Shown here: one piece after another, positions 1-64,000 of the stretch
Position numbering within the stretch: position 1 is the first letter of the stretch
Layout of the letters: the number at the start of each line of letters is the position of its first letter
Source of the DNA: Sulfurovum sp. XGS-02
GTDB taxonomy: Bacteria > Campylobacterota > Campylobacteria > Campylobacterales > Sulfurovaceae
Assembly (NCBI RefSeq): GCF_023213175.1
Contig: NZ_CP093312.1
Location: 1,736,001-1,800,000, forward strand
Length of the DNA: 64,000 bases
Direction of reading: 5' to 3'
Notes under the pieces: model-generated
What the model was told of the DNA's origin: nothing
What the model saw: the letters and a program-made list of their open reading frames with translations, nothing else
The model's database searches: none
Position numbers and translations under genes: made by a program

Positions 1-2
1 AT

Positions 3-170
3 CCTGGGGACACCTATATCGACTGGATCGGGATCAGTGTCTATGGTGTACAATCAAAAGGAGAAACGTACTACTCTTTTGTTGAAATAATGGATACCAT
101 ATATCCTATCATACTAAAGGTATCAGATAAACCCATCGCCATTTTAGAATGGGGGATGACTGAAATCTAA
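3..170 (+). CDS. Glycoside hydrolase C-terminal fragment (GH26-like), cut by left edge
   Basis: Reading frame 3 is open from the left edge to a TAA at 168-170 and gives 55 residues. It holds YIDWIGISVYG and, near the end, PIAILEWGM. This pairing of a DWIG..VYG strand with a late Glu after a beta strand is typical of TIM-barrel glycosidases such as GH26 beta-mannanases, where the late Glu is the nucleophile. The start and most of the gene lie outside the window, so substrate and location cannot be judged. Other clan GH-A families remain possible. It converges on pnp with a hairpin between them. Confidence 0.5.
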   Translation, partial: PGDTYIDWIGISVYGVQSKGETYYSFVEIMDTIYPIILKVSDKPIAILEWGMTEI

Positions 171-204
171 GAGAGGAGAAGGAGTTCAAAGAAAAAAGTA
201 TCAC

Positions 205-225
205 ATTTTCCCTCAAGGGGAAAAT
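205..225. terminator. Hairpin between converging glycosidase and pnp genes
   Basis: ATTTTCCC (205-212) pairs with GGGAAAAT (218-225) around a five-base loop, between two converging stop codons. The stem is A/T-flanked on both sides, so it could end transcription in either direction. The minus strand has a run of T only about ten bases further on, so it is not a perfect intrinsic terminator. Confidence 0.5.
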
Positions 226-231
226 AGCAGT

Positions 232-2364
232 TTATGCTAGGAATTCTGGGGTTGCCAACTCAACCTTTTTACCTTTTTGTTCCATGACCACCACAGTGAT
301 CGTATCACCTTCGTTGTATCGTTCTGCAAGGTTATTGACGCGCTCTTTAGCTACTTTTGAAATGTGAAGCAATGCATCAAAGCCATCTGGCATTTCAACA
401 AAAATTCCGAAATCTACGATCTTTTTCACTTTACCCTCATAGCTCTCACCGACCTTATACTCCATCTGCTTTTTCACAGGTGTTGAAGCGATCTCTTCTA
501 TGTGGGCTTTTGCATCTGCTACTTTTACTTTGTCTTCACCTGAAATCTTTACACCACCTACATCACGGTCAAGATCAACAGAGACTTCAAACTTCTCAAT
601 GATCTCACGGATCGTAGCTCCTGCTTTCCCGATGATATCCACTATCTTGCTTGGATGTACGGTAAAGTGTTCTGTACTAGGAAGTGCTTCACTTGAAACA
701 ATGTTTTTTTCTGCCTCTTCCATCAGTCCAAGAATATGTTTTTTACCCTGGCTTGCTTTTTGCAATGCATCTTTCAGTACAGTTAAGTCTATACCGCCGA
801 GTTTTATGTCCATTTGAAGTGCAGTGATACCTTTTGTAGTACCTGCGACTTTAAAATCCATATCCCCGTCATGGTCTTCCAGTCCCATAATATCTGTCAA
901 TACAGCATACTTGCCACCTTCACTTACCAGTCCCATGGCAATACCTGCTACAAGTGCTGTAGTATTTACCTCAGCTGCACGCATAGCCAATGCACCACCA
1001 CATATCGTAGCCATGGAAGAAGAACCATTGCTCTCTAAAATTTCAGATACCAATCGGATACTGCCATCATAATTAAGATCTAAAGAAGGTTCCAGTGCTC
1101 TTTTTGCCAGGTTACCATGCCCAAGCTCTCTTCTACCCGGTGCACCGATGAATTTTGCTTCACCCACAGAGTAACCTGGGAAATTGTAATGCACCATAAA
1201 GTTTTCTGACTGCACATTTTTATCGGTAATAAGTTCGTACATCTGTGCATCTTTTTTATCACCCAGTGTCACCGTGACAAGCGCCTGGGTCTGACCTCGG
1301 GTAAAGAGACATGACCCATGTACAGAGGGTAAAAGATTTGTCTCAATGCTGATAGGTCTTACTTCATCAAGTGCCCTGCCGTCTGCACGAATATTTTTAT
1401 CTAGGATCATTGCTCGTACAACTGTTTTTTTATAACGCTCCAGTACTTTGGATACAAGTTCTTTATCTGCTTCTATACCGTCCGCTTCTAAAGCTTCCAT
1501 AATTTTCGTACGTACTTTTTTAAGTTCAGTAGAACGCTCACTCTTTGCCATATGCGAGATCGCTTTTTCTACATCCACCGCATAATTCTTCTCTATCATT
1601 GCATAGAGTGATGCATCTACTTTCTCTTCAGCCAATGGCAGGTTCAGAGGTTCTCTTACGATAGGAGTAAAGGCATCTACATAGGCTGTTGTTGCAGTAT
1701 CTATAGCTTCTGCCGCCATCGCAATCACATCGACCAGTGCTGATTCATCAAACTCATTGGCACTTTGTCCCTCTTCATTTTCAGTGGCGAGTGTACGCAT
1801 CTCTATCATCACTACATCTTTACCTGAACCAACGACCAAAAGATCCAGTTCACTCTCAGATTGCTGCGTAAGTGTCGGATTGATAATGATATCATCCCCA
1901 TCTGTACCTACTCTGACCGCAGCAATACTTGTAGTCACTGGAATATCTGAAACATACAGTGCTGCATTTGCCGCATGTAAAGCGGCTACCTGCATATCAA
2001 CCTCTGAATCTGCACTTACGACCATCACTGTGATCGTTACAGGGTAATGAAACCCTTTAGGGAATAACGGGCGTAGAGAACGGTCAACAATACGTGAAGT
2101 CAGTGTTTCAAAGTCCCCGGGCTTTGTCTCTCTCTTGATGAAACCGCCAGGGATCTTGGCTGCAGCATAAGATTTTTCCATATACTGTACCGTTAAAGGA
2201 AGAAAATCCTCATCCACTGCTTTTTCATCTACAGCAACGGCTGCTATCAGTACGGCTTTGCCTTGTCGGTACATCACCGCACCACTTGCCTGTTTTGCTA
2301 TTTTATTAACTTCATACTTTTCTTCGAGACTGTTTGCATTGATCTCTATAATTTGTTCTTTCAT
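232..2364 (-). CDS. pnp: Polynucleotide phosphorylase
   Basis: This is a 710-residue PNPase, the usual full length. It degrades RNA 3' to 5' with phosphate, releasing nucleoside diphosphates, as part of mRNA turnover in the cytoplasm. Two RNase PH-like halves fill about residues 1-540. They are followed by a KH domain near 560-615 (VDIIGKAGATIREI) and a C-terminal S1 domain near 630-700 (GKVKKIVDFGIFVEMPDG). It is the last gene of the minus-strand purD-lptD-pnp block, 75 bases after the phosphoribosyltransferase. The start has an AGGAAAG ribosome site. Nothing looks damaged. Confidence 0.97.
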   Translation of the reverse strand: MKEQIIEINANSLEEKYEVNKIAKQASGAVMYRQGKAVLIAAVAVDEKAVDEDFLPLTVQYMEKSYAAAKIPGGFIKRETKPGDFETLTSRIVDRSLRPLFPKGFHYPVTITVMVVSADSEVDMQVAALHAANAALYVSDIPVTTSIAAVRVGTDGDDIIINPTLTQQSESELDLLVVGSGKDVVMIEMRTLATENEEGQSANEFDESALVDVIAMAAEAIDTATTAYVDAFTPIVREPLNLPLAEEKVDASLYAMIEKNYAVDVEKAISHMAKSERSTELKKVRTKIMEALEADGIEADKELVSKVLERYKKTVVRAMILDKNIRADGRALDEVRPISIETNLLPSVHGSCLFTRGQTQALVTVTLGDKKDAQMYELITDKNVQSENFMVHYNFPGYSVGEAKFIGAPGRRELGHGNLAKRALEPSLDLNYDGSIRLVSEILESNGSSSMATICGGALAMRAAEVNTTALVAGIAMGLVSEGGKYAVLTDIMGLEDHDGDMDFKVAGTTKGITALQMDIKLGGIDLTVLKDALQKASQGKKHILGLMEEAEKNIVSSEALPSTEHFTVHPSKIVDIIGKAGATIREIIEKFEVSVDLDRDVGGVKISGEDKVKVADAKAHIEEIASTPVKKQMEYKVGESYEGKVKKIVDFGIFVEMPDGFDALLHISKVAKERVNNLAERYNEGDTITVVVMEQKGKKVELATPEFLA

Positions 2365-2439
2365 TCGTTTCTCTTTCCTTTTAGCTGTTTACTACTTTCA
2401 CACTATGCTCTTTTGCATGTTTTTTTCATAAAAATATAT

Positions 2440-3126
2440 TTATTCTGCTTCTTTTGTTTTTACTTGTTGATCATGGACCATGGAAGATATCTCTTCAAAA
2501 TTCAATCGTTCAAAATCTTTGTAATAGTATTCTATCGAAATATAGTCTTGTATCTTATAAGGACAAAATACACCATCACACACCGTAAGCAGATTTTGAT
2601 AGACACCTTTATCCAAAATAGGTGTGGCGATAAAAATATTTTTAGCCCCTCTTGCGATGACCGACTTGAGTGCGACCATCATGGTAAGTCCTGTCTCTAT
2701 ACACTCATCAGCCAAGATCACATATTTCCCCTTGAGAGAGATCAGATCCTTTCCTTTTCGATATTTATAGACATAAGAGAGGACTTCCTCCTCATACTTC
2801 CTGTGGGCTTCACCATAGACATAATCTTCATTGATCTCAAATGCATCGACAAGTGCTTTATGTATCACCACTTCTTCTGTTTCGGAAACCATTGCAATAG
2901 CCAGTTCAGGGTTATTGGGTGCCAATATCGGTTCCGCCAGTAAAATATCCATTTGTGCATTGATCGCTTTGGCTATCTTGTCCGCAAAATAAACGCCCCC
3001 TTCACTGACACCTATCACTACCGTTTCATTTTTTGAAAATAACTCTATAGGAAGTGTATCAATCAACTGTTTTGAAGCATCTTCTCTATTTTCAAAATAC
3101 GCATTAGGGTTTGAATCGCTGGGCAT
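2440..3126 (-). CDS. Phosphoribosyltransferase-fold protein
   Basis: A 228-residue type I phosphoribosyltransferase-fold protein. The PRPP loop is visible as YVILADECIETGLTM near residues 135-150: a hydrophobic strand, two acidic residues, then a TG turn. The substrate is unknown. Proteins like this are often annotated only as predicted phosphoribosyltransferases, and the acceptor base cannot be read from the sequence. I chose the ATG at 3126 because AGGAG lies seven bases upstream. A longer frame reaches 3168 but would overlap the J-domain gene further. The chosen start overlaps that gene's end by 23 bases, which suggests translational coupling. Confidence 0.8.
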   Translation of the reverse strand: MPSDSNPNAYFENREDASKQLIDTLPIELFSKNETVVIGVSEGGVYFADKIAKAINAQMDILLAEPILAPNNPELAIAMVSETEEVVIHKALVDAFEINEDYVYGEAHRKYEEEVLSYVYKYRKGKDLISLKGKYVILADECIETGLTMMVALKSVIARGAKNIFIATPILDKGVYQNLLTVCDGVFCPYKIQDYISIEYYYKDFERLNFEEISSMVHDQQVKTKEAE

Positions 3127-3376
3127 AATCTGCTCCTGGGAATTGTTTAGAAATTTCTTCTTCATCAAAAGTATAACGAAACTCTTCTATATACTTCATC
3201 AATAATTTATACGCATGGTTTAACTGCTCCATATTTTCAACCTCCCCTCCTAGGTCAGGGTGATTCTTTTTAGCCAAAAAATGGTACTGTTTTTTGATAT
3301 CCGCTTTGCTGATCAACTTGGGCAGATGTAATATCTCTAGCGCTTTTTCGATCTCATCTTTAGGATTGATATTCAT
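3104..3376 (-). CDS. Small J-domain (DnaJ-like) protein
   Basis: A 90-residue protein that is essentially one J domain. IKKQYHFLAKKNHPDLGG carries the HPD tripeptide (near residue 39) that stimulates DnaK-type ATPases. There is no G/F, zinc-finger or C-terminal client-binding region, so it is not DnaJ itself but a single-domain co-chaperone. Its ATG overlaps the lptD stop (TAATG), and its end overlaps the phosphoribosyltransferase start, so the three are co-translated. A role in folding or targeting an envelope client is only a guess from this position. Confidence 0.85.
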   Translation of the reverse strand: MNINPKDEIEKALEILHLPKLISKADIKKQYHFLAKKNHPDLGGEVENMEQLNHAYKLLMKYIEEFRYTFDEEEISKQFPGADYAQRFKP

Positions 3377-5457
3377 TATTCTGTCCCTACTGTACCAAAA
3401 GGAATAAAGTTTAACTGCAAATAAAAAGTAGTATCAAGCGTATAGCCTGTCGGCCTAGGGACGATATCTTGTCGGACGGAAGCCGTAGCATTCCAGCAAT
3501 CACGATGATAGCTACCCCCAAATCTCCACTGCTTACTTGATGCATCATCCACATCATACGTCAAACCGCCATTGAACTTCACCTGTTCATTGAATGTATA
3601 TCCAAAATAGAAATAGAGTTCATTTGCATCAATATTACCGGTGATATAAGTCGGCACATCGGGTAATATCTTTTTATAGGTATGCCCCAGACTAAAATGG
3701 TAATCTTCTTCATTCAGAGAAACACGACTGGCTGATTCACGTATTCTACCATATTCATGAGAATAGGTCACATCATTATACAGACTCCACTGATTCCAAT
3801 TGTACCGCATTTCATTGCTCAGATCAGCAAGTTCATAGTTTCTATCGAGGTAATAGGTTTGTGTTAATCTTTGAAAAAACTTTAAGTTCATCATCTCATC
3901 ATAAAAGTATTGGCTTAGATTAAATGCATAATGTTCTTCAGGCAATCCTACCGTAAACAAAGCTGTTTGGTCCACATCTAGTGCAGACAACGAAGGGGAC
4001 TTGTATTCATTCCCTGGTCTAATGTACGCTAAAGAGGGTTGCAGTACATGTATAAAACCATCATACTTTTTCGTTAGATCCGTAAAAAGTTTGACTTTAT
4101 GAATATTACTGTAATACTCAAAATCATCATGGAGGTACGCTCCGTTACCAAAAAAGAATTTACTGTAATACAACTCTTCTCCCAAAGAGAGACTCAAAAA
4201 ATCATCAAAAAATGATGTGGTCAATTCCACTGGTACCTTAAGCTCTGCCTGACGTAGTGTCGTACCTTTTTCTCTATCAAAATTGTTGATACGGAGATCT
4301 GCACTATAGGTGAGATTATTCCATATAAAATGACTTAAGTATTTATGTAGTTGCAAGGAAGGGAGAATTTGCAGAGTATCACTGTTATCCTCTTTTCTCG
4401 TATCGATAAAATATTTAGCGTTGACCCCTGTATAGTAGTCATTGTTATAGAGAAAATAGTTCACTCTGGATTCTTGTAAAGGCACAAGTCCAAAATGTCT
4501 CAAATGGCTCTGCTGCAGGTTCAGGTAATCGATGTCATTCAGATAGGTCGTATTGATATAGAGACCATCTGTGAATCCGGTAGGTAATGTATTAGAAAAT
4601 ACTTGAGAAGATTCATAGTTGAACTCTACCCCATAGTGACTATCATTGGGAAGATAGTTGTTGTCTATATACTCTGTCTTATCTTTGAAATACCCTACCC
4701 TTAACTTTCCGGATGAATAGGCAGAGTCAACAAAACGAAACGTACTATACATCCCTATACTTCTTGCTGTTCTGATTTGAGGGTTAACCTCCAGGTCCAT
4801 ACTTGGAGAAATAGCCCAATAGATAGGCTGTTCATAAAGAAAGCCCTCATTGGATGAATATCCAAATGCAGGGAAGAGAAGACCTGAACTTCTTTCTCTA
4901 TCGGTGGAAAAAGCCAAATACGGCGTGTAGAACATCGGAATATCCCATAAATATACCTTTGCTCCATAGATCTTTATATAGTTTGCATCACTGTCATATA
5001 ATGCATCTGAGAAAGCCATTTTCCATAAAGGATCTGCAATATCGCAACTTGAGATCAGAGATGCACCCAGTGTATAGTTGCCCTCATCTTTATGCGCATC
5101 ATCTGAAAAGATCCATACATCATTTTTACCGATAAGAAAGAGTTCATCAAACGTCACCTCTTTTGTATCGGTATGAATTTCAATATGATCGGTATGAACT
5201 TTACTTCCGTTGTACCCCAGCATTTCTATCTCTCCGTCAATCACAAGCACTTTAGTACTTTTATCGAAATGTGCAGAGGCTGCTTTTATGACACTGTCTT
5301 CATAATAGACAACCACATGATCTTTAGCTTCGACGATATTGTCTGCAGCATCCACATGTTTTGCCGTTATCTCGATCTTACTTTTATCTGAGGCAGCAGA
5401 CAATATTTGCACGCCCGCTATGATAGCTACAAGAAAAAAAAAGAGATTTTTAGTCAT
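3376..5457 (-). CDS. lptD: LPS-assembly outer membrane protein LptD
   Basis: A 693-residue outer membrane beta-barrel that inserts lipopolysaccharide into the outer leaflet with LptE. A signal peptide covers about residues 1-22 (hydrophobic core, then SAAS). An OstA/LptA-like periplasmic domain follows at about 25-140 (KIEITAKHVDAADN, VIDGEIEMLGYNG), then a long barrel of alternating aromatic strands ending in FIPFGTVGTE. This is somewhat shorter than E. coli LptD (784 residues), as in other epsilonproteobacteria. The start overlaps the RDD gene by eight bases. Only two cysteines are obvious in the mature protein, so the E. coli disulfide pattern is probably not conserved. Confidence 0.93.
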   Translation of the reverse strand: MTKNLFFFLVAIIAGVQILSAASDKSKIEITAKHVDAADNIVEAKDHVVVYYEDSVIKAASAHFDKSTKVLVIDGEIEMLGYNGSKVHTDHIEIHTDTKEVTFDELFLIGKNDVWIFSDDAHKDEGNYTLGASLISSCDIADPLWKMAFSDALYDSDANYIKIYGAKVYLWDIPMFYTPYLAFSTDRERSSGLLFPAFGYSSNEGFLYEQPIYWAISPSMDLEVNPQIRTARSIGMYSTFRFVDSAYSSGKLRVGYFKDKTEYIDNNYLPNDSHYGVEFNYESSQVFSNTLPTGFTDGLYINTTYLNDIDYLNLQQSHLRHFGLVPLQESRVNYFLYNNDYYTGVNAKYFIDTRKEDNSDTLQILPSLQLHKYLSHFIWNNLTYSADLRINNFDREKGTTLRQAELKVPVELTTSFFDDFLSLSLGEELYYSKFFFGNGAYLHDDFEYYSNIHKVKLFTDLTKKYDGFIHVLQPSLAYIRPGNEYKSPSLSALDVDQTALFTVGLPEEHYAFNLSQYFYDEMMNLKFFQRLTQTYYLDRNYELADLSNEMRYNWNQWSLYNDVTYSHEYGRIRESASRVSLNEEDYHFSLGHTYKKILPDVPTYITGNIDANELYFYFGYTFNEQVKFNGGLTYDVDDASSKQWRFGGSYHRDCWNATASVRQDIVPRPTGYTLDTTFYLQLNFIPFGTVGTE

Positions 5458-5905
5458 TCACAACTACACAGTTAGAAAGTTTATCATGCAGTGTTTGTCT
5501 CAATGGTACAAAAAAGGCCATAAGAAAACCCAAATAGAACAGTACTTCGCTTGGGATTCTCACTGAAGCACGTAAAAATGCTTTTTGAAAACCAGGTGTA
5601 TCTCCTGTCTCTAGCTCTATCACTTTGATCTTCATAAAATACTTGCCCAGTGTCATACCGTTTTGCCATACCAGAACAGTATGATAGAGGAGTTTTATAG
5701 AGAGGACAACCAAAAGATTTTGAGCAATAAAGGTATTGACCGTTTCAAGTGCTGCTTCATCTACCACCGTAATATTTGAAAAAAGTACAGAAAACTGATC
5801 ATAAAAAATGATGATGAAAAAGAGTGTAATGACAATATCATCTATGACAAAAGCGGTCATCCTTTTTTGAAGACTTGCAATGGGCAAGGAGAGAGATTCA
5901 GACAT
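5450..5905 (-). CDS. RDD family membrane protein
   Basis: A 151-residue protein of the RDD family. It has an N-terminal R..AFVIDDIVITL segment, two to three membrane helices, and a second conserved part with the GMTLGKYFMKIKVI motif typical of the family. Molecular function is unknown; some RDD proteins have been linked to sodium/proton exchange, but nothing here shows that. It lies between purD (nine bases upstream) and lptD (eight-base overlap), so it belongs to the same transcript. Confidence 0.85.
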   Translation of the reverse strand: MSESLSLPIASLQKRMTAFVIDDIVITLFFIIIFYDQFSVLFSNITVVDEAALETVNTFIAQNLLVVLSIKLLYHTVLVWQNGMTLGKYFMKIKVIELETGDTPGFQKAFLRASVRIPSEVLFYLGFLMAFFVPLRQTLHDKLSNCVVVND

Positions 5906-5914
5906 CCCTACTCC

Positions 5915-7183
5915 CTAGAGTGCCTGATATGCGATGTCTGTACGACACTGCTTGCCTGCAAAATGGACCTGTCCTACCAACATATAGGCACGCTTTTGTG
6001 CCTCTTTGATACTATCACCGATACCTACACATACCAGTACCCTACCCCCTGTTGCATAGAGTTTTCCATCTTCACCACGCGTGACTCCCGCATAGGAGAT
6101 ATGTGCATTTTCCTTTACCTCTTCATGGTAGATATCATCTACGATGATCTCTGCAGGCGGTGTACTTTTATACGGATAGTCTTTACTTGCCATCACGACG
6201 CCGACCGCATATTTGTCATGAAACTCTATCTTGGCATTTTTAAGATCACCTGTTGCTGCCTTATAAAAGAGTTCAGAAGCCGGAGACTTGAGCAGTGGCA
6301 TCAACTCTTCACATTCAGGATCCCCAAAACGTACATTATACTCAAGGATGATAGGCTCACCTTTTACCACCATCACACCGATAAAAAGTACACCCGTAAA
6401 CGGCATACCTTCAGCTTCCATACCCTTCAGTGTAGGCTCTATAACGCGTTCGTTCAACTTACGATAGATCTCATCATTGACCAGCGGTGTAGGGGCATAG
6501 GCACCCATACCGCCTGTATTTGGTCCTTCATCATTGTTGAGAAGTCTTTTATGGTCCTGTGCGGCAGGTAAAACCACATAATCTTTCCCATCACAGATAG
6601 CAAATACAGAAAGCTCATAACCATCCAGGAACTCTTCCACAACGATACTTGTTCCCGCATCACCAAATGAGTTACCTGAAAGCATTTCACCCGCAGCTTT
6701 TTTTGCTTCATCATGACTTTGCGCAATGATCACACCCTTACCACCGCAAAGTCCATCAGCTTTCACTACGATCGGTGCATCCAGCGTCATGATAAAGTCA
6801 TAGGCATCCTGCAATGAATCCGTTTCAATGTACTTGGCTGTAGGCACATTGTGACGGGCAAGAAAGTTTTTCATAAAGATCTTGGAACCTTCAAGTTGTG
6901 CCGCTTGGGCTGTAGGTCCAAAGATCGTAAGACCTCTCTCTTTAAAGACATCCACAATACCGCCTACCAATGGTGCTTCAGGCCCCACAATCGTTAGTTC
7001 GATACCATTGTCTTCAACAAAATCAGCCAATGCAGAAAAGTCACTGATCTCCAGATTCTCACCTAAGGTATCTGTCGCTCCATTGCCCGGTGCAAAATAG
7101 ATCTTCTCTACATTCTCATCTTTTGTCAATGCCAAACCAATAGAGTATTCTCTACCGCCGGCACCTATTATCAATACATTCAT
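5915..7183 (-). CDS. purD: Phosphoribosylamine-glycine ligase (GAR synthetase)
   Basis: A 422-residue PurD, which joins glycine to phosphoribosylamine using ATP in step two of purine synthesis. The N-terminal Rossmann part begins NVLIIGAGGREYSI. GPEAPLVGG sits near residue 67. The ATP-grasp domain follows with VVKADGLCGGKGVII and the family signature EGPNTGGMGAY. RFGDPECEELMPLL is also present. GGAGAA precedes the ATG at 7183. An extended -10 (TGGTGATAAT, GATAAT at 7207-7212, minus strand) would give a short leader of about 17 bases. It is the first gene of the purD-lptD-pnp block. Confidence 0.96.
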   Translation of the reverse strand: MNVLIIGAGGREYSIGLALTKDENVEKIYFAPGNGATDTLGENLEISDFSALADFVEDNGIELTIVGPEAPLVGGIVDVFKERGLTIFGPTAQAAQLEGSKIFMKNFLARHNVPTAKYIETDSLQDAYDFIMTLDAPIVVKADGLCGGKGVIIAQSHDEAKKAAGEMLSGNSFGDAGTSIVVEEFLDGYELSVFAICDGKDYVVLPAAQDHKRLLNNDEGPNTGGMGAYAPTPLVNDEIYRKLNERVIEPTLKGMEAEGMPFTGVLFIGVMVVKGEPIILEYNVRFGDPECEELMPLLKSPASELFYKAATGDLKNAKIEFHDKYAVGVVMASKDYPYKSTPPAEIIVDDIYHEEVKENAHISYAGVTRGEDGKLYATGGRVLVCVGIGDSIKEAQKRAYMLVGQVHFAGKQCRTDIAYQAL

Positions 7184-7226
7184 TTAACATTCTCCGAAAA
7201 AGTTTAATTATCACCATAATATGCGG

Positions 7227-7350
7227 TCAGATTAGCAGGGATGACCATTGTGCGTAGAGGGTTTTGGAAAGGTGTGAAGGAGAACTGCCTTGTTCATCGA
7301 TGACCTTTCCAAAGTCCTGTGCGTACAACCATCGTCACTAATAAGACCCG
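7227..7350 (+). ncRNA. Candidate rod-shaped structured RNA between purD and the 6S candidate
   Basis: This stretch can fold end to end. GTC..ATTAG near 7228-7237 pairs with CTAAT..GAC near 7338-7347. TTGT pairs with ACAA further in, and an 11-bp stem TTTGGAAAGGT (7263-7273) pairs with ACCTTTCCAAA (7303-7313) under a small apical hairpin. A CATAAT box at 7215-7220 would start a plus-strand RNA at about 7227, divergent from purD. The strand is uncertain, because the same fold exists on the minus strand as part of a long purD leader. No protein frame here looks real. I could not match it to RNase P, tmRNA or SRP RNA. Confidence 0.35.
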
Positions 7351-7535
7351 GGTGAGCGTTCTGTGTCAAGTCGGCCCTATATATAGCCAACGGTGCAGGA
7401 GAGAGTCTCTCTTTAGGGGATGATCTCTCGCCGACCAGGTCAAGCTCAAACAAAAACATCCGCACACCAAAAGACTACATGTCCCGCCAAGAATAAATGT
7501 TGGACCCCAAATACAGTAGTCGCATCACCTAGGCT
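7345..7535 (-). ncRNA. ssrS: Candidate 6S RNA, upstream of purD
   Basis: A minus-strand TATAAT at 7542-7547 predicts transcription from about 7535. The first transcribed bases (CCTAGGTGA, one bulged T, GCG) pair with CGCTCACCCGGG at 7347-7358, giving a closing stem with 11-12 pairs. Further in, GGTGTG can pair with TGCACC, and GGATG with CATCC, so the roughly 190-base RNA forms a long rod with internal bubbles, as in 6S RNA, which binds sigma70 RNA polymerase. Length, own promoter and terminal pairing fit. I recall 6S RNA beside purD in epsilonproteobacteria but cannot confirm it here. A covariance-model search would decide. Confidence 0.5.
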
Positions 7536-7541
7536 AAATAT

Positions 7542-7547
7542 ATTATA
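7542..7547 (-). promoter_or_regulatory. -10 box for the 6S RNA candidate
   Basis: A perfect TATAAT on the minus strand lies just after the hemD stop codon (7550-7552), seven bases before the first base of the predicted closing stem. No TTGACA-like -35 box is visible, as is usual for epsilonproteobacterial promoters. Confidence 0.6.
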
Positions 7548-7549
7548 AC

Positions 7550-8215
7550 CTATTTGGAGTTAGAAGCGAGTAAAATCTGCTCTGCTTTTAGTATACAGGC
7601 ATCTATCGTTGGCCTATCGGCAACTTCATAATGTGTATGTACGGGTAAATGTTTTTTTGTCGCTTTACCTATAATGACGGCGGTATAACTTTCATCCCAT
7701 TCAAAATTCTTCAAAAAACAGTGAATAGTCGAGGGGGATGTGAAGATGATAATGGCATTTTTATCCGGTTTCTCTTTTTGTTCATAGCGGATACAGGAAG
7801 TTTCATAAATGATCTGTTCCTGAAGGTCTATTCCCGCTTTAGCTAAAAAAGTTTTTGCATCAAAAGAGACCTGTTTAGGGCGTAGGTATAGTATCTGTTT
7901 ATCTTTAAATTGTGTGATGATCTCTTGGCTTAATGTTTCAGCATAAAATGATTTGGGTTGGTACATCACTTTCCCACCCAGAGACTCTATCTCTTTTGCC
8001 GTGGCAGAACCTATAGCCAGACAGGGATACTTTTTCCATTCTGGATTTAATACTTCTGCACTTTTAACCGCCTGCTTGGAGGTAAAGAGCAGTGTATCAC
8101 ATGTTGACAGATCTATTGTTGGGACTAGAGGTGAAAAACGTATCATAGGTAGATGTATCGTTCCCTCCCTAGGCAGAGGAGATAAAAGATAGATCATACC
8201 ATCTGCGTGCATCAT
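7550..8215 (-). CDS. hemD: Uroporphyrinogen-III synthase
   Basis: About 215-221 residues with the two-lobed HemD pattern. It has TLLFTSKQAVKSA, then CLAIGSATAKEIESLGG, and in the second half IIIFTSPSTIHCF and TAVIIGKATKKHL. HemD closes hydroxymethylbilane into uroporphyrinogen III for heme and siroheme. HemD sequences diverge strongly, so the call rests on these paired motifs and on length. The frame opens with ATGATG at 8215, two bases after the transporter stop. The ATG at 8197 (MIYLLSPL) is an equally likely start. It is the last gene of the block that begins at 9812. Confidence 0.85.
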   Translation of the reverse strand: MMHADGMIYLLSPLPREGTIHLPMIRFSPLVPTIDLSTCDTLLFTSKQAVKSAEVLNPEWKKYPCLAIGSATAKEIESLGGKVMYQPKSFYAETLSQEIITQFKDKQILYLRPKQVSFDAKTFLAKAGIDLQEQIIYETSCIRYEQKEKPDKNAIIIFTSPSTIHCFLKNFEWDESYTAVIIGKATKKHLPVHTHYEVADRPTIDACILKAEQILLASNSK

Positions 8216-8217
8216 GA

Positions 8218-9156
8218 TTATTTTTCTGCCACTCTGGATAAATGCTGTCCATTAATCATTGCAACATTCATATTTTCATCATCATAGGGATCAAAGTGCG
8301 GTGTAATGATCCAGTTTTTATTGGTATCTAGTAAAAAGATCTGATCTTCTACTTGATCGGCGATACGATGTGCTTCAAGCAGCAGCATATTCGGACGTAA
8401 GACCATATGAAACTCTACAAAGTTTGTTGTGCCATCCGTACGTGTTCTTAACCAATGGTAACTTGTTATTTCAGAATGTTTCGAGAGGATCTTTTCAATG
8501 TTTGCCACGATATCCGCATCCAATGCACGGTCTAAAAGTATCGCTATACCCTCTTGTATGATCTCATAGGCTGAGTAGATGATATAAAGCCCTATCCCTA
8601 AACCAATGATCGCATCAATCGCATCAATACCTGTCATATATACCAGACCCAGTGCTAACAGAACAGCAGCATTGCTCCATAGATCCGTCGTATAATGTAA
8701 AGCATCTGCTTTGATCACAAGATTGTCTGTTTCCTTTGCAACTTTTAAGAGATACTTGACTAAAAGATAAGTGATGATGATGGAGAGCGTCATTGCTACA
8801 ATGGAAGGTGAAAGAAGTGTGGTCACAGACCCGGTGCTTAACTTCTTAATCGCTTCATAAATGATATAGATACCCGACATGGTAATGATCGTCCCCTCTA
8901 TGACCGCAGCAATAGCTTGGATCTTACCTTTACCATAGTGGTATTCATCATCCGGATGTTCTTCTGATTTTTTGATCGCAAAAAAGTTAAACCCCGAAAC
9001 CAGCATATCTAAAAGTGAGTCAATTGCAGAAGCAAGTACAGCCACTGAACCACTTGCTATTCCCAAAATCAATTTTAAGATCACCAACAGTGTTGCAACC
9101 GAACTTGACACAAGTGTTGCTCGTTTCTGTGGTGACATTTTTAACTCCTGACTCAT
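8218..9156 (-). CDS. Cation diffusion facilitator metal exporter, FieF-like
   Basis: A 312-residue CDF transporter with six membrane helices and a C-terminal cytoplasmic domain. It exports divalent metal ions by proton exchange. The metal-site residues are visible: AIDSLLD gives DxxxD in helix 2 and ALHYTTD gives HxxxD in helix 5. This set matches the Fe/Zn exporter FieF more closely than zinc-specific ZitB types. EEHPDDEYHYGKGK is the family loop. I chose the ATG at 9156 because AGAGGAGC lies just upstream and the preceding gene stops two bases before it. A longer frame to 9249 would lie inside that gene. Confidence 0.9.
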   Translation of the reverse strand: MSQELKMSPQKRATLVSSSVATLLVILKLILGIASGSVAVLASAIDSLLDMLVSGFNFFAIKKSEEHPDDEYHYGKGKIQAIAAVIEGTIITMSGIYIIYEAIKKLSTGSVTTLLSPSIVAMTLSIIITYLLVKYLLKVAKETDNLVIKADALHYTTDLWSNAAVLLALGLVYMTGIDAIDAIIGLGIGLYIIYSAYEIIQEGIAILLDRALDADIVANIEKILSKHSEITSYHWLRTRTDGTTNFVEFHMVLRPNMLLLEAHRIADQVEDQIFLLDTNKNWIITPHFDPYDDENMNVAMINGQHLSRVAEK

Positions 9157-9158
9157 AT

Positions 9159-9812
9159 TTATGCTCCTCTTTTTTCTTTCATCATTGTCAACCCATTGAC
9201 GGCCAATAATCCCACGGATACTATAAAATAGACTATAAGAAGTATCCATAATCCACGACTTACTACATCCAGGAAGGTGAAGAAAAGTGTGATTCGATAC
9301 AGTATACCTAGTAAGACTGTATATTTCACCATGTTGTGTAAACGTGTATAGAATTTAACAATGGTTATCTCACGACAACTCTCACATCGGTTCTCAATCG
9401 CCTTTTGCTGATTTTTATCTAAAAATGCATAGACAATCTTTAACACATAACGTGACAAAGCAATGATCACAGCTATTCTAATGATAACAAAAAATGCCTC
9501 TAACCAAAAACCTTCTGGTATCTTGGCCCACAGTTCAAAAAGAAATGCTTTTAGACTTATTCCATTCCAGAGGTAATAGCTACCAAAAGCCAACATACCG
9601 ATAAGGGCCAACCATAATAATACTTTCAATGTAAAGAACAGATATTCTTTTGCTCTGTCTATTGCAAGATGATACTTTTCATACGAAGCTGTATTTTTCA
9701 TCAAGCCAAAGGCAAAGTGGTAATGCACTTTAAGCATCAGGTATATACCAAACACAGCGAAGAGAAGCAGTCCCAAAACAATGATCTCTTCGTATAAGTT
9801 TTGCATATCCAT
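9159..9812 (-). CDS. Membrane protein of unknown function
   Basis: A 217-residue protein with about five hydrophobic helices, near residues 8-28, 60-80, 100-125, 160-180 and 185-207. A short soluble loop holds CESC near residue 142, preceded by KNQQKAIENR. I do not recognise the family. It leads an apparent operon with the metal exporter and hemD, spaced by only two bases each. A helper role in metal handling is possible but is not shown by the sequence. Confidence 0.65.
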   Translation of the reverse strand: MDMQNLYEEIIVLGLLLFAVFGIYLMLKVHYHFAFGLMKNTASYEKYHLAIDRAKEYLFFTLKVLLWLALIGMLAFGSYYLWNGISLKAFLFELWAKIPEGFWLEAFFVIIRIAVIIALSRYVLKIVYAFLDKNQQKAIENRCESCREITIVKFYTRLHNMVKYTVLLGILYRITLFFTFLDVVSRGLWILLIVYFIVSVGLLAVNGLTMMKEKRGA

Positions 9813-9935
9813 ATTTGAAGACCTTATAGTTAAATAAAAAATGATTTTAGCATAAGTTAGGTTTAACTAGTACGGATATCGTTTGTATACTCTTTAAAGA
9901 GGGAGGCAAAAATACTATTTAAGAAAAACTTATGT

Positions 9936-9961
9936 TATAATAATTGAATAACTTATATAAT
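9936..9961 (+). promoter_or_regulatory. Promoter boxes of the EAL protein gene
   Basis: An extended -10 (TGTTATAAT, hexamer 9936-9941) and a second TATAAT at 9956-9961 lie 37 and 17 bases before the ATG at 9978. A G-rich ribosome site (AGGGTGG) follows at about 9962. Either box could be used. Confidence 0.5.
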
Positions 9962-9977
9962 AGGGTGGACTTCTCAC

Positions 9978-12320
9978 ATGACCAAAAGACCCGATGTTAC
10001 AGAAGAAAATACACTAGACCATGCTATTGACAACATAGATATATCATTCTCAGAACGTCTAAACTATGACAAAATGGGTTTCTATTATATTTCATCTCCT
10101 ATTATGCTTGTCGGAAATTTTTTAGGTGCACTCCTTCTGTGCGCTATACAATTAGGATCAGTTGATTTATATTCTATTGGTATCTGGCTTCTGGTCAGTT
10201 TTGTTATGTTCCTTTACAGATTTTATCACTATTATCTTTTCAAACGTGAAAGTGAACACAACAAACTTAGAGATGCAAAGATCTGGCTTGATAAATATTA
10301 TACCAACACGCTACTCAGTGGTATCGTCTGGGGTAGCAGTGCATTATTAATATTTCCGGAATCTGAACTTTTAAATCAAATGGTCCTGGTCTTTTTTTTA
10401 TTTGCTATTGGTTTTACAGCCATGGGGATATTGGCATCAAAACGCAATCTGTTATTAACCTATGCATTGGTCACATATTCTCCTATTATTTGGCGTCTTT
10501 TTTATCTCGAAGGTGAGCTCTACACTAAAATTGCATATATCATTTTTGCCTTAACACTCATTATGATACTTACAGCAAATTACTATGGGAAAGTGATCAA
10601 CAATGCATTGAACAATCGTCAACACTTCATAAGTATCAAACATACGCATGAAAAACTGAAAGAACGTTTTTTCTCTTTATTCGAACGTGCACCTGTGGGG
10701 ATCTATTATTATAATCCTGCCTTGGAACTACAAGATGTCAACATGCACTTTATGCATATCAATAAAATTGATGATAAAGAAGAGCTTCTCAATACAGATC
10801 TGCATGCTTCACCATACCAGCAAATGGTTGAAGCACATCAAGAAGTCTTTAACGGGCAAACAGGCAGTTATCGTGGTCCCTTTCAAGTCCCCGGTAATAC
10901 ACAGAATCTTTATGTGAACCTTTCAACCGTACCAATGCTCGATGCTGCAGGAAGTGTTGCTGGGGGTATTACCATTATCGATGACATCACCAATGAAGTG
11001 ATCGCCAAAGAAGAGATGATTAGAAATGCCTACTATGATATGCTTACCAATATCCCAAATCGTACACTACTCTTAGATAAATTGAAAGCCTTTCTTGGGA
11101 AAAAACGACAAAACAAAGAGTATGCCGCCTTACTTTTTCTCGATATTAATCACTTCAAAAAAGTGAATGAGACCTATGGGCATGATATAGGTGACCACCT
11201 GCTTCAACTGGTGGTCAAACGGGTAGATGACAATATAGACGGTCATGAGGTATTTGCACGTATTACGGGAAACAAGTTTGTGATACTCCTTCCCTCTTTA
11301 GCGATAGATAAAGAACTTTCCAAAGAGATGACCTTAAAATATATCAATAAAATCCATGATGTATTTACCCCTCCTTTTAATCTTGCAGGTGATGAGTATC
11401 ATGTAAATTTCACCATAGGTATAGTACTTTTCAATGATATTGATGCCTCAGCCTATGATCTTCTAAAACGTGCTGAAACAGCGATGTATGAAGCAAAAAA
11501 AATTGCAAGAGGCACAAACCAATTCTATCAAGACAGTATGAGTCAAGAGACACATGAATCACTGATGTTGGAAAATGATATGCATAAAGCCTTAATAAAG
11601 AGTGAATTCATTGTATATTATCAGCCACAACTGGATATACAAAAGAACAAGATCGTAGGGGCAGAAGCACTCATACGATGGAATCATCCCAAAAAAGGGT
11701 TTATCTCCCCTGCACTGTTTATCCCTATTGCAGAAGAGAGTGGGACCATTATCAAACTTGAGGAGTGGATCATCGATAAAACCTTCAGAGAAATAAAAGC
11801 TTTAAGTCAGCGTTCAGATGGCTTTGGGCTGGACCATATTGCCATCAATATCTCTACGGTACACTTTTTACAGCCTCACTTTGTTGAAAAACTGATGCTC
11901 CTGCTACAGAAGCATGATGTAAAAGCAGAATGGTTTGAACTGGAGATCACAGAGAGTGGTATTATGCGAAATATTGCAGATGCAGCAAAAAAGATCGAAG
12001 AGCTGAAAAGTTTTGGTTTTACATTTGCCATCGATGATTTTGGTACAGGATACTCTTCACTTTCATATCTCAAAGAACTTCCTGTCGATATGGTCAAAAT
12101 AGACCAGTCTTTTATTAGAAATATGCATGAAAGTAAAGGTGATGTTGCGATTGTTGAAGCTGTGACTGCAATTGCTGAAAAGTTTAATTTGAAGGTCTTA
12201 GCAGAAGGTGTCGAGGATAAAAAGACATTGGAAGCTTTAAAAGCATTAAATTGTCATGCATACCAAGGTTACTATGCGCATAAACCTATGCCTCTAGAAG
12301 ATTTTGAGAAACTTCTTTGA
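9978..12320 (+). CDS. Membrane PAS-GGDEF-EAL protein, likely c-di-GMP phosphodiesterase
   Basis: A 780-residue protein. Six to seven membrane helices fill about residues 35-205, then a PAS domain about 225-345, GGDEF about 350-515 and EAL about 525-775. The GGDEF signature is worn to RITGNKF, so cyclase activity is unlikely. The EAL domain keeps its set: EALIRW, NIS, ELEITES, DDFGTGYSSL, VKIDQSF, AEGVED and QGYYAHKPM. It therefore probably cleaves c-di-GMP, with the dead GGDEF domain perhaps acting as a GTP sensor, as known for some such proteins. It stands alone and converges on htpG. Confidence 0.92.
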   Translation: MTKRPDVTEENTLDHAIDNIDISFSERLNYDKMGFYYISSPIMLVGNFLGALLLCAIQLGSVDLYSIGIWLLVSFVMFLYRFYHYYLFKRESEHNKLRDAKIWLDKYYTNTLLSGIVWGSSALLIFPESELLNQMVLVFFLFAIGFTAMGILASKRNLLLTYALVTYSPIIWRLFYLEGELYTKIAYIIFALTLIMILTANYYGKVINNALNNRQHFISIKHTHEKLKERFFSLFERAPVGIYYYNPALELQDVNMHFMHINKIDDKEELLNTDLHASPYQQMVEAHQEVFNGQTGSYRGPFQVPGNTQNLYVNLSTVPMLDAAGSVAGGITIIDDITNEVIAKEEMIRNAYYDMLTNIPNRTLLLDKLKAFLGKKRQNKEYAALLFLDINHFKKVNETYGHDIGDHLLQLVVKRVDDNIDGHEVFARITGNKFVILLPSLAIDKELSKEMTLKYINKIHDVFTPPFNLAGDEYHVNFTIGIVLFNDIDASAYDLLKRAETAMYEAKKIARGTNQFYQDSMSQETHESLMLENDMHKALIKSEFIVYYQPQLDIQKNKIVGAEALIRWNHPKKGFISPALFIPIAEESGTIIKLEEWIIDKTFREIKALSQRSDGFGLDHIAINISTVHFLQPHFVEKLMLLLQKHDVKAEWFELEITESGIMRNIADAAKKIEELKSFGFTFAIDDFGTGYSSLSYLKELPVDMVKIDQSFIRNMHESKGDVAIVEAVTAIAEKFNLKVLAEGVEDKKTLEALKALNCHAYQGYYAHKPMPLEDFEKLL

Positions 12321-12335
12321 TACTCATCTTAGAGA

Positions 12336-12358
12336 GTATATCATGAAAAATGATATAC
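12336..12358. terminator. Hairpin between converging EAL gene and htpG
   Basis: GTATATCAT (12336-12344) pairs perfectly with ATGATATAC (12350-12358) around GAAAA. It sits between two converging stop codons. Neither side has a U-run, so it may be a processing or Rho-assisted end and not a textbook intrinsic terminator. Confidence 0.4.
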
Positions 12359-12367
12359 CCTATGCAA

Positions 12368-14230
12368 TTACAGTGCTCTCGTCGCTAAAGTAGCTACTCT
12401 TTGTGCAAATGCACCTTTATCCTTAGGTTCAAGTCCTTCAGAGAGTTTTGCAGAATCCAAAAGTATCCACGAAAGATCAGCAAACAAAGATTCGTCATCC
12501 AGCGTATCCAGTTTTTTGATCATTTCATGGTCAGGATTGATTTCCAGAATCAAAGGTATCTCCGGTATTTCCTGTCCCATTTGAGCAAACATTGCTGCCA
12601 TGCCAGCCATAGGGTCTGAACTGTCTTTCAGTACACATGATGGACTGGATGTCAATCTTGTAGAGGTTTTTACCTCTTTGACCTCTTCGCCCAATACCTC
12701 TTTGATCTTATCCGTAAGAGATTTGAACTCTTTAGAGATCTCTTCTTTCTCTTCTTCCGTCTTAGAGTCTGGAGCTTCAATGGTTGTAATGTCTTTAAGG
12801 TTCCACTCTTTATAGGCACCTATCATCGGAGTAACGATACTGTCCACCTCTTTATCATCCATGATAAGTACTTCGATATTTGCCTTATTATAAGCTTCAA
12901 GCAATGGAGAGTTTCTAAGCACTTTTTCATCATCACCTACAATATAGTAGATCTCTTTTTTCTCGGAATCACCACGGCTTACATACTCTTCAAACGATAC
13001 AAGTCCTTCTTCTGTCGAACTTTTATACTTGACGATATCGAGCAATAACTCTTTGTTCATGTGGTCTATGTAAATACCCTCTTTCATGACTCTATTGTAT
13101 TGTTCAATGAAAGTATCTGATTCTTCGCCGCTTAGTTTTTTAATCGCCTGGAGTATCTTTTTTGTTGCATTTTGCTTGATATTCGCCAAAATTCTGTTTT
13201 CCTGAAGCAACTCACGAGAGACATTCAACGGCAGATCTTCTGAATCTATGATCCCCTTTACAAAGCGTAAATACGGTGGCAATAACTCTTTATTGTCATC
13301 CGTGATAAACACACGCTTCACATAGAGTTTTACCCCTGCTTCATAATCTGCTCTGTACATATCCATAGGTGCTGTTTTAGGGATATAGAAAAGTGTGGTA
13401 AATTCATTTGCCCCCTCTACCCTATTATGTAGATAGCTAAGTGGTTCATTATCGCCATGTGCCAATGTTTTATAGAACTCTACATAATCCTCTTTTTTCA
13501 ATTCAGACTTTGGAAGTGTCCAGAGTGCAGTCGCCGCATTGATCTGTTCTGATTTATGGACCATTTTAGTCGTTGCTTCATCCCCTTCACCCTCTGTCTC
13601 CTCTTCAGAGTAGTTCAGCATAATAGGGTAAGCAATGTGATTGGAGTACTTCTTGACCACCTCTTGTGTTCTCCACTTGTCTAAGAACTCTTGTTCATCC
13701 TCTTTGAGTTTGATGTAGATGATCGTTCCATGTGCTTCCTTCGTTACAGGCTTCACTTCATACTCACCTGTACCATCCGTACTGAACATATAGGCCTGCT
13801 CTTCACCTGCTTTTTTGGAGATCACATCCACTTTGTCTGCTACCATGAACACAGAGTAGAAGCCAACCCCGAACTGACCTATCAGATTTGAATCTTTTTT
13901 CGCATCACCCGTAAGGTTTTCCATGAATGCCTTCGTACCGGACTTGGCAATGGTCCCCAGGTGATCCATTAAATCGGTTTCATTCATCCCTATACCGTTA
14001 TCACCGATAGTAAGAGAGTTATCCTCTTTATCTAATTTAATAAATACTTTTCCAGACCAGTCATCCTTCTTGAATGTTCCGTCTGTAAGAGAAAGATAAT
14101 TAAATTTATCTAACGCATCTGAAGCATTAGAAACGAGTTCACGAATAAATATCTCTTTGTTTGAATAAAGGGAGTGTGTCATCAGTTTTAAGAGTTGACC
14201 GATCTCTGTTTGAAATTGATGTTTTGCCAT
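12368..14230 (-). CDS. htpG: Chaperone HtpG (Hsp90)
   Basis: A 620-residue bacterial Hsp90, normal length. The N-terminal ATP-binding domain shows ELVSNASDALDK, DNGIGM and GQFGVGFYS. The middle domain (about 230-500) and the C-terminal dimerisation part follow in order (SRELLQENRIL, then SSPSCVL). It folds and remodels client proteins in the cytoplasm. The promoter is visible upstream: a minus-strand TATAAT at 14264-14269 and an AGGAG site about nine bases before the ATG at 14230. It is apparently a single-gene unit. Confidence 0.97.
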   Translation of the reverse strand: MAKHQFQTEIGQLLKLMTHSLYSNKEIFIRELVSNASDALDKFNYLSLTDGTFKKDDWSGKVFIKLDKEDNSLTIGDNGIGMNETDLMDHLGTIAKSGTKAFMENLTGDAKKDSNLIGQFGVGFYSVFMVADKVDVISKKAGEEQAYMFSTDGTGEYEVKPVTKEAHGTIIYIKLKEDEQEFLDKWRTQEVVKKYSNHIAYPIMLNYSEEETEGEGDEATTKMVHKSEQINAATALWTLPKSELKKEDYVEFYKTLAHGDNEPLSYLHNRVEGANEFTTLFYIPKTAPMDMYRADYEAGVKLYVKRVFITDDNKELLPPYLRFVKGIIDSEDLPLNVSRELLQENRILANIKQNATKKILQAIKKLSGEESDTFIEQYNRVMKEGIYIDHMNKELLLDIVKYKSSTEEGLVSFEEYVSRGDSEKKEIYYIVGDDEKVLRNSPLLEAYNKANIEVLIMDDKEVDSIVTPMIGAYKEWNLKDITTIEAPDSKTEEEKEEISKEFKSLTDKIKEVLGEEVKEVKTSTRLTSSPSCVLKDSSDPMAGMAAMFAQMGQEIPEIPLILEINPDHEMIKKLDTLDDESLFADLSWILLDSAKLSEGLEPKDKGAFAQRVATLATRAL

Positions 14231-14263
14231 ACTGTTTCTCCTATAGTGTATTACTTTGGAGGG

Positions 14264-14269
14264 ATTATA
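14264..14269 (-). promoter_or_regulatory. -10 box of htpG
   Basis: TATAAT on the minus strand. A start about seven bases downstream gives a leader of roughly 27 bases holding AGGAG. I see no CIRCE-like inverted repeat or other obvious heat-shock operator around it. Confidence 0.5.
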
Positions 14270-14360
14270 ATATATTTTTCTAAATATTACAAGTTTTTTG
14301 AAGGAAAGTTTAGTGCTATTGACTAAAGTATATATGTTTCCAAAACTTTCTTTATCATGT

Positions 14361-14366
14361 TATAAT
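14361..14366 (+). promoter_or_regulatory. -10 box directly at the sixA start (leaderless)
   Basis: The extended -10 TGTTATAAT ends six bases before ATG (14373), so the predicted first transcribed base is the A of the start codon. There is no room for a ribosome site. Confidence 0.55.
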
Positions 14367-14372
14367 AGAATT

Positions 14373-14864
14373 ATGAAAAATCTATATTTAATCAGACATG
14401 CAAAATCAGATTGGAGTGATGAGAGTCAAAGCGACTTTGAGAGAGGTCTCAACAAAAGAGGTCAAAAAGCGATCCCTACCATGGCAAAGGCCCTTAAAGA
14501 GAAAAAAGTCATGCCAGACCTCATACTCTCCAGTTCTGCCAAAAGAGCCCAACTCACAGCCAAAGGTTTAGCGAAAGAGATAGGCTATACGGGGAATATA
14601 AAATATAGTGATGCCCTTTATATGGCAGAACCTCTGGATGTCATTTCCATGATTAAAGAGATCAAAGACAAATACGATGATGTCTTTATCATCGGCCACA
14701 ATCCCGAAACCACTGAATTGACCGATCTGATGCTGGATGACTATATTGACAATGTGCCTACTTTAGGTATTGTCGCTTTAAAATTTCCGATCAAGCATTG
14801 GAAGAAATTAAAACCTGAAAAAGTAAAATTAAACTTTTTTATTTACCCTAAAATGTATACATAA
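14373..14864 (+). CDS. sixA: Phosphohistidine phosphatase SixA family
   Basis: A 163-residue histidine phosphatase. The catalytic LIRHAKSDW is at the extreme N terminus, and the second histidine lies in VFIIGHNPETTEL near residue 110. SixA removes phosphate from histidine phosphotransfer domains such as that of ArcB in E. coli. A longer frame begins at 14298, but homology starts exactly at KNLYLIRHA and the -10 box lies just before this ATG, so I prefer 14373. It may act on the phosphorelay encoded near 25-29 kb, but this is speculation. Confidence 0.88.
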   Translation: MKNLYLIRHAKSDWSDESQSDFERGLNKRGQKAIPTMAKALKEKKVMPDLILSSSAKRAQLTAKGLAKEIGYTGNIKYSDALYMAEPLDVISMIKEIKDKYDDVFIIGHNPETTELTDLMLDDYIDNVPTLGIVALKFPIKHWKKLKPEKVKLNFFIYPKMYT

Positions 14865-14867
14865 GCT

Positions 14868-15470
14868 TCACTCTTTCCACTCTAGTTTTTCGATAGAAAG
14901 TTTTTTGTTTGAGAATGGCTCAACGATGACATCTAACTCATCAAGTCTATAGTGCAAAGGAAAACCTATGTTTGAATTTCTTGCTGTGCTTTCGAGAATA
15001 AAGTATTTCTTTCCGTTGACCCAAAGCCCTTTTCTCTGATCTAATCGTTCATCCTCTATGGCTGTAATAACAAAAATGTGTTTGGGCACCAAAACAAAAT
15101 AGGCTTCCAACCCTAATGCATGGAGCATGGAAATGAGTAAATTGCTTTTGTCATCACAATCTCCAAAATTCTGCATTATGGTCTTTTGTGCAGAATACTG
15201 CTGGAATGTGTTGGTTCTATAAGGGATATTGGTCACAAAATCCAATAAAGATTGTACTTTACAGTGTGCATCGCGACAATGCTCTGTTAATGCAAATGCT
15301 TTCTCTTTTATCTCTTGGGAAGTCGTGACATAAGATCTGTAGATACCATCTGAGGTACCCACATGGGTTCTCTCTACGATAGCCATCGCCTTGATGGTAC
15401 CGTAGATAAAAGCTATAAATGCAATAGCCAAAATAAGAAGTGATAGGTTTTTTTTACTTTCGCTTTTCAT
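14868..15470 (-). CDS. Transglutaminase-like cysteine protein, membrane-anchored
   Basis: A 200-residue protein. One N-terminal membrane helix covers about residues 8-30, followed by a periplasmic transglutaminase-fold domain. NFGDCDDKSNLLISML near residue 97 supplies the Cys, VPKHIFV near 130 the His, and FILESTA near 158 a Glu in the place of the usual Asp. The fold covers proteases and amidases as well as crosslinkers, so the reaction is unknown. It lies 33 bases after the repeat lipoprotein on the same strand, and the two probably share a transcript. Confidence 0.75.
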   Translation of the reverse strand: MKSESKKNLSLLILAIAFIAFIYGTIKAMAIVERTHVGTSDGIYRSYVTTSQEIKEKAFALTEHCRDAHCKVQSLLDFVTNIPYRTNTFQQYSAQKTIMQNFGDCDDKSNLLISMLHALGLEAYFVLVPKHIFVITAIEDERLDQRKGLWVNGKKYFILESTARNSNIGFPLHYRLDELDVIVEPFSNKKLSIEKLEWKE

Positions 15471-15503
15471 ACAAAGGCTACACCCCTATCAAAACATATT
15501 CTC

Positions 15504-16670
15504 TTACTTTTTTTCAGCTGTTTCACAACCGTGTTTTTGACGCTCTGCTAAAAGTTCTACACGTTTTTTCTCTGCATCTTTTAACATTTTCTTTTTATTA
15601 TTGCTCACTGTGAACCCTGGTGACGGTAATGCGCTGGCTTTCTCTTGTAAATGGAAAGCACTGGTGGTGTTTACCATGATCGTAAATTCATACAATTTTA
15701 TAAGTTCTTCATCAAGAGCATCACATAGATCAGACTTGCCTGCCACTTCCTTTGTATCAGCTACTTGGATAGTCTCCACTACCATAGGGGGTTCAGCACT
15801 CTCTTTTTGATACACTATTGTATCTTCTGCATCTTTTTTCTTTTCATCACTTGCAGTTTGTTCTTTGTTATGCGTTACCACCACTCCCGGTAGCGGTACT
15901 GCTGTAACCTTTTCTGCCACATCAACCGTATTGGCAGAGGTGACCTTGGTCGTCGATTCATCCGGTTTCATCATTTTTTTATCACTATCAGTAGATGATT
16001 CAGACACTGACACAGGCTTATGTACCACTTCCCTTTTATCCTGCCTCTGAACACTGTGTGTAGGTATAGGAGTTTCACAATTATATCTTTGATGCTCTGC
16101 AGCATACTCTGCATATTTTCTCTTTGCAGCTCTCAGCATCTGTTTTCTATTATTACTGACCGTAATCCCCGGTACCGGCAGTGCTGTAGCTTTTTCTTCT
16201 AAATGGAATGCACTGGTGTTTTTTACCACTTCGGTAAATCTATCTAATCTCATCAGTTTTTTATCGATCGCAGTACATCGATCAGACGACAAAGGAGGAT
16301 TCTCTATAAGGACTATTTGAGCTGTGCCTGTGCTTACTGGAGTTTCACAAGCGTATTTTTGTCGCTCGGCAGCATACTCTGCATATTTTTTCTTTGCCTC
16401 TCTCAGCATCTGTTTTCTATTATTACTGACCGTGATCCCCGGTACCGGCAATGCTGTAGCTTTTTCTTCTAAATGAAAAGCACTGGTGTTTTTCACCACT
16501 TCGGTAAATCTATCTAATCTCATTACTTTTTTATCGATCGCAGCACATGGGTCAGAAGATAAAGAGGGGGTACCTACTACAGCCATTTTATCAGCCATTT
16601 GACCACTGCAGGCGGTCATAAAAGTTACAATAACAAGAGACGTGAGTATGTAAAGAAGTATTTGTTTCAT
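15504..16670 (-). CDS. Repeat-containing lipoprotein of unknown function
   Basis: A 388-residue lipoprotein. The signal peptide ends with lipobox FMTAC, so Cys21 would be lipidated. Four copies of an 80-90 residue unit follow, at about 36-112, 126-202, 222-290 and 308-386. Each has the core TSAFHLEEKATALPVPG or a variant, then a lysine-rich helix (KKKYAEYAAERQKY). Units 1, 2 and 4 have cysteines exactly 66 residues apart (42/108, 132/198, 316/382). Unit 3 is diverged and lacks both. I do not recognise the unit. It is expected in the periplasm or at the outer membrane. Confidence 0.75.
   Translation of the reverse strand: MKQILLYILTSLVIVTFMTACSGQMADKMAVVGTPSLSSDPCAAIDKKVMRLDRFTEVVKNTSAFHLEEKATALPVPGITVSNNRKQMLREAKKKYAEYAAERQKYACETPVSTGTAQIVLIENPPLSSDRCTAIDKKLMRLDRFTEVVKNTSAFHLEEKATALPVPGITVSNNRKQMLRAAKRKYAEYAAEHQRYNCETPIPTHSVQRQDKREVVHKPVSVSESSTDSDKKMMKPDESTTKVTSANTVDVAEKVTAVPLPGVVVTHNKEQTASDEKKKDAEDTIVYQKESAEPPMVVETIQVADTKEVAGKSDLCDALDEELIKLYEFTIMVNTTSAFHLQEKASALPSPGFTVSNNKKKMLKDAEKKRVELLAERQKHGCETAEKK
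16071..16559 (-). repeat. Near-identical tandem repeat inside the lipoprotein gene
   Basis: Residues 38-110 and 128-200 are almost the same protein sequence with a 90-residue (270-base) period, and the bases match closely too. Units 3 and 4 of the same gene are much more diverged, so copies 1 and 2 come from a recent duplication or conversion. Confidence 0.8.
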
Positions 16671-16738
16671 GAAAGATTCCTTTAAAAAATATTATAACCG
16701 AAGTAGCTCAAATAAAGGCAATGGTCTATCTGTATAGA

Positions 16739-17029
16739 TTACTGCAAACGCTTTTGGGTAACCTCATCTGGTTCAACTTCACATAACATTGTATCTTGCC
16801 CACAATGACGGCAGGTGGTTCTTACAGTAAATATATACCAGCCATTTTTGTCTTTTAGGATGGAGTTACCGCACTTGGGACAGGTGATGCGGCTCTGAAG
16901 TATGGCAAAGAACATTGCCACACCCAGCTGAAGTGTACTATGCGTATAAAATATGGACAAGATGATAAAAAGACCGACCATCACAGCTAGAATCATATAC
17001 TTAATATAGGCAGGGATACACTTCACCAT
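16739..17029 (-). CDS. Small membrane protein with zinc ribbon
   Basis: A 96-residue protein. Two hydrophobic helices (about 8-28 and 30-47) are followed by a four-cysteine zinc ribbon: CPKCG near residue 50 and CRHCG near 73. I do not recognise a family. It lies upstream of the repeat lipoprotein, 68 bases away and on the same strand. The ribbon would face the cytoplasm if it binds zinc there. Function unknown. Confidence 0.6.
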   Translation of the reverse strand: MVKCIPAYIKYMILAVMVGLFIILSIFYTHSTLQLGVAMFFAILQSRITCPKCGNSILKDKNGWYIFTVRTTCRHCGQDTMLCEVEPDEVTQKRLQ

Positions 17030-17189
17030 TCTATTTCCTTTTTATTTGTAAACACTATTGTAACACAATGGGCTTCGTATGTAACGATATGACGATTATT
17101 CTATTTCTTTCTTATGGATATTAGATTAAAAGGTTGTTGAGAAGGAGCCTGCGAGGTCCGGTAACTGACTGAACAAACTCCCTAAAAAA

Positions 17190-18728
17190 CTATTCCCACT
17201 CGATGGTTGCAGGAGGCTTAGAGCTGATATCATACACTACTCTATTGATCCCGTCAATTTCATTAATAATCCTTCTACTCATCCCTTCAAGCACATCATG
17301 CGGGATATGTGCAAACGTAGCTGTCATACCGTCTACCGATTCAACCATACGGATACAGACCGTATTGTCATACGTACGGTTGTCACCCATCACACCTACG
17401 GATTGGACATTAAGCAGTACAGTAAATGCCTGCCATACTTTATCATAATATCCTGTCGCTTTAAGCTCTTCTTGCATAATGGCATCTGATTCACGAAGCA
17501 GTCTCAGTGCCTCTTCATTGACATCTCCCATGACTCTGATCGCTAGTCCCGGTCCAGGAAAAGGGTGTCTGCCTATCATATGCTTTGGAAGTCCCAGTTC
17601 AAGACCGAGTTTTCTTACCTCATCTTTAAAGATCTCTCTTAGCGGTTCCACCAGTTCAAATGTCATCCAATCAGGGAGTCCGCCTACATTATGGTGAGAC
17701 TTGATCGTTTTTGACGGTCCCTTCACTGAAACAGATTCGATCACATCCGTATAAAGCGTTCCTTGTGCAAGGAAACTGACATCCGTATGCTTCTTAGCTT
17801 CTTTATCAAAAACTTCAATGAACTTTTCACCGATCGCTTTTCTCTTAGCCTCAGGATCGGTCACACCTGCAAGTGCTTCCATGAATTCTTGTTTTGCATC
17901 GATCGTGATCAGTGGGATACCTACAAGTTTGAACATATCCTGTACTTGTTCTGCTTCATCTTTACGAAGCAGCCCCTGGTCCACAAATACACAGATGAGT
18001 TGTTCTTTTGGCAAGGCTTCATTCAGCATAGCAGCGACAACAGAAGAGTCTACTCCGCCACTTACGCCACAAAGGACTTTTCTGTCACCCACTTGGGCTT
18101 TGATAGCAGCGATCTTCTCTTTGGCAAAACTTCCCATGTTCCAAGTACTGTCACAACCGCAGATATGTTTGGCAAAGTTTTTCAACATCGCTGTACCCTC
18201 TACAGAGTGGTGTACTTCCGGGTGGAACTGGAATGCATAGATATTTTTACTTTCATTGGCTATGGCTGCATAGGGAGAGTTTTCACTCGTACCTATGACT
18301 TCAAAACCTTCAGGTATACGTTCTGCTCTATCTCCATGACTCATCCATACGATAGAGTCATTCGAGATATCTTTGAAGATACCCGAATCATTTTCGATGT
18401 GTAGTTTTGCTTTTCCGTATTCATGATGATCCGCGGCAATCACGCTTCCGCCAAAGTGCTGTGTAATAAGCTGCATACCATAACAGATACCCAAGATAGG
18501 CAATCCCAGGTCCCACACACCATCATCTGGCTTATAGGCATCTTCAGCATAAACAGAAGCAGGCCCGCCAGAAAGGATAATACCTTGCGGCTTTCTGGCC
18601 TTAATGTCTTCAATACTCTCGCGATACGGCACCACTTCAGTATAGACACCGCTTTCTCTCAGTTTTCTAGCGATAAGCTGTGTATATTGTGATCCGAAGT
18701 CTAAGACTAATATAGGTACTTGTTTCAT
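17190..18728 (-). CDS. guaA: GMP synthase (glutamine-hydrolysing)
   Basis: About 512 residues. The N-terminal class I glutamine amidotransferase has GICYGMQLI with the catalytic Cys and FHPEVHHS with the His and Glu. An ATP-pyrophosphatase domain ([13 protein letters not shown], about residue 225) and the C-terminal dimerisation domain ending in PPATIEWE follow. It converts XMP to GMP. ATGATG stands at 18731/18728, and AAGGAAAG fits the second ATG better (seven-base spacing). A frame reaching 18764 has no ribosome site. Confidence 0.97.
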
Positions 18729-18794
18729 CATCTTTCCTTGTATATGTATGGTTAAATCTTTCAAAAAAAACTTAACTATAAAAATACGTTTTCA

Positions 18795-18821
18795 GTATTC
18801 CTGAGTCTCACTCAGAAATAC
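18795..18821 (-). terminator. Hairpin downstream of nhaD
   Basis: GTATTCCTGAGT (18795-18806) pairs with ACTCAGAAATAC (18810-18821), twelve pairs with one G-T wobble, just after the nhaD stop. On the minus strand it is followed by GAAAACGTATTTTTA, so it probably ends the nhaD transcript before guaA. A second small stem (AACCC/GGGTT) lies at 18837-18852. Confidence 0.5.
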
Positions 18822-18850
18822 CGATCTCACAAATCGAACCCAAGAGAGGG

Positions 18851-20197
18851 TTACGCGCCTATACCTAGTATCATGAACTGCAGATACCAGACAGAGACAG
18901 AGACTATATAACCTGCAAGTACGGTCCAAGCTAACTTTAAATGTGAACCAAATGTATAGATGCCGTGAAGCTTGCCCATGACCCCTACACCTGCTGCAGA
19001 ACCAAACGAGATAAGTGATCCACCCACACCCGCTGTCAGTGTCACAAGCATCCACTGTGCATGTGAAGATGCACCCATATCCGGGCTTGACTTCAGTACT
19101 GCTGACATGACAGGCACGTTATCCACGATTGCAGAAAGGAATCCCACTCCGATATTCACGGTAGTCGCACCAAATTGCGAATAGAGTGCCGTGAAGTATT
19201 CTAAGAAACCTAAAAAGTGAAGTCCGCCAACCGCAGCCAAAATACCAAAGAAGAAAAGCAGTGTATCATTTTCAATTTTAGCGATGAATGAGAAAACATT
19301 GACAGGAGGACACTCAATACCATCACTATCGTATCTTACTTCTCTGCTCATTCTATAGATATAGAGTTTCAGCACAGCCAAACCGAACATCATTCCCCAC
19401 ATTGCAGGTAAATGAAGGACTTGGTGTGAAAGAACGGCTGAAGCGATCGTGAAAGCAAAAAGCCCCATGATCACTTTTCCACCTGAGGAAATATACACCT
19501 TTTTTTCATCCGCTGCAAATGGTGGTGTATCGTTTGGTACAAAACGGCTTAGAAGGAATGCCGTCACGAACCAACCTAAAATGGATGCAGGGAAAAGATA
19601 AAGGAAATCAACAAAAGCTCCCTTACCGTCTACCCATACCATCAATGTAGTGATATCACCAAATGGCGACCAGGCACCACCTGCATTTGCCGCCACAACA
19701 ATATTGATCGCCGAAGGTACGATAAATGCTTTATTTGTTTTATCAATAGTGATCAATACCGTTGAAAGGATCAGTGCTGTTGTAAGGTTATCTGCAACAG
19801 GAGAGATAAAGAAGGCTAAAAGACCTGTGATCCAGAAAAGTTTTTTATAACTGTATCCTTTAGAGACAAGATTATAACGCAACGCAGAAAATACATTCCT
19901 ATCGATCATCGCTTCAATATAGGTCATAGCTACATAGAGGAAGAAGAATATCCCTGCGATCTCAAAAATAAGCAACTCTATTTCATGGTGTAGATGTGCA
20001 CCGTCCAACCCATTCATAGCATAATAGATACCGATCAGCATAAAGATCATTGTTCCTGCAAAAAGTGCCGGTTTAGCTTTGTTTATAAGGTATTTATCTT
20101 CCGCTGCGATAAAGTAGTATCCTACGACAAATATGATAAGTGAAGCGATCCCCACCCATGTTGTTGTCAAATCTGTGTGCAATATTTCTGTGGTCAT
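18851..20197 (-). CDS. nhaD: NhaD-type Na+/H+ antiporter
   Basis: A 448-residue membrane protein of the ion transporter superfamily with about 12 helices. Conserved parts are SPVADNLTTALIL (about residue 130), AANAGGAWSPFGDITTLMVW (about 160), and near the end IVDNVPVMSAVL and TAGVGGSLISFGSAAGVGVMG. These match NhaD, which exchanges sodium for protons across the inner membrane and fits a marine or saline habitat. I chose the ATG at 20197 because TAGGAGAA lies eight bases upstream. A frame reaching 20242 has no such site. Confidence 0.92.
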   Translation of the reverse strand: MTTEILHTDLTTTWVGIASLIIFVVGYYFIAAEDKYLINKAKPALFAGTMIFMLIGIYYAMNGLDGAHLHHEIELLIFEIAGIFFFLYVAMTYIEAMIDRNVFSALRYNLVSKGYSYKKLFWITGLLAFFISPVADNLTTALILSTVLITIDKTNKAFIVPSAINIVVAANAGGAWSPFGDITTLMVWVDGKGAFVDFLYLFPASILGWFVTAFLLSRFVPNDTPPFAADEKKVYISSGGKVIMGLFAFTIASAVLSHQVLHLPAMWGMMFGLAVLKLYIYRMSREVRYDSDGIECPPVNVFSFIAKIENDTLLFFFGILAAVGGLHFLGFLEYFTALYSQFGATTVNIGVGFLSAIVDNVPVMSAVLKSSPDMGASSHAQWMLVTLTAGVGGSLISFGSAAGVGVMGKLHGIYTFGSHLKLAWTVLAGYIVSVSVWYLQFMILGIGA

Positions 20198-20248
20198 TAA
20201 TTGTTCTCCTAATTCCTTGGTATGCCATACCTGTCCATACATTGTACG

Positions 20249-21700
20249 CTATACAGACTCTATATAGTGCGAGCCCAAAGACTCTTTTCTCGCAAGTGCT
20301 GCATCTACGATAGCAGAAGCAGTGTTTAGTCTAAGTTTTAGTAATCTGCCGATCTCTTTATTTTTCATATCATAAATGAGATTTTTCGCTTCATGCAAGC
20401 CTTTTGTTGTCCTGATAATCCCTATATCATCCCACATCACTTGACGCAGTTTTTGTTTATAGATCTTATCGTTTTCTTTGTGCAGAATATTACCGTAATC
20501 TTTCTCAAAAAGAGGTGTTTTTATCGCTTGATGCTCTTTGGAAAGCAGATGTTCCACTGCACGTCTCGCAAAGACCACACCTTCAAGCAGTGAATTTGAT
20601 GCAAGACGGTTTGCCCCATGTACACCTGTTCTTGCTGCTTCACCTATGACATACAGACCTTCCATACCGTCTATAGCGCCATTGGTATCGCACTTTATAC
20701 CTCCATTAGAGTAGTGAAATGCTGGGGAGATAGCGATCTTGTCTTTGGGAAATTTATAACCGAGTCTGCCAAATGTATGTGTGATATTAGGGAAACGATG
20801 TTCAAACCACTTCTCTTCGAACATGGAAAAGTCCAAGTAGGCCTTTTGTCCCGTTTTTCGTTTATGGTTGAAGATACCGCGGGCCACAATATCCCGACTT
20901 GCCAATTCTCCTCTCTCGTCATAATCGAACAAGAATCGTCTTCCCTCTTCATCCACGACATGTGCACCCTCACCCCTAAGTGCTTCAGTCAGTAACAGTT
21001 TTCTTGCAAAAGGGGTATCCACATATACAGTAGGGTGGAACTGCATGAATTCCATATCGGCAAGCTCTATCCCTTTTTCAACACAGATACCGTGAATATC
21101 GGCACTGACTGTACGAGAGTTTGTATTGTATGCATAGAGAGAGCCTATACCTCCGGAAGCGATGATCACATCATCTGCATAGATCGTCGTGGGTTCATAA
21201 TTGACCGTAGCTTTTACCCCAAAACATCTGCCGTTGTCTATAAGCAGATCATACACCAGTGTATTTTTCTGAAGCTGGTGTTTGTTCTGCACCATCATGA
21301 AGTAATGCATATACCGTCCCGTAGCATCTCCACCGGCATGGATGATACGCTCTACGGAGTGAGCAGCCTCTTTCGTATATAAAATATTCCCTGCTTCATC
21401 TGCATCAAACTCCATCCCTCTGGCAATGATATCAGGCGTGGTCTCCAGTGAGGTACGGGAAAGGATCTCCACAGCTTCTTTGTTATTATGGTACGAACCC
21501 GCAGCCATGGTATCTTCGACATGAAGAGGAATATCTGCTTCATTCAAGGCGGTTGTCATACCTCCCTGAGCATAAAACGTATTACACTCCCAGGGTATAT
21601 CTTTACATACCACTAAGACTTTTTTACTTGCAGGCAGCTGCATCGCTGCATAAAGCCCTGCGATACCAGCACCTATGATCAGTACGTCATACTTCTGCAT
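20249..21700 (-). CDS. nadB: L-aspartate oxidase
   Basis: A 483-residue flavoprotein that oxidises L-aspartate to iminoaspartate, the first step of NAD synthesis. The FAD-binding GAGIAGLYAAMQ is at the N terminus. NTFYAQGGMTTAL near residue 40, ADMEFMQFHPTVY near 220, and HGANRLASNSLLEGVVF near 350 are characteristic. It is shorter than E. coli NadB (540 residues), mostly at the C terminus. It lies 51 bases upstream of nhaD on the same strand; nhaD has its own ribosome site and may be co-transcribed. Confidence 0.95.
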   Translation of the reverse strand: MQKYDVLIIGAGIAGLYAAMQLPASKKVLVVCKDIPWECNTFYAQGGMTTALNEADIPLHVEDTMAAGSYHNNKEAVEILSRTSLETTPDIIARGMEFDADEAGNILYTKEAAHSVERIIHAGGDATGRYMHYFMMVQNKHQLQKNTLVYDLLIDNGRCFGVKATVNYEPTTIYADDVIIASGGIGSLYAYNTNSRTVSADIHGICVEKGIELADMEFMQFHPTVYVDTPFARKLLLTEALRGEGAHVVDEEGRRFLFDYDERGELASRDIVARGIFNHKRKTGQKAYLDFSMFEEKWFEHRFPNITHTFGRLGYKFPKDKIAISPAFHYSNGGIKCDTNGAIDGMEGLYVIGEAARTGVHGANRLASNSLLEGVVFARRAVEHLLSKEHQAIKTPLFEKDYGNILHKENDKIYKQKLRQVMWDDIGIIRTTKGLHEAKNLIYDMKNKEIGRLLKLRLNTASAIVDAALARKESLGSHYIESV

Positions 21701-21807
21701 CTCTACCCTTCTGTCTTCATACTTGTATTGTGCTCTACACTATCTTCTACATACACGGGGTCGGTTTTATAACCGCAACCTGTCAAGATGATACAGCAAA
21801 GTGATGT

Positions 21808-21813
21808 TATAAT
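21808..21813 (+). promoter_or_regulatory. -10 box directly at the DUF721 gene start (leaderless)
   Basis: The extended -10 TGTTATAAT is followed by six bases and then ATG (21820). The predicted transcription start is the A of the start codon, as for sixA. Confidence 0.55.
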
Positions 21814-21819
21814 CGCTTT

Positions 21820-22263
21820 ATGAAAAAAGCCAGTATGATTTTGTCTCATTTATCTTCTCAGCCTCAGTTTAAATCATTAAAACGGCAGGAGTGTTACCAA
21901 AAGTATATTGATCTTCTGAGTCCCAAATGGCAAAAAGCTGTTGCCTTTGTGTACATCAAAGATGAGACACTCTTTATAGCAGTCACACACCCCGGTTTTA
22001 AAATGGAACTTAATTATAATAGAGATTTATTAAAAACACTATTAACTGAGCTCAACAGGCACGATGAAGCGTGTAAGATGATGCAGGCTGAAAAGGTGGT
22101 CGTCTTTCATAGCAAGTATTATGCCATGCCTCAGGAAAAAGCCTCTTATGTGAGCGTACCCCATTATCATGAACGCGCCGAGGGAAATTTTGAAACACCT
22201 TCAGACAGAGAACTCAAAGAGAAATTCGAACGTATTAAAGCCATAGTCACATGCAATCAGTAA
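21820..22263 (+). CDS. DUF721 / DciA-like protein
   Basis: A 147-residue protein resembling the DUF721 family: LLSPKWQKAVAFVYIKDETLFIAV followed by a helix (ELNYNRDLLKTLL) has the KH-like pattern of that family. DciA, the best-known member, loads the replicative helicase in bacteria without DnaC. That role would fit an epsilonproteobacterium but is not proven here. The C-terminal tail is charged. The gene overlaps uvrC by 13 bases, so the two are translated from one message. Confidence 0.6.
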   Translation: MKKASMILSHLSSQPQFKSLKRQECYQKYIDLLSPKWQKAVAFVYIKDETLFIAVTHPGFKMELNYNRDLLKTLLTELNRHDEACKMMQAEKVVVFHSKYYAMPQEKASYVSVPHYHERAEGNFETPSDRELKEKFERIKAIVTCNQ

Positions 22264-24041
22264 TCCAAGACCTCCCCTCCTGCGCAGGAGTGTACCAGTA
22301 TTTTGATACAAGCGGTAAACTGCTCTATGTAGGAAAAGCCAAAAACCTTAAGAACAGGGTCAAAAGCTATTGGCGTTTCTCTCCTGAATTCAGACCCAAC
22401 CCTACGCAAAGTTCCCGTATCATCAAAATGCTCTATGAAGCCAGTAGACTTGAGTACATCGTCGTAGAGACGGAAGAGGATGCGCTCATCCTCGAAAACT
22501 CGCTCATCAAGCAGCTTAAACCCAAATACAACATTTTACTTCGTGACGATAAAACCTACCCCTACATCTATATCGATGAATCTGTTGCATATCCAAGGTT
22601 TGAAATTACCCGAAAGGTCATCAAAGGCAAACACATTACCTACTACGGCCCTTTTCCTACCGGAGGAAAAGCCTTACTTGACGCACTCTATGAAGTCTAT
22701 CCTCTTGTACAGAAAAAGTCTTGTCTAAAAGAAGGGAAAGCCTGTCTCTTCTATCAGATCAAAAAGTGTCTGGCACCCTGTGAAGGAAAAGTGTCACCTG
22801 AAGCGTATGGAGAGATAGTTACACAGGCCAAAACATCCATCGTCAAACGCAAAGACCTACTCTCCACTCTTGAGGAGAAGATGACAAACCTTGCGATGCA
22901 GGAACGTTATGAAGAGGCAGCGGCTATGCGTGACAGTATCAATGCCATCTCTTCACTCACGATCTCATCAAACATTGATTTTGCCAATGCAATGGATCTG
23001 GATATCTTTGCGATACTCAATGGGGATGAAAGAGGTGTCATCGTCAAGCTCTTTATGCGGGGAGGAAAGATCATCTCATCGGCATACTCTTACTTCAGAC
23101 ATACCCATATTTTTGACGAGAATGAAGCCTATAAACAGGCGTTATTGGAATTCTATACCATCGATACCCCCAATATAAGCAAACAAATTCTTACGGCCCA
23201 TACTTTTGAAGACTCCGAACAGGTGTCACATAGCCTTTCTACCCGTTTTGATAAAAAAATAGAGATAGTTACACCGCAACGCGGTCCCAAAGCCAAACTG
23301 ATCGCTTTGGCCCTGCAAAACTGCGAAGAGCTACTGCGTAAAACACAGAGTGATACGCTCATGGAACAGAAAATCGCTGATCTCTTTGACCTTTCCGTCA
23401 TTCCTTACCGTGTAGAGACTTTCGATAACTCTCATCTTATGGGTGCAGCTACCGTAGGTGGTATGGTGGTGTGGGATGAAGATAAATGGGATAAATCCGC
23501 ATATCGACGATACACGCTGCATGAGCGTGATGAGTATGGGCAGATGAAAGAGATGCTCTCTAGACGTATAGAGAACTTTAAAAAAGAACCTGCTCCGGAC
23601 CTTTGGATACTTGATGGAGGACAGGCCAACCTCAATCTTGCAAAAGCCCTTCTTGAAGAAGCCCATGTCAACCTTGATGTCATAGCCATAGCCAAAGAGA
23701 AGCTCGACGCCAAAGCACATCGTGCGAAAGGTGCAGCCAAAGACATAATCTATACCTCCCATGGCGTTCTTGAGCTCAAAGCAAATGACAAACGCCTGCA
23801 CTGGATACAGCGCCAAAGGGATGAAGCACATCGTTATGCCATCACCTACCATCAGAACAAAAAACGTAAAGAAGATACAAAAATTTCACTTCTCAATAAA
23901 AAAGGTATAGGCAAAGCAACGGTCAAAAAGTTGATCGATTATTTCGGAACATTTGATGCCATAGAGAATGCATCTTCTGAAGAAATAGAAAAAGTTACAA
24001 ATAAAAAAATTGCTAACATTATTAAAAATTATAATCCATAA
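22251..24041 (+). CDS. uvrC: Excinuclease ABC subunit C
   Basis: A 596-residue UvrC, the nuclease that cuts on both sides of a lesion in nucleotide excision repair. The N-terminal GIY-YIG domain (GVYQYFDTSGKLLYVGKAK) makes the 3' cut. A UVR helix pair follows near residue 205 (MTNLAMQERYEEAAAMRD), then the RNase H-like domain (VETFDNSHLMGAATVGGMVV, about 390) and a C-terminal helix-hairpin-helix (LLNKKGIGKATVKKLI, about 545). It is co-translated with the DUF721 gene. Confidence 0.97.
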   Translation: MQSVIQDLPSCAGVYQYFDTSGKLLYVGKAKNLKNRVKSYWRFSPEFRPNPTQSSRIIKMLYEASRLEYIVVETEEDALILENSLIKQLKPKYNILLRDDKTYPYIYIDESVAYPRFEITRKVIKGKHITYYGPFPTGGKALLDALYEVYPLVQKKSCLKEGKACLFYQIKKCLAPCEGKVSPEAYGEIVTQAKTSIVKRKDLLSTLEEKMTNLAMQERYEEAAAMRDSINAISSLTISSNIDFANAMDLDIFAILNGDERGVIVKLFMRGGKIISSAYSYFRHTHIFDENEAYKQALLEFYTIDTPNISKQILTAHTFEDSEQVSHSLSTRFDKKIEIVTPQRGPKAKLIALALQNCEELLRKTQSDTLMEQKIADLFDLSVIPYRVETFDNSHLMGAATVGGMVVWDEDKWDKSAYRRYTLHERDEYGQMKEMLSRRIENFKKEPAPDLWILDGGQANLNLAKALLEEAHVNLDVIAIAKEKLDAKAHRAKGAAKDIIYTSHGVLELKANDKRLHWIQRQRDEAHRYAITYHQNKKRKEDTKISLLNKKGIGKATVKKLIDYFGTFDAIENASSEEIEKVTNKKIANIIKNYNP

Positions 24042-24175
24042 ACAACCATAATCTAATATTTTTTACTAAAAAACTTCTTAATTCAATCTATTTTTAGTTT
24101 AGTTGTTATAGAGTTTTAGCAGCAGTGTTATGTTTGCAGTATTGCTATCAACAAAATCTGGTGCATCTTATTATT

Positions 24176-24181
24176 CATAAT
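24176..24181 (+). promoter_or_regulatory. -10 box of the riboswitch-phosphorelay operon
   Basis: CATAAT ends six bases before the first base of the aptamer closing stem, so transcription would begin at about 24187-24188, exactly at the riboswitch 5' end. Confidence 0.5.
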
Positions 24182-24186
24182 GCTAA

Positions 24187-24259
24187 GTTAACAAGCTAAA
24201 CTCATTGTGAAGTGGGGACAGAAAGCCATGGGTCTCATGAAGATCGCCAGGCTGCAAAC
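24187..24259 (+). promoter_or_regulatory. GEMM-I type cyclic dinucleotide riboswitch aptamer
   Basis: The element has the order of the c-di-GMP-I (GEMM) aptamer. GCTAAAC (24195-24201) is followed by a hairpin CTCATT (24201-24206), a GTGA GNRA tetraloop and AGTGGG (24211-24216). GACAGAAAGCC follows at 24217-24227, then GGGTCT and, after a second arm, GATCGCCAGGCTGC (24242-24255). GTT at 24187 can close with AAC at 24257-24259. Consensus members have GGGACGCAAAGCC and GCCAGGCUGCC in these places. It lies 77 bases before the ATG of the phosphorelay operon. Competing stems ACAGT/ACTGT and ACTTA/TAAGT just downstream may be the switch. Confidence 0.85.
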
Positions 24260-24336
24260 AGTAGACTTAATAACTGTAAGTTTATTGATACTACACTTCT
24301 TACACGACACACTACAAAAGGGGGGAACATAATACA

Positions 24337-24750
24337 ATGAATAGACCTAATCCAATTGATGAAGAGTATATCTTTGAAAAAGGCTTGATCGTTAGTTCGA
24401 CAGATCTTAAAGGGATCATTACATATGCTAACAGAAAATTCTGTGAAATATCAGGATATACCAAAGATGAACTCGTAGGGAAAAATCACAATATTGTAAG
24501 ACATCCGGATATGCCAAAAGCAGCATTTCAAGAACTTTGGGACACGATACAGGGTGGCAAAGAGTGGACCGGTATCGTAAAGAATTTAAGAAAAGATGGC
24601 AGATATTATTGGGTTTATTCACATATTTCACCTATCATTGTTGATGGAGAGACCACTGGCTACACCGCAGCCAGAAGACCGGCATCTGAAACAGAAGTAA
24701 CAGAAACCATTCCTATTTACAGGGATTTGTTAGAGAAAGAAAGTAACTAA
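24337..24750 (+). CDS. Stand-alone PAS domain protein (Aer-like sensor domain)
   Basis: A 137-residue protein that is one PAS domain and little else. IVSSTDLKGIITYANRKFCEISGYTKDELVGKNHNIVRHPDMP is the pattern of the aerotaxis receptor Aer, where the domain binds FAD. It ends with WVYSHISPIIVDGETTGY and a short charged tail, with no methyl-accepting or kinase part. It would signal redox or ligand state by protein contact. It is the first gene after the riboswitch, with a very strong GGGGGG ribosome site, and the Hpt gene follows 22 bases later. Confidence 0.88.
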   Translation: MNRPNPIDEEYIFEKGLIVSSTDLKGIITYANRKFCEISGYTKDELVGKNHNIVRHPDMPKAAFQELWDTIQGGKEWTGIVKNLRKDGRYYWVYSHISPIIVDGETTGYTAARRPASETEVTETIPIYRDLLEKESN

Positions 24751-24772
24751 AAGAAGAGGGGTTGTTAACAAA

Positions 24773-26170
24773 ATGTACTATATATTAAATGAAACAAATC
24801 AAATTATCGCTGCGGATAAGAATCTACTGGACTTGTGCGGATTATCCCATATCGATGAATTATCATTAAAGCTTGCATTAGGCGATACAAAATTTGATTT
24901 GTCTGAAACAGATATCACGATCACTACAGATCAAAATGATACAACGTTTCCTGTCTCCAAAACTTCTCTTTCAAGCATGCTTGGTCATATCACCTTGGTT
25001 GAGATACAGGAAGAAGAGGAAAAAGTAGAAGAGGAGGATCTCTCTGTACTGACACTTGATGAGACGGTAGAAAATATCGCTCCTTTAGATATGGAGGAAC
25101 CAAGTAAAGAAACAGAAGTGGCTATAGATGACAACGAACTCTTTGATCTTGTCACGGAAGAGGAAGCAGAAAGTATCGCTCCTCTTGATATAGAGGAAAC
25201 AAGTAAAGAAACAGAAATTGCCATAGATGACAACGAACTCTTTGATCTTGTCACGGAAGAGGAGACACAGAGCAGTGTTGAGACGGTGGAAGAACCACTC
25301 GATATCATGACTGAAGATACAGATATCCTTGACTTGGGATTGTCCGATAAAGAAGATGAAATCAGTTTAGAGAAACCTGTAGCAGAGGAGACTGCTGAAA
25401 TTCTTATAGATCTGGATAAAGTGTCTCAACAGATCGGTGTTTCCCCTGAAGATTACGATACATTCCTTAATGAATATATCGATACAGCACTGGGACTCGA
25501 AGCTGACCTACAGAGTGAAGAGAGTGCAAAACGTACGAATGCTGTTGCAACACTCTCTCATCTGGGTGAGGTATTGCAACTACCGGTTATCGGAGACATG
25601 TTAGCAAAAATTGATACCGTACCTGCAGATGAACAAAAAGAAACGGTTAAGTCTTTTTATGCAGCGCTCTCAAGAATCACTACCTCTTCGACCTCTCAAA
25701 TAGAACCTGAAATGCCACTCTTTGATACACAAGAAGAGGCTAAAATTGATCTTTTTGAGGTTGAAGAGAAAGAAAGTGAACCAGAAGTAACTATCAGTGA
25801 AAAAGGCTTTGGTACGATCTCTCTTGAAGGTATCAAACCGATTCACTTTGACTTTCAACTTGAAGAAGCTGCGAATGACCTCTCTTTACCTGTAGAGCTT
25901 ATTGAAGAATTTGTAAATGATTTTATCGAACAGTGTCATATTGAGACCAAGAATATGCTAAAAGCCTATGAAGAGGGTGATCTGGATGCCATTCAGAAGA
26001 TAGGACATCTCCTTAAAGGGGCTGCAAGTAACCTTCGCATCAATCCATTGGCTGATACGCTCTATAAGATACAGTTTTGTGAAGACAGCAGTCATTTAGA
26101 GGCTTTGATCAAAGACTATTGGGGACACTTTTTGTCTTTCGAAATCCAAATAAATGCGCTAGCAAAATAA
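24773..26170 (+). CDS. Acidic scaffold protein with histidine phosphotransfer (Hpt) domain
   Basis: A 465-residue acidic protein. An N-terminal PAS-like strand-helix segment covers about 1-80, followed by a Glu/Asp-rich linker about 80-205. A 33-residue unit (IAPLD...VTEEE) is directly repeated at about 102-134 and 135-167. The C-terminal Hpt domain (about 350-465) has the phospho-acceptor His near residue 412 in IGHLLKGAASNLRI. A second region at about 205-300 resembles it (LSHLGEVLQLPVIGDML), with a His in the same place but no KG motif, so it may be a worn Hpt copy. It would relay phosphate from the downstream kinase. Confidence 0.82.
   Translation: MYYILNETNQIIAADKNLLDLCGLSHIDELSLKLALGDTKFDLSETDITITTDQNDTTFPVSKTSLSSMLGHITLVEIQEEEEKVEEEDLSVLTLDETVENIAPLDMEEPSKETEVAIDDNELFDLVTEEEAESIAPLDIEETSKETEIAIDDNELFDLVTEEETQSSVETVEEPLDIMTEDTDILDLGLSDKEDEISLEKPVAEETAEILIDLDKVSQQIGVSPEDYDTFLNEYIDTALGLEADLQSEESAKRTNAVATLSHLGEVLQLPVIGDMLAKIDTVPADEQKETVKSFYAALSRITTSSTSQIEPEMPLFDTQEEAKIDLFEVEEKESEPEVTISEKGFGTISLEGIKPIHFDFQLEEAANDLSLPVELIEEFVNDFIEQCHIETKNMLKAYEEGDLDAIQKIGHLLKGAASNLRINPLADTLYKIQFCEDSSHLEALIKDYWGHFLSFEIQINALAK
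25076..25273 (+). repeat. Two direct 99-base repeats in the Hpt gene linker
   Basis: Two adjacent 99-base copies (25076-25174 and 25175-25273) encode nearly the same 33 acidic residues. The reading frame is kept. The close base match suggests a recent in-frame duplication. Confidence 0.8.
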
Positions 26171-26183
26171 AAGGAAATACACT

Positions 26184-29100
26184 ATGACTATACGTAATAG
26201 ACTTAAACTTATTGGTCTTGTGCCAATTACTCTACTCATTTTACTTTCAAGTTATTTCTTTGTAACTTCATATGTAAACTATGAAAAGGCGAATGCACTC
26301 AAAACGACATTGATCAACAATGGTGCATTAGACAAAGCACTTATCGAAATAGGTAAAGAGAGCGGATTAACGGCATTATATCTTGGAAGTGACAAGAAAA
26401 TATATACGGATGCACTTATCAAACAACGTGAGAAATTAGATGAGTCTTTTGAGAACCTCAAATATGAAGTCATCACAGAAAAAAAAGTATACCTTCCACT
26501 CTTAGTTGAACTTTTAGAAGGAAAGAAGTCAAAGACATCTGACCCTTATAATCGACTTATATTTAATATCGGTAAACTCCCCGAATCGAGAAAAAAAATA
26601 GATGCTGAAAATGTAGATTTTAAAACTGCTTATTTTCAAACCTACAGAAACGGTCTATCGACTCCAACGCTTGACAAGATCCTTGCACTAAAGAATTATG
26701 CGCTTGATACAGATATTTCAGGGCTGATCGATATACTTGCACAAATTTATACGGCGACAGAGTACAGTGGACTTGAAAGAGGGTTTATTTCATACTATAT
26801 GGCAAAAAGATCTTCTTTATCCTTTGATGAGATTGCTTTATGGGACGAGTTTAAAACAAAAGCACATATTTTTGATATGAAACAAGTCAACAATGATGCC
26901 TTACGTCAACAACTTGAAAAAGTCCTCTATAATGATCACGCAAAAGAAGTGATGAATGACCTGGCTCTGACATCATCTGCGATTCAAACAGATATCGATA
27001 ACGGTGACTATGCAGAAGAAGTTATGGACTGGTTCGCACTTCAAACACAGAAGATCGCATTGCTTTCAAAAGCAGAGCTTGTGGTTTCAAATGCTTTATG
27101 GAAGAAAAGTAACCTCTACCTTGAAAAACAGCTTTTACTTCTTGGTATCGCAGGCGCTATCTGGTTGCTGAGTTTTATTTTGGCATACCTCGGATATACC
27201 ACAGCAAGAGATATTACCAGAAACATTAAAGAGCTTGAAGACGTACTTAACAAAGCGGTTGAAGAGATGAAAGCCAGCGATCAATATCTTGCATCAGATT
27301 CACATGCGATTGAAAATATTGACCTTGATACACATGAAGGTACAAAAGAAGCCTATAAGTTCCTTGAAGATCTTGTTGAAACAGCAAAAGATGATAAACT
27401 CATTGCACTCCAGGCCAATGAAGCAAAATCTCTTTTCCTTGCGAACATGTCACACGAGATTCGTACACCGCTTAACGGTATTGTCGGGTTTACAGAAATA
27501 TTACGTAGTACGAACCTGACTGAAGAGCAAGAGGAATTCCTTGCCATTATTGATAAAAGTTCTGAAAACCTTCTTAGCATTATCAATAACATTCTTGACC
27601 TTTCAAAAATCGAGAGTAACAAGGTTGAGATCGAAAGTATTGTATTTGATGCGGCCGAAGAGTTCGAAAGTGCGGTTGAAACCTATGCCGTTGCTGCTAC
27701 AGAGAAAAATATTGATATGAACTACTATATGGATCCGACGATCTCTGCAAAACTTAAAGGGGATCCGACGAAGATCAAAGAGATTGTTATTAACCTTCTT
27801 TCCAATGCCGTCAAATTTACAAGTTACGGTGGAGAAGTCAACCTTGACATCGTAAAAGAGACAGATGAGAATGGTGTGAACAGAGTGAAGTTTACTGTTA
27901 GAGATAATGGTATCGGTATGACAAAAGACCAACAAGCACGTATTTTTGATGCCTTCTCTCAAGCCGATGTATCGGTTACAAGAAAGTATGGTGGTACAGG
28001 TCTTGGTCTTACCATCTCCAGCCAGTTTGTTGAGCTTATGGGTGGAAAACTTGAACTTGAAAGTGCGAAAGATCATGGTACATCATTCTTCTTCTCATTA
28101 CCATTGGAAGAGGTGGCATCTACAGAGGTTAATTATGAAAATGCATTCACTGATCTTGTAATAGGTAAATACGAGCAGGATATTCCGACAAAACTGGATA
28201 CCAATCTGGAAAAATGGTTTGAATACTTTGGACCGACAGTTAAACATTTTGAATCTATCGCTGAACTCAAAGAGCTTGATTATAATAATACATGTAAGAA
28301 CTACTGGATCGATATTGACAAAGCAAGACAGAATATGCTGGATGCAATCGAGAATATGGACAAATCGAAGCTCATAGTCATTGCGAATGTGACAAGCCGT
28401 AATAAGGTTGAAGAGCTGGGTATAGATCAAAGTCGCGTTCTCTTTAAGCCGGTTACACTCAGTAAACTAAAAACTGTCTTAAGCCATACAGCGACTATCG
28501 CACCTCAACGTATTGAAGAAGCAGCAGTAACACAGCAAACCAGATTTGATGCTAAAGTATTGGTGACAGAAGACAATATCATTAACCAAAAACTCATTAG
28601 ACGTATACTTGAAGAACATGGGATCACAGTGGATATCGCCAACAACGGTCTTGAATCATTTGAAAAACGTAGAAGTGGTGATTATGATCTACTCTTTATG
28701 GATATTCAAATGCCTGTAATGGATGGTATTGAAGCAACACATGAGATCCTTGACTATGAAGAAGATGAAGAGTTAGCGCATATCCCGATCGTAGCCTTGA
28801 CAGCCAATGCACTTAAAGGTGACAGAGAGAGGTTCTTAAGTGAGGGTATGGATGAATATATTACTAAGCCTATTGAAACGACAGAATTACTTTATATCCT
28901 TAACAAGTTCCTATCAGATAAAACAAGCAACGAACCTGTAGAACCGGTCAAAGAAGAAGAGAAGGTTGTAGAAGAAGTGGTTGAAACAACTGAAGAGAGT
29001 GTCGCTCCAACAGCTGAAATCTCTGAGGAGCCGGAACTGACTCTTGAAGAGCCTGCTTCCGAGCTCTTTGAGATGCCAAAAGAAGCAAAAATCCTTATTG

Positions 29101-29405
29101 CTAAAAGACTCCTATTGACACGTAAAGTTTTGGCGAAAGTTCTGGAGAATCTAGGTCATGACTATGATGCACTGGATGATATGGATATGTTAGAAAGTAG
29201 ATTGGCATCAGGTGACTATGATATACTCTTTACCGATACAGATCTGGTGACAGAGAGTATCAGCCAGTCTAATGAAAATGTAGCTATAATTTCATCAAGC
29301 AATATAAATGCATCTCAAGAAGTAAGCGTACAAAAAGGTGAAACCATCTCAAATGCAGCTTCTAAAGAAGAGATAGAAAACATAATAACGAAGTATAGAG
29401 GATAA
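26184..29405 (+). CDS. NIT-domain hybrid sensor histidine kinase with two receiver domains
   Basis: A 1073-residue inner membrane kinase. Helix 1 (about 10-30) and helix 2 (about 315-338) bracket a periplasmic all-helical domain of the NIT type (ALIEIGKESGLTALYLG, SGLERGFISYYMA), a fold linked to nitrate/nitrite sensing. HisKA follows with His near 424 (NMSHEIRTPLNGIVGF), then HATPase (DNGIGMTKDQQARIF, GGTGLGLTI). A receiver near 788-905 has Asp in LLFMDIQMPVMDG. After an acidic linker, a second receiver near 965-1073 keeps FTDTD but has lost the first acidic pair (IAKRLLL). It feeds the Hpt protein and CheY-like protein beside it. Confidence 0.9.
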   Translation: MTIRNRLKLIGLVPITLLILLSSYFFVTSYVNYEKANALKTTLINNGALDKALIEIGKESGLTALYLGSDKKIYTDALIKQREKLDESFENLKYEVITEKKVYLPLLVELLEGKKSKTSDPYNRLIFNIGKLPESRKKIDAENVDFKTAYFQTYRNGLSTPTLDKILALKNYALDTDISGLIDILAQIYTATEYSGLERGFISYYMAKRSSLSFDEIALWDEFKTKAHIFDMKQVNNDALRQQLEKVLYNDHAKEVMNDLALTSSAIQTDIDNGDYAEEVMDWFALQTQKIALLSKAELVVSNALWKKSNLYLEKQLLLLGIAGAIWLLSFILAYLGYTTARDITRNIKELEDVLNKAVEEMKASDQYLASDSHAIENIDLDTHEGTKEAYKFLEDLVETAKDDKLIALQANEAKSLFLANMSHEIRTPLNGIVGFTEILRSTNLTEEQEEFLAIIDKSSENLLSIINNILDLSKIESNKVEIESIVFDAAEEFESAVETYAVAATEKNIDMNYYMDPTISAKLKGDPTKIKEIVINLLSNAVKFTSYGGEVNLDIVKETDENGVNRVKFTVRDNGIGMTKDQQARIFDAFSQADVSVTRKYGGTGLGLTISSQFVELMGGKLELESAKDHGTSFFFSLPLEEVASTEVNYENAFTDLVIGKYEQDIPTKLDTNLEKWFEYFGPTVKHFESIAELKELDYNNTCKNYWIDIDKARQNMLDAIENMDKSKLIVIANVTSRNKVEELGIDQSRVLFKPVTLSKLKTVLSHTATIAPQRIEEAAVTQQTRFDAKVLVTEDNIINQKLIRRILEEHGITVDIANNGLESFEKRRSGDYDLLFMDIQMPVMDGIEATHEILDYEEDEELAHIPIVALTANALKGDRERFLSEGMDEYITKPIETTELLYILNKFLSDKTSNEPVEPVKEEEKVVEEVVETTEESVAPTAEISEEPELTLEEPASELFEMPKEAKILIAKRLLLTRKVLAKVLENLGHDYDALDDMDMLESRLASGDYDILFTDTDLVTESISQSNENVAIISSSNINASQEVSVQKGETISNAASKEEIENIITKYRG

Positions 29406-29410
29406 GGAAC

Positions 29411-29779
29411 ATGGCATTAAAAGTACTTGTTGTTGATGATGATTTCATCAACAGAAAGCTCATACAGACTCTTTTAAAAAAGAATCCAAGAGTCACAGAC
29501 ATTATAGAGGCAGAAAATGGGTCTGATGCCTTAGATAAAATGAAAAAAGATCCTAGTATCAATCTCATACTGTTAGATATCATGATGCCGGTTGTGGATG
29601 GAATAGAATTTCTTAAGATCTTCAGATCCGACATGAATAACGCACATGTACCCGTCATTGTACTCTCTACGGATGATACACGTAAAACGGAGGTCTATGA
29701 CAATGGGGCAAACGACTTCTTACGCAAACCTGTGATGCAAGACAACCTCTATGAAAAAATAGACCAGTGGGTACACTAA
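29411..29779 (+). CDS. Single-domain response regulator (CheY-like)
   Basis: A 122-residue receiver with no output domain. The acidic pair is in VVDDDFINRKLI, the phospho-acceptor Asp near residue 57 in LILLDIMMPVVDG, the Thr/Ser in VIVLSTDDT, and the Lys in FLRKPV. It begins five bases after the kinase gene, so it is the natural final acceptor of the relay. A single-domain regulator usually acts by protein contact, for example on the flagellar motor or an enzyme, and not on DNA. Confidence 0.92.
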   Translation: MALKVLVVDDDFINRKLIQTLLKKNPRVTDIIEAENGSDALDKMKKDPSINLILLDIMMPVVDGIEFLKIFRSDMNNAHVPVIVLSTDDTRKTEVYDNGANDFLRKPVMQDNLYEKIDQWVH

Positions 29780-29803
29780 CTGACCGCTTAAAACAATAAA
29801 ACC

Positions 29804-29821
29804 ACCAGCCTTATGGCTGGT
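29804..29821. terminator. Bidirectional terminator between the phosphorelay operon and lon
   Basis: ACCAGCC (29804-29810) and GGCTGGT (29815-29821) form a seven-pair stem with loop TTAT between converging genes. On the minus strand it is followed by GGTTTTATTGTTTT, giving a good terminator for lon. On the plus strand the T-run is weak. Confidence 0.75.
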
Positions 29822-29839
29822 CAATCTTTCGAAATCCCT

Positions 29840-32260
29840 CTATTTTACAAATATCTCTTTCAATACTTCTTCTATACGAGAGACCCCGATGATCTTTACA
29901 TTATTCTTTACTTCATCAGGAATGTCATTTAAATCACGTTCATAGTTCTTCATTGGGATAAGTGCTTTTTCAACCCCTGCTTTATATGCAGCGATCAATT
30001 TCTCCTTGAGCCCACCAATAGGCAGTACCTTTCCTGTCAATGTGACCTCACCTGTCATTGCAACCTTATTGTCTATTTTTTGTCCGCTTAAGATGGAAGC
30101 AATGGCACTTACCATGGCAATACCGGCACTTGGACCGTCTTTCGGAGTTGCACCCTCAGGTACATGGATATGAAGATCATAACGCTTATAGACTTCACTT
30201 GGATCTACTGCAATGCGCTCTTCTCTCTCTTTTGGACTATGAGGAATGATGGAAGAAGAGATAGGAAGGTCTCCATTGTCTATCAGTATCTTCACAACGG
30301 AATGTGCAATACGAACAGACTCTTTCATCACATCACCTAAACTACCGGTAAGCTGCAATGCCCCCTTACCTTTGATCTTAATGGCTTCAATGGTTAAAAC
30401 ATCTCCGCCTACAGCTGTCCAAGCCAAGCCACTAACAACGCCGACTTGAGGTTTACTGTCTACTAAAGAGATCTCGAAGACTTTTTTGTCTATAAACTCT
30501 TCCAGGTTCTTTCTCGAGATCCTGATGCTCTCTTTTGTTTTATCTTCCAAAAGCTGTCTCGCACCTTTTCTCATCAAGCCGGCTATTCTACGACGTAAAT
30601 TCCGTACACCCGCTTCTCTGGTATATTCATCTATCAATGTTTTCAGTGCTTTATCCGTTATGGAAAATTCCCTACTTTTCAATGCATGTTTTTTAAGCTC
30701 CTGAGGTATGAGATAGCGCTTTGCGATCTCAAACTTCTCTTTAGGCGTATAAGAGTTCAAGCCTATGAACTCCATCCTGTCACGCAGTGGTGCAGGTATA
30801 CGTCCAACATCATTTGCAGTAGCGATAAAAATAGCTTTGCTCAGATCAATATTAAAATTGAGATAATAGTCTCGATACTTACTGTTCTGCTCCGGATCAA
30901 GTATCTCAAGCAGTGCAGCTGTAGGGTCACCCCTCATGCTGCGTCCTACTTTGTCTATCTCATCGAGTACGATAACAGGATCCATACTTTTTGCTTCTAT
31001 AAGTCCTTGCACCAAACGTCCGGGCATTGCACCCACATACGTTCTTCTGTGTCCTCTAAGCTCATTGACATCTTCAAGTCCACCCAGTGCCATACGTACA
31101 AGCGGTCTTCCCAATGCAGTGGCAATGGAGTTGGCAAGTGAAGTCTTACCGACACCCGGAGGTCCTGCAAAACAGAGTATGACACCCCCTGTCTCTTTTT
31201 GTTTGATCCCTCTGAGCTCTGCCAGTTCACGTACAGAGAAAAATTCAACGATACGCTCTTTGGGTTTTTCCAGTGAATAGTGGTCCTTATCGAGTTCAAG
31301 GGAGACATCTTTCACACTGAGATTTTTCTTGGTCAACTTACCGAATGGCAGTTCAAGTACCCACTCCAGGTAACTCTGGAGTACATTGGCATCGGCTGAA
31401 TCAGGGTGCATACGTGCAAAACGATCCAACTGTTTACTGATCTCTTTAAACGCATCATCTTGCATGTGAGGTTTGAGTTCCGCTATTTTTTCTCTAAAGT
31501 TAGCGATCTCCTCTTCCCTTTGTGTATCCATCCCCAACTCTTGCTGGATCTCTTTGAGCTGTTCTTTTAAGAAATACTCTTTGTTGGTCTGTTCGATCTT
31601 GGTATGGACTTTTGTACGTATCTCACGTTGCACTTTTGCAGACTCTATCTGAGAGGTTACGATGTCAATAAGTCCCAACAGACGTTTCTCGATATTCAGT
31701 TCCACATAGAGAACATAAGCAACTTCTTTATCGAGCTTCAACATGGACGAAACGAGGTCTGCGATACGGTTTGGTTCATCATTCTCTTCGATGGTACGTA
31801 CAAGGTCCGCAGGGATCTGACTGTTTAAAGCAGATAATTTTTTGACTTTGTCTCTAAGAATATCCATCAAAGCATCTGCTTTGAGTTTATTATAACTCTC
31901 TAAAGTGACCACATCTATCACAGCACGATTAAAAGGCCCTTCTTGAGGTTCAACGATCTTTCCGCGCGCAAGTCCCTGGAAAAGTATTTTGACCCTGCCA
32001 TCAGGAATATGTACTTTCCGCATGATCGACCCGATCACCCCAACTTTATACATGGTATCAAAATCATGTGTACCCTCTTTCCCTGGCATGGAAGAGGTCA
32101 CAAAGAGTAACGAGTTATTTTCCATCGCATCAGCTGCGGCATCGATATCTTTTTGATCTGTAAGAAAAATGGGACTTATCATAAAAGGGTAAAGGAAAAG
32201 TTCATCCTCCACCACTATAGGTAAGGTAGTCGGAAATGCATCATAATCACTAAGTTGCAT
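29840..32260 (-). CDS. lon: ATP-dependent protease Lon
   Basis: An 806-residue Lon protease. The N-terminal substrate domain covers about 1-200, and a coiled region precedes the AAA+ module (GPPGVGKTSLANSIA, about 368). The C-terminal serine-lysine protease has Ser in PKDGPSAGIAM (about 708) and Lys in GGLKEKLIAAYKAG (about 751). It degrades misfolded and regulatory proteins in the cytoplasm. It lies 86 bases downstream of bamD on the same strand. A small ACACC/GGTGT stem in the gap could reduce read-through. Confidence 0.97.
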   Translation of the reverse strand: MQLSDYDAFPTTLPIVVEDELFLYPFMISPIFLTDQKDIDAAADAMENNSLLFVTSSMPGKEGTHDFDTMYKVGVIGSIMRKVHIPDGRVKILFQGLARGKIVEPQEGPFNRAVIDVVTLESYNKLKADALMDILRDKVKKLSALNSQIPADLVRTIEENDEPNRIADLVSSMLKLDKEVAYVLYVELNIEKRLLGLIDIVTSQIESAKVQREIRTKVHTKIEQTNKEYFLKEQLKEIQQELGMDTQREEEIANFREKIAELKPHMQDDAFKEISKQLDRFARMHPDSADANVLQSYLEWVLELPFGKLTKKNLSVKDVSLELDKDHYSLEKPKERIVEFFSVRELAELRGIKQKETGGVILCFAGPPGVGKTSLANSIATALGRPLVRMALGGLEDVNELRGHRRTYVGAMPGRLVQGLIEAKSMDPVIVLDEIDKVGRSMRGDPTAALLEILDPEQNSKYRDYYLNFNIDLSKAIFIATANDVGRIPAPLRDRMEFIGLNSYTPKEKFEIAKRYLIPQELKKHALKSREFSITDKALKTLIDEYTREAGVRNLRRRIAGLMRKGARQLLEDKTKESIRISRKNLEEFIDKKVFEISLVDSKPQVGVVSGLAWTAVGGDVLTIEAIKIKGKGALQLTGSLGDVMKESVRIAHSVVKILIDNGDLPISSSIIPHSPKEREERIAVDPSEVYKRYDLHIHVPEGATPKDGPSAGIAMVSAIASILSGQKIDNKVAMTGEVTLTGKVLPIGGLKEKLIAAYKAGVEKALIPMKNYERDLNDIPDEVKNNVKIIGVSRIEEVLKEIFVK

Positions 32261-32346
32261 AATGTTGCTCCTTTAAAAATATTGAATTTTGTTTCTATAT
32301 ATCAAACACACCCTTAAAAGGTGTTTTGTACCTACAAGTTACAAGG

Positions 32347-33000
32347 TTAGTCGAAGACATAACCTATGATGCCTTTTTCAGGCGGTGTGATATCAGCCAT
32401 TTCAACCACAGAACCCTTGTTTTTGTCTCTATAGATCTTTGCTGCTTCTTCTTTGCCCGTACGATCATACAGTGCTGCGATATTTTCATTAAGCAGGTAC
32501 TGGCTCATATGTAATCTTATCAGCATAGTATTGACAAGCGGTGAATAAGGAGAGCCCGGATAACGATTGATATAGACTTTAGCCGTAGCGATACTGTCTA
32601 TCATCAATTTTTGGTCCTTATAGACATCTTTGATACCTAAAAATGACGCTTTGAGTTTCATAAAGTCTGTATATTCACGGCTTTCATACTCACCAAAACG
32701 TTTGTTATACTCATCAAGATAATAGTTTGCAAGCAGATACTCTTCGGCATTCATATGTGCATGTGCAAGCATCATCAAAGAGGTCGGCATAAGCGGTGAA
32801 CGCATATGTTCACTCTTAAGGGAAATGTAGTATGCATCGGCTTTATCCAAATTTCCACTCGTAATACTGTTGGCTATTTGCTGATACCAATAGAGTGCCG
32901 GTTTATTAAACTCAGCCACTTCTTTCTCATCTCCGCACCCCACAAATAAAAATGAGAGCACTGCAGCCATACCTGCTAAAACACTTTTCTTCAAGTTCAT
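32347..33000 (-). CDS. bamD: Outer membrane assembly lipoprotein BamD
   Basis: A 217-residue lipoprotein with lipobox FVGC (Cys22) followed by tetratricopeptide-like helices (ALYWYQQIANSITSGNLDKA, YLLANYYLDEYNKRFG, YINRYPGSPYSPLV). These match BamD/ComL, part of the Bam complex that folds outer membrane barrels such as LptD. The length is slightly below E. coli BamD (245 residues). In several epsilonproteobacteria bamD neighbours lon, as it does here. Confidence 0.9.
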   Translation of the reverse strand: MNLKKSVLAGMAAVLSFLFVGCGDEKEVAEFNKPALYWYQQIANSITSGNLDKADAYYISLKSEHMRSPLMPTSLMMLAHAHMNAEEYLLANYYLDEYNKRFGEYESREYTDFMKLKASFLGIKDVYKDQKLMIDSIATAKVYINRYPGSPYSPLVNTMLIRLHMSQYLLNENIAALYDRTGKEEAAKIYRDKNKGSVVEMADITPPEKGIIGYVFD

Positions 33001-33293
33001 ATCTTTCCCTAGTTAAAATCTAATGACATATATAATAGCTCAAAGTATGTAAAAAGCGTATTAGGTTTTATAAAAACAGAAAAATTCATCTCAAGAGATA
33101 GCATTTTGCCCTTTTATCTCCATTATCACCACGTATTTATATTATGTAATATTTTTATGGAAAATTTAAGAAAAGATTAACGATAAAACCTCTATAATCA
33201 ATTAATATTGGATTTTCTTATATAAAAACCCATTTAATAAATGATTTTAAATTCTGCACGCTAAATACCAGTAGTGTCACCAAGGAGTTAATT
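33001..33293. promoter_or_regulatory. AT-rich divergent promoter region of bamD and the MSHA-like operon
   Basis: This 293-base gap separates divergent genes. A plus-strand TATAAT at 33193-33198 would start the pilin operon message with a leader of about 90 bases. AAGGAG lies about seven bases before the ATG at 33294. On the minus strand TATTATATATG near 33030-33040 may serve bamD. I see no riboswitch motif or clear operator, only A/T runs. Confidence 0.45.
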
Positions 33294-36200
33294 ATGAAGC
33301 ATATTACTATACTTTTTAATCTATTACTTTTTTCTTTCCTCTTAAGTACCCAAATATATGCTGCCACCTATGAAGATGCCGAACCTACGAATGATAGTTG
33401 TCCTGGTGAAAATTTAAGTACGATAGTCAGTGGTGTATCGAATTTTACCGGTACTATTGAGGATGAGAATAATGGTCTTGGTATTCCTGGTATTGATTAC
33501 TCTGTAATGCATATACCAAATGATGGAAATATCACAATCACTTGGCAAACTGACCAAGATGGTAAAGAGGCATCTTTTTTAGTCGGTACATCCTGTGATG
33601 ATGGTAGTTATTACAATGGAACAGACCGTCTCGATACACATACTACATCTACCTTTTCAGTCAGTGCAAATGATGTTATTTACCTAAAAATATATGATGG
33701 TGAGGGGAAAGGGTACAGTATTAATATCACCTATAATATTGCTACCCCTTCTCCAGGTTCTGACCTGCAAATTACAAAAATAGACAGTATTGACCCTGTT
33801 GAAATTAATGAACCATTTTATTATATCATTGATGTTTCAAATACTGGTGACACTAATGCAACAAATGTGGTTGTAGAAGATGATATGCCTACAGGTATGG
33901 ATATGAATAAAACTCAAACCGATGCAGCTTCTGGCTTTTGGACATGTGATCAACTAGCTGCTTCTCATCATGTCACATGTACCCATAACAGTGAAATACC
34001 TTCAGGAGATACCCATACCATCTATTTACATGTCACGGCACCTTCTTCTGCCGGTGTAGTTACCAATAACGTGTCGGTCACTGATGCTAACGGTTCTTAC
34101 GCGACAGCAGACGAAGAAACAACAATTACTGCAGAAATAGAAAATGCGGAGAATCTTTGTTATGTAGAAAACACACTTGCAAGCGCTCTGAATGATGATA
34201 TCAATGCTTCATGTGAAAAAAGAGGTAACTTTTTCTATGGTAATATAGGAGGGCAAGACCCTTGTGTTGCGCAAGTGCTTATTGTCAAAGAAAACAATGT
34301 ATCCACTGACCCTATAACCGGACTTGTGGTCACTAAAATGTATGCGCCTGGGCTTAGCAGCGGTTCCGCCACTGCAGTAGGGGGTACGGTACTGAATGCC
34401 GGTGCAAAAACAACCTTGAACTTTGAAAGTTTTACTTCTTATAGAGAAGGTTATGTTGTATATGCAGATGAGAACTGGATAGACGATAATAATCTTAGCA
34501 TCACAGATACAGCATCTGATTATAACCCAAACATGAACGGAATTGCACTTTATGCAGACTACAACATATCGAATGAACATCACTTTGGACGAGTTTATGC
34601 ATGTAGTGGTGTAGGTGAAGGAGGTATTGAAATTAATTTCTCTGCTGATATCATTGATACGTCGATCGGTACAGATACGGCCATGGCAGGCAATTACAAT
34701 AACAGTCTAGATGATACATCAGATACAGGCACCAATATAAAATATATACGAACCATGGTTGCCGCATCTCCGACAAGAACGATTGAAGGCGTACATCTGG
34801 ATGACAACGGTATTGCAACACCATATACACCGGAAAATCCTGCTTTCAACTTTATTATCTCTCCTGTCCTTATTAACGATGCATGTAGTGGAGACGTTGA
34901 ACCGATCTATCAACCCGGTACAAATCAGCCAGCCTTTATTATCGTACCTCCAAATGCATACTCTGCGACAGGGGCTATCACTGTACCTGGTAACGTTAGG
35001 AAAAGTGCAAGAATGCAACTTATCTCTATTGACCCCGAATCTTTAAGTGTAGAGGGACAGCAATGTATCCTGAGTAGTAGTGCAGATGGAAACTTTGCCG
35101 GTGTACCATCCTGTGCCAACTCTGAAGTTCAATATTCAGATGCATTCGGTCAAGATGCCTGGGATAGATGTGGAGTAGACGGTGGACGTCCTTGTGATTC
35201 GAACAATCATGGTATTGCTGACACAAGTGATCCCACATATGATCCTGACACAGACAGTATTTATGTAAATGATTATGGATGTTATTTATGTACGTTTAAT
35301 GTTGCACCGGTCTGTACAACTGACAACTTTGCCATTCGGCCTGAAAAATTTGATATGGAGATGTCGGATGCTGATGCACCTAACCTTTTACGTGCTGGTG
35401 AAGAGTATCGCGTTTCTCTGACTGCAAAGGATCCCCTGGACAATATACAGGCTGATTATACAGTCACCGACCATAATTTTAAGAGTGATCTAGGTACATA
35501 TGTGACGCGTTATTTCAAAGATGGTACGAAAGATACTAGTGGTTTACTCCATGGTACTTCTGAGCTGAACACAACGGGAATAGCTTATATGTTTGAAGGT
35601 TTGTCAAGTTTAAGTACCTCTAACCCAGGAAGTGCGGAAGAAATTGTTGGTGTTACCTATGATGATGTCGGCTTAATCAATTTAGAAGTATATGATCAAG
35701 AGTGGGCAGCGATTGATAATGATGATACACCAATGGATTGTAACAGTTCTAAGCATACTTATATTTGTGGAGATAAAAACGTAACATTTATTCCTCACCA
35801 CTTCGCATTTGAAGACCTTACTATCTATAACCATGCAGGTCCGTCCAGTGACTTTACCTATGTTGCAGATAAGAGGGGTATGCCCTCTGCAACCCCACCT
35901 ACAAAAAGCCCGATGGCTGCCCGTGTAGATACACGTATAGAAGCACGTAATAAACAAGATGGCATTACACAAAACTTTAAACAGGACTATGCTGGAAACC
36001 AATATTATGAAAATAATATTACAGTGATTCAAAAGGTTAAAATACCAACAGGTCGTACTCTGCCTAATGAACCGCATGCTTATGTATATGGAGATGATGC
36101 AAATGAATCTAAAATAGATGATAAACTTATAGGATTTGGTCGGGCTATTGGTACAGAAACAGATAGTCCAGGAACAAGAAATATCAAATGGTATGAAAGT

Positions 36201-37025
36201 ACTTACCCACTCGATTTTAACTTCAAAAGAGAACTTAATAAAGCAGAAAACCCTTTTGATGTCAATGGTACTTACTATTCCATTTCGGTCACCTCTGAGT
36301 ATGTAGATATAGATGATGGAGACCTCGCAAAAATAAAGGGAAGTCGTGTCGGTGATGATAATGCTTCAACATCACCATGTATTGCACCACCTACAGGAAG
36401 TTGCGTCAACTCTAATGCAGAATCAAAAGCAACTTTTTACTATGCAAGAACCCGACCATCTCAATCTTTTTATGATGACATCACAACTTCTAGTGTTACC
36501 ACACCTATAGCAATTGATGTTTATTGTGATCTTACTTTTGCAGAATGCCATGAATATGGTATAGATACAGCTAATGCACAGACCAATGAAATTGATTGGT
36601 GGTTATCATTGGGGCATATAGAAAACAATACACGACATGATGGGAATATCACACTTCAAAGAAGTCCTGCGGGCTCTGCAATCATTCGTTCAGAATCTAC
36701 AGCTACGGAAGATCCGGCAGAGGTACATATCACATCCGGAGGGATAGATCAAACTGTTACTGTTACTGCAACTGTAGCAAACAGACCACTAACTATTGAT
36801 ATAGAATTGGTTCACAATATGCTACCACTAACATTGCCGTACTACACCGCAACACCTCCTTATACAAATAGTTGGTTGATCTATAATGAAGGTTCTTTGG
36901 AACTTCCAAGTCCTTTCTATAAAGTACGCTTTATCGGTACGTCTGATTGGGCAGGACATGGGGATACAGGGCATGTTGTCGGTGGTAACACCAGTACCAA
37001 GAAAAATAGACGATTAGGATGGTAA
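33294..37025 (+). CDS. Large MshQ-like secreted/pilus-tip protein
   Basis: A 1243-residue exported protein with a signal peptide (about 1-23, ending QIYA). A beta-rich N-terminal segment is followed by a DUF11-type module about 155-275 (LQITKIDSIDPVEINEPFYY, VVVEDDMPTGMD). The C-terminal half contains FAIRPEKFDMEM and later HFAFEDLTI, like DUF6701 in MshQ of MSHA pilus loci. It has many Asp/Asn-rich turns and paired cysteines. Together with four pilin-like genes right behind it, it is probably a surface adhesin or tip protein. The MshQ link is by pattern only. Confidence 0.7.
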   Translation: MKHITILFNLLLFSFLLSTQIYAATYEDAEPTNDSCPGENLSTIVSGVSNFTGTIEDENNGLGIPGIDYSVMHIPNDGNITITWQTDQDGKEASFLVGTSCDDGSYYNGTDRLDTHTTSTFSVSANDVIYLKIYDGEGKGYSINITYNIATPSPGSDLQITKIDSIDPVEINEPFYYIIDVSNTGDTNATNVVVEDDMPTGMDMNKTQTDAASGFWTCDQLAASHHVTCTHNSEIPSGDTHTIYLHVTAPSSAGVVTNNVSVTDANGSYATADEETTITAEIENAENLCYVENTLASALNDDINASCEKRGNFFYGNIGGQDPCVAQVLIVKENNVSTDPITGLVVTKMYAPGLSSGSATAVGGTVLNAGAKTTLNFESFTSYREGYVVYADENWIDDNNLSITDTASDYNPNMNGIALYADYNISNEHHFGRVYACSGVGEGGIEINFSADIIDTSIGTDTAMAGNYNNSLDDTSDTGTNIKYIRTMVAASPTRTIEGVHLDDNGIATPYTPENPAFNFIISPVLINDACSGDVEPIYQPGTNQPAFIIVPPNAYSATGAITVPGNVRKSARMQLISIDPESLSVEGQQCILSSSADGNFAGVPSCANSEVQYSDAFGQDAWDRCGVDGGRPCDSNNHGIADTSDPTYDPDTDSIYVNDYGCYLCTFNVAPVCTTDNFAIRPEKFDMEMSDADAPNLLRAGEEYRVSLTAKDPLDNIQADYTVTDHNFKSDLGTYVTRYFKDGTKDTSGLLHGTSELNTTGIAYMFEGLSSLSTSNPGSAEEIVGVTYDDVGLINLEVYDQEWAAIDNDDTPMDCNSSKHTYICGDKNVTFIPHHFAFEDLTIYNHAGPSSDFTYVADKRGMPSATPPTKSPMAARVDTRIEARNKQDGITQNFKQDYAGNQYYENNITVIQKVKIPTGRTLPNEPHAYVYGDDANESKIDDKLIGFGRAIGTETDSPGTRNIKWYESTYPLDFNFKRELNKAENPFDVNGTYYSISVTSEYVDIDDGDLAKIKGSRVGDDNASTSPCIAPPTGSCVNSNAESKATFYYARTRPSQSFYDDITTSSVTTPIAIDVYCDLTFAECHEYGIDTANAQTNEIDWWLSLGHIENNTRHDGNITLQRSPAGSAIIRSESTATEDPAEVHITSGGIDQTVTVTATVANRPLTIDIELVHNMLPLTLPYYTATPPYTNSWLIYNEGSLELPSPFYKVRFIGTSDWAGHGDTGHVVGGNTSTKKNRRLGW

Positions 37026-37748
37026 ATGAATAAAAAACAGTTACGCCCGGCTATAGCTATGATAGAGTTGATCTTTGCAATCGTGATCATGGGTATCATA
37101 CTGATGTCTGCACCTATGCTCATAAGTACCGCTGCTAAAAGTGGTTATGTCGCTATACAACAAGAAGCCATCAATGAGGCTGCATCCAGAGTTAATATGA
37201 TCATGGGTTACCATTGGGATGAAAACAGTGCAGATGAAACTGTGCTCGACCCTATTTTACAAACTGCAAGTCCGGTAACTGACCTCGCTGAAGCTACATA
37301 TTTAGACGGAAATGGGACAGGGCGAAGAGTTGGTACCCCATTGGAGAGCTACAGAAGTTTTATAAGACCAGATGGTTCCAGACTTACAGCTACAGCCGCA
37401 GCTGGACTGGGAAATGACGGTCTAGAAAATGATATGGATGATTTTATAGGTACTATTGGATTGAATCTTGCAGGAACGGGAACAGGGACAAATTACATTG
37501 AAAAGAATGTAACTATTGACACTGCCGTATTCTATATATCTGATACTACTGCTTACAACCCTGCTGGCAATACCATCAATTTTAATGCAGACTTTACCCA
37601 GGAATCATTAACTACCACTAACATCAAACGTATCAGCACTACACTTACCAGTGATGCTGCGAGTCCAGACGAACTTGACAAAATCATTATCTTACATGCA
37701 TTTTCTTGCAATATAGGTGGATACAAACTTGAAGAGAGGGATTTCTAA
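37026..37748 (+). CDS. Type IV pilin-like protein (MshD-like)
   Basis: A 240-residue prepilin. A short positive leader (MNKKQLRPA) is cut before IAMIELIFAIVIMGI, with Glu at mature position 5 as needed for pilus assembly. The hydrophobic helix continues to about residue 35. The rest is a globular domain with many Thr and Asp residues and one late Cys. The ATG follows the MshQ-like stop codon without a gap. By position it corresponds to MshD or a minor pilin; the family is not certain. Confidence 0.75.
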   Translation: MNKKQLRPAIAMIELIFAIVIMGIILMSAPMLISTAAKSGYVAIQQEAINEAASRVNMIMGYHWDENSADETVLDPILQTASPVTDLAEATYLDGNGTGRRVGTPLESYRSFIRPDGSRLTATAAAGLGNDGLENDMDDFIGTIGLNLAGTGTGTNYIEKNVTIDTAVFYISDTTAYNPAGNTINFNADFTQESLTTTNIKRISTTLTSDAASPDELDKIIILHAFSCNIGGYKLEERDF

Positions 37749-37749
37749 T

Positions 37750-38565
37750 ATGAATCATAAGAGACTCACCCCGGCCTTTAGTATGCTCGAACTTGTTTTT
37801 GTTATCACCATACTTGGTATTGTTTCATCCATTGGTGCTGAAATGATCGCCAAAGTCTATGAAGGATATATTGTACAAAGAGCAGAACATCGAGCTACGA
37901 TGAAGACAGAGTTAGCCGCAACACAAATAGCAAATAGACTCATTTCTGCAATCCCGGGTACTGTTTATAGAAAAAATAGTACCGGCACTGTTGTTGAAGA
38001 GATCACTGATGATATGAGTTTAACTGGAAATGCCTATACTGTGCTTCAATGGGTTGCTAGTGACATGGACAGTTACAATGCAACAGCTATACCCGGATGG
38101 AGTGGTTTTTTGGATGTTGATGATCCTGCCAATACAGCAAATTCACTTTCAACTCCGGGATCTGCATTGGGTACTACTACTGCTATTATAAACAACCTCT
38201 CAACATCTGCACCTGCTCCTAAAATATATTTTCCTTATGACTCTAATGAATATAATGCCACCATTGCCGGTACAACCATTACACTCTCAGGAACTGGAGC
38301 ACCCCATATCGTAGAGCATTACAAACTGGCTTGGTCTTCTTATGCTTTGATGGTAGACCCGGCAGATGGCCATCTCTATCTTTATTATGATTTTCCTGCC
38401 ATACCTGCAGTAGCTCTTGGTGCTAAAAGATCACTCTTGCTGAGAAATGTAAGTACATTCAAGTTTAAAGGTGATGGACAAACCATCCGATTTAAGATTT
38501 GTAAAGAAGAACGAATTAGTGAGGATATAAATATCACAGCATGTAAAGAAAAGGCGGTATTCTAA
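37750..38565 (+). CDS. Type IV pilin-like protein (MshO-like)
   Basis: A 271-residue prepilin. The leader MNHKRLTPA is cut before FSMLELVFVITILGI, with Glu5 present. The size and the C-terminal part (LLLRNVSTFKFKGDGQTIRFKICKEE) resemble MshO and GspJ-like minor pseudopilins. I chose the ATG at 37750, one base after the upstream gene ends, because it places the leader correctly; a frame from 37717 adds an unlikely charged extension. Its stop overlaps the next start (TAATG). Confidence 0.78.
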   Translation: MNHKRLTPAFSMLELVFVITILGIVSSIGAEMIAKVYEGYIVQRAEHRATMKTELAATQIANRLISAIPGTVYRKNSTGTVVEEITDDMSLTGNAYTVLQWVASDMDSYNATAIPGWSGFLDVDDPANTANSLSTPGSALGTTTAIINNLSTSAPAPKIYFPYDSNEYNATIAGTTITLSGTGAPHIVEHYKLAWSSYALMVDPADGHLYLYYDFPAIPAVALGAKRSLLLRNVSTFKFKGDGQTIRFKICKEERISEDINITACKEKAVF

Positions 38566-39023
38566 TGAGAAATGCATTTTCAATGTTAACAGCGATTTTT
38601 ATTATCGTTTTGATGGCAACAGTAGCAGCATTTATAATGAATCTTTCAGGGAAGATAGTTAAAGAAACTACTGCACAGTTTCAACGAGAACAATCTGCCC
38701 TTCTAGCAAAAAGCTATACAGAGTATGCCATAATGGCAGTTACAGCCAATGAACATAACAGTTCAACCTGCCTTAACAACATCACAGGAGCTTATGGTGA
38801 TAGTGATGGAGACGGTGTACCAGATATCTACAATATCGATGTAAATATCTCTTATATCGGGAATACTAATTTACATGCCAATTGTAATACTCTGAGCAAT
38901 GGAGTGATCACTGAAAAATCACCGCTCAGTATCATTATTGATGTCTTTGTCAGCTATAAAGATCTGGATCATCCAGATAATTTAAACGTCACATATCATA
39001 GAAGGAGCTTACAAAAAATATGA
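38565..39023 (+). CDS. Pilin-like protein lacking Glu5 (MshP-like)
   Basis: A 152-residue protein with a four-residue leader (MRNA) before FSMLTAIFIIVLMATVAAF. Mature position 5 is Thr, not Glu. Loss of Glu5 is typical of the pilin that caps the tip in type II systems (GspK) and of MshP. The globular part contains a DSDGDGVPD calcium-type loop and two cysteines. It is translationally coupled to both neighbours. Confidence 0.72.
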   Translation: MRNAFSMLTAIFIIVLMATVAAFIMNLSGKIVKETTAQFQREQSALLAKSYTEYAIMAVTANEHNSSTCLNNITGAYGDSDGDGVPDIYNIDVNISYIGNTNLHANCNTLSNGVITEKSPLSIIIDVFVSYKDLDHPDNLNVTYHRRSLQKI

Positions 39024-39682
39024 GAACTTTACATAAACACACAAAAGCCTTTACTATGATAGAACTAGTCTTTGTCATTGTTGTACTTGGTATCCTTGCT
39101 GCTTTGGCAATGCCTAGAATGGATCGTGATTTAAGGCAGGAAGCGGCAGACAACATTCTCTCTGCGATACGATATACCCAGCACTTGGCACTTAATGATG
39201 ATAAGACAGATCCATTTGATACGAACTGGCAAAATGAATTATGGCAAATCCAATTTAGTACAACAACAACTACAGGTTATCTGTTTTATGTTATTGGATC
39301 AGACACAGACCATACTGGAGGAACTACAGCTTACCCTGCAAAAGAGGAAACAGCAATCGATCCCATAAATGGTAAATATATGTTCCATATAAATGCCAAC
39401 TCTGAACTTCAAGCTGGAGAGAGCCCGAATATACTTTTAGGAAAAAAATATGGTGTATCTGGAGTAACTCCAACTGGAGGATGTACCACTAAACAACTTG
39501 CTTTCGATCAACTCGGGAGACCGCATACAAATGTAGGTGGTGCAGGAAATACTTATGATACATATATGACTGCTGACTGTACTTTGACATTTAGTTTTAC
39601 AAATAATGCAGCTTTACCTTTTTCTATCATTATTTCAAAAGAAACCGGATATGCCTATATTGATGGTCAAGAGGACTCTTAA
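39020..39682 (+). CDS. Type IV pilin-like protein (MshC/GspH-like)
   Basis: A 220-residue prepilin. The leader ending in KHTKA is cut before FTMIELVFVIVVLGILAALAMPRM, with Glu5 present. RQEAADNILSAIRYTQHLALND after the helix is the GspH/FimT-like pattern. The C-terminal half has two cysteines and a long Thr/Gly-rich region. Its ATG overlaps the previous stop (ATGA). It is the last gene of the operon; no prepilin peptidase, ATPase or major pilin gene is in this window. Confidence 0.78.
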   Translation: MRTLHKHTKAFTMIELVFVIVVLGILAALAMPRMDRDLRQEAADNILSAIRYTQHLALNDDKTDPFDTNWQNELWQIQFSTTTTTGYLFYVIGSDTDHTGGTTAYPAKEETAIDPINGKYMFHINANSELQAGESPNILLGKKYGVSGVTPTGGCTTKQLAFDQLGRPHTNVGGAGNTYDTYMTADCTLTFSFTNNAALPFSIIISKETGYAYIDGQEDS

Positions 39683-39726
39683 TCTCTTCTCTATTTACCT
39701 TTCATTAAGTATCTTAAGTTAAAATT

Positions 39727-39756
39727 AAGTATGGATATAGCGATATATCTATACTT
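39727..39756. promoter_or_regulatory. Palindromic operator candidate over the hpf -10 box
   Basis: AAGTATGGATATA (39727-39739) and TATATCTATACTT (39744-39756) are inverted copies with one G-T mismatch and a GCGA spacer. The right arm contains the -10 box TATACT (39750-39755). The ribosome site AAGGA and the ATG follow within 20 bases. A dimeric DNA-binding regulator could block the promoter here. Confidence 0.5.
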
Positions 39757-39774
39757 TAATATTAAGGATATATT

Positions 39775-40308
39775 ATGAACAAAAGTATAACGGGAAGACA
39801 TTTCGAACTGACTGATCCTATCAAAGCATATGCCGAAGCAGCCATCGATAGTTTAGAGAAATATCATTTAGACATTATTTCTGCAAGCACTGTGATCTCA
39901 GCCAGTGAAAAGAATGGGAAAAAAGGCTTTGTCACAGAGTTCATTATTAACCTTAAAGATAAAAACACGATCGTTATCACACAGTTGGATAAAGATGTGT
40001 ATGCCGCTATGGACCTTGCCATAGAAAGAGTGAAAAAATCACTGAGAAGACATGCAGATAAAATAAAAGATCATAAAATTATGAGTTTCAGGGATCTGGG
40101 TGAAGAAGCTGAAGCTGTCAGTGAATTAACGACAGAAGAAGTAGAGATCGTACCAATGGATCTAGAGCTTCACAAGCCGCTTGATTTTGATGAAGCGATA
40201 GAAGCATTGCAAGCTGAGAAAAAAAGACAATTTATCGTATTTAATGACAATGAGGGATTAATGCGTGTGATGTATAAAAGAGCGGATGGAAGATTCGGAC
40301 TTTATTAA
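39775..40308 (+). CDS. hpf: Ribosome hibernation promoting factor, long form
   Basis: A 177-residue long HPF. The N-terminal S30AE domain (about 1-100, MNKSITGRHFELTDPIKAY) binds the 30S decoding region. The C-terminal domain (about 125-177, FNDNEGLMRVMYKRADGRFGLY) dimerises two ribosomes into inactive 100S particles in resting cells. An acidic linker joins them. It is a single gene with its own promoter, downstream of the pilin operon and convergent with recG. Confidence 0.95.
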   Translation: MNKSITGRHFELTDPIKAYAEAAIDSLEKYHLDIISASTVISASEKNGKKGFVTEFIINLKDKNTIVITQLDKDVYAAMDLAIERVKKSLRRHADKIKDHKIMSFRDLGEEAEAVSELTTEEVEIVPMDLELHKPLDFDEAIEALQAEKKRQFIVFNDNEGLMRVMYKRADGRFGLY

Positions 40309-40326
40309 AATCCCTTTTGTCGATCT

Positions 40327-40344
40327 CCCCGGGAGACCCCGGGG
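40327..40344. terminator. GC-rich hairpin between hpf and recG
   Basis: CCCCGG (40327-40332) pairs with CCGGGG (40339-40344). It sits between two converging stop codons and is strikingly GC-rich for this AT-rich region. No long T-run follows on either strand. Confidence 0.5.
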
Positions 40345-40345
40345 T

Positions 40346-42154
40346 TCAAACACCTACACTTTTCAATCTATTTTTAGCCCTTGAAACTATCTCTTCATCT
40401 TCAGCCATATCCAGCCATTTGAACCTTTGACCGCTTTGTATCGTACCATCCAGAATGTCACCACTGTCTCGAAACTTCAGGTCTAGTTTTGCAATGTCAA
40501 AGCCATTGCTTGTTTGGGCAAACTGCTCAAGCCTGAAATTCTCTGCAGTGTTGGAGTAAAGATAACACCAGCTCTTTAGCCCGTTACGTCCGACTCTGCC
40601 TCTCAGCTGATGCAGTGTGGCAAGTCCGAGCCGTTCTGCACCAACGATCACGATAAGTGTAAGCCTCGGTAAGGAGATACCTACTTCAACCACAGTTGTG
40701 GCTAAGAGTATATCCCCTTTTTCCCTGAATTCAAGTAACACATCCTCTTTCTCTTTATCCTTACCATGTGTAACATAGACATTCTCAAACTTCTCTTCCC
40801 AAAAACCCCTGCTCTCTTCCAAAGACTGATAAGGTACTTCACTGCTCTCTTCTACCAAGGGGTAAATAATGAGGACCTGATGCTCTTGTGCTATCTCCTC
40901 TTTAATATGTGTCATAAGGTTGGGAAAATCCTGTTTACTGATCGTTTGGGTCAACACTTCACGTTCAAATGGTGTTGTCGTAATGAGACTGACATCAAGA
41001 AGTTCAGACTCCATCATAGCCTGCGTTCGAGGTATAGGGGTGGCAGAGAACTGTATAAAGTGCGGTTTTTTCTCATCTGCACTTACCAAGGCTTCCAGAG
41101 TCTGTCTCTGCTTGGTGCCAAAACGGTGCTGTTCATCGACCATCACCAAAGAGGCTTGCGGAAGGTCCTCTTTATAAAGCAGTGCATGTGTACCGATGAT
41201 GAAGTCTGCCTCCCTGTAATCTCCCTGGTCTTTCCCCTGCATGACCAATGCTACTTTGACATGTTGAGGCAAATGTTTACATGCCTCTTCATAGAGTTGT
41301 AGTGCAAGAAGTGAGGTAGGTGCCATCAATATACTCTTATGCGGTAGTGCCATCATCACTGAAGCAAGTATCACCATCGTTTTACCAGAACCCACATCAC
41401 CAACGACCATACGTTTGGCTGCTTTCTCTTCTCTTGCCAAATCTGATCGTATCTGTGCGATGACCTCTTGCTGTTCTTGTGTCAGCCTGAACGGCAAATG
41501 ATCAACAAACCCCTCTATACGGCCTGTTAGTGCTCTTAGTGCAGGGAAATCTGCCCTTTTCCCACGTAACTTTTTTAAATGATTGTAGGCTTCAACAAAC
41601 TTCAGTACCGTGACAAATTCAGGCTTGAATGTTGTACCTTCATACACCTCTTCCATACTTTTTGGAAAATGTATATGCATCAGTGTAGAGACCTCTTTAC
41701 TGTCCAACCCTTCCTTATAGAGATTTTGTTCATTGATATAACACTCCATAAGGGAAGATATCTCACTCTCTTTGAGCACTGTTTTGTACTTGGGTGTGAT
41801 CTTCCCTATCGTTTTGATGGATTTGGGCTGTGACATTTGCAAGTAGCCCTTATACTCCTCCAGCCTGCCTTGTATCACATGACTGGATCCTACTTCAAAA
41901 AGTTTATGGTGGTAAGGTGTCACCCTGAAAAACGTAGAAGAGAGACGTCTGCCTGAACGTGTAAGGTTAAAAGTGATTCGCAGCTTCCCGGAGTAAACAC
42001 TCGAATCCACCACTTTGGCCTCAATTGTATTGATCTTACCTAGTTCCAGGGTCGTTGAGAGTGTGGTATCGTTATAAGAAGTGGGGATGATCAGTGCCAG
42101 ATCGAGTAAAGAGTGAATTTTGAGTTTTTTAAAAAGTTGTTTTGCTTCTTCCAT
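40346..42154 (-). CDS. recG: ATP-dependent DNA helicase RecG
   Basis: A 602-residue RecG, which reverses stalled forks and branches Holliday junctions. The wedge domain is reduced (about 45-140). Helicase motifs are clear: GDVGSGKTMVI (Walker A, near 255), VDEQHRFGTKQRQ (DEQH, near 340), FSATPIPRT, and QLRGRVGRNG near 515. It is about 90 residues shorter than E. coli RecG (693), missing mostly N-terminal sequence, as in other epsilonproteobacteria. It probably forms a unit with the M16-like gene 73 bases upstream. Confidence 0.95.
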   Translation of the reverse strand: MEEAKQLFKKLKIHSLLDLALIIPTSYNDTTLSTTLELGKINTIEAKVVDSSVYSGKLRITFNLTRSGRRLSSTFFRVTPYHHKLFEVGSSHVIQGRLEEYKGYLQMSQPKSIKTIGKITPKYKTVLKESEISSLMECYINEQNLYKEGLDSKEVSTLMHIHFPKSMEEVYEGTTFKPEFVTVLKFVEAYNHLKKLRGKRADFPALRALTGRIEGFVDHLPFRLTQEQQEVIAQIRSDLAREEKAAKRMVVGDVGSGKTMVILASVMMALPHKSILMAPTSLLALQLYEEACKHLPQHVKVALVMQGKDQGDYREADFIIGTHALLYKEDLPQASLVMVDEQHRFGTKQRQTLEALVSADEKKPHFIQFSATPIPRTQAMMESELLDVSLITTTPFEREVLTQTISKQDFPNLMTHIKEEIAQEHQVLIIYPLVEESSEVPYQSLEESRGFWEEKFENVYVTHGKDKEKEDVLLEFREKGDILLATTVVEVGISLPRLTLIVIVGAERLGLATLHQLRGRVGRNGLKSWCYLYSNTAENFRLEQFAQTSNGFDIAKLDLKFRDSGDILDGTIQSGQRFKWLDMAEDEEIVSRAKNRLKSVGV

Positions 42155-42227
42155 CCCAATTGCCTTCTGTTTTAATGATTATACAAAAGTTTTAGAGACA
42201 AAGGAAATAATATGTCAATATGACATA

Positions 42228-43529
42228 TTATTTTGCAGGAGCAGCTTCCTTTTTGGTGACGATACTGAAAGTGATATCTGAGAGTTCCGTATGTGCTTTG
42301 ATAAAGGCATTGACCTCATCCAGTGTGACAGACTCGATCTTTTTTAACTGTTCTTTGCTAAAGTCAAGCGGTCTTCCATAGTAGTAGTCATTATAGGCTC
42401 TATGCAGTCTTTGGGAAAGTGTTTCTGTACGCAGAGGCTCAGAACCAAGTAAGAATTTCTTTGTATCATCAAGCTCTTTTTGGGTGATACCCTCTTTGAC
42501 AAATGTGTCTACCACCTCTTGTATCAGATCTTTTGCCTCATCTTGCGTACTGAGCTTTGTTTGCATATATCCGCTCAAGTAAGAGACCGGTTTTGTACGT
42601 CTGAATGAGGAGTAGACACCATAGGTAAGACCGCGTTTTACACGAATCTCTTCCATGAGACGTGAACCAAAACCGGCACCTCCCAGAAGGTACTCTGCAA
42701 TCTTTGCCAGGTACTGGTCTTTTTCTTTATAACTATAGTTGAATGGTGCACCAAAATAGATATATGCCTGCTGCGTATCTTCATCGATAAGTACGACCTC
42801 TTTCTTATCTGAAGCCTGGATACTTTCCACCTCTTCCTCTTCAACTTTTGGCAGCACTGCAAGAAGCTTTGTCAGATACCCTTCGGCTTCATCCAAAGTA
42901 ATGTCCCCACCCACAACACCTATGGCATTGTTATACCCTAAATGGGTAGAGATAAATGTCTGGATATCTTCCAGTGAGATACTCTCTATACTCTCAATCG
43001 TACCGTCATACGGTCTGGCTAACACACTGCCTTTAAAAAGTGTCGCCCTCAAAGAGGTACCTGCGATATAATCAAAGTCACTCTTCTTTTGTGTCAGCCA
43101 GCCTATCTTTTGATGTTTGATGTGGGCCAGTGCCTCTTTGGTGTAATTTGGGTCTTTTAAAAGTTCCTCCAGACGCTCTACTGCATAGGGAAATTCACTT
43201 TTTAATGAAGAGACCTCTATGACAAAACTCTCACGTCCCACATGAGCACCGATCTCTACAGCATGGGCATCAAGTTTAGTAGCAAATCCTACACTTCCTT
43301 CTTTAGAGGTACCCTCATTCATAAGCCTTGCAGACATGTCAGCCAAACCATCTTTGGTATTGCTCAAATGTCCTGCATTTTTAAAAACCAGTTGGATCGA
43401 TACGATAGGAAGGTACTTCTCTTGCTCAAATACAACTGGTACTTTACTCCCTTTAACCTCTATCTCTTGAACCAATGCTGCCATCAATACTCCTTGTACT
43501 GCTATCCAAAATAAAATAATGTTCTTCAT
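42228..43529 (-). CDS. M16-family peptidase homologue without the zinc motif
   Basis: A 433-residue exported protein with a signal peptide (about 1-18) and two M16-type halves. SIQLVFKNAGHLSNTKDGLADMSARLMNEGT is the start of the fold, but where active members have HxxEH there is DGLADMSARLMNEG, with no His pair. The second half has GFGSRLMEEIRVKRGLTYGVYSSF, the conserved Arg/Tyr motif. M16 enzymes often work as an active and an inactive subunit; this would be the inactive one, but no partner is in the window. The ribosome site is buried in an AAAACCT/AGGTTTT hairpin. Confidence 0.85.
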   Translation of the reverse strand: MKNIILFWIAVQGVLMAALVQEIEVKGSKVPVVFEQEKYLPIVSIQLVFKNAGHLSNTKDGLADMSARLMNEGTSKEGSVGFATKLDAHAVEIGAHVGRESFVIEVSSLKSEFPYAVERLEELLKDPNYTKEALAHIKHQKIGWLTQKKSDFDYIAGTSLRATLFKGSVLARPYDGTIESIESISLEDIQTFISTHLGYNNAIGVVGGDITLDEAEGYLTKLLAVLPKVEEEEVESIQASDKKEVVLIDEDTQQAYIYFGAPFNYSYKEKDQYLAKIAEYLLGGAGFGSRLMEEIRVKRGLTYGVYSSFRRTKPVSYLSGYMQTKLSTQDEAKDLIQEVVDTFVKEGITQKELDDTKKFLLGSEPLRTETLSQRLHRAYNDYYYGRPLDFSKEQLKKIESVTLDEVNAFIKAHTELSDITFSIVTKKEAAPAK

Positions 43530-43688
43530 ATAAAACCTTTAGGTTTTTATTTACTCTAAAGTAAAAAATAAATGTGACTGTCATCTAAGCCAACTGCTGA
43601 CAAGCAACTACATTGCAGTGCAAATGAGGCACTAGATGACAAGCCATAAGTGAACGTAGCTCTTTTGAGCAAAGCTCAAAAAACGTCC
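43530..43688. other. Non-coding gap with several inverted repeats
   Basis: The gap between the M16-like gene and mqnC holds TGTCATCTA (43579-43587) inverted as TAGATGACA (43633-43641). It also has a TTTTGAGC/GCTCAAAA stem near 43663-43681, next to the mqnC stop, and AAAACCT/AGGTTTT near 43533-43548. No T-run marks a clear terminator. It may hold a small RNA or only processing stems. Confidence 0.35.
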
Positions 43689-44765
43689 TTATTCATAGTA
43701 CCGTTCTAATATCTCATATGCAGTATTACGTTTTGCAGGCTTTTCACCCACATCTCTAATCAGCTTGATCATCTCTTCCTGGTTCATCTGGTTTTTCGCT
43801 CCTGCTGCAGAAACGACATTCTCTTCCATCATCGTCGACCCAAGATCATTGGCTCCAAAAAGAAGTGCCATCTGTCCTATGTAAGAACCTTGTGTCACCC
43901 ATGAACTCTGAATGTTAGGTACATTGTCCAAAAAGAGTCTGGCTACAGCCAAATAACGAAGGTAGAGATTTGAAGAGGTCTTAGTGATCGTTGGTAACTC
44001 TCTTTTAAGCTGCGTATGGTCACTTTGATAAGACCACATGATAAATGCCCTAAACCCTCCAGTCTCGTCCTGAAGCTGACGTATATAATCCCAATGCTCT
44101 ACAATCTCACGGGTTGTCTCCACCGTACCGTACATCATTGTAGCCGTTGACTTGATCCCAAGCTTATGTGCCTGACGGTGCACTTCGAGCCATGTATCTT
44201 TATCGTGTTTTTTAGGTGCGATGATATCACGTACTCTGTCTGAAAGTATCTCTGCGCCTGCACCAGGGATCGAGCTGAGTCCTTTGGCTTTCAATCTACG
44301 CAACACTTCGGAGATACTGATCTTTGAACGGTTGGCAATGTAGTCTATCTCGATAGATGAAAAACCGTGTATCGTGACTTGAGGATATTTCTTTGAGATA
44401 TGTTCAACAAGGTCTTCATACCACTCTATCTGCAGTTTCGGATGTACTCCCCCTTGAAAAAGTATCTGTGTCCCGCCTATGGCCAAAAGTTCGTCTATTT
44501 TTTGATCGATCTCATCAAAGGACAGAATGTAGGCATCTTCTTTTTTCTCATGTGTATAAAAAGCACAGAACTTACAATCCACCCAGCAAATATTCGTATA
44601 GTTGATATTCCTGTCCACCACAAAGGTAGTAACCCCTTTGGGATGCATCTCTTTCTTGCGTGCGAGTGCCATCTTTCCAAGGGTTTTCAGATCAGCATTT
44701 TCAATAAGCTCTACTGCCTCATCAATACTCATACGTTTATGTGTAGAATTGGTACGAATCGTCAT
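43689..44765 (-). CDS. mqnC: Dehypoxanthine futalosine cyclase (radical SAM)
   Basis: A 358-residue radical SAM enzyme of the futalosine route to menaquinone. The cluster motif is CKFCAFY preceded by Cys (NYTNICWVDCKFCAFY, about 55-70). VDRNINYTN separates MqnC from the related MqnE. GGTQILFQGGVHP and IPGAGAEILSDRVR follow. It forms the cyclic dehypoxanthine futalosine ring. Most epsilonproteobacteria use this pathway for their only quinone. It is the last gene of the kdsA-ribH-nusB-mqnC block. Confidence 0.93.
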   Translation of the reverse strand: MTIRTNSTHKRMSIDEAVELIENADLKTLGKMALARKKEMHPKGVTTFVVDRNINYTNICWVDCKFCAFYTHEKKEDAYILSFDEIDQKIDELLAIGGTQILFQGGVHPKLQIEWYEDLVEHISKKYPQVTIHGFSSIEIDYIANRSKISISEVLRRLKAKGLSSIPGAGAEILSDRVRDIIAPKKHDKDTWLEVHRQAHKLGIKSTATMMYGTVETTREIVEHWDYIRQLQDETGGFRAFIMWSYQSDHTQLKRELPTITKTSSNLYLRYLAVARLFLDNVPNIQSSWVTQGSYIGQMALLFGANDLGSTMMEENVVSAAGAKNQMNQEEMIKLIRDVGEKPAKRNTAYEILERYYE

Positions 44766-44806
44766 TTAGTGCCTCACTTACATTGCGTTTTCACGCATAT
44801 CATTTT

Positions 44807-45205
44807 TTATTTCTCTTTATCCAATGCATCCAAAACACCATTGATAAACTGTGGTGACTTTTCATCTGCAAGTTCTTTTGCCAATTCAACCGCTTCATTA
44901 ATGATAATAGCTTTATCTGTTTTGGCGACAAGGATCTCATAAGCTCCCAGTCTCATGATCGCTTTTTCCACTTTGCCTATGGCATCATAATCCCAATCTT
45001 TCAAATGTTCTTTGATCTTGGCGTCTAACATTTCAAGATTCTCTATGGTTCCCTGGAAAAGTACATCTGAAAACTCTTTTTGCTTGTTTCGGATCTTGCC
45101 CTCTTCCAAAATTTCATCTGAGAACTTGCCTATATTCTCATTTCCCAGATCATAGGCATAGAGCAGACCTACTACTGCAGTACGTGCTTGATGTCTTGTA
45201 GCCAT
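44807..45205 (-). CDS. nusB: Transcription antitermination factor NusB
   Basis: A 132-residue all-helical Nus[22 protein letters not shown] at the start and AIIINEAVELAKELADEKSPQFINGVLD near the end are characteristic. With NusE it binds boxA in rRNA leaders to prevent termination. Its start overlaps the ribH stop by one base, the classic epsilonproteobacterial ribH-nusB pairing. Confidence 0.95.
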   Translation of the reverse strand: MATRHQARTAVVGLLYAYDLGNENIGKFSDEILEEGKIRNKQKEFSDVLFQGTIENLEMLDAKIKEHLKDWDYDAIGKVEKAIMRLGAYEILVAKTDKAIIINEAVELAKELADEKSPQFINGVLDALDKEK

Positions 45206-45672
45206 TAGTCAAGCTCACTGTAAAGGTTAACGAGTTCGATCAGACCTACCATCGCTTCAGCACCTTTGTTTCCTGCTTTGGTACCCGCTCTCTCTATGGC
45301 TTGTTCAATGCTGTCTACTGTAAGTACACCGAATGTTGCCGGTTTACCATGTTTAAGAGTGACAGATGCCACACCTTTTGTTGCTTCTGCCGATACATAG
45401 TCAAAATGAGGTGTGGCACCACGTATCACTGCACCCAAACAACATACTGCGTCATATTTACCTGAAGCCAATGCTTTGTCCAATGCGAATGGTACTTCAA
45501 AAGCACCCGGTACCAGGATAAGATCCAGGTCATCTGCATTTCCGCCATGTCTTGCATAGGCATCCTTTGCCCCTTCTACCAATCTGTCTGTAATGAAGTG
45601 GTTGAACCTTGCATTGATGATCGCTACTTTTTTACTCTTATCTACTGATAACTGGCCTTCTACAATTTTCAT
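45205..45672 (-). CDS. ribH: 6,7-dimethyl-8-ribityllumazine synthase
   Basis: A 155-residue lumazine synthase, the penultimate step of riboflavin synthesis, forming a large hollow shell. [42 protein letters not shown] and [17 protein letters not shown] are the family motifs in order, with the catalytic His in GATPHFDYV. It sits between kdsA and nusB in one block with spacing of 33 and -1 bases. Confidence 0.96.
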
Positions 45673-45705
45673 GTTATTCCTTTACTTTTTGTATTTGATT
45701 TTTAT

Positions 45706-46506
45706 CTATTCGACGATCGTTCTGATCGCATCGATCTGTTGGATCAATGCATCCAATTTGCTTAACTCTATCATGTTCGGTCCATCACTTAAAGCGATAC
45801 TTGGATCAAAGTGTGTTTCAAAAAAGAAACCATCCACACCCACTGCTGCCGCTGCACGTGAAAGGTAGGGTACGAATGAAGAGTCTCCGCCCGAACTTGC
45901 TCCACCGGATGCAGGCATCTGTACAGAGTGTGTTGCATCAAAGATCACCGGTGCAAACTCACGCATTGTTTTAAGACCGCGCATATCTACAACAAGGTTA
46001 CCGTACCCAAATGTCGTACCTCTCTCGGTCAGCCATACATTATATTTCTTGGCATTTTCGTAACTCACCTCACCCTCAAACCCTCGGGTTTTAAGCACTT
46101 TTCCCACCGAGTGTTCCATCGCTGCAGGTGCCAAGAACTGTCCTTTTTTGATGTTCACTACCGCAGAGGTTTTTGCAGCAGCAACAAGCAGGTCTGTCTG
46201 GCGGCATAAAAATGCAGGAATTTGAAGTACATCGGCTACTTCAGCCGCTGCTTCCGGTTGCGTGTAGTCATGTACATCCGTTAAGATCTTATAGCCAAAT
46301 TGCTCTTTGACCTCCTGAAGCATTTTAAGCCCTTCATCCAGTCCAGGACCTCTAAAAGAGTCCAGACTTGTACGGTTGGCCTTGTCAAAACTGGCTTTAA
46401 AATAAAAGTCTTTGGTACAGTCATCATGGTACTGACCCAAAGATTCTGCGATACGCATCACATTGTCACGACTCTCCAGGACACAAGGCCCAGCGATTAA
46501 AATCAT
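45706..46506 (-). CDS. kdsA: 3-deoxy-8-phosphooctulonate (KDO-8-P) synthase
   Basis: A 266-residue KdsA that condenses arabinose-5-phosphate with PEP for the lipopolysaccharide core sugar KDO. It shows [35 protein letters not shown], the [11 protein letters not shown] lysine and [15 protein letters not shown]. The last part replaces the longer loop of some enzymes and may reflect a metal-dependent type. Its ATG overlaps the upstream permease stop (ATGA). Confidence 0.95.
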
Positions 46507-47396
46507 TTTAGTCCTTTAGGCAGAGCTACAAGAAGCCCCGATAATATTACCAAGATTATACCCAAAACTGTCCAAATATCAGGAATGGGGTCTCCAAGCA
46601 TGATACCGATCACCACTGCAAAGACAATATTACTGTAACTAATGGTACCAACGATACCGGCCTTTGTCAGTTCATACGCTTTGGTCATCAAAAGCTGTGA
46701 GATCGTTGCAAAGATACCTACTGCTATCACATAACCCCACTCTATACCCTGCGGCATGACAAACGCTGCGAACATCCAGTCAAACTCTTCTGAAACGTTC
46801 ACATAGGGGGTGATAAGCATTAGAAGTAGTGGTGCGACCGTCCCTACCCCCATGAATGACATGACGATGGCACGCGTATCATAGTACTTACGGAGTTCCC
46901 GTATGGAAGTATACGCCAGTGCTGCCCCCATACCTGAAAAAATACCCAGGATATCATACTTGTCAAAGGTGCCTCCCTGGGGCTGTGCCACCAGAACGAT
47001 CCCTATAAACCCTATGATGATCGCCAATAAAGCACTCTTGTGTAACTTCTCATTTAAAAAAAGATAGGCAAAGATAGCCACAAAGATCGGTGAGGTTTTG
47101 TTATAGGTCACGGCTTCACCCAGGGGGATATATGCCATGATATAAAAATAGGCCAAAAGTGCTGCAAATCCCATAGAACCTCGGAAAATAAGCAAGAAAG
47201 GTTTCCCTCCTATTTGTTTTAAAGGGACCTTATAAATAGCGATACCTACAAGAATGACCCCAAAGATATTACGAAAAAAGGTCACTTCCACAGGGGGGAG
47301 TGCTTGACTCACGACTTTTGCGAACCCTCCCATCACAGCAAAGCTCAAAGAGGCTAAAAGCATCAAAAGGATACCCCTGTCCATATTTTTAATCAT
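46503..47396 (-). CDS. EamA/DMT family permease
   Basis: A 297-residue membrane protein with ten helices in two EamA halves ([19 protein letters not shown] and, later, [17 protein letters not shown]), the drug/metabolite transporter layout. [17 protein letters not shown] is the usual helix 2. The substrate is unknown. I chose the ATG at 47396; a TTG at 47405 and an ATG at 47384 are alternatives, and no strong ribosome site decides. It is coupled to kdsA by a four-base overlap. Confidence 0.85.
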
Positions 47397-47480
47397 TTTT
47401 GTCAAAAGAGTGTCCTCATTTTTTCTAAAGCAATTTTTTTCATAGATAAAATATCATTTGCTAATTTTGTGAAAGTGTAG

Positions 47481-47486
47481 CATAAT
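47481..47486 (+). promoter_or_regulatory. -10 box directly at the start of the 86-residue gene (leaderless)
   Basis: CATAAT is followed by six bases and then ATG (47493). The spacing equals that of sixA and the DUF721 gene, again leaving no 5' leader. Confidence 0.5.
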
Positions 47487-47492
47487 ACCTTT

Positions 47493-47753
47493 ATGAATGA
47501 TACAGAATTTTATACAAACCTCCTGGCCCTTCCCAATGGTGCCAATGATGTACGGTACCTTGGCAAACGATATCTGTTAAGAAAAGAGACATTGTTGGGT
47601 GGCAAACTTCTCAAAGTCTACGCTGAAGAGTTGGGTGGTAATGACATCGTCAGCGGGAACTACTACCCTACACTGAAAGACGGGATGCTGAAACCCTGTG
47701 AAATGTCAGACAAAAAAGTGATCGACTTTGTGCTGCATGCAAAAGCTATTTGA
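47493..47753 (+). CDS. Small protein of unknown function, 86 residues
   Basis: An 86-residue soluble protein (FYTNLLALPNGANDVRYLGK, KETLLGGKLLKVYAEELGGN). It has no membrane helix and no signal peptide. I do not recognise the family. It looks coding: it has a -10 box at the expected distance and a balanced composition. It ends with an eight-base tail-to-tail overlap with the DUF3108 gene and stands alone on its strand. Confidence 0.65.
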   Translation: MNDTEFYTNLLALPNGANDVRYLGKRYLLRKETLLGGKLLKVYAEELGGNDIVSGNYYPTLKDGMLKPCEMSDKKVIDFVLHAKAI

Positions 47754-48492
47754 TCCTTGTGAGCTTTGCATCGCCATAGAATAGTATATCTTTGATCACC
47801 GATCTATTGATAAATCCGTCTTGTGCAACAGAGAGCAGGATATCCCCTTTTTTCTTTCTGAAATTTTTTTGATGGATGAACGCCTTGGCATAGATCTTTC
47901 CGTCCTGACCTAGATCTTTTTTGTAATCAACCACTTGAACATCGTCAGGTACAGTGATCTTGACTTCACCCTTCTGTTTTTCAAGTCCTACTGATTTAAA
48001 GAGATATGTTTTTCCTTTCTGTTTCTGCTTCACAGCATGCCCCAGGTTGAAATAGAGTGTCAAGAGGTCATCTTCGGCATAAAATTTGAGGGTTTCGGTA
48101 CGGTCTTCCACCAATTTCTCTTTCCGCCATTTTCTCACTCTTTTTCTGACAGACTTCTTCTGATGATCAATATGATACTCTTTAATGACCTTTTTATTTC
48201 TCTTCTTGCTTGTCATCTGATAAAAATCACTGACCATGAGTCCATCTTTGATATGCCCTTTAGAGACATAATGTTCAGTCTGTCCGCCCATCAGTACTTT
48301 CGCCAATCCGGCCAGGGTCACTTTTGTATCGATCTCATAAGTCTCAGCATTTTCCGTAAGTCTGTTTTTTATGGTCCCTACAGTACCGAATATCCCAAAG
48401 GTTGCTTTATAGTCCAATTGTGTCACCTTAGCCGAAGCGAAACTTCCTAAAAGTAAAAACAGACCGCTCAATATAAACATTCTTCTTAACAC
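47746..48492 (-). CDS. DUF3108-like exported protein
   Basis: A 248-residue protein with a signal peptide (about 1-21, ending FASA). A beta-rich body (LDYKATFGIFGTVGTIKNRL, TYEIDTKVTLAGLAKVL, FINRSVIKDILFYGDAKLTRI) resembles DUF3108 periplasmic proteins of unknown function. The centre is very lysine- and arginine-rich (KKSVRKRVRKWRKEK). It is divergent from mscS, with the promoters in a 75-base gap. Confidence 0.7.
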   Translation of the reverse strand: MLRRMFILSGLFLLLGSFASAKVTQLDYKATFGIFGTVGTIKNRLTENAETYEIDTKVTLAGLAKVLMGGQTEHYVSKGHIKDGLMVSDFYQMTSKKRNKKVIKEYHIDHQKKSVRKRVRKWRKEKLVEDRTETLKFYAEDDLLTLYFNLGHAVKQKQKGKTYLFKSVGLEKQKGEVKITVPDDVQVVDYKKDLGQDGKIYAKAFIHQKNFRKKKGDILLSVAQDGFINRSVIKDILFYGDAKLTRIK

Positions 48493-48530
48493 ATCGATCC
48501 TTTTCTATCTCAATTTATACCAAATTCTAT

Positions 48531-48536
48531 TATAAT
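48531..48536 (+). promoter_or_regulatory. -10 box of mscS
   Basis: TATAAT here predicts a start near 48543 and a leader of about 25 bases holding GGAGG (48553-48557). This supports the ATG at 48568 over the in-frame ATG at 48538, which would lie upstream of the RNA start. Confidence 0.5.
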
Positions 48537-48567
48537 TATGTGTATAAAAAGTGGAGGACAACAAACG

Positions 48568-49761
48568 ATGCCAACAACTGAAGTAAATACGACCGAGCTC
48601 AACACCACACAACCCCTCAATGTCATAGATGACCTCTCAATGAACCTTGATGGGACGATACAGACACTGCTCGTACCTGTCTATGAGAGATTTCCTCTTT
48701 TGACCCATACCTTTTTTGATATCCCTTTGGCAAATCTTTTTGCTGCCATAGCGGTCTTTTTACTCTTTTTACTTTTTCGAAAACTCTTCACACTGATCAT
48801 TATAGGTACCCTGCAAAGAATTGCCAAAGTCACAGACACCTATTATGATGACAAAGTGATCTCTGCACTCAAAGGACCTATACGTTTTGCTTTTATACTT
48901 ATCGGTGCACACCTCTTCTTCCTACTGATCTTCAAAGAGACTGAATTCATTAAAAATATTCTCAATACATTGATTGTCTACACGCTGTTCTGGGCCATTA
49001 TTGCTGTGATGGAGTCTTTACGCAGTGCGTTTCACCATGCCACAGAGAAATTTAACCCCGACCTTGCCAAAGAGATGGGAAATTTCATACTCAAAATAGC
49101 CAAGATCCTTGTTGGTGCTTTAGGTTTGGGAGCCATGCTTCAGGTATGGGGGATCAATGTGACTGCGCTCGTTGCTTCTTTGGGGCTTGGAGGTCTTGCT
49201 TTCGCACTTGCTGCAAAAGATACCGCATCCAATATGTTCGGATCTTTTGCCCTACTTGCAGATAAATCTATACGCATCGGCGAATGGATCAAAGTAGGAG
49301 GCGTGGAAGGTACGGTTGAGGATATAGGCATGCGTACGACCAAAATACGTTCATTTGATAAATCACTCATCACGGTACCTAACCAGATCGTATCAAATTC
49401 GCCTATAGAGAACTTTTCCCGTAGAGGCGTCCGTAGGATCAAAATGCAGATAGGACTAACATACGGTACGAGCAGAGATCAGGTGAATGCCATCGTAAAA
49501 GAGATCAGAGAGTTGTTGCATAACCATGAGAAGATCTCCCAAAAAGAGACGTTACTTGTCAATTTTGAATCTTTTGGGGACTCTTCACTCAATATTTTCA
49601 TCTATACATTTACCAACACTTCCAACTGGGAACGCTACTTGAATATACGTGAAGATATCCATCTGAAGATCATGAAGATTGTTGAGGAAAACGGAGCAAG
49701 TTTTGCCTTCCCTTCACGCTCTATCTATGTGGAACAGATGCCTGATAAAAATATGTTATAA
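48568..49761 (+). CDS. MscS-family mechanosensitive channel
   Basis: A 397-residue small-conductance mechanosensitive channel. About four membrane helices fill residues 50-200. The pore helix carries the Gly/Ala repeat pattern (VTALVASLGLGGLAFALAAKD). The cytoplasmic beta domain follows (DKSIRIGEWIKVGGVEGTVEDIGMRTTKIR, then LITVPNQIVSNSPIENFSRR). It releases solutes on osmotic downshift. The choice of the 48568 start rests on the promoter and GGAGG positions. Confidence 0.92.
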   Translation: MPTTEVNTTELNTTQPLNVIDDLSMNLDGTIQTLLVPVYERFPLLTHTFFDIPLANLFAAIAVFLLFLLFRKLFTLIIIGTLQRIAKVTDTYYDDKVISALKGPIRFAFILIGAHLFFLLIFKETEFIKNILNTLIVYTLFWAIIAVMESLRSAFHHATEKFNPDLAKEMGNFILKIAKILVGALGLGAMLQVWGINVTALVASLGLGGLAFALAAKDTASNMFGSFALLADKSIRIGEWIKVGGVEGTVEDIGMRTTKIRSFDKSLITVPNQIVSNSPIENFSRRGVRRIKMQIGLTYGTSRDQVNAIVKEIRELLHNHEKISQKETLLVNFESFGDSSLNIFIYTFTNTSNWERYLNIREDIHLKIMKIVEENGASFAFPSRSIYVEQMPDKNML

Positions 49762-49762
49762 T
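49757..49762 (+). promoter_or_regulatory. -10 box of der, overlapping the mscS stop codon
   Basis: The extended -10 TGTTATAAT covers the end of mscS (TAA at 49759-49761), so der is transcribed separately with a leader of about 37 bases. Confidence 0.45.
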
Positions 49763-49805
49763 TCTAATAATTAATAGGGAACCTCTAAAAGAAAGAATTT
49801 TATTT

Positions 49806-51209
49806 ATGCAAGAACTTAAAAAAGTAGCAATACTAGGAAGACCAAATGTGGGAAAGAGTTCACTCTTCAACCGTTTGGCAAGACAAAGAGATGCCATCAC
49901 TGCTGATGTCTCTGGAACCACAAGAGATATCAAAAAACGTATCGTGACAATTTCGGAAAACCGTGACTTCGAAGTGATCGATACAGGAGGAATAGACTAC
50001 TCTTCCGAACTTTTCTCTAAAGTCGCCGATTTTTCAATGAAAGCTGCCAAGATGGCAGATATCATCATCTATATGGTGGATGGAAAGACATTACCATCTG
50101 AAGAGGACAGAGAACTCTTTTACAAACTTCAGGCACTGGGTAAGCCGCTTGCGCTTGTCGTGAACAAGATTGACAATGACAAAGAAGAAGAGCGTTACTG
50201 GGAATTTTTGGAGTTTGGTGCAGAGGCAACGTTTCCTATGTCAGTCAGCCATAACCGTTATTTTAATGACTTCTATGCATGGCTTGAAGAGTTGATACCA
50301 CCTCGTGAAGAGGAGCCTGCAGGACTTGAATTGACCGAAGATACGGAAATTGATCCTTTTGATGAGATCGTCCGTGACATCAATAGTACCAAAGAGGAGA
50401 TCGATAACGAGATCAAAGTGGCTATCATCGGTCGTGTTAATACAGGGAAAAGTTCACTCCTTAATGCACTGTTGGGTCAAGAACGTTCAGTCGTTTCTGA
50501 TGTAGCAGGAACCACGATTGATCCGATCGATGAAACCATAGAGCATAATGACTATAAGATCACCTTCGTTGATACGGCGGGGATCAGAAGAAGAAGTAAA
50601 ATCGTAGGTATTGAAAAGTATGCACTTACACGTACAGAAGAAATGCTGGAAAAAGCAAACCTGGTTCTACTTGTACTCGATGCTACCGTAGGTGTGACAG
50701 AGCTTGATGAAAGGGTTGCAGGACTGATAGAGAAATACAAACTGGCTTGCCTGATCGTTGTGAATAAATGGGATATCCATGAAGAGAAAACCTATGAAGA
50801 AGTGGTTGAAGAGATACGTGATGAACTGAAGTTCCTGCACTATGCACCGCTGATCACCATCTCCGCAAAAACAGGATTGCGTGTCAACAAGATACTTGAC
50901 AAAGTCACAGAGATCTATCAACGATATACCCGACGTATCCCGACTTCTGAACTTAACGATACGATACGCGAAGCCATCAGAAGACACCATGTACCGACAC
51001 ATAACGGTGCGGTAGTGAATATCAAGTTTGCCACACAGTATGAGACCAAACCGCCTAAGATCGCTCTTATCAGTAACAGACCTGAATTTATACACTTCTC
51101 TTACAAACGCTACCTGGCAAATTTCCTTCGAAGCAAGTTTGACTTTGAAGGAGTACCTTTAGACATTGTTGCACGTAGACGCGGTGAGCGTTTCGATGAC
51201 GATGAGTAG
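49806..51209 (+). CDS. der: GTPase Der (EngA)
   Basis: A 467-residue double GTPase needed for 50S ribosome assembly. Two G domains each have a P-loop: GRPNVGKSSLFNRLA near residue 12 and GRVNTGKSSLLNALL near 210. NKID and NKWD are their base-specificity motifs. A C-terminal KH-like domain (about 375-467) ends in VARRRGERFDDDE. Length is normal. Confidence 0.97.
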   Translation: MQELKKVAILGRPNVGKSSLFNRLARQRDAITADVSGTTRDIKKRIVTISENRDFEVIDTGGIDYSSELFSKVADFSMKAAKMADIIIYMVDGKTLPSEEDRELFYKLQALGKPLALVVNKIDNDKEEERYWEFLEFGAEATFPMSVSHNRYFNDFYAWLEELIPPREEEPAGLELTEDTEIDPFDEIVRDINSTKEEIDNEIKVAIIGRVNTGKSSLLNALLGQERSVVSDVAGTTIDPIDETIEHNDYKITFVDTAGIRRRSKIVGIEKYALTRTEEMLEKANLVLLVLDATVGVTELDERVAGLIEKYKLACLIVVNKWDIHEEKTYEEVVEEIRDELKFLHYAPLITISAKTGLRVNKILDKVTEIYQRYTRRIPTSELNDTIREAIRRHHVPTHNGAVVNIKFATQYETKPPKIALISNRPEFIHFSYKRYLANFLRSKFDFEGVPLDIVARRRGERFDDDE

Positions 51210-51230
51210 TTTTTTTTACTAACACTTCGC

Positions 51231-51236
51231 TATAAT
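51231..51236 (+). promoter_or_regulatory. -10 box of trpS
   Basis: TATAAT here gives a predicted start near 51243, about 20 bases before the ATG at 51263, with AGGATG as the ribosome site. A T-run (51210-51218) right after the der stop has no stem before it. Confidence 0.5.
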
Positions 51237-51262
51237 CTCCTAAATTTATTTTAGGATGATAT

Positions 51263-52225
51263 ATGCGTGTACTTACAGGAATACAAGCTTCAGGAAAACT
51301 TCATTTAGGAAACTATTTTGGAGCGATGAAGCCTATGGTTGAGCTTCAAGAAGAGCATGAACTTTTTACTTTTATCGCCAACTACCACTCACTGACCAGT
51401 TCAAAAGATGCAGCCACACTGAAACAGAACACGATAGAAGCTGCGGTTGATTATCTTTCTATTGGCATCGACCCGGAGAAAACAACATTTTGGGTACAAA
51501 GTGACATGTCTGAAGTACTTGAACTTTACTGGATACTCTCTAAATTTACGTCTATGGGACTACTGGAGCGTGCCCACTCCTACAAAGACAAGGTTGCCAA
51601 AGGCATCCCTGCAAGTCATGCTCTCTTCTCTTACCCTGTACTGATGGCAGCTGATATTCTTATCTTGGATACTGAAAAAGTACCTGTAGGTAAAGACCAG
51701 ATCCAACACGTTGAGATGACAAGAGACATCGCGATAAAATTCAACAATGAGTATGGTGAGATCTTTACACTTCCAGAGCACCTTGTACAAGAAGATGTTG
51801 CAACGATCCCTGGTATAGACGGGCAAAAGATGAGTAAAAGTTACGGCAATGCCATAGACCTTTTTATGGATGAAAAACCGCTGCAAAAAAGATGTAATAA
51901 GATCATCTCATCCTCCACACCGTTAGGTGAACCGTTGGAATATGAGGGGGACAATATCTATGCACTAGCCTCGCTCTTTTTAGATGATGAGCAGAAACTT
52001 GAACTCCAAGCACGTTATAAAAGCGGTAAAGAGGGGTATGGGCATTTCAAAAAATATCTTAAAGAGTTGATCTGGGAAGAGTTGGGTGAAGCCAGAGAAA
52101 AACGAGAGTATTACCTCAACCATATGGATGAAGTCAATGATATCTTGGCACAAGGGGCTAAGAAAGCCAAAGCAATCGCAAATGCCAAAATGTCTAAAGT
52201 GAGAGAAGCGGTAGGACTACTCTAA
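51263..52225 (+). CDS. trpS: Tryptophanyl-tRNA synthetase
   Basis: A 320-residue class I synthetase charging tRNA-Trp. The HIGH motif is LHLGNYFG (residue 14) and the KMSKS loop is KMSKSYGN (near 192). PVLMAADILILD and VGKDQIQHVEMTRDIA line the active site. Length is normal for bacterial TrpS. It is apparently a single gene with its own promoter; no tryptophan attenuator is visible in its short leader. Confidence 0.97.
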   Translation: MRVLTGIQASGKLHLGNYFGAMKPMVELQEEHELFTFIANYHSLTSSKDAATLKQNTIEAAVDYLSIGIDPEKTTFWVQSDMSEVLELYWILSKFTSMGLLERAHSYKDKVAKGIPASHALFSYPVLMAADILILDTEKVPVGKDQIQHVEMTRDIAIKFNNEYGEIFTLPEHLVQEDVATIPGIDGQKMSKSYGNAIDLFMDEKPLQKRCNKIISSSTPLGEPLEYEGDNIYALASLFLDDEQKLELQARYKSGKEGYGHFKKYLKELIWEELGEAREKREYYLNHMDEVNDILAQGAKKAKAIANAKMSKVREAVGLL

Positions 52226-52254
52226 AGTAACTCCTACTTTCACTCTATCTACAC

Positions 52255-52470
52255 TTACTCCTCTAGATCAAGATCCTCATCTTCATCATCAAGATCAAGA
52301 TCATCAGCTTCTTCTAGTTCCGCATCAGTCGGCATTTCATAGGCACTCTTATCTAACGGATCTACGAAATTCTGGTCATCGATCATATTGTACTGTACAA
52401 TTAAATATACGATACCTATAGACAAAAGTCCAACAAGCAATATTGCAAAGCTTTCTAACAAATTTTTCAT
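52255..52470 (-). CDS. Small membrane protein with strongly acidic tail
   Basis: A 71-residue protein. One helix (about 6-26, FAILLVGLLSIGIVYLIVQY) anchors it. The last 24 residues are nearly all Asp, Glu and Leu (EEADDLDLDDEDEDLDLEE). I do not recognise it. The coding nature is supported by the clear helix-linker-tail layout. Upstream lies an inverted repeat, AACTCAGA (52499-52506) with TCTGAGTT (52516-52523). It stands alone, convergent with trpS. Confidence 0.6.
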   Translation of the reverse strand: MKNLLESFAILLVGLLSIGIVYLIVQYNMIDDQNFVDPLDKSAYEMPTDAELEEADDLDLDDEDEDLDLEE

Positions 52471-52498
52471 CTTTTATCCTCAAATTGGTGGTCTGGCA

Positions 52499-52523
52499 AA
52501 CTCAGATATAACGTTTCTGAGTT
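52499..52523. promoter_or_regulatory. Inverted repeat upstream of the acidic-tail membrane protein
   Basis: Eight perfect pairs, AACTCAGA and TCTGAGTT, with a nine-base spacer, 29 bases before the ATG at 52470 on the minus strand. It could be an operator or a leader hairpin. The gap to murI (52524-52691) is otherwise AT-rich, with no gene I can support. Confidence 0.35.
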
Positions 52524-52691
52524 CCATAACTTGCTTCACAACAAATTAGGCTTTTTACATACAGTAAAACCGTATGGATGTATTCTAGCATAGATAAGTT
52601 TATAGTAGGTGTTTTTTATTAAAAATATATATGAAAATAACTTTATCTAATGTACAGTTATGTAGCAGTGTAGAAGGTGAAATCGAGGATC

Positions 52692-53483
52692 TTAATGATT
52701 ATCCACTTCTATAACATGTATATGGACATAGTTCTCAATGATACTCTCTACCACTTCGATCTGGATCTCACCTGTCGTATGGATATGCACATGTAAATCT
52801 CCCTCATTGAGATGTCCTTTTTGGGTACCCAGTGTAAGTAAATGTCTGGATATCGCTTCACCTGTATGGATAAGACTTACATTACAGTCCATGATCTTTT
52901 CTATACTCTGACCCACAAGAGGGTAGTGTGTACACCCAAGTACGATCGTATCTACATTATTCTCACGCATAGGGGCAAGCCATGTTTCAAGTAGGCCTTG
53001 TGTCACCTCACTCTCCAGTTCGCCTTTTTCTATCTGTTCGACCAAACCGGGACATGCCTGTTCAAATATGGCAACGCTTTTTTGTGAAGCAAGCGTTTGT
53101 GACAATGTCTTATACTTATCTCCCTGAAGTGTGGCCGGTGTTGCCAGAACCCCTATTTTCCCTGTTTTAGTCTGTTCTATAGCCGGTTTGATACCTGGTT
53201 CTGTACCTATGATGATCAGTGAAGGGTACATTTCACGCAAATGTTTGATCGCAGAAGAGGTGGCAGTATTACATGCTAATATCAATGCATCGATCTGGTG
53301 GGTGTTAATCAGATAGTTGGTAATATTTAGTGAGTATTGTAGTATTTGTTCTGGGGTCTTTTCACCATAAGGGGCATTTTTGGTGTCTGCCACATAAAAG
53401 ATCTGGGCACCTTTGATCACTTGGGTCATAGCCTGAACAACGGTCAAGCCACCCAAACCGGAATCAAAAACACCTATTTTCAT
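52692..53483 (-). CDS. murI: Glutamate racemase
   Basis: A 263-residue racemase that makes D-glutamate for peptidoglycan. The catalytic cysteines are in LACNTATSSAI (near 73) and LGCTHYPLVG (near 183). FDSGLGGLTV at the N terminus and GTEPGIKPAI complete the pattern. It lies 15 bases downstream of rho on the same strand, as in several relatives. Confidence 0.95.
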   Translation of the reverse strand: MKIGVFDSGLGGLTVVQAMTQVIKGAQIFYVADTKNAPYGEKTPEQILQYSLNITNYLINTHQIDALILACNTATSSAIKHLREMYPSLIIIGTEPGIKPAIEQTKTGKIGVLATPATLQGDKYKTLSQTLASQKSVAIFEQACPGLVEQIEKGELESEVTQGLLETWLAPMRENNVDTIVLGCTHYPLVGQSIEKIMDCNVSLIHTGEAISRHLLTLGTQKGHLNEGDLHVHIHTTGEIQIEVVESIIENYVHIHVIEVDNH

Positions 53484-53498
53484 ACTATATGTCCCCTA

Positions 53499-54827
53499 TT
53501 ATGCACCTTCGTTCATCAGAGAAAGGAACTCTTCGTTTGTTTTGGTCTTCATCATTTTAGAGAAGAGGAATTTAAGCCCTTCGACCTCTTCCATGTTCTG
53601 CATTGCATTTCTCAATGCCCATACTTTTTGCTGTGTCTCCGGCGACATCATTAACTCTTCTTTTCTTGTTCCCGACTTGGTTACATCGATCGCAGGGTAG
53701 ATACGTCTTTCAGAAACATGACGGCTGAGAACCACTTCGGAGTTACCTGTACCTTTGAACTCTTCAAAGATCACTTCATCCATACGGCTTCCTGTCTCGA
53801 TAAGCGCTGTTGCAATAATGGTCAGAGAACCACCCTCTTCTATGTTTCTTGCTGCACCAAAGAAACGTTTTGGTTTATGCAGTGCATTGGCATCCACACC
53901 ACCGGAAAGTACTTTACCTGAACTTGGTGTTACAGTATTGTAGGCACGTGCGAGTCTTGTGATAGAGTCAAGCAGAATGATGACATCTTTCCCCATCTCT
54001 ACACGTCTTTTGGCTTTTTCTATCACCATTTCGGCAGTTCTTACATGATTTTGTGCGGGGAGGTCAAATGTCGAAGCATACACTTCACCCTTCACTGAAC
54101 GCTGCATATCTGTAACCTCTTCAGGTCTTTCATCCACAAGAAGTACCATCAGTGAAGCATCGGGATTGTTGTGTGTAATACCATGCGCAAGCTCTTTTAA
54201 AAGTTCCGTTTTACCTGTTCTTGGAGGAGCAACGATCAATGCTCTTTGTCCTTTTCCTATAGGGGTAAAGAGATCCAGTACACGTCCTGTCATTTTCATA
54301 GGGTTATACTCGAGTTTGAGTTGTTCACTGGCATACAATGGTGTAAGGTTTTCAAAAAGAGGTCTCTGTTTTGACTTCTCCGGAGCCAAGTAGTTGATCG
54401 CTTCGATTTTAAGCAGTGCATAATACTTCTCTTGGTCTTTAGGGGAACGTACCTGGCCTGTCACGATATCACCATTTCTCAGTGCAAATCGTTTGATCTG
54501 TGTACCGCTTACGTAGGTATCATTACTCGAGTTGGCAAAGTTTCCATCTATTGAACGTAAAAAACCAAAACCATCATTCATCACTTCAAGAATACCCGTG
54601 TAGAGGATAAACCCTCCCTGGCTCACTTGTGATTTAAGGATTTCGAAAATAAGATCTTTTCTTTGAAATTCATTAGGGTTTTCAACTTTGACTTCTTTTG
54701 CTATCGTTACAAGTTCTGTCAGTGGAAGCTGTTGAAGATTTTCTATTTTATAACCCTCTACCGGTACGTGTGTTCTGTTTTTCCTGCTAGCAGCATTGCC
54801 GTTAGAAGATTTTTTATTATCGCTCAT
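53499..54827 (-). CDS. rho: Transcription termination factor Rho
   Basis: A 442-residue hexameric RNA helicase that ends transcription. A short basic N-terminal stretch precedes the Rho N-domain ([14 protein letters not shown]) and the RNA-binding cold-shock fold ([14 protein letters not shown]). The ATPase has [14 protein letters not shown] (Walker A), [13 protein letters not shown] and [13 protein letters not shown] chose the ATG at 54827 because AGAGGAAA lies just upstream; a frame from 54851 adds eight residues without support. It is followed closely by murI. Confidence 0.95.
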
Positions 54828-54977
54828 ATTTCCTCTTGTTTGAATATGCATTATGGAGATTGTACGTTAGCCATACGATATGCTACGTGTAGTAACCGCA
54901 TTATAATCCTTTTTGGCTGAAATTATGATTAAAGTGCGTGCCTCATGGGCAGGCTTCATAGACTGCAGGGACTCTAT

Positions 54978-54996
54978 GTCAGATTTAGTATCTGAC
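54978..54996. other. Hairpin in the gap between rho and the 129-residue membrane gene
   Basis: GTCAGAT (54978-54984) pairs with ATCTGAC (54990-54996). It lies 22 bases after the stop of the minus-strand membrane protein gene. There is no T-run. It could be a weak end of that transcript. Confidence 0.3.
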
Positions 54997-55018
54997 TCTC
55001 TAACTGGTCACATCTATT

Positions 55019-55408
55019 TTATGTTAGGGCATAATATAGTAACGGGGGGTATAAGAATGCTCCCATCAAAAAAAACATTGAAGGTATTTTCCACTCCAAC
55101 ATTTGTGCTATCTCAGGTGATACTTTACGCTCGATAAAGACTTTTTTAATGAGTTCTATTTTATAAAATAGATCAAAGATTTTAATGGCCAGAAGAAAGA
55201 TCATAGTGACATTCAATATACCTGTAAGGACGACGACAAAAAGTATAAAGTAAAATCCTGGTTGGATGAGAAAAAACCAAAAAATGCTTTTCCGATAATA
55301 GGCATAGAGTTTTGCCAAAACACCCAAAAGCGTCTGGGCACGCTGAATATATGCTTCAAAAAGTTCTGCAAAAAGAAGGATCATCGTAAATAAAAGTGCA
55401 TTTTCCAT
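55019..55408 (-). CDS. Small membrane protein of unknown function
   Basis: A 129-residue protein with three to four hydrophobic helices (about 3-20, 43-80 and 108-126) and a charged loop (ELIKKVFIERKVSPEIAQMLEW). I do not recognise the family. It is divergent from ccoI, whose start lies about 90 bases away. A link to cytochrome oxidase assembly would rest on position alone. Confidence 0.6.
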   Translation of the reverse strand: MENALLFTMILLFAELFEAYIQRAQTLLGVLAKLYAYYRKSIFWFFLIQPGFYFILFVVVLTGILNVTMIFLLAIKIFDLFYKIELIKKVFIERKVSPEIAQMLEWKIPSMFFLMGAFLYPPLLYYALT

Positions 55409-55496
55409 AGAAGATTTTACCCTTATTTAGATAAAATATATACTTCTCGTAATGTGGACAAAGAACTGCATATTACCATCAATCAAGGAAGTATCA

Positions 55497-57914
55497 TTGG
55501 CAGACATAGCATGCACCCACTGTAATCTCACGTTTCCTGAAGAGGTGATGATCGCTGAACAGCAAAATGAAAATCAACTTTTTTTCTGTTGTAAAGGCTG
55601 CCAGGGTGTCTACCATCTCTTAAATGCTGAAGGGCTCGATACCTTTTATGACAAGTTAGGCGATACCAAACTTCAACCTGCCATACAAAGCAACGAAGAT
55701 CTGGAAAAGTTTGACTTGGAAGGATTTAGAAACAAGTACATCACAACCCATGAGGATGGGCTGTGTGAAATCAACCTCATTATCGAAGGTATCCACTGTT
55801 CTGCGTGTGTATGGCTCAACGAAAAGGTACTCCATAAAACCGATGGGGTCATAGAGACAAGCATCAACTATACCAATAACAAAGCCAAGGTTATCTGGGA
55901 CCCTGAGGTCATCCAGCTCTCTAAGATCATAGAAACGATACGTTCTATCGGTTATAATGCCTACCCTTATGACCCGAAGCTTCAAGAGGAACGTGCTATA
56001 AGTACACGAAAAACCTATTATACTCGTATTTTAGTGGCAGTATTTGGTGCGATGAACATTATGTGGCTGGCTGTTGCACACTATGCCGGATACTTTGGCG
56101 GTATCCAGCAATCGTTTAAAGACATTCTTAATGTAGCTGAATTCCTGTTGGCCACACCTGTACTCTTTTACTCCGGATGGATCTTTTTCAGAGGTGCCTA
56201 CTATGGCTATAAGAATAATATCGTCAATATGGACACCCTGGTCGCTTCAGGTGCACTCTCTGCCTACATCTACTCCATCTACGCCATGATCACTCAAAGC
56301 GGGGAGGTCTATTTTGACTCAGTGGTGATGATCATCACCTTTGTACTGGTAGGGAAATACCTTGAAGTACTGAGTAAAAAGCATGCCGTTGATACCTTGG
56401 ACACGCTTATGGGAAGTACACCCACCGAAGTGACTACGCTGAAAGATGGGGTAAAATCCTTGGTGAGTATTGAAAACATCATCGTGGGAGACATTATAGA
56501 ACTGAAGCCCGGAGAAAAAGTGGTCATAGATGGTGAAGTCACCTGGGGACAAGGCTCTTTTGATGAGAGTTCTCTCACAGGTGAAAGTGAACCGATCTAT
56601 AAAAAGAAAGATGACACGATCTTGAGTGGTTCCGTGTGTTTAGACTCGGTTGTACACTACAGTGCGACCAAAGATGCTTCGAACTCTATGTTGACCTCAA
56701 TCGTCAATCTTCTTGAGGATTCCATCACGAAAAAACCCCGTATTGAACAGCTTGCCAACTCTGTGTCCGGATACTTTTCAACGATCATTCTCATCATTGC
56801 CCTGCTTACTTTTGCTGGGTGGTACTTTTGGGTAGAGAGCTTTGAACAGGCACTTATCGTAGGTATATCTGTGATCGTGATCGCCTGCCCATGCGCGTTG
56901 GGGCTGGCTACACCTATGGCGACTCTTGTGGGTATCAGTGTGGCAGCAAAACGAGGTATACTTTTTAAAGAAGCCTCTTTTTTAGAAACGATGGCTAAAA
57001 GTGATATACTTGCCTTGGACAAAACCGGTACGATCACCGAAGGCAAACCCTCTGTTGTAAAGTCTGACTATCTTGAAGCATTTGATCCCTCTTTGCTCTA
57101 TGCACTTGTCAGTACCTCCAACCATCCCATCTCTAAAGGGATCAAAGCCTACCTTGAAGAAAAGCATGAAACATTTGCACCACTCACACTTGAAGAGATC
57201 ACAACTGTCGAAGCCAAAGGGATCAAGGCCAGATACAAAGGACAATCACTGCTTGGAGGCAATGCAGAACTAATGCAGGCTTCAAAGCCCGATGTGAATA
57301 CAGATTCGCAAAATGCCCTCTTCTTCTTTATGATAGACGGCAGGCTTATTGCACGCTTTGAACTGAGCGATACCATCAGAGAAGGTGCGGCCAAGGTTAT
57401 CAAGAAAATTCAAGATCTGGGGGTCAGAGTGGTCATGCTTACAGGGGATCATGAGCAAAGTGCCCAGAAGGTGGCAAAAGAGGTAGGGATAGCAGAGGTC
57501 CATGCAAAACTTCTTCCTCAGGACAAAGCTGCCCTGATAGATAGATTTCATCAAGAGGGACATGTTGTTGTAATGGCCGGAGACGGAATTAATGATGCCA
57601 TAGCCCTTGCCTCTTCAGACATCTCAATCGCGATGGGAAATGGTGCAGATGTGGCTATCTCTGTCAGTGACATAGTGCTTTTAGATGAAAAACCTGAAAG
57701 TATTTACGAATCATATAGACTCTCACAAAGAACCTTTGGCGCGGTCAAAGAAAATCTTGGTTTCTCTTTGTTGTATAATGTTGTGGCTGTTCCGCTAGCT
57801 GTCATGGGATTTGTCAATCCGCTTGTCGCAGCACTCTCCATGAGTTTAAGCTCACTGGTTGTAGTCGGTAACTCTATGCGTATCAAACGTTTAAAATTCA
57901 AGGAAAAGAAATGA
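55497..57914 (+). CDS. ccoI: Copper-transporting P-type ATPase CcoI (FixI)
   Basis: A roughly 805-residue P1B ATPase that supplies copper for cbb3 oxidase assembly. The N-terminal cysteine cluster (CTHC, then CCKGCQG) marks the CcoI/FixI type. A metal-binding domain follows (GIHCSACVW), eight helices with the CPC motif (IACPCALGLATP), DKTGTITEG and GDGINDAIAL. I prefer a TTG start at 55497 because AAGGAAG lies six bases before it and homology begins just after. An in-frame ATG at 55452 has no ribosome site but lies at a predicted RNA start (TATACT, 55439-55444), so it cannot be excluded. Confidence 0.93.
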   Translation: MADIACTHCNLTFPEEVMIAEQQNENQLFFCCKGCQGVYHLLNAEGLDTFYDKLGDTKLQPAIQSNEDLEKFDLEGFRNKYITTHEDGLCEINLIIEGIHCSACVWLNEKVLHKTDGVIETSINYTNNKAKVIWDPEVIQLSKIIETIRSIGYNAYPYDPKLQEERAISTRKTYYTRILVAVFGAMNIMWLAVAHYAGYFGGIQQSFKDILNVAEFLLATPVLFYSGWIFFRGAYYGYKNNIVNMDTLVASGALSAYIYSIYAMITQSGEVYFDSVVMIITFVLVGKYLEVLSKKHAVDTLDTLMGSTPTEVTTLKDGVKSLVSIENIIVGDIIELKPGEKVVIDGEVTWGQGSFDESSLTGESEPIYKKKDDTILSGSVCLDSVVHYSATKDASNSMLTSIVNLLEDSITKKPRIEQLANSVSGYFSTIILIIALLTFAGWYFWVESFEQALIVGISVIVIACPCALGLATPMATLVGISVAAKRGILFKEASFLETMAKSDILALDKTGTITEGKPSVVKSDYLEAFDPSLLYALVSTSNHPISKGIKAYLEEKHETFAPLTLEEITTVEAKGIKARYKGQSLLGGNAELMQASKPDVNTDSQNALFFFMIDGRLIARFELSDTIREGAAKVIKKIQDLGVRVVMLTGDHEQSAQKVAKEVGIAEVHAKLLPQDKAALIDRFHQEGHVVVMAGDGINDAIALASSDISIAMGNGADVAISVSDIVLLDEKPESIYESYRLSQRTFGAVKENLGFSLLYNVVAVPLAVMGFVNPLVAALSMSLSSLVVVGNSMRIKRLKFKEKK

Positions 57915-57982
57915 GCCAAGGGCGAATCTTTAGTGAGATGAATTGCATAGAAGCTTTGCTTTTATACAAGAAGAAAGGATAG
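57911..57982 (+). CDS. Possible 23-residue small ORF between ccoI and ccoS
   Basis: An ATG overlaps the ccoI stop (ATGA) with AGGAAAAG before it, and the frame runs 23 codons (MSQGRIFSEMN...LYKKKG) to a TAG three bases before the ccoS ATG. It might be a coupled leader peptide that passes ribosomes from ccoI to ccoS. The peptide has no recognisable feature, and chance is a fair alternative. Confidence 0.25.
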   Translation: MSQGRIFSEMNCIEALLLYKKKG

Positions 57983-57985
57983 ATA

Positions 57986-58237
57986 ATGTCAGAAAATATA
58001 GTCATTCTTATGATAGGTATCTCTACACTTTTAGGTGCCATAGGCTTACTGGCTTTGATCTGGGCGGTAAGAACAGGACAATTTGACGATCACAGCAAAT
58101 TTATTGATGCGGTCCGTCACGACAATGAGGAGGACCTCAAGGATGCTGCTATGATGGAAGAGAAGAAAAAAGCCTATAAAGAGAAGATCAAACAGGAAAA
58201 ACGAAAAAAAGAAAAAAATTATCGACCGGTAGATTAG
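57986..58237 (+). CDS. ccoS: cbb3 oxidase maturation protein CcoS
   Basis: An 83-residue protein. One helix (about 6-28, IGISTLLGAIGLLALIWAV) is followed by TGQFDDHSKF, the usual CcoS pattern, then a long lysine- and glutamate-rich tail (KKAYKEKIKQEKRKK) longer than in many homologues. CcoS is needed to insert copper and heme into the CcoN subunit. It follows ccoI, the standard pairing; the oxidase genes themselves are not in the window. Confidence 0.85.
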   Translation: MSENIVILMIGISTLLGAIGLLALIWAVRTGQFDDHSKFIDAVRHDNEEDLKDAAMMEEKKKAYKEKIKQEKRKKEKNYRPVD

Positions 58238-58291
58238 TATCTGTCAAGAAAGTTATGATACTATTATATGCATAAATATCAAAGGTTTGCC

Positions 58292-58855
58292 ATGTACGTA
58301 AAAAAACTCTGTATCACTTCACTTTTAGCCCTTGGGCTACTCCACGCCCAAAGCAATATAGGGCTCAATATCAATAATGAAGATCTGGAAGTAAGTGCTT
58401 CTATCGATCTGAATGCTTTAACCTACTATTCGGACAGCACCTCATATACACTGGATGCTTCTTACCTTCATACGGATGGTGACAACCTGGCGACACTGGG
58501 TGTCAGTGCGGAAAGTTCTTTCCAGGGGGTCGAAGGGCTTGCACTCGGATTAGGCCTGAAATCTGTGTTTGCCGATGACTTTATCGCTATTCCTTTCTTT
58601 GCAAAAGCAAAATATACACTTCCATTCAACTACAGTGTCCCTACCACTTCAGTGGCAACTAGTGTGGCTTATGCGCCTTCTATACTTACATTGAGTGACG
58701 GTGAAAGCTATACGGAGTTTCGAGTAGAGGCAGATATGGAGGTCATTACGAATGTGCATCTGTTCGCAGGCTATCGTAATATAGATACAGAGTATGATAC
58801 CTACGATCAAACGTTCAATAACAGCTTTTATGGTGGGATGAAACTTAGTTTTTAG
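58292..58855 (+). CDS. YfaZ-like outer membrane protein
   Basis: A roughly 187-residue protein with a signal peptide (LCITSLLALGLLHA) and a repeated beta-strand pattern ending in SFYGGMKLSF, as expected for a small outer membrane barrel. The layout resembles YfaZ-type proteins, whose function is unknown. I prefer the ATG at 58292 (AAAGG nearby); an in-frame ATG at 58268 adds eight residues. It lies 54 bases after ccoS and 49 bases before the sugar mutase. Confidence 0.65.
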   Translation: MYVKKLCITSLLALGLLHAQSNIGLNINNEDLEVSASIDLNALTYYSDSTSYTLDASYLHTDGDNLATLGVSAESSFQGVEGLALGLGLKSVFADDFIAIPFFAKAKYTLPFNYSVPTTSVATSVAYAPSILTLSDGESYTEFRVEADMEVITNVHLFAGYRNIDTEYDTYDQTFNNSFYGGMKLSF

Positions 58856-58904
58856 TGCTATACTTTCATGCACAGGCCAAACCGGATACCAGGGGAAAAA
58901 CAGA

Positions 58905-60287
58905 ATGACAGATACGATAGAAAAAAGCATATTCAGAGAGTATGATATCCGTGGGATCTTCGAAAAAGAGCTGAATGAAACATCTGTCAAACTGATCGGC
59001 TATTACCTCGGCCAAAAAATCGGTGGAGACAAAGTCGTTGCTATAGGGTATGATGCCCGTTCCCACTCTCCCATTCTGAGAGATTATCTGACTTCCGGAC
59101 TCAATGCTGCCGGATGTAAAGTATTGGATATGGGAATGGTCGCTACTCCTGTCAACTACTATAGCAACTACATCGATTTTGACGGTATCACTACCGATGC
59201 TTCCGTTATGATCACCGGTTCACACAATCCCAGTGAATATAACGGTTTTAAGATCACTGTCGACCAAACACCTTTTTTCGGAGAAGCCATTTATGCCTTA
59301 AGGGATGAGATCCTGGCCCATCAAGAACTCATCATAGAAGACCATACTGAAAAAACAGAAATAGATGTCATTACCCCTTACGTCAACTTTATGGTCAAAG
59401 AGTTTTCCCATCTGAAAAACTTTCCTCAAAAAATTGTCATAGATGCGGGTAATGGCGTTGCAGACACCGTCATTACCGATATTTTTGATGCTTTGAACTT
59501 TCACTACACAGGCCTCTACCTTGAACCGGATGGAACCTTCCCAAACCACCATCCCGATCCCTCTGTAGAAAAGAACCTTACAGATATCAAAGCTGCTCTA
59601 GAAAAAGAGGGAGATATCGCTTTTGCCTATGATGGAGATGCTGACCGTATCGCTGTGCTCACACATAAGTACAACATCAAAGGGGACCAAATGGCCCTGC
59701 TCTATGCGATGAAGATGCAGAACCCTACGGTCATAGGAGAGGTCAAATGCTCTCAGGTCATGTACGATGAGCTTGAACGCCGCGGTGCAAAAGCCATCAT
59801 GTATAAAACAGGTCACTCCAACTTAAAGGTAAAGATGAAAGAGACCAATGCAGATCTTGCCTGTGAAGTCAGTGGACATATCTTCTTTAAGAACCGCTAT
59901 TTCGGGTATGATGATGCTATCTATGCGACCCTTAGAATGCTGGAGCTCATTTATGACGGTATTGATCTGGATAAAGAGATCGATGCACTTCCTACTGTCT
60001 TTTCCACAGAAGAGATAAAAGTGGAGACCACAGAAAAAGAGAAGTTTGCGATCATAGACAAAGTCAAAGAGCTTCTTGCCAATCCACCTGAAGATTTTCC
60101 CAAAATTCTCAGCATCATCGATGTAGACGGTGTACGCATCAACTTTGAAAAGGGTTGGGGACTGGTGAGAGCGAGTAACACCACACCTGTACTTGTCACA
60201 CGCTTCGAGTCCACGGATGAAGCACTGGCAGAAGAGTATGAAACCAAAGTCAATGCCCTGATCAAACAAGCAAAGAGCCTATTGTGA
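58905..60287 (+). CDS. Phosphomannomutase/phosphoglucomutase
   Basis: A 460-residue alpha-D-phosphohexomutase. The phosphoserine loop is MITGSHNPSEYNGFK (near residue 105), the magnesium site is AYDGDADRIAVL (near 243), the sugar loop is CEVSGHIFFKNR (near 325), and the phosphate-binding end is RASNTTPVLVTRFE. This is the AlgC/ManB type that moves phosphate between C6 and C1 of mannose or glucose. Mannose or glucose preference cannot be told. It overlaps pgi by four bases (GTGATC region) and starts the sugar-nucleotide operon. Confidence 0.93.
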   Translation: MTDTIEKSIFREYDIRGIFEKELNETSVKLIGYYLGQKIGGDKVVAIGYDARSHSPILRDYLTSGLNAAGCKVLDMGMVATPVNYYSNYIDFDGITTDASVMITGSHNPSEYNGFKITVDQTPFFGEAIYALRDEILAHQELIIEDHTEKTEIDVITPYVNFMVKEFSHLKNFPQKIVIDAGNGVADTVITDIFDALNFHYTGLYLEPDGTFPNHHPDPSVEKNLTDIKAALEKEGDIAFAYDGDADRIAVLTHKYNIKGDQMALLYAMKMQNPTVIGEVKCSQVMYDELERRGAKAIMYKTGHSNLKVKMKETNADLACEVSGHIFFKNRYFGYDDAIYATLRMLELIYDGIDLDKEIDALPTVFSTEEIKVETTEKEKFAIIDKVKELLANPPEDFPKILSIIDVDGVRINFEKGWGLVRASNTTPVLVTRFESTDEALAEEYETKVNALIKQAKSLL

Positions 60288-61507
60288 TCAACAAACTCTC
60301 TTTTACGTACCAAGATGAGAAAACCCAGAAGAAGGCGTTTAAGGCGATTGAAAAAGAGCAGCAGAATATTGGCTATTATGCACTCCCAGATCAAGATATA
60401 ACGCCTATAGTAAAATACTGTGACTCGGTTCCTGATACGGTTGATACGATCGCGGTCATTGGGATCGGTGGGAGTTCTTTAGGTGCCAAAGCCGTGTATG
60501 AATTTCTGAAACCTCTCAATGGGCTTACACGAAAACTTTATTTTTTTGAGAGTACTGACCCTATCAATATCACTACTCTGCTTTCAAAGATAGACCTTGC
60601 AAAAACCCATTTTCTTGTGATCTCCAAATCAGGGACAACGGTAGAGACCTTCTCTATCTATAAGTACATCTATTCGCTTCAAAGTGATCCTTCGGCCTAT
60701 ACGTTTATCACGGATCCCGACTCACCGCTTGAAAAGTATGCCGAAGAGATCGACGCTACTGTCCTTCATCTCCCTCATAACGTAGGAGGAAGGTTCTCTG
60801 TACTCTCAACCGTAGGGCTTGTTCCTCTGGCCTTATGCGGTATAGAGATACAAGCCCTGCTCAATGGTGCAAAGGAGGTCAAAGAGAGCTTCTTTCATGA
60901 TGGATACCTTAAAGATACACTGTTGAAAAAAGCCGCCTTTTATGCAAAAAATCATACCCAATACAATATCAACTGCATTTTCGCCTATTCTGAAACACTC
61001 AAATATTTTTGTGAGTGGTATGTACAACTCTGGGGGGAGAGCTTGGGGAAACACCAGCGCCACAGTGCATTTCATGTAGGTCTTACGCCTATCGGTCTTA
61101 TCGGTCCGGAAGACCAGCATTCATTTCTGCAGCTTATCATGGAAGGGACCAGGGACAAATCGGTCACATTCATCAAGATCGAAGATTTTCATGACAATAT
61201 CACTATCCCGGATATCACACTTCCCCACCTGGAAAGTCTCGATACACTCAATAATCTGCCTTTTTCCACACTCATCAATATGCAGTGCGATTCAGTCATG
61301 GAGTCACTGGAAGCACAGGATGACATTCCTATTGATACTATTATACTTCCAGAAGTGAATGAGCATACCATAGGTTCACTTCTCTACTACTATGAACTGC
61401 TTACTTCACTTGTAGGAGAGCTTATCGATGTCAATACCTATGACCAGCCCGGAGTGGAAGCAGGAAAGATCATTTTAAAAAAGAAACTAAATCAAAAGGA
61501 AAGATAA
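60284..61507 (+). CDS. pgi: Glucose-6-phosphate isomerase, short form
   Basis: A 407-residue Pgi interconverting glucose-6-phosphate and fructose-6-phosphate. Its start codon is GTG, overlapping the mutase stop (GTGATC). [24 protein letters not shown] and [14 protein letters not shown] are conserved, with [13 protein letters not shown] near 285. It is about 140 residues shorter than E. coli Pgi, as in other epsilonproteobacteria. It links central carbon flow to the mutase upstream and to UDP-sugar enzymes downstream. Confidence 0.93.
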
Positions 61508-61511
61508 AATC

Positions 61512-62684
61512 ATGAGTTACAAGATAGCCATTGCAGGTACAGGGTACGTTGGACTTTCAAACGGGATCCTATTGGCACAGCACAATGAAGTCATTGCACT
61601 GGATGTCATTCCTGAAAAAGTGGAGATGCTCAACAAAAAGATCTCTCCTATTGAAGATGCAGAAATAGAAGACTATCTTAAAAACAAACCTCTGAACTTT
61701 AAAGCGACACTGGATAAGCATGAAGCCTATGAGAACGCGGACTTTGTCATCATTGCTACCCCTACGGATTACGATCCGGAAACCAATTATTTCAATACCG
61801 ACCTGGTAGAGTCAGTGATCAAAGATGTGATTGAGATCAATCCAGATGCAGTGATGGTGATCAAATCTACCATTCCCGTAGGCTATACAAAAAGCATCCG
61901 GGAAAAACTCAACTGTAACAATATCATTTTCTCTCCAGAGTTCCTCAGAGAAGGCAAAGCCCTGCATGATAACCTCTACCCTTCCCGTATCATTGTAGGA
62001 GAACAGAGTGAACGTGCAAAAACCTTTGCAAACCTTCTGGCACAAGGTGCCATCAAAAAAGGGATTGATATCCTCTTCACAGGTTCTACGGAAGCAGAAG
62101 CGGTAAAGCTCTTTTCAAATACTTTCCTAGCAATGAGAGTGGCCTACTTCAATGAACTCGACTCCTATGCAGAGACACACCATTTAGATACCAGACAGAT
62201 CATCGAAGGTGTAGGACTTGATCCTAGAATAGGTATGCACTACAATAATCCTTCATTTGGATATGGCGGATACTGCCTGCCTAAAGATACCAAACAGTTA
62301 CGCGCGAACTACAAAGATGTACCTAGCAGCCTTATTGGTGCTATTGTAGAGGCGAACACTACAAGAAAAGATTTTATTGCTGATTCAATCATTAAAAAGA
62401 ACCCTTCTACTGTCGGTATCTACCGTTTGACCATGAAAAGCGGATCAGACAACTTTAGATCCTCATCGATCCAAGGTATCATGAAACGTATCAAAGCCAA
62501 AGGGATCAATGTCGTGGTCTATGAACCCGTATTGGATGAAGAGGAGTTCTTTCACTCCAAAGTCATAAAAGATCTGCAGGAGTTCAAAGATATTTCAGAT
62601 GTGATCGTAGCAAACAGGCTCTCAAATGATCTCAAAGATGTCGAAGCGAAAGTCTATACCAGAGATCTCTTTGGCAGCGACTAA
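61512..62684 (+). CDS. UDP-glucose 6-dehydrogenase-type nucleotide-sugar dehydrogenase
   Basis: A 390-residue enzyme that oxidises a UDP-hexose at C6 using NAD twice. [17 protein letters not shown] binds [23 protein letters not shown] and the catalytic Cys in [13 protein letters not shown] (near 257) follow. Size and motifs are like the short Ugd forms (E. coli Ugd, 388 residues). The product, UDP-glucuronate, is the substrate expected for the epimerase nine bases downstream, so the two form a pair. Confidence 0.92.
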
Positions 62685-62693
62685 AGGTAGAAG

Positions 62694-63701
62694 ATGAAGA
62701 TATTGGTTACAGGAACAGCCGGATTCATAGGATTTCATTTGGCAAAAAAATTGCTTGAGCGTGGTAATGAAGTCGTAGGACTTGATAATATCAATGACTA
62801 TTATGATGTGAATCTAAAATATGGCCGTTTAAAAGAGTTAGGCATTGATCCTTCAAACATCGAGGAGAACCGACCTGTCACTTCGAGTATTTTTCCAAAA
62901 CATACCTTCATCAAATTAGATCTTTCCGATAAAGATCAAATGGAAGCCCTGTTTAAAAAAGAAAAGTTTGATGCGGTTTGTAACCTTGCAGCACAGGCAG
63001 GTGTACGGTACAGTCTTGAGAATCCCCATGCCTATATCGAAAGTAATGTACAGGGCTTTATGAACATCCTTGAAGGGTGTCGAGAAAACGGTATCAAAAA
63101 CCTCTCATACGCTTCGAGCTCTTCTGTGTATGGACTCAACAAAGAACAACCTTTTAAAACCACGGATCAAGTGGATAGACCCATCTCTATCTATGCGGCT
63201 ACCAAAAAATCAAATGAACTGATGGCACATACCTACTCTCATCTCTTTGGTATCTCTACAACCGGTCTTAGATTCTTCACCGTCTATGGTCCATGGGGAA
63301 GACCCGATATGGCACCTATGCTCTTTGCAGATGCCATTCTTCATGACCGTGCCATTAAGGTCTTTAATCAGGGAGATATGAGCAGAGACTTTACCTACAT
63401 CGATGATATTGTAGATGGCTGTATCAAGGTGATCGACAATCCCAATGAAAAAGATCTCTATCAGATCTATAATATCGGGAACAACACTCCAGTACAACTG
63501 ATGGACTTTATCAAGGCCTTGGAGAATTCTCTAGGAAAAGAAGCCAAGAAAGAGTATCTTCCTATGCAGCCAGGCGATGTCAAATCAACCTATGCAGATG
63601 TCAGTGGTCTTATGACTGACTTTGATTATAAACCTAATACTTCCATACAGGAGGGTGTGAACAAATTTGCACAATGGTATAGAGCGTTCTACCATATCTA
63701 A
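62694..63701 (+). CDS. UDP-glucuronate 4-epimerase-type enzyme
   Basis: A 335-residue short-chain dehydrogenase-fold epimerase. GTAGFIGFHLAKKLLERG binds NAD. ASSSSVYGLNKEQPF holds the catalytic Ser, and SIYAATKKSNE the Tyr-xxx-Lys. RFFTVYGPWGRPDMAP is the signature of UDP-glucuronate 4-epimerases, which make UDP-galacturonate for capsule or LPS. The upstream dehydrogenase supplies UDP-glucuronate. It converges on the EptA-like gene. Confidence 0.92.
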   Translation: MKILVTGTAGFIGFHLAKKLLERGNEVVGLDNINDYYDVNLKYGRLKELGIDPSNIEENRPVTSSIFPKHTFIKLDLSDKDQMEALFKKEKFDAVCNLAAQAGVRYSLENPHAYIESNVQGFMNILEGCRENGIKNLSYASSSSVYGLNKEQPFKTTDQVDRPISIYAATKKSNELMAHTYSHLFGISTTGLRFFTVYGPWGRPDMAPMLFADAILHDRAIKVFNQGDMSRDFTYIDDIVDGCIKVIDNPNEKDLYQIYNIGNNTPVQLMDFIKALENSLGKEAKKEYLPMQPGDVKSTYADVSGLMTDFDYKPNTSIQEGVNKFAQWYRAFYHI

Positions 63702-63714
63702 AAAACAATTTCTT

Positions 63715-64000
63715 TTACAGGTTCGTAAATTTTAATATATCCATCTTTTGATCATACACTTCACTCTCCACATCAAACAGTCCAAGCAGTGTGGAGAAAA
63801 GATTGTCTTGGGAAAATTCATGTGAAGCTACTTTTCCGATCTCTTCCTTATCCAGAGGAAAATTTTTCCCTAGCCACAGTACGGAAGCCACATGTTTTTG
63901 TGTATCCGGTGCTATAAAATAGGGAAGTCCATGCAGGTATAATCCCCCTTCGCCCAAAGACTCTCCATGATCCGCCATATAGAACATTGCAGTATCTACA
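63715..64000 (-). CDS. Phosphoethanolamine transferase, C-terminal part (EptA-like), cut by right edge
   Basis: About 95 C-terminal residues are in the window; the frame stays open to base 64000 (VDTAMFYMADHGESLGEGGLYLHG). DHGESLGE is the metal-site signature of the sulfatase-fold phosphoethanolamine transferases, and the following LPYFIAPDTQKHV matches EptA-type enzymes that modify lipid A. The transmembrane N-terminal half lies outside. Transfer to another surface sugar is possible. Confidence 0.8.
   Translation of the reverse strand, partial: VDTAMFYMADHGESLGEGGLYLHGLPYFIAPDTQKHVASVLWLGKNFPLDKEEIGKVASHEFSQDNLFSTLLGLFDVESEVYDQKMDILKFTNL

Follow-up and report, generated by a model that had tools for sequence, protein, structure and literature searches.

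The window (the whole stretch of 64,000 nucleotides that was analysed) encodes, between purD and hemD on its minus strand, an RNA that in our reading is this bacterium's 6S RNA (ssrS), a trans-acting RNA that would hold RNA polymerase and be released by pRNA synthesis; we put the probability of this reading at about 0.93. 6S RNA had been described in the phylum before but not in this species; the find is ordinary in kind, and its value lies in a phylum-wide link, in the correction of a database entry and in a full-length model that serves the whole phylum. A divergent 6S RNA had been one of two possibilities named in a preliminary description of the sequence, and it is supported by the published work on C. 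jejuni and H. pylori, by reciprocal model matches, by the layout of the RNA and by the covariation of its closing stem. The other possibility, a new structured RNA, turned out to be wrong because the RNA is a known Rfam family that carries a different name. The same description had held that the sequence was not recognisable as any standard family, which is incorrect: the Rfam model RF01069 (“purD RNA motif”) matches the RNA on the minus strand with 68 bits (cut-off 41; Table 1).

RF01069 and the window RNA are the same RNA, but the Rfam model is shorter at the 5' end: it is limited to the two-thirds nearest the 3' end and leaves out about 57 nt, among them the 5' arm of the closing stem and the 5' strand of the central bubble. 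Rfam files the motif as type Cis-reg, and in Rfam-based annotation a probable global regulator of transcription appears across the phylum as a cis-element of purD. For comparison we used a full-length model (R1), which was made from 39 sequences, all from Campylobacterota, its structure being taken from the alignment, partly by eye (the GCGGGA/UCCUGC helix), and its calibration being short. RF01069 was present in 282 of the 298 Campylobacterota genomes, and 15 of the 16 genomes without an RF01069 match were matched by R1. Within the genus of the window, R1 detected the RNA in 70 of 78 genomes (39 of the 40 more complete ones). The full-length model reaches nearly all Campylobacterota, where the classical 6S model RF00013 alone would suggest that 6S RNA is missing. 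The sole genome of the 298 matched by neither RF01069 nor R1 (G174) contains purD, and the missing RNA reflects either an assembly gap or a loss.

A literature search for the purD motif by name yielded nothing past one benchmark mention of RF01069, and 6S RNA and Sulfurovum were found named together only in PMC3847290, in which the motif is credited to Weinberg et al. 2007. According to that study, the 6S RNA of C. jejuni is a 185-nt RNA upstream of purD, detected by Northern blot and the top-transcribed non-coding RNA besides rRNA and tRNA; a 13-nt antisense pRNA was found, a 6S homologue lies in the same purD-upstream region of H. pylori, for which a pRNA is known as well, and the purD motif is called “a shorter version” of the C. 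jejuni 6S RNA (PMC3847290). In a named C. jejuni contig, we obtained a full-length R1 match at 7378-7572 (-) with 111.7 bits, the RF01069 match (7381-7510) being nested within it and the start of PurD lying about 22 nt 3' of the RNA. The window RNA resembles the 6S RNAs of C. jejuni and H. pylori in its site upstream of purD, its length (185 nt in C. jejuni), its rod layout and its putative promoter, whereas it differs from them in its diverged sequence, in having hemD upstream and in the presence of a MITE-related hairpin between the RNA and purD.

The 6S transcript of ~190 nt likely runs from about 7535 to about 7345 on the minus strand (Table 1). The TATAAT reported in the preliminary description was confirmed 7 nt ahead of 7535; 63 of 70 loci have the box 5' of the RNA, and its conservation points to a sigma-70-type promoter for the RNA. 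The names hemD and purD are those of the preliminary description, and homologues of both genes flank the RNA in relatives; those of hemD adjoin it in many genomes, including those from which purD has moved away. A 77-aa ORF (7232-7465) that overlaps the RNA and the spacer was treated as a chance frame because the double changes preserve RNA pairing.

Table 1. Coordinates of the 6S RNA, its structural parts and its flanking genes in the window
Feature	Position	Strand	Basis or remark
6S RNA	7343-7537	-	R1, 163.9 bits (a match by construction, because the window sequence is part of R1), R1 positions 1-195 of 195; RF01069 at 7346-7478
-10 box TATAAT of the putative 6S promoter	7542-7547	-	direct reading
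Closing stem, 5' arm CCUAGGUGAUGCG	7521-7533	-	alignment columns 8-20, covariation
Closing stem, 3' arm CGCUCACCCGGG	7347-7358	-	alignment columns 212-223, covariation
GGUCC, closing-stem side of the bubble	7502-7506	-	helix 3, pairs with 7373-7377
Central bubble, 5' strand AACAUUUAUUCUUG	7488-7501	-	flanked by helices 3 and 4, unpaired
GCGGGA, base of the terminal arm	7482-7487	-	helix 4, pairs with 7395-7400 (UCCUGC)
Terminal stem-loop	7401-7481	-	helices 5-7, 89-94% of cells paired
Central bubble, 3' strand ACCGUUGGCUAUAUAUA	7378-7394	-	alignment and structure
Alternative hairpin GUUGGC...GCCGAC, 3' side of the bubble	7370-7391	-	exclusive with the GGUCC helix
GGGCC, part of helix 3 (closing the bubble) and of the alternative hairpin	7373-7377	-	pairing analysis
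purD, phosphoribosylamine-glycine ligase	5915-7183	-	downstream neighbour, 159 nt past the RNA
hemD, uroporphyrinogen-III synthase (name from the preliminary description)	7550-8215	-	upstream neighbour

Folded on its own, the window RNA has an unexceptional energy (z = -1.24; 21 of 200 shuffled sequences fold as well), so the comparative evidence had to carry the claim, and single-sequence folding was dropped as proof of a structured RNA because it was not significant. The alignment of 39 sequences revealed a closing stem in which the 5' and 3' ends pair, a central bubble and a terminal stem-loop. Across the whole structure (48 pairs), 92.4% of the cells are paired, 33 of the 48 pairs show double changes, and the cells with double changes number 320, compared to 96 in shuffled alignments; with slid partners, pairing falls below 49%. 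Paired changes in relatives, a check proposed at the outset, are present in the closing stem across the 39 sequences: 97.6% of its cells are paired, both sides have changed in 7 of its 12 pairs, and it contains 57 cells with double changes (15.4 in shuffled alignments), while slid versions pair in only 32-49%. Of the 12 pairs that the alignment gives for the closing stem, the window itself forms 11, the deviations being a single A.C mismatch and a single bulged U, in agreement with the paired ends described previously. The rod with bubbles is likewise borne out by the minimum-energy fold of the window RNA, which favours the alternative hairpin over a fully open bubble. Among the helices that flank the bubble, helix 3 (GGUCC/GGGCC) is paired in 98.5% of the cells with double changes in 3 of 5 pairs, and helix 4 (GCGGGA/UCCUGC) in 78.1% with double changes in 5 of 6; the alternative hairpin (GUUGGC...GCCGAC) is paired in 85.5% of the cells and has double changes in 4 of 6 pairs. 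Against ~190 nt elsewhere in the phylum, longer variants of 222-226 nt occur in two genera of one family (L085-L087, L089-L091 and L093; genera g23 and g44, family f2).

The covariance model of classical 6S RNA (RF00013), which had been suggested as a check on the assignment, gave no match in this genome, and in none of the 298 Campylobacterota relatives did it reach its cut-off (46.4 bits); this cut-off belongs to a single model and does not define 6S RNA biologically. At E <= 0.001, the 298 genomes contain six sub-cut-off RF00013 matches, all of them on this RNA. A permissive RF00013 search found a same-strand, end-to-end match (1-187 of 187) at the RNA in 11 of 56 loci (7 of 20, 3 of 20 and 1 of 16), the best score being 45.7 bits against the cut-off of 46.4. 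In the opposite direction, within 6 kb of E. coli sequence containing ssrS (annotated at 2984-3166), the top match of R1 was at 2985-3165, with a low score (14.4 bits, E 0.0013; next best in the 6 kb, 7.9 bits), although the strand agrees and each end lies within 1 nt. The matching is reciprocal, and judged from it the purD-upstream RNA and classical 6S RNA are homologous, and the Rfam purD motif and 6S RNA are one family. The window RNA shares with RF00013 and E. coli ssrS the closing stem, the central bubble, the terminal arm and a comparable length, but it scores below the cut-off and its primary sequence is mostly different. That RF00013 stays below its cut-off throughout could also be read as convergence, i.e., a new family whose structured RNA merely resembles 6S RNA, but this is hardly credible in view of the end-to-end matches in both directions with agreeing ends and of the experimental work in two genera (PMC3847290).

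The position of the RNA raises the question of a function in cis. An ORF homologous to PurD lies directly 3' of the RNA on the same strand in 65 of 70 loci, RF01069 is typed as Cis-reg, and a terminator looked for between the RNA and purD in the window was not found, all of which would suit a riboswitch or other cis-regulatory purD leader that senses a ligand of the purine pathway and controls the gene. The position is, however, no obligate one: in five genomes (L048, L079-L081 and L083; four from family f4 and one from f1) the RNA follows hemD and is itself followed by a yebC-like, HD-domain-like, ferredoxin/hydrogenase-like, sensor-like or opposite-strand gene (names assigned by reading the proteins). 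Each of the five genomes has one good R1 match; its intact purD, which lacks the RNA, lies on a different contig or is separated from the RNA by 135 kb or more. The persistence of the RNA apart from purD in these genomes is more readily explained by action in trans than by a purD riboswitch. The distance between RNA and purD is moreover variable (11 to 190 nt), the two ends of the RNA pair with each other, a promoter-like box of its own precedes it, and in C. jejuni it is a discrete 185-nt transcript (PMC3847290). We consider a purD riboswitch very unlikely, and the comparative data support an RNA predicted to act in trans. The unlinked loci constitute natural tests by which 6S function can be separated from effects on purD.

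An additional cis role, compatible with the plain 6S reading, is improbable but deserves more weight than the riboswitch: read-through and processing might couple 6S output to purD, with nucleotide supply affecting both. The linkage to purD has been retained across most of the phylum, and the neighbour downstream of E. coli ssrS is, in place of purD, the folate-pathway gene fau. Against it, the linkage is gone in the five genomes, where the RNA has not visibly been lost, and history alone could maintain a linkage.

For the 6S RNA, we propose that a promoter of the sigma-70 type yields an RNA of ~190 nt whose ends pair, as the covariation indicates. The central bubble of the rod, flanked by the covarying GGUCC/GGGCC and GCGGGA/UCCUGC helices, would mimic an open promoter and thereby hold RNA polymerase with the primary sigma factor, by analogy to E. 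coli 6S RNA. Synthesis of a short pRNA by the polymerase, with the 5' strand of the bubble as template, would bring about release, and the 3' side would then adopt the alternative hairpin (both pairings are conserved). By the same analogy, RNA polymerase binding and pRNA synthesis are to be expected in this organism, and membership in the family suggests control by growth state. The template side of the pRNA is probably the 5' strand of the bubble, AACAUUUAUUCUUG (7488-7501), together with the adjoining GGGGUCC, a part of the 5' half of the RNA that is highly conserved in the alignment. Classical 6S RNA refolds on release. The conserved alternative pairing resembles this refolding, and a corresponding switch may exist in the window RNA. 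The physiological role may differ from that of E. coli 6S RNA because the level of C. jejuni 6S RNA shows no growth-phase change (PMC3847290).

Directly 3' of the 6S end and before purD lies a second conserved hairpin (7231-7344, minus strand), which is present in most genomes of the genus and has no match in Rfam. It is an imperfect palindrome of ~113 nt with 29 pairs, 16 of which show double changes (18 sequences). Relatives of this hairpin (L096-L124) and dispersed copies (L158-L177) were collected, and a model of it (R2) gave 15 dispersed matches in G145, 21 in G407 and 10 in G219, some of these counts including both strands of one copy because the element is nearly palindromic. In other Campylobacterota, the dispersed copies are ~180 bp long, with terminal repeats like CCCAAATCTCGAAATAGA and flanking duplications of about 5 bp, and by these sequence features they are classed as MITE-like. 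The copy adjacent to the 6S RNA is without MITE-type ends; it seems to be fixed and has possibly been domesticated. Treating the entire spacer between 6S RNA and purD as part of the 6S RNA was rejected because the spacer is an element in its own right, with related copies at other genomic sites. It is conceivable, but we regard it as quite unlikely, that selection keeps the 6S RNA by a purine gene and that read-through via the fixed MITE-derived hairpin, turned in this genus into an element for processing or attenuation, ties polymerase sequestration to purine supply. In G145, which belongs to another family of the phylum, one MITE copy (L170, G145:C1:389702-389815) is located just 5' of that genome's own 6S RNA, either by chance or through a preference for the site. 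Elsewhere in the window, a c-di-GMP-I riboswitch (RF01051, 54.1 bits) was identified at 24185-24259 (+), 5' of PAS-domain-like and hybrid-sensor-type genes.
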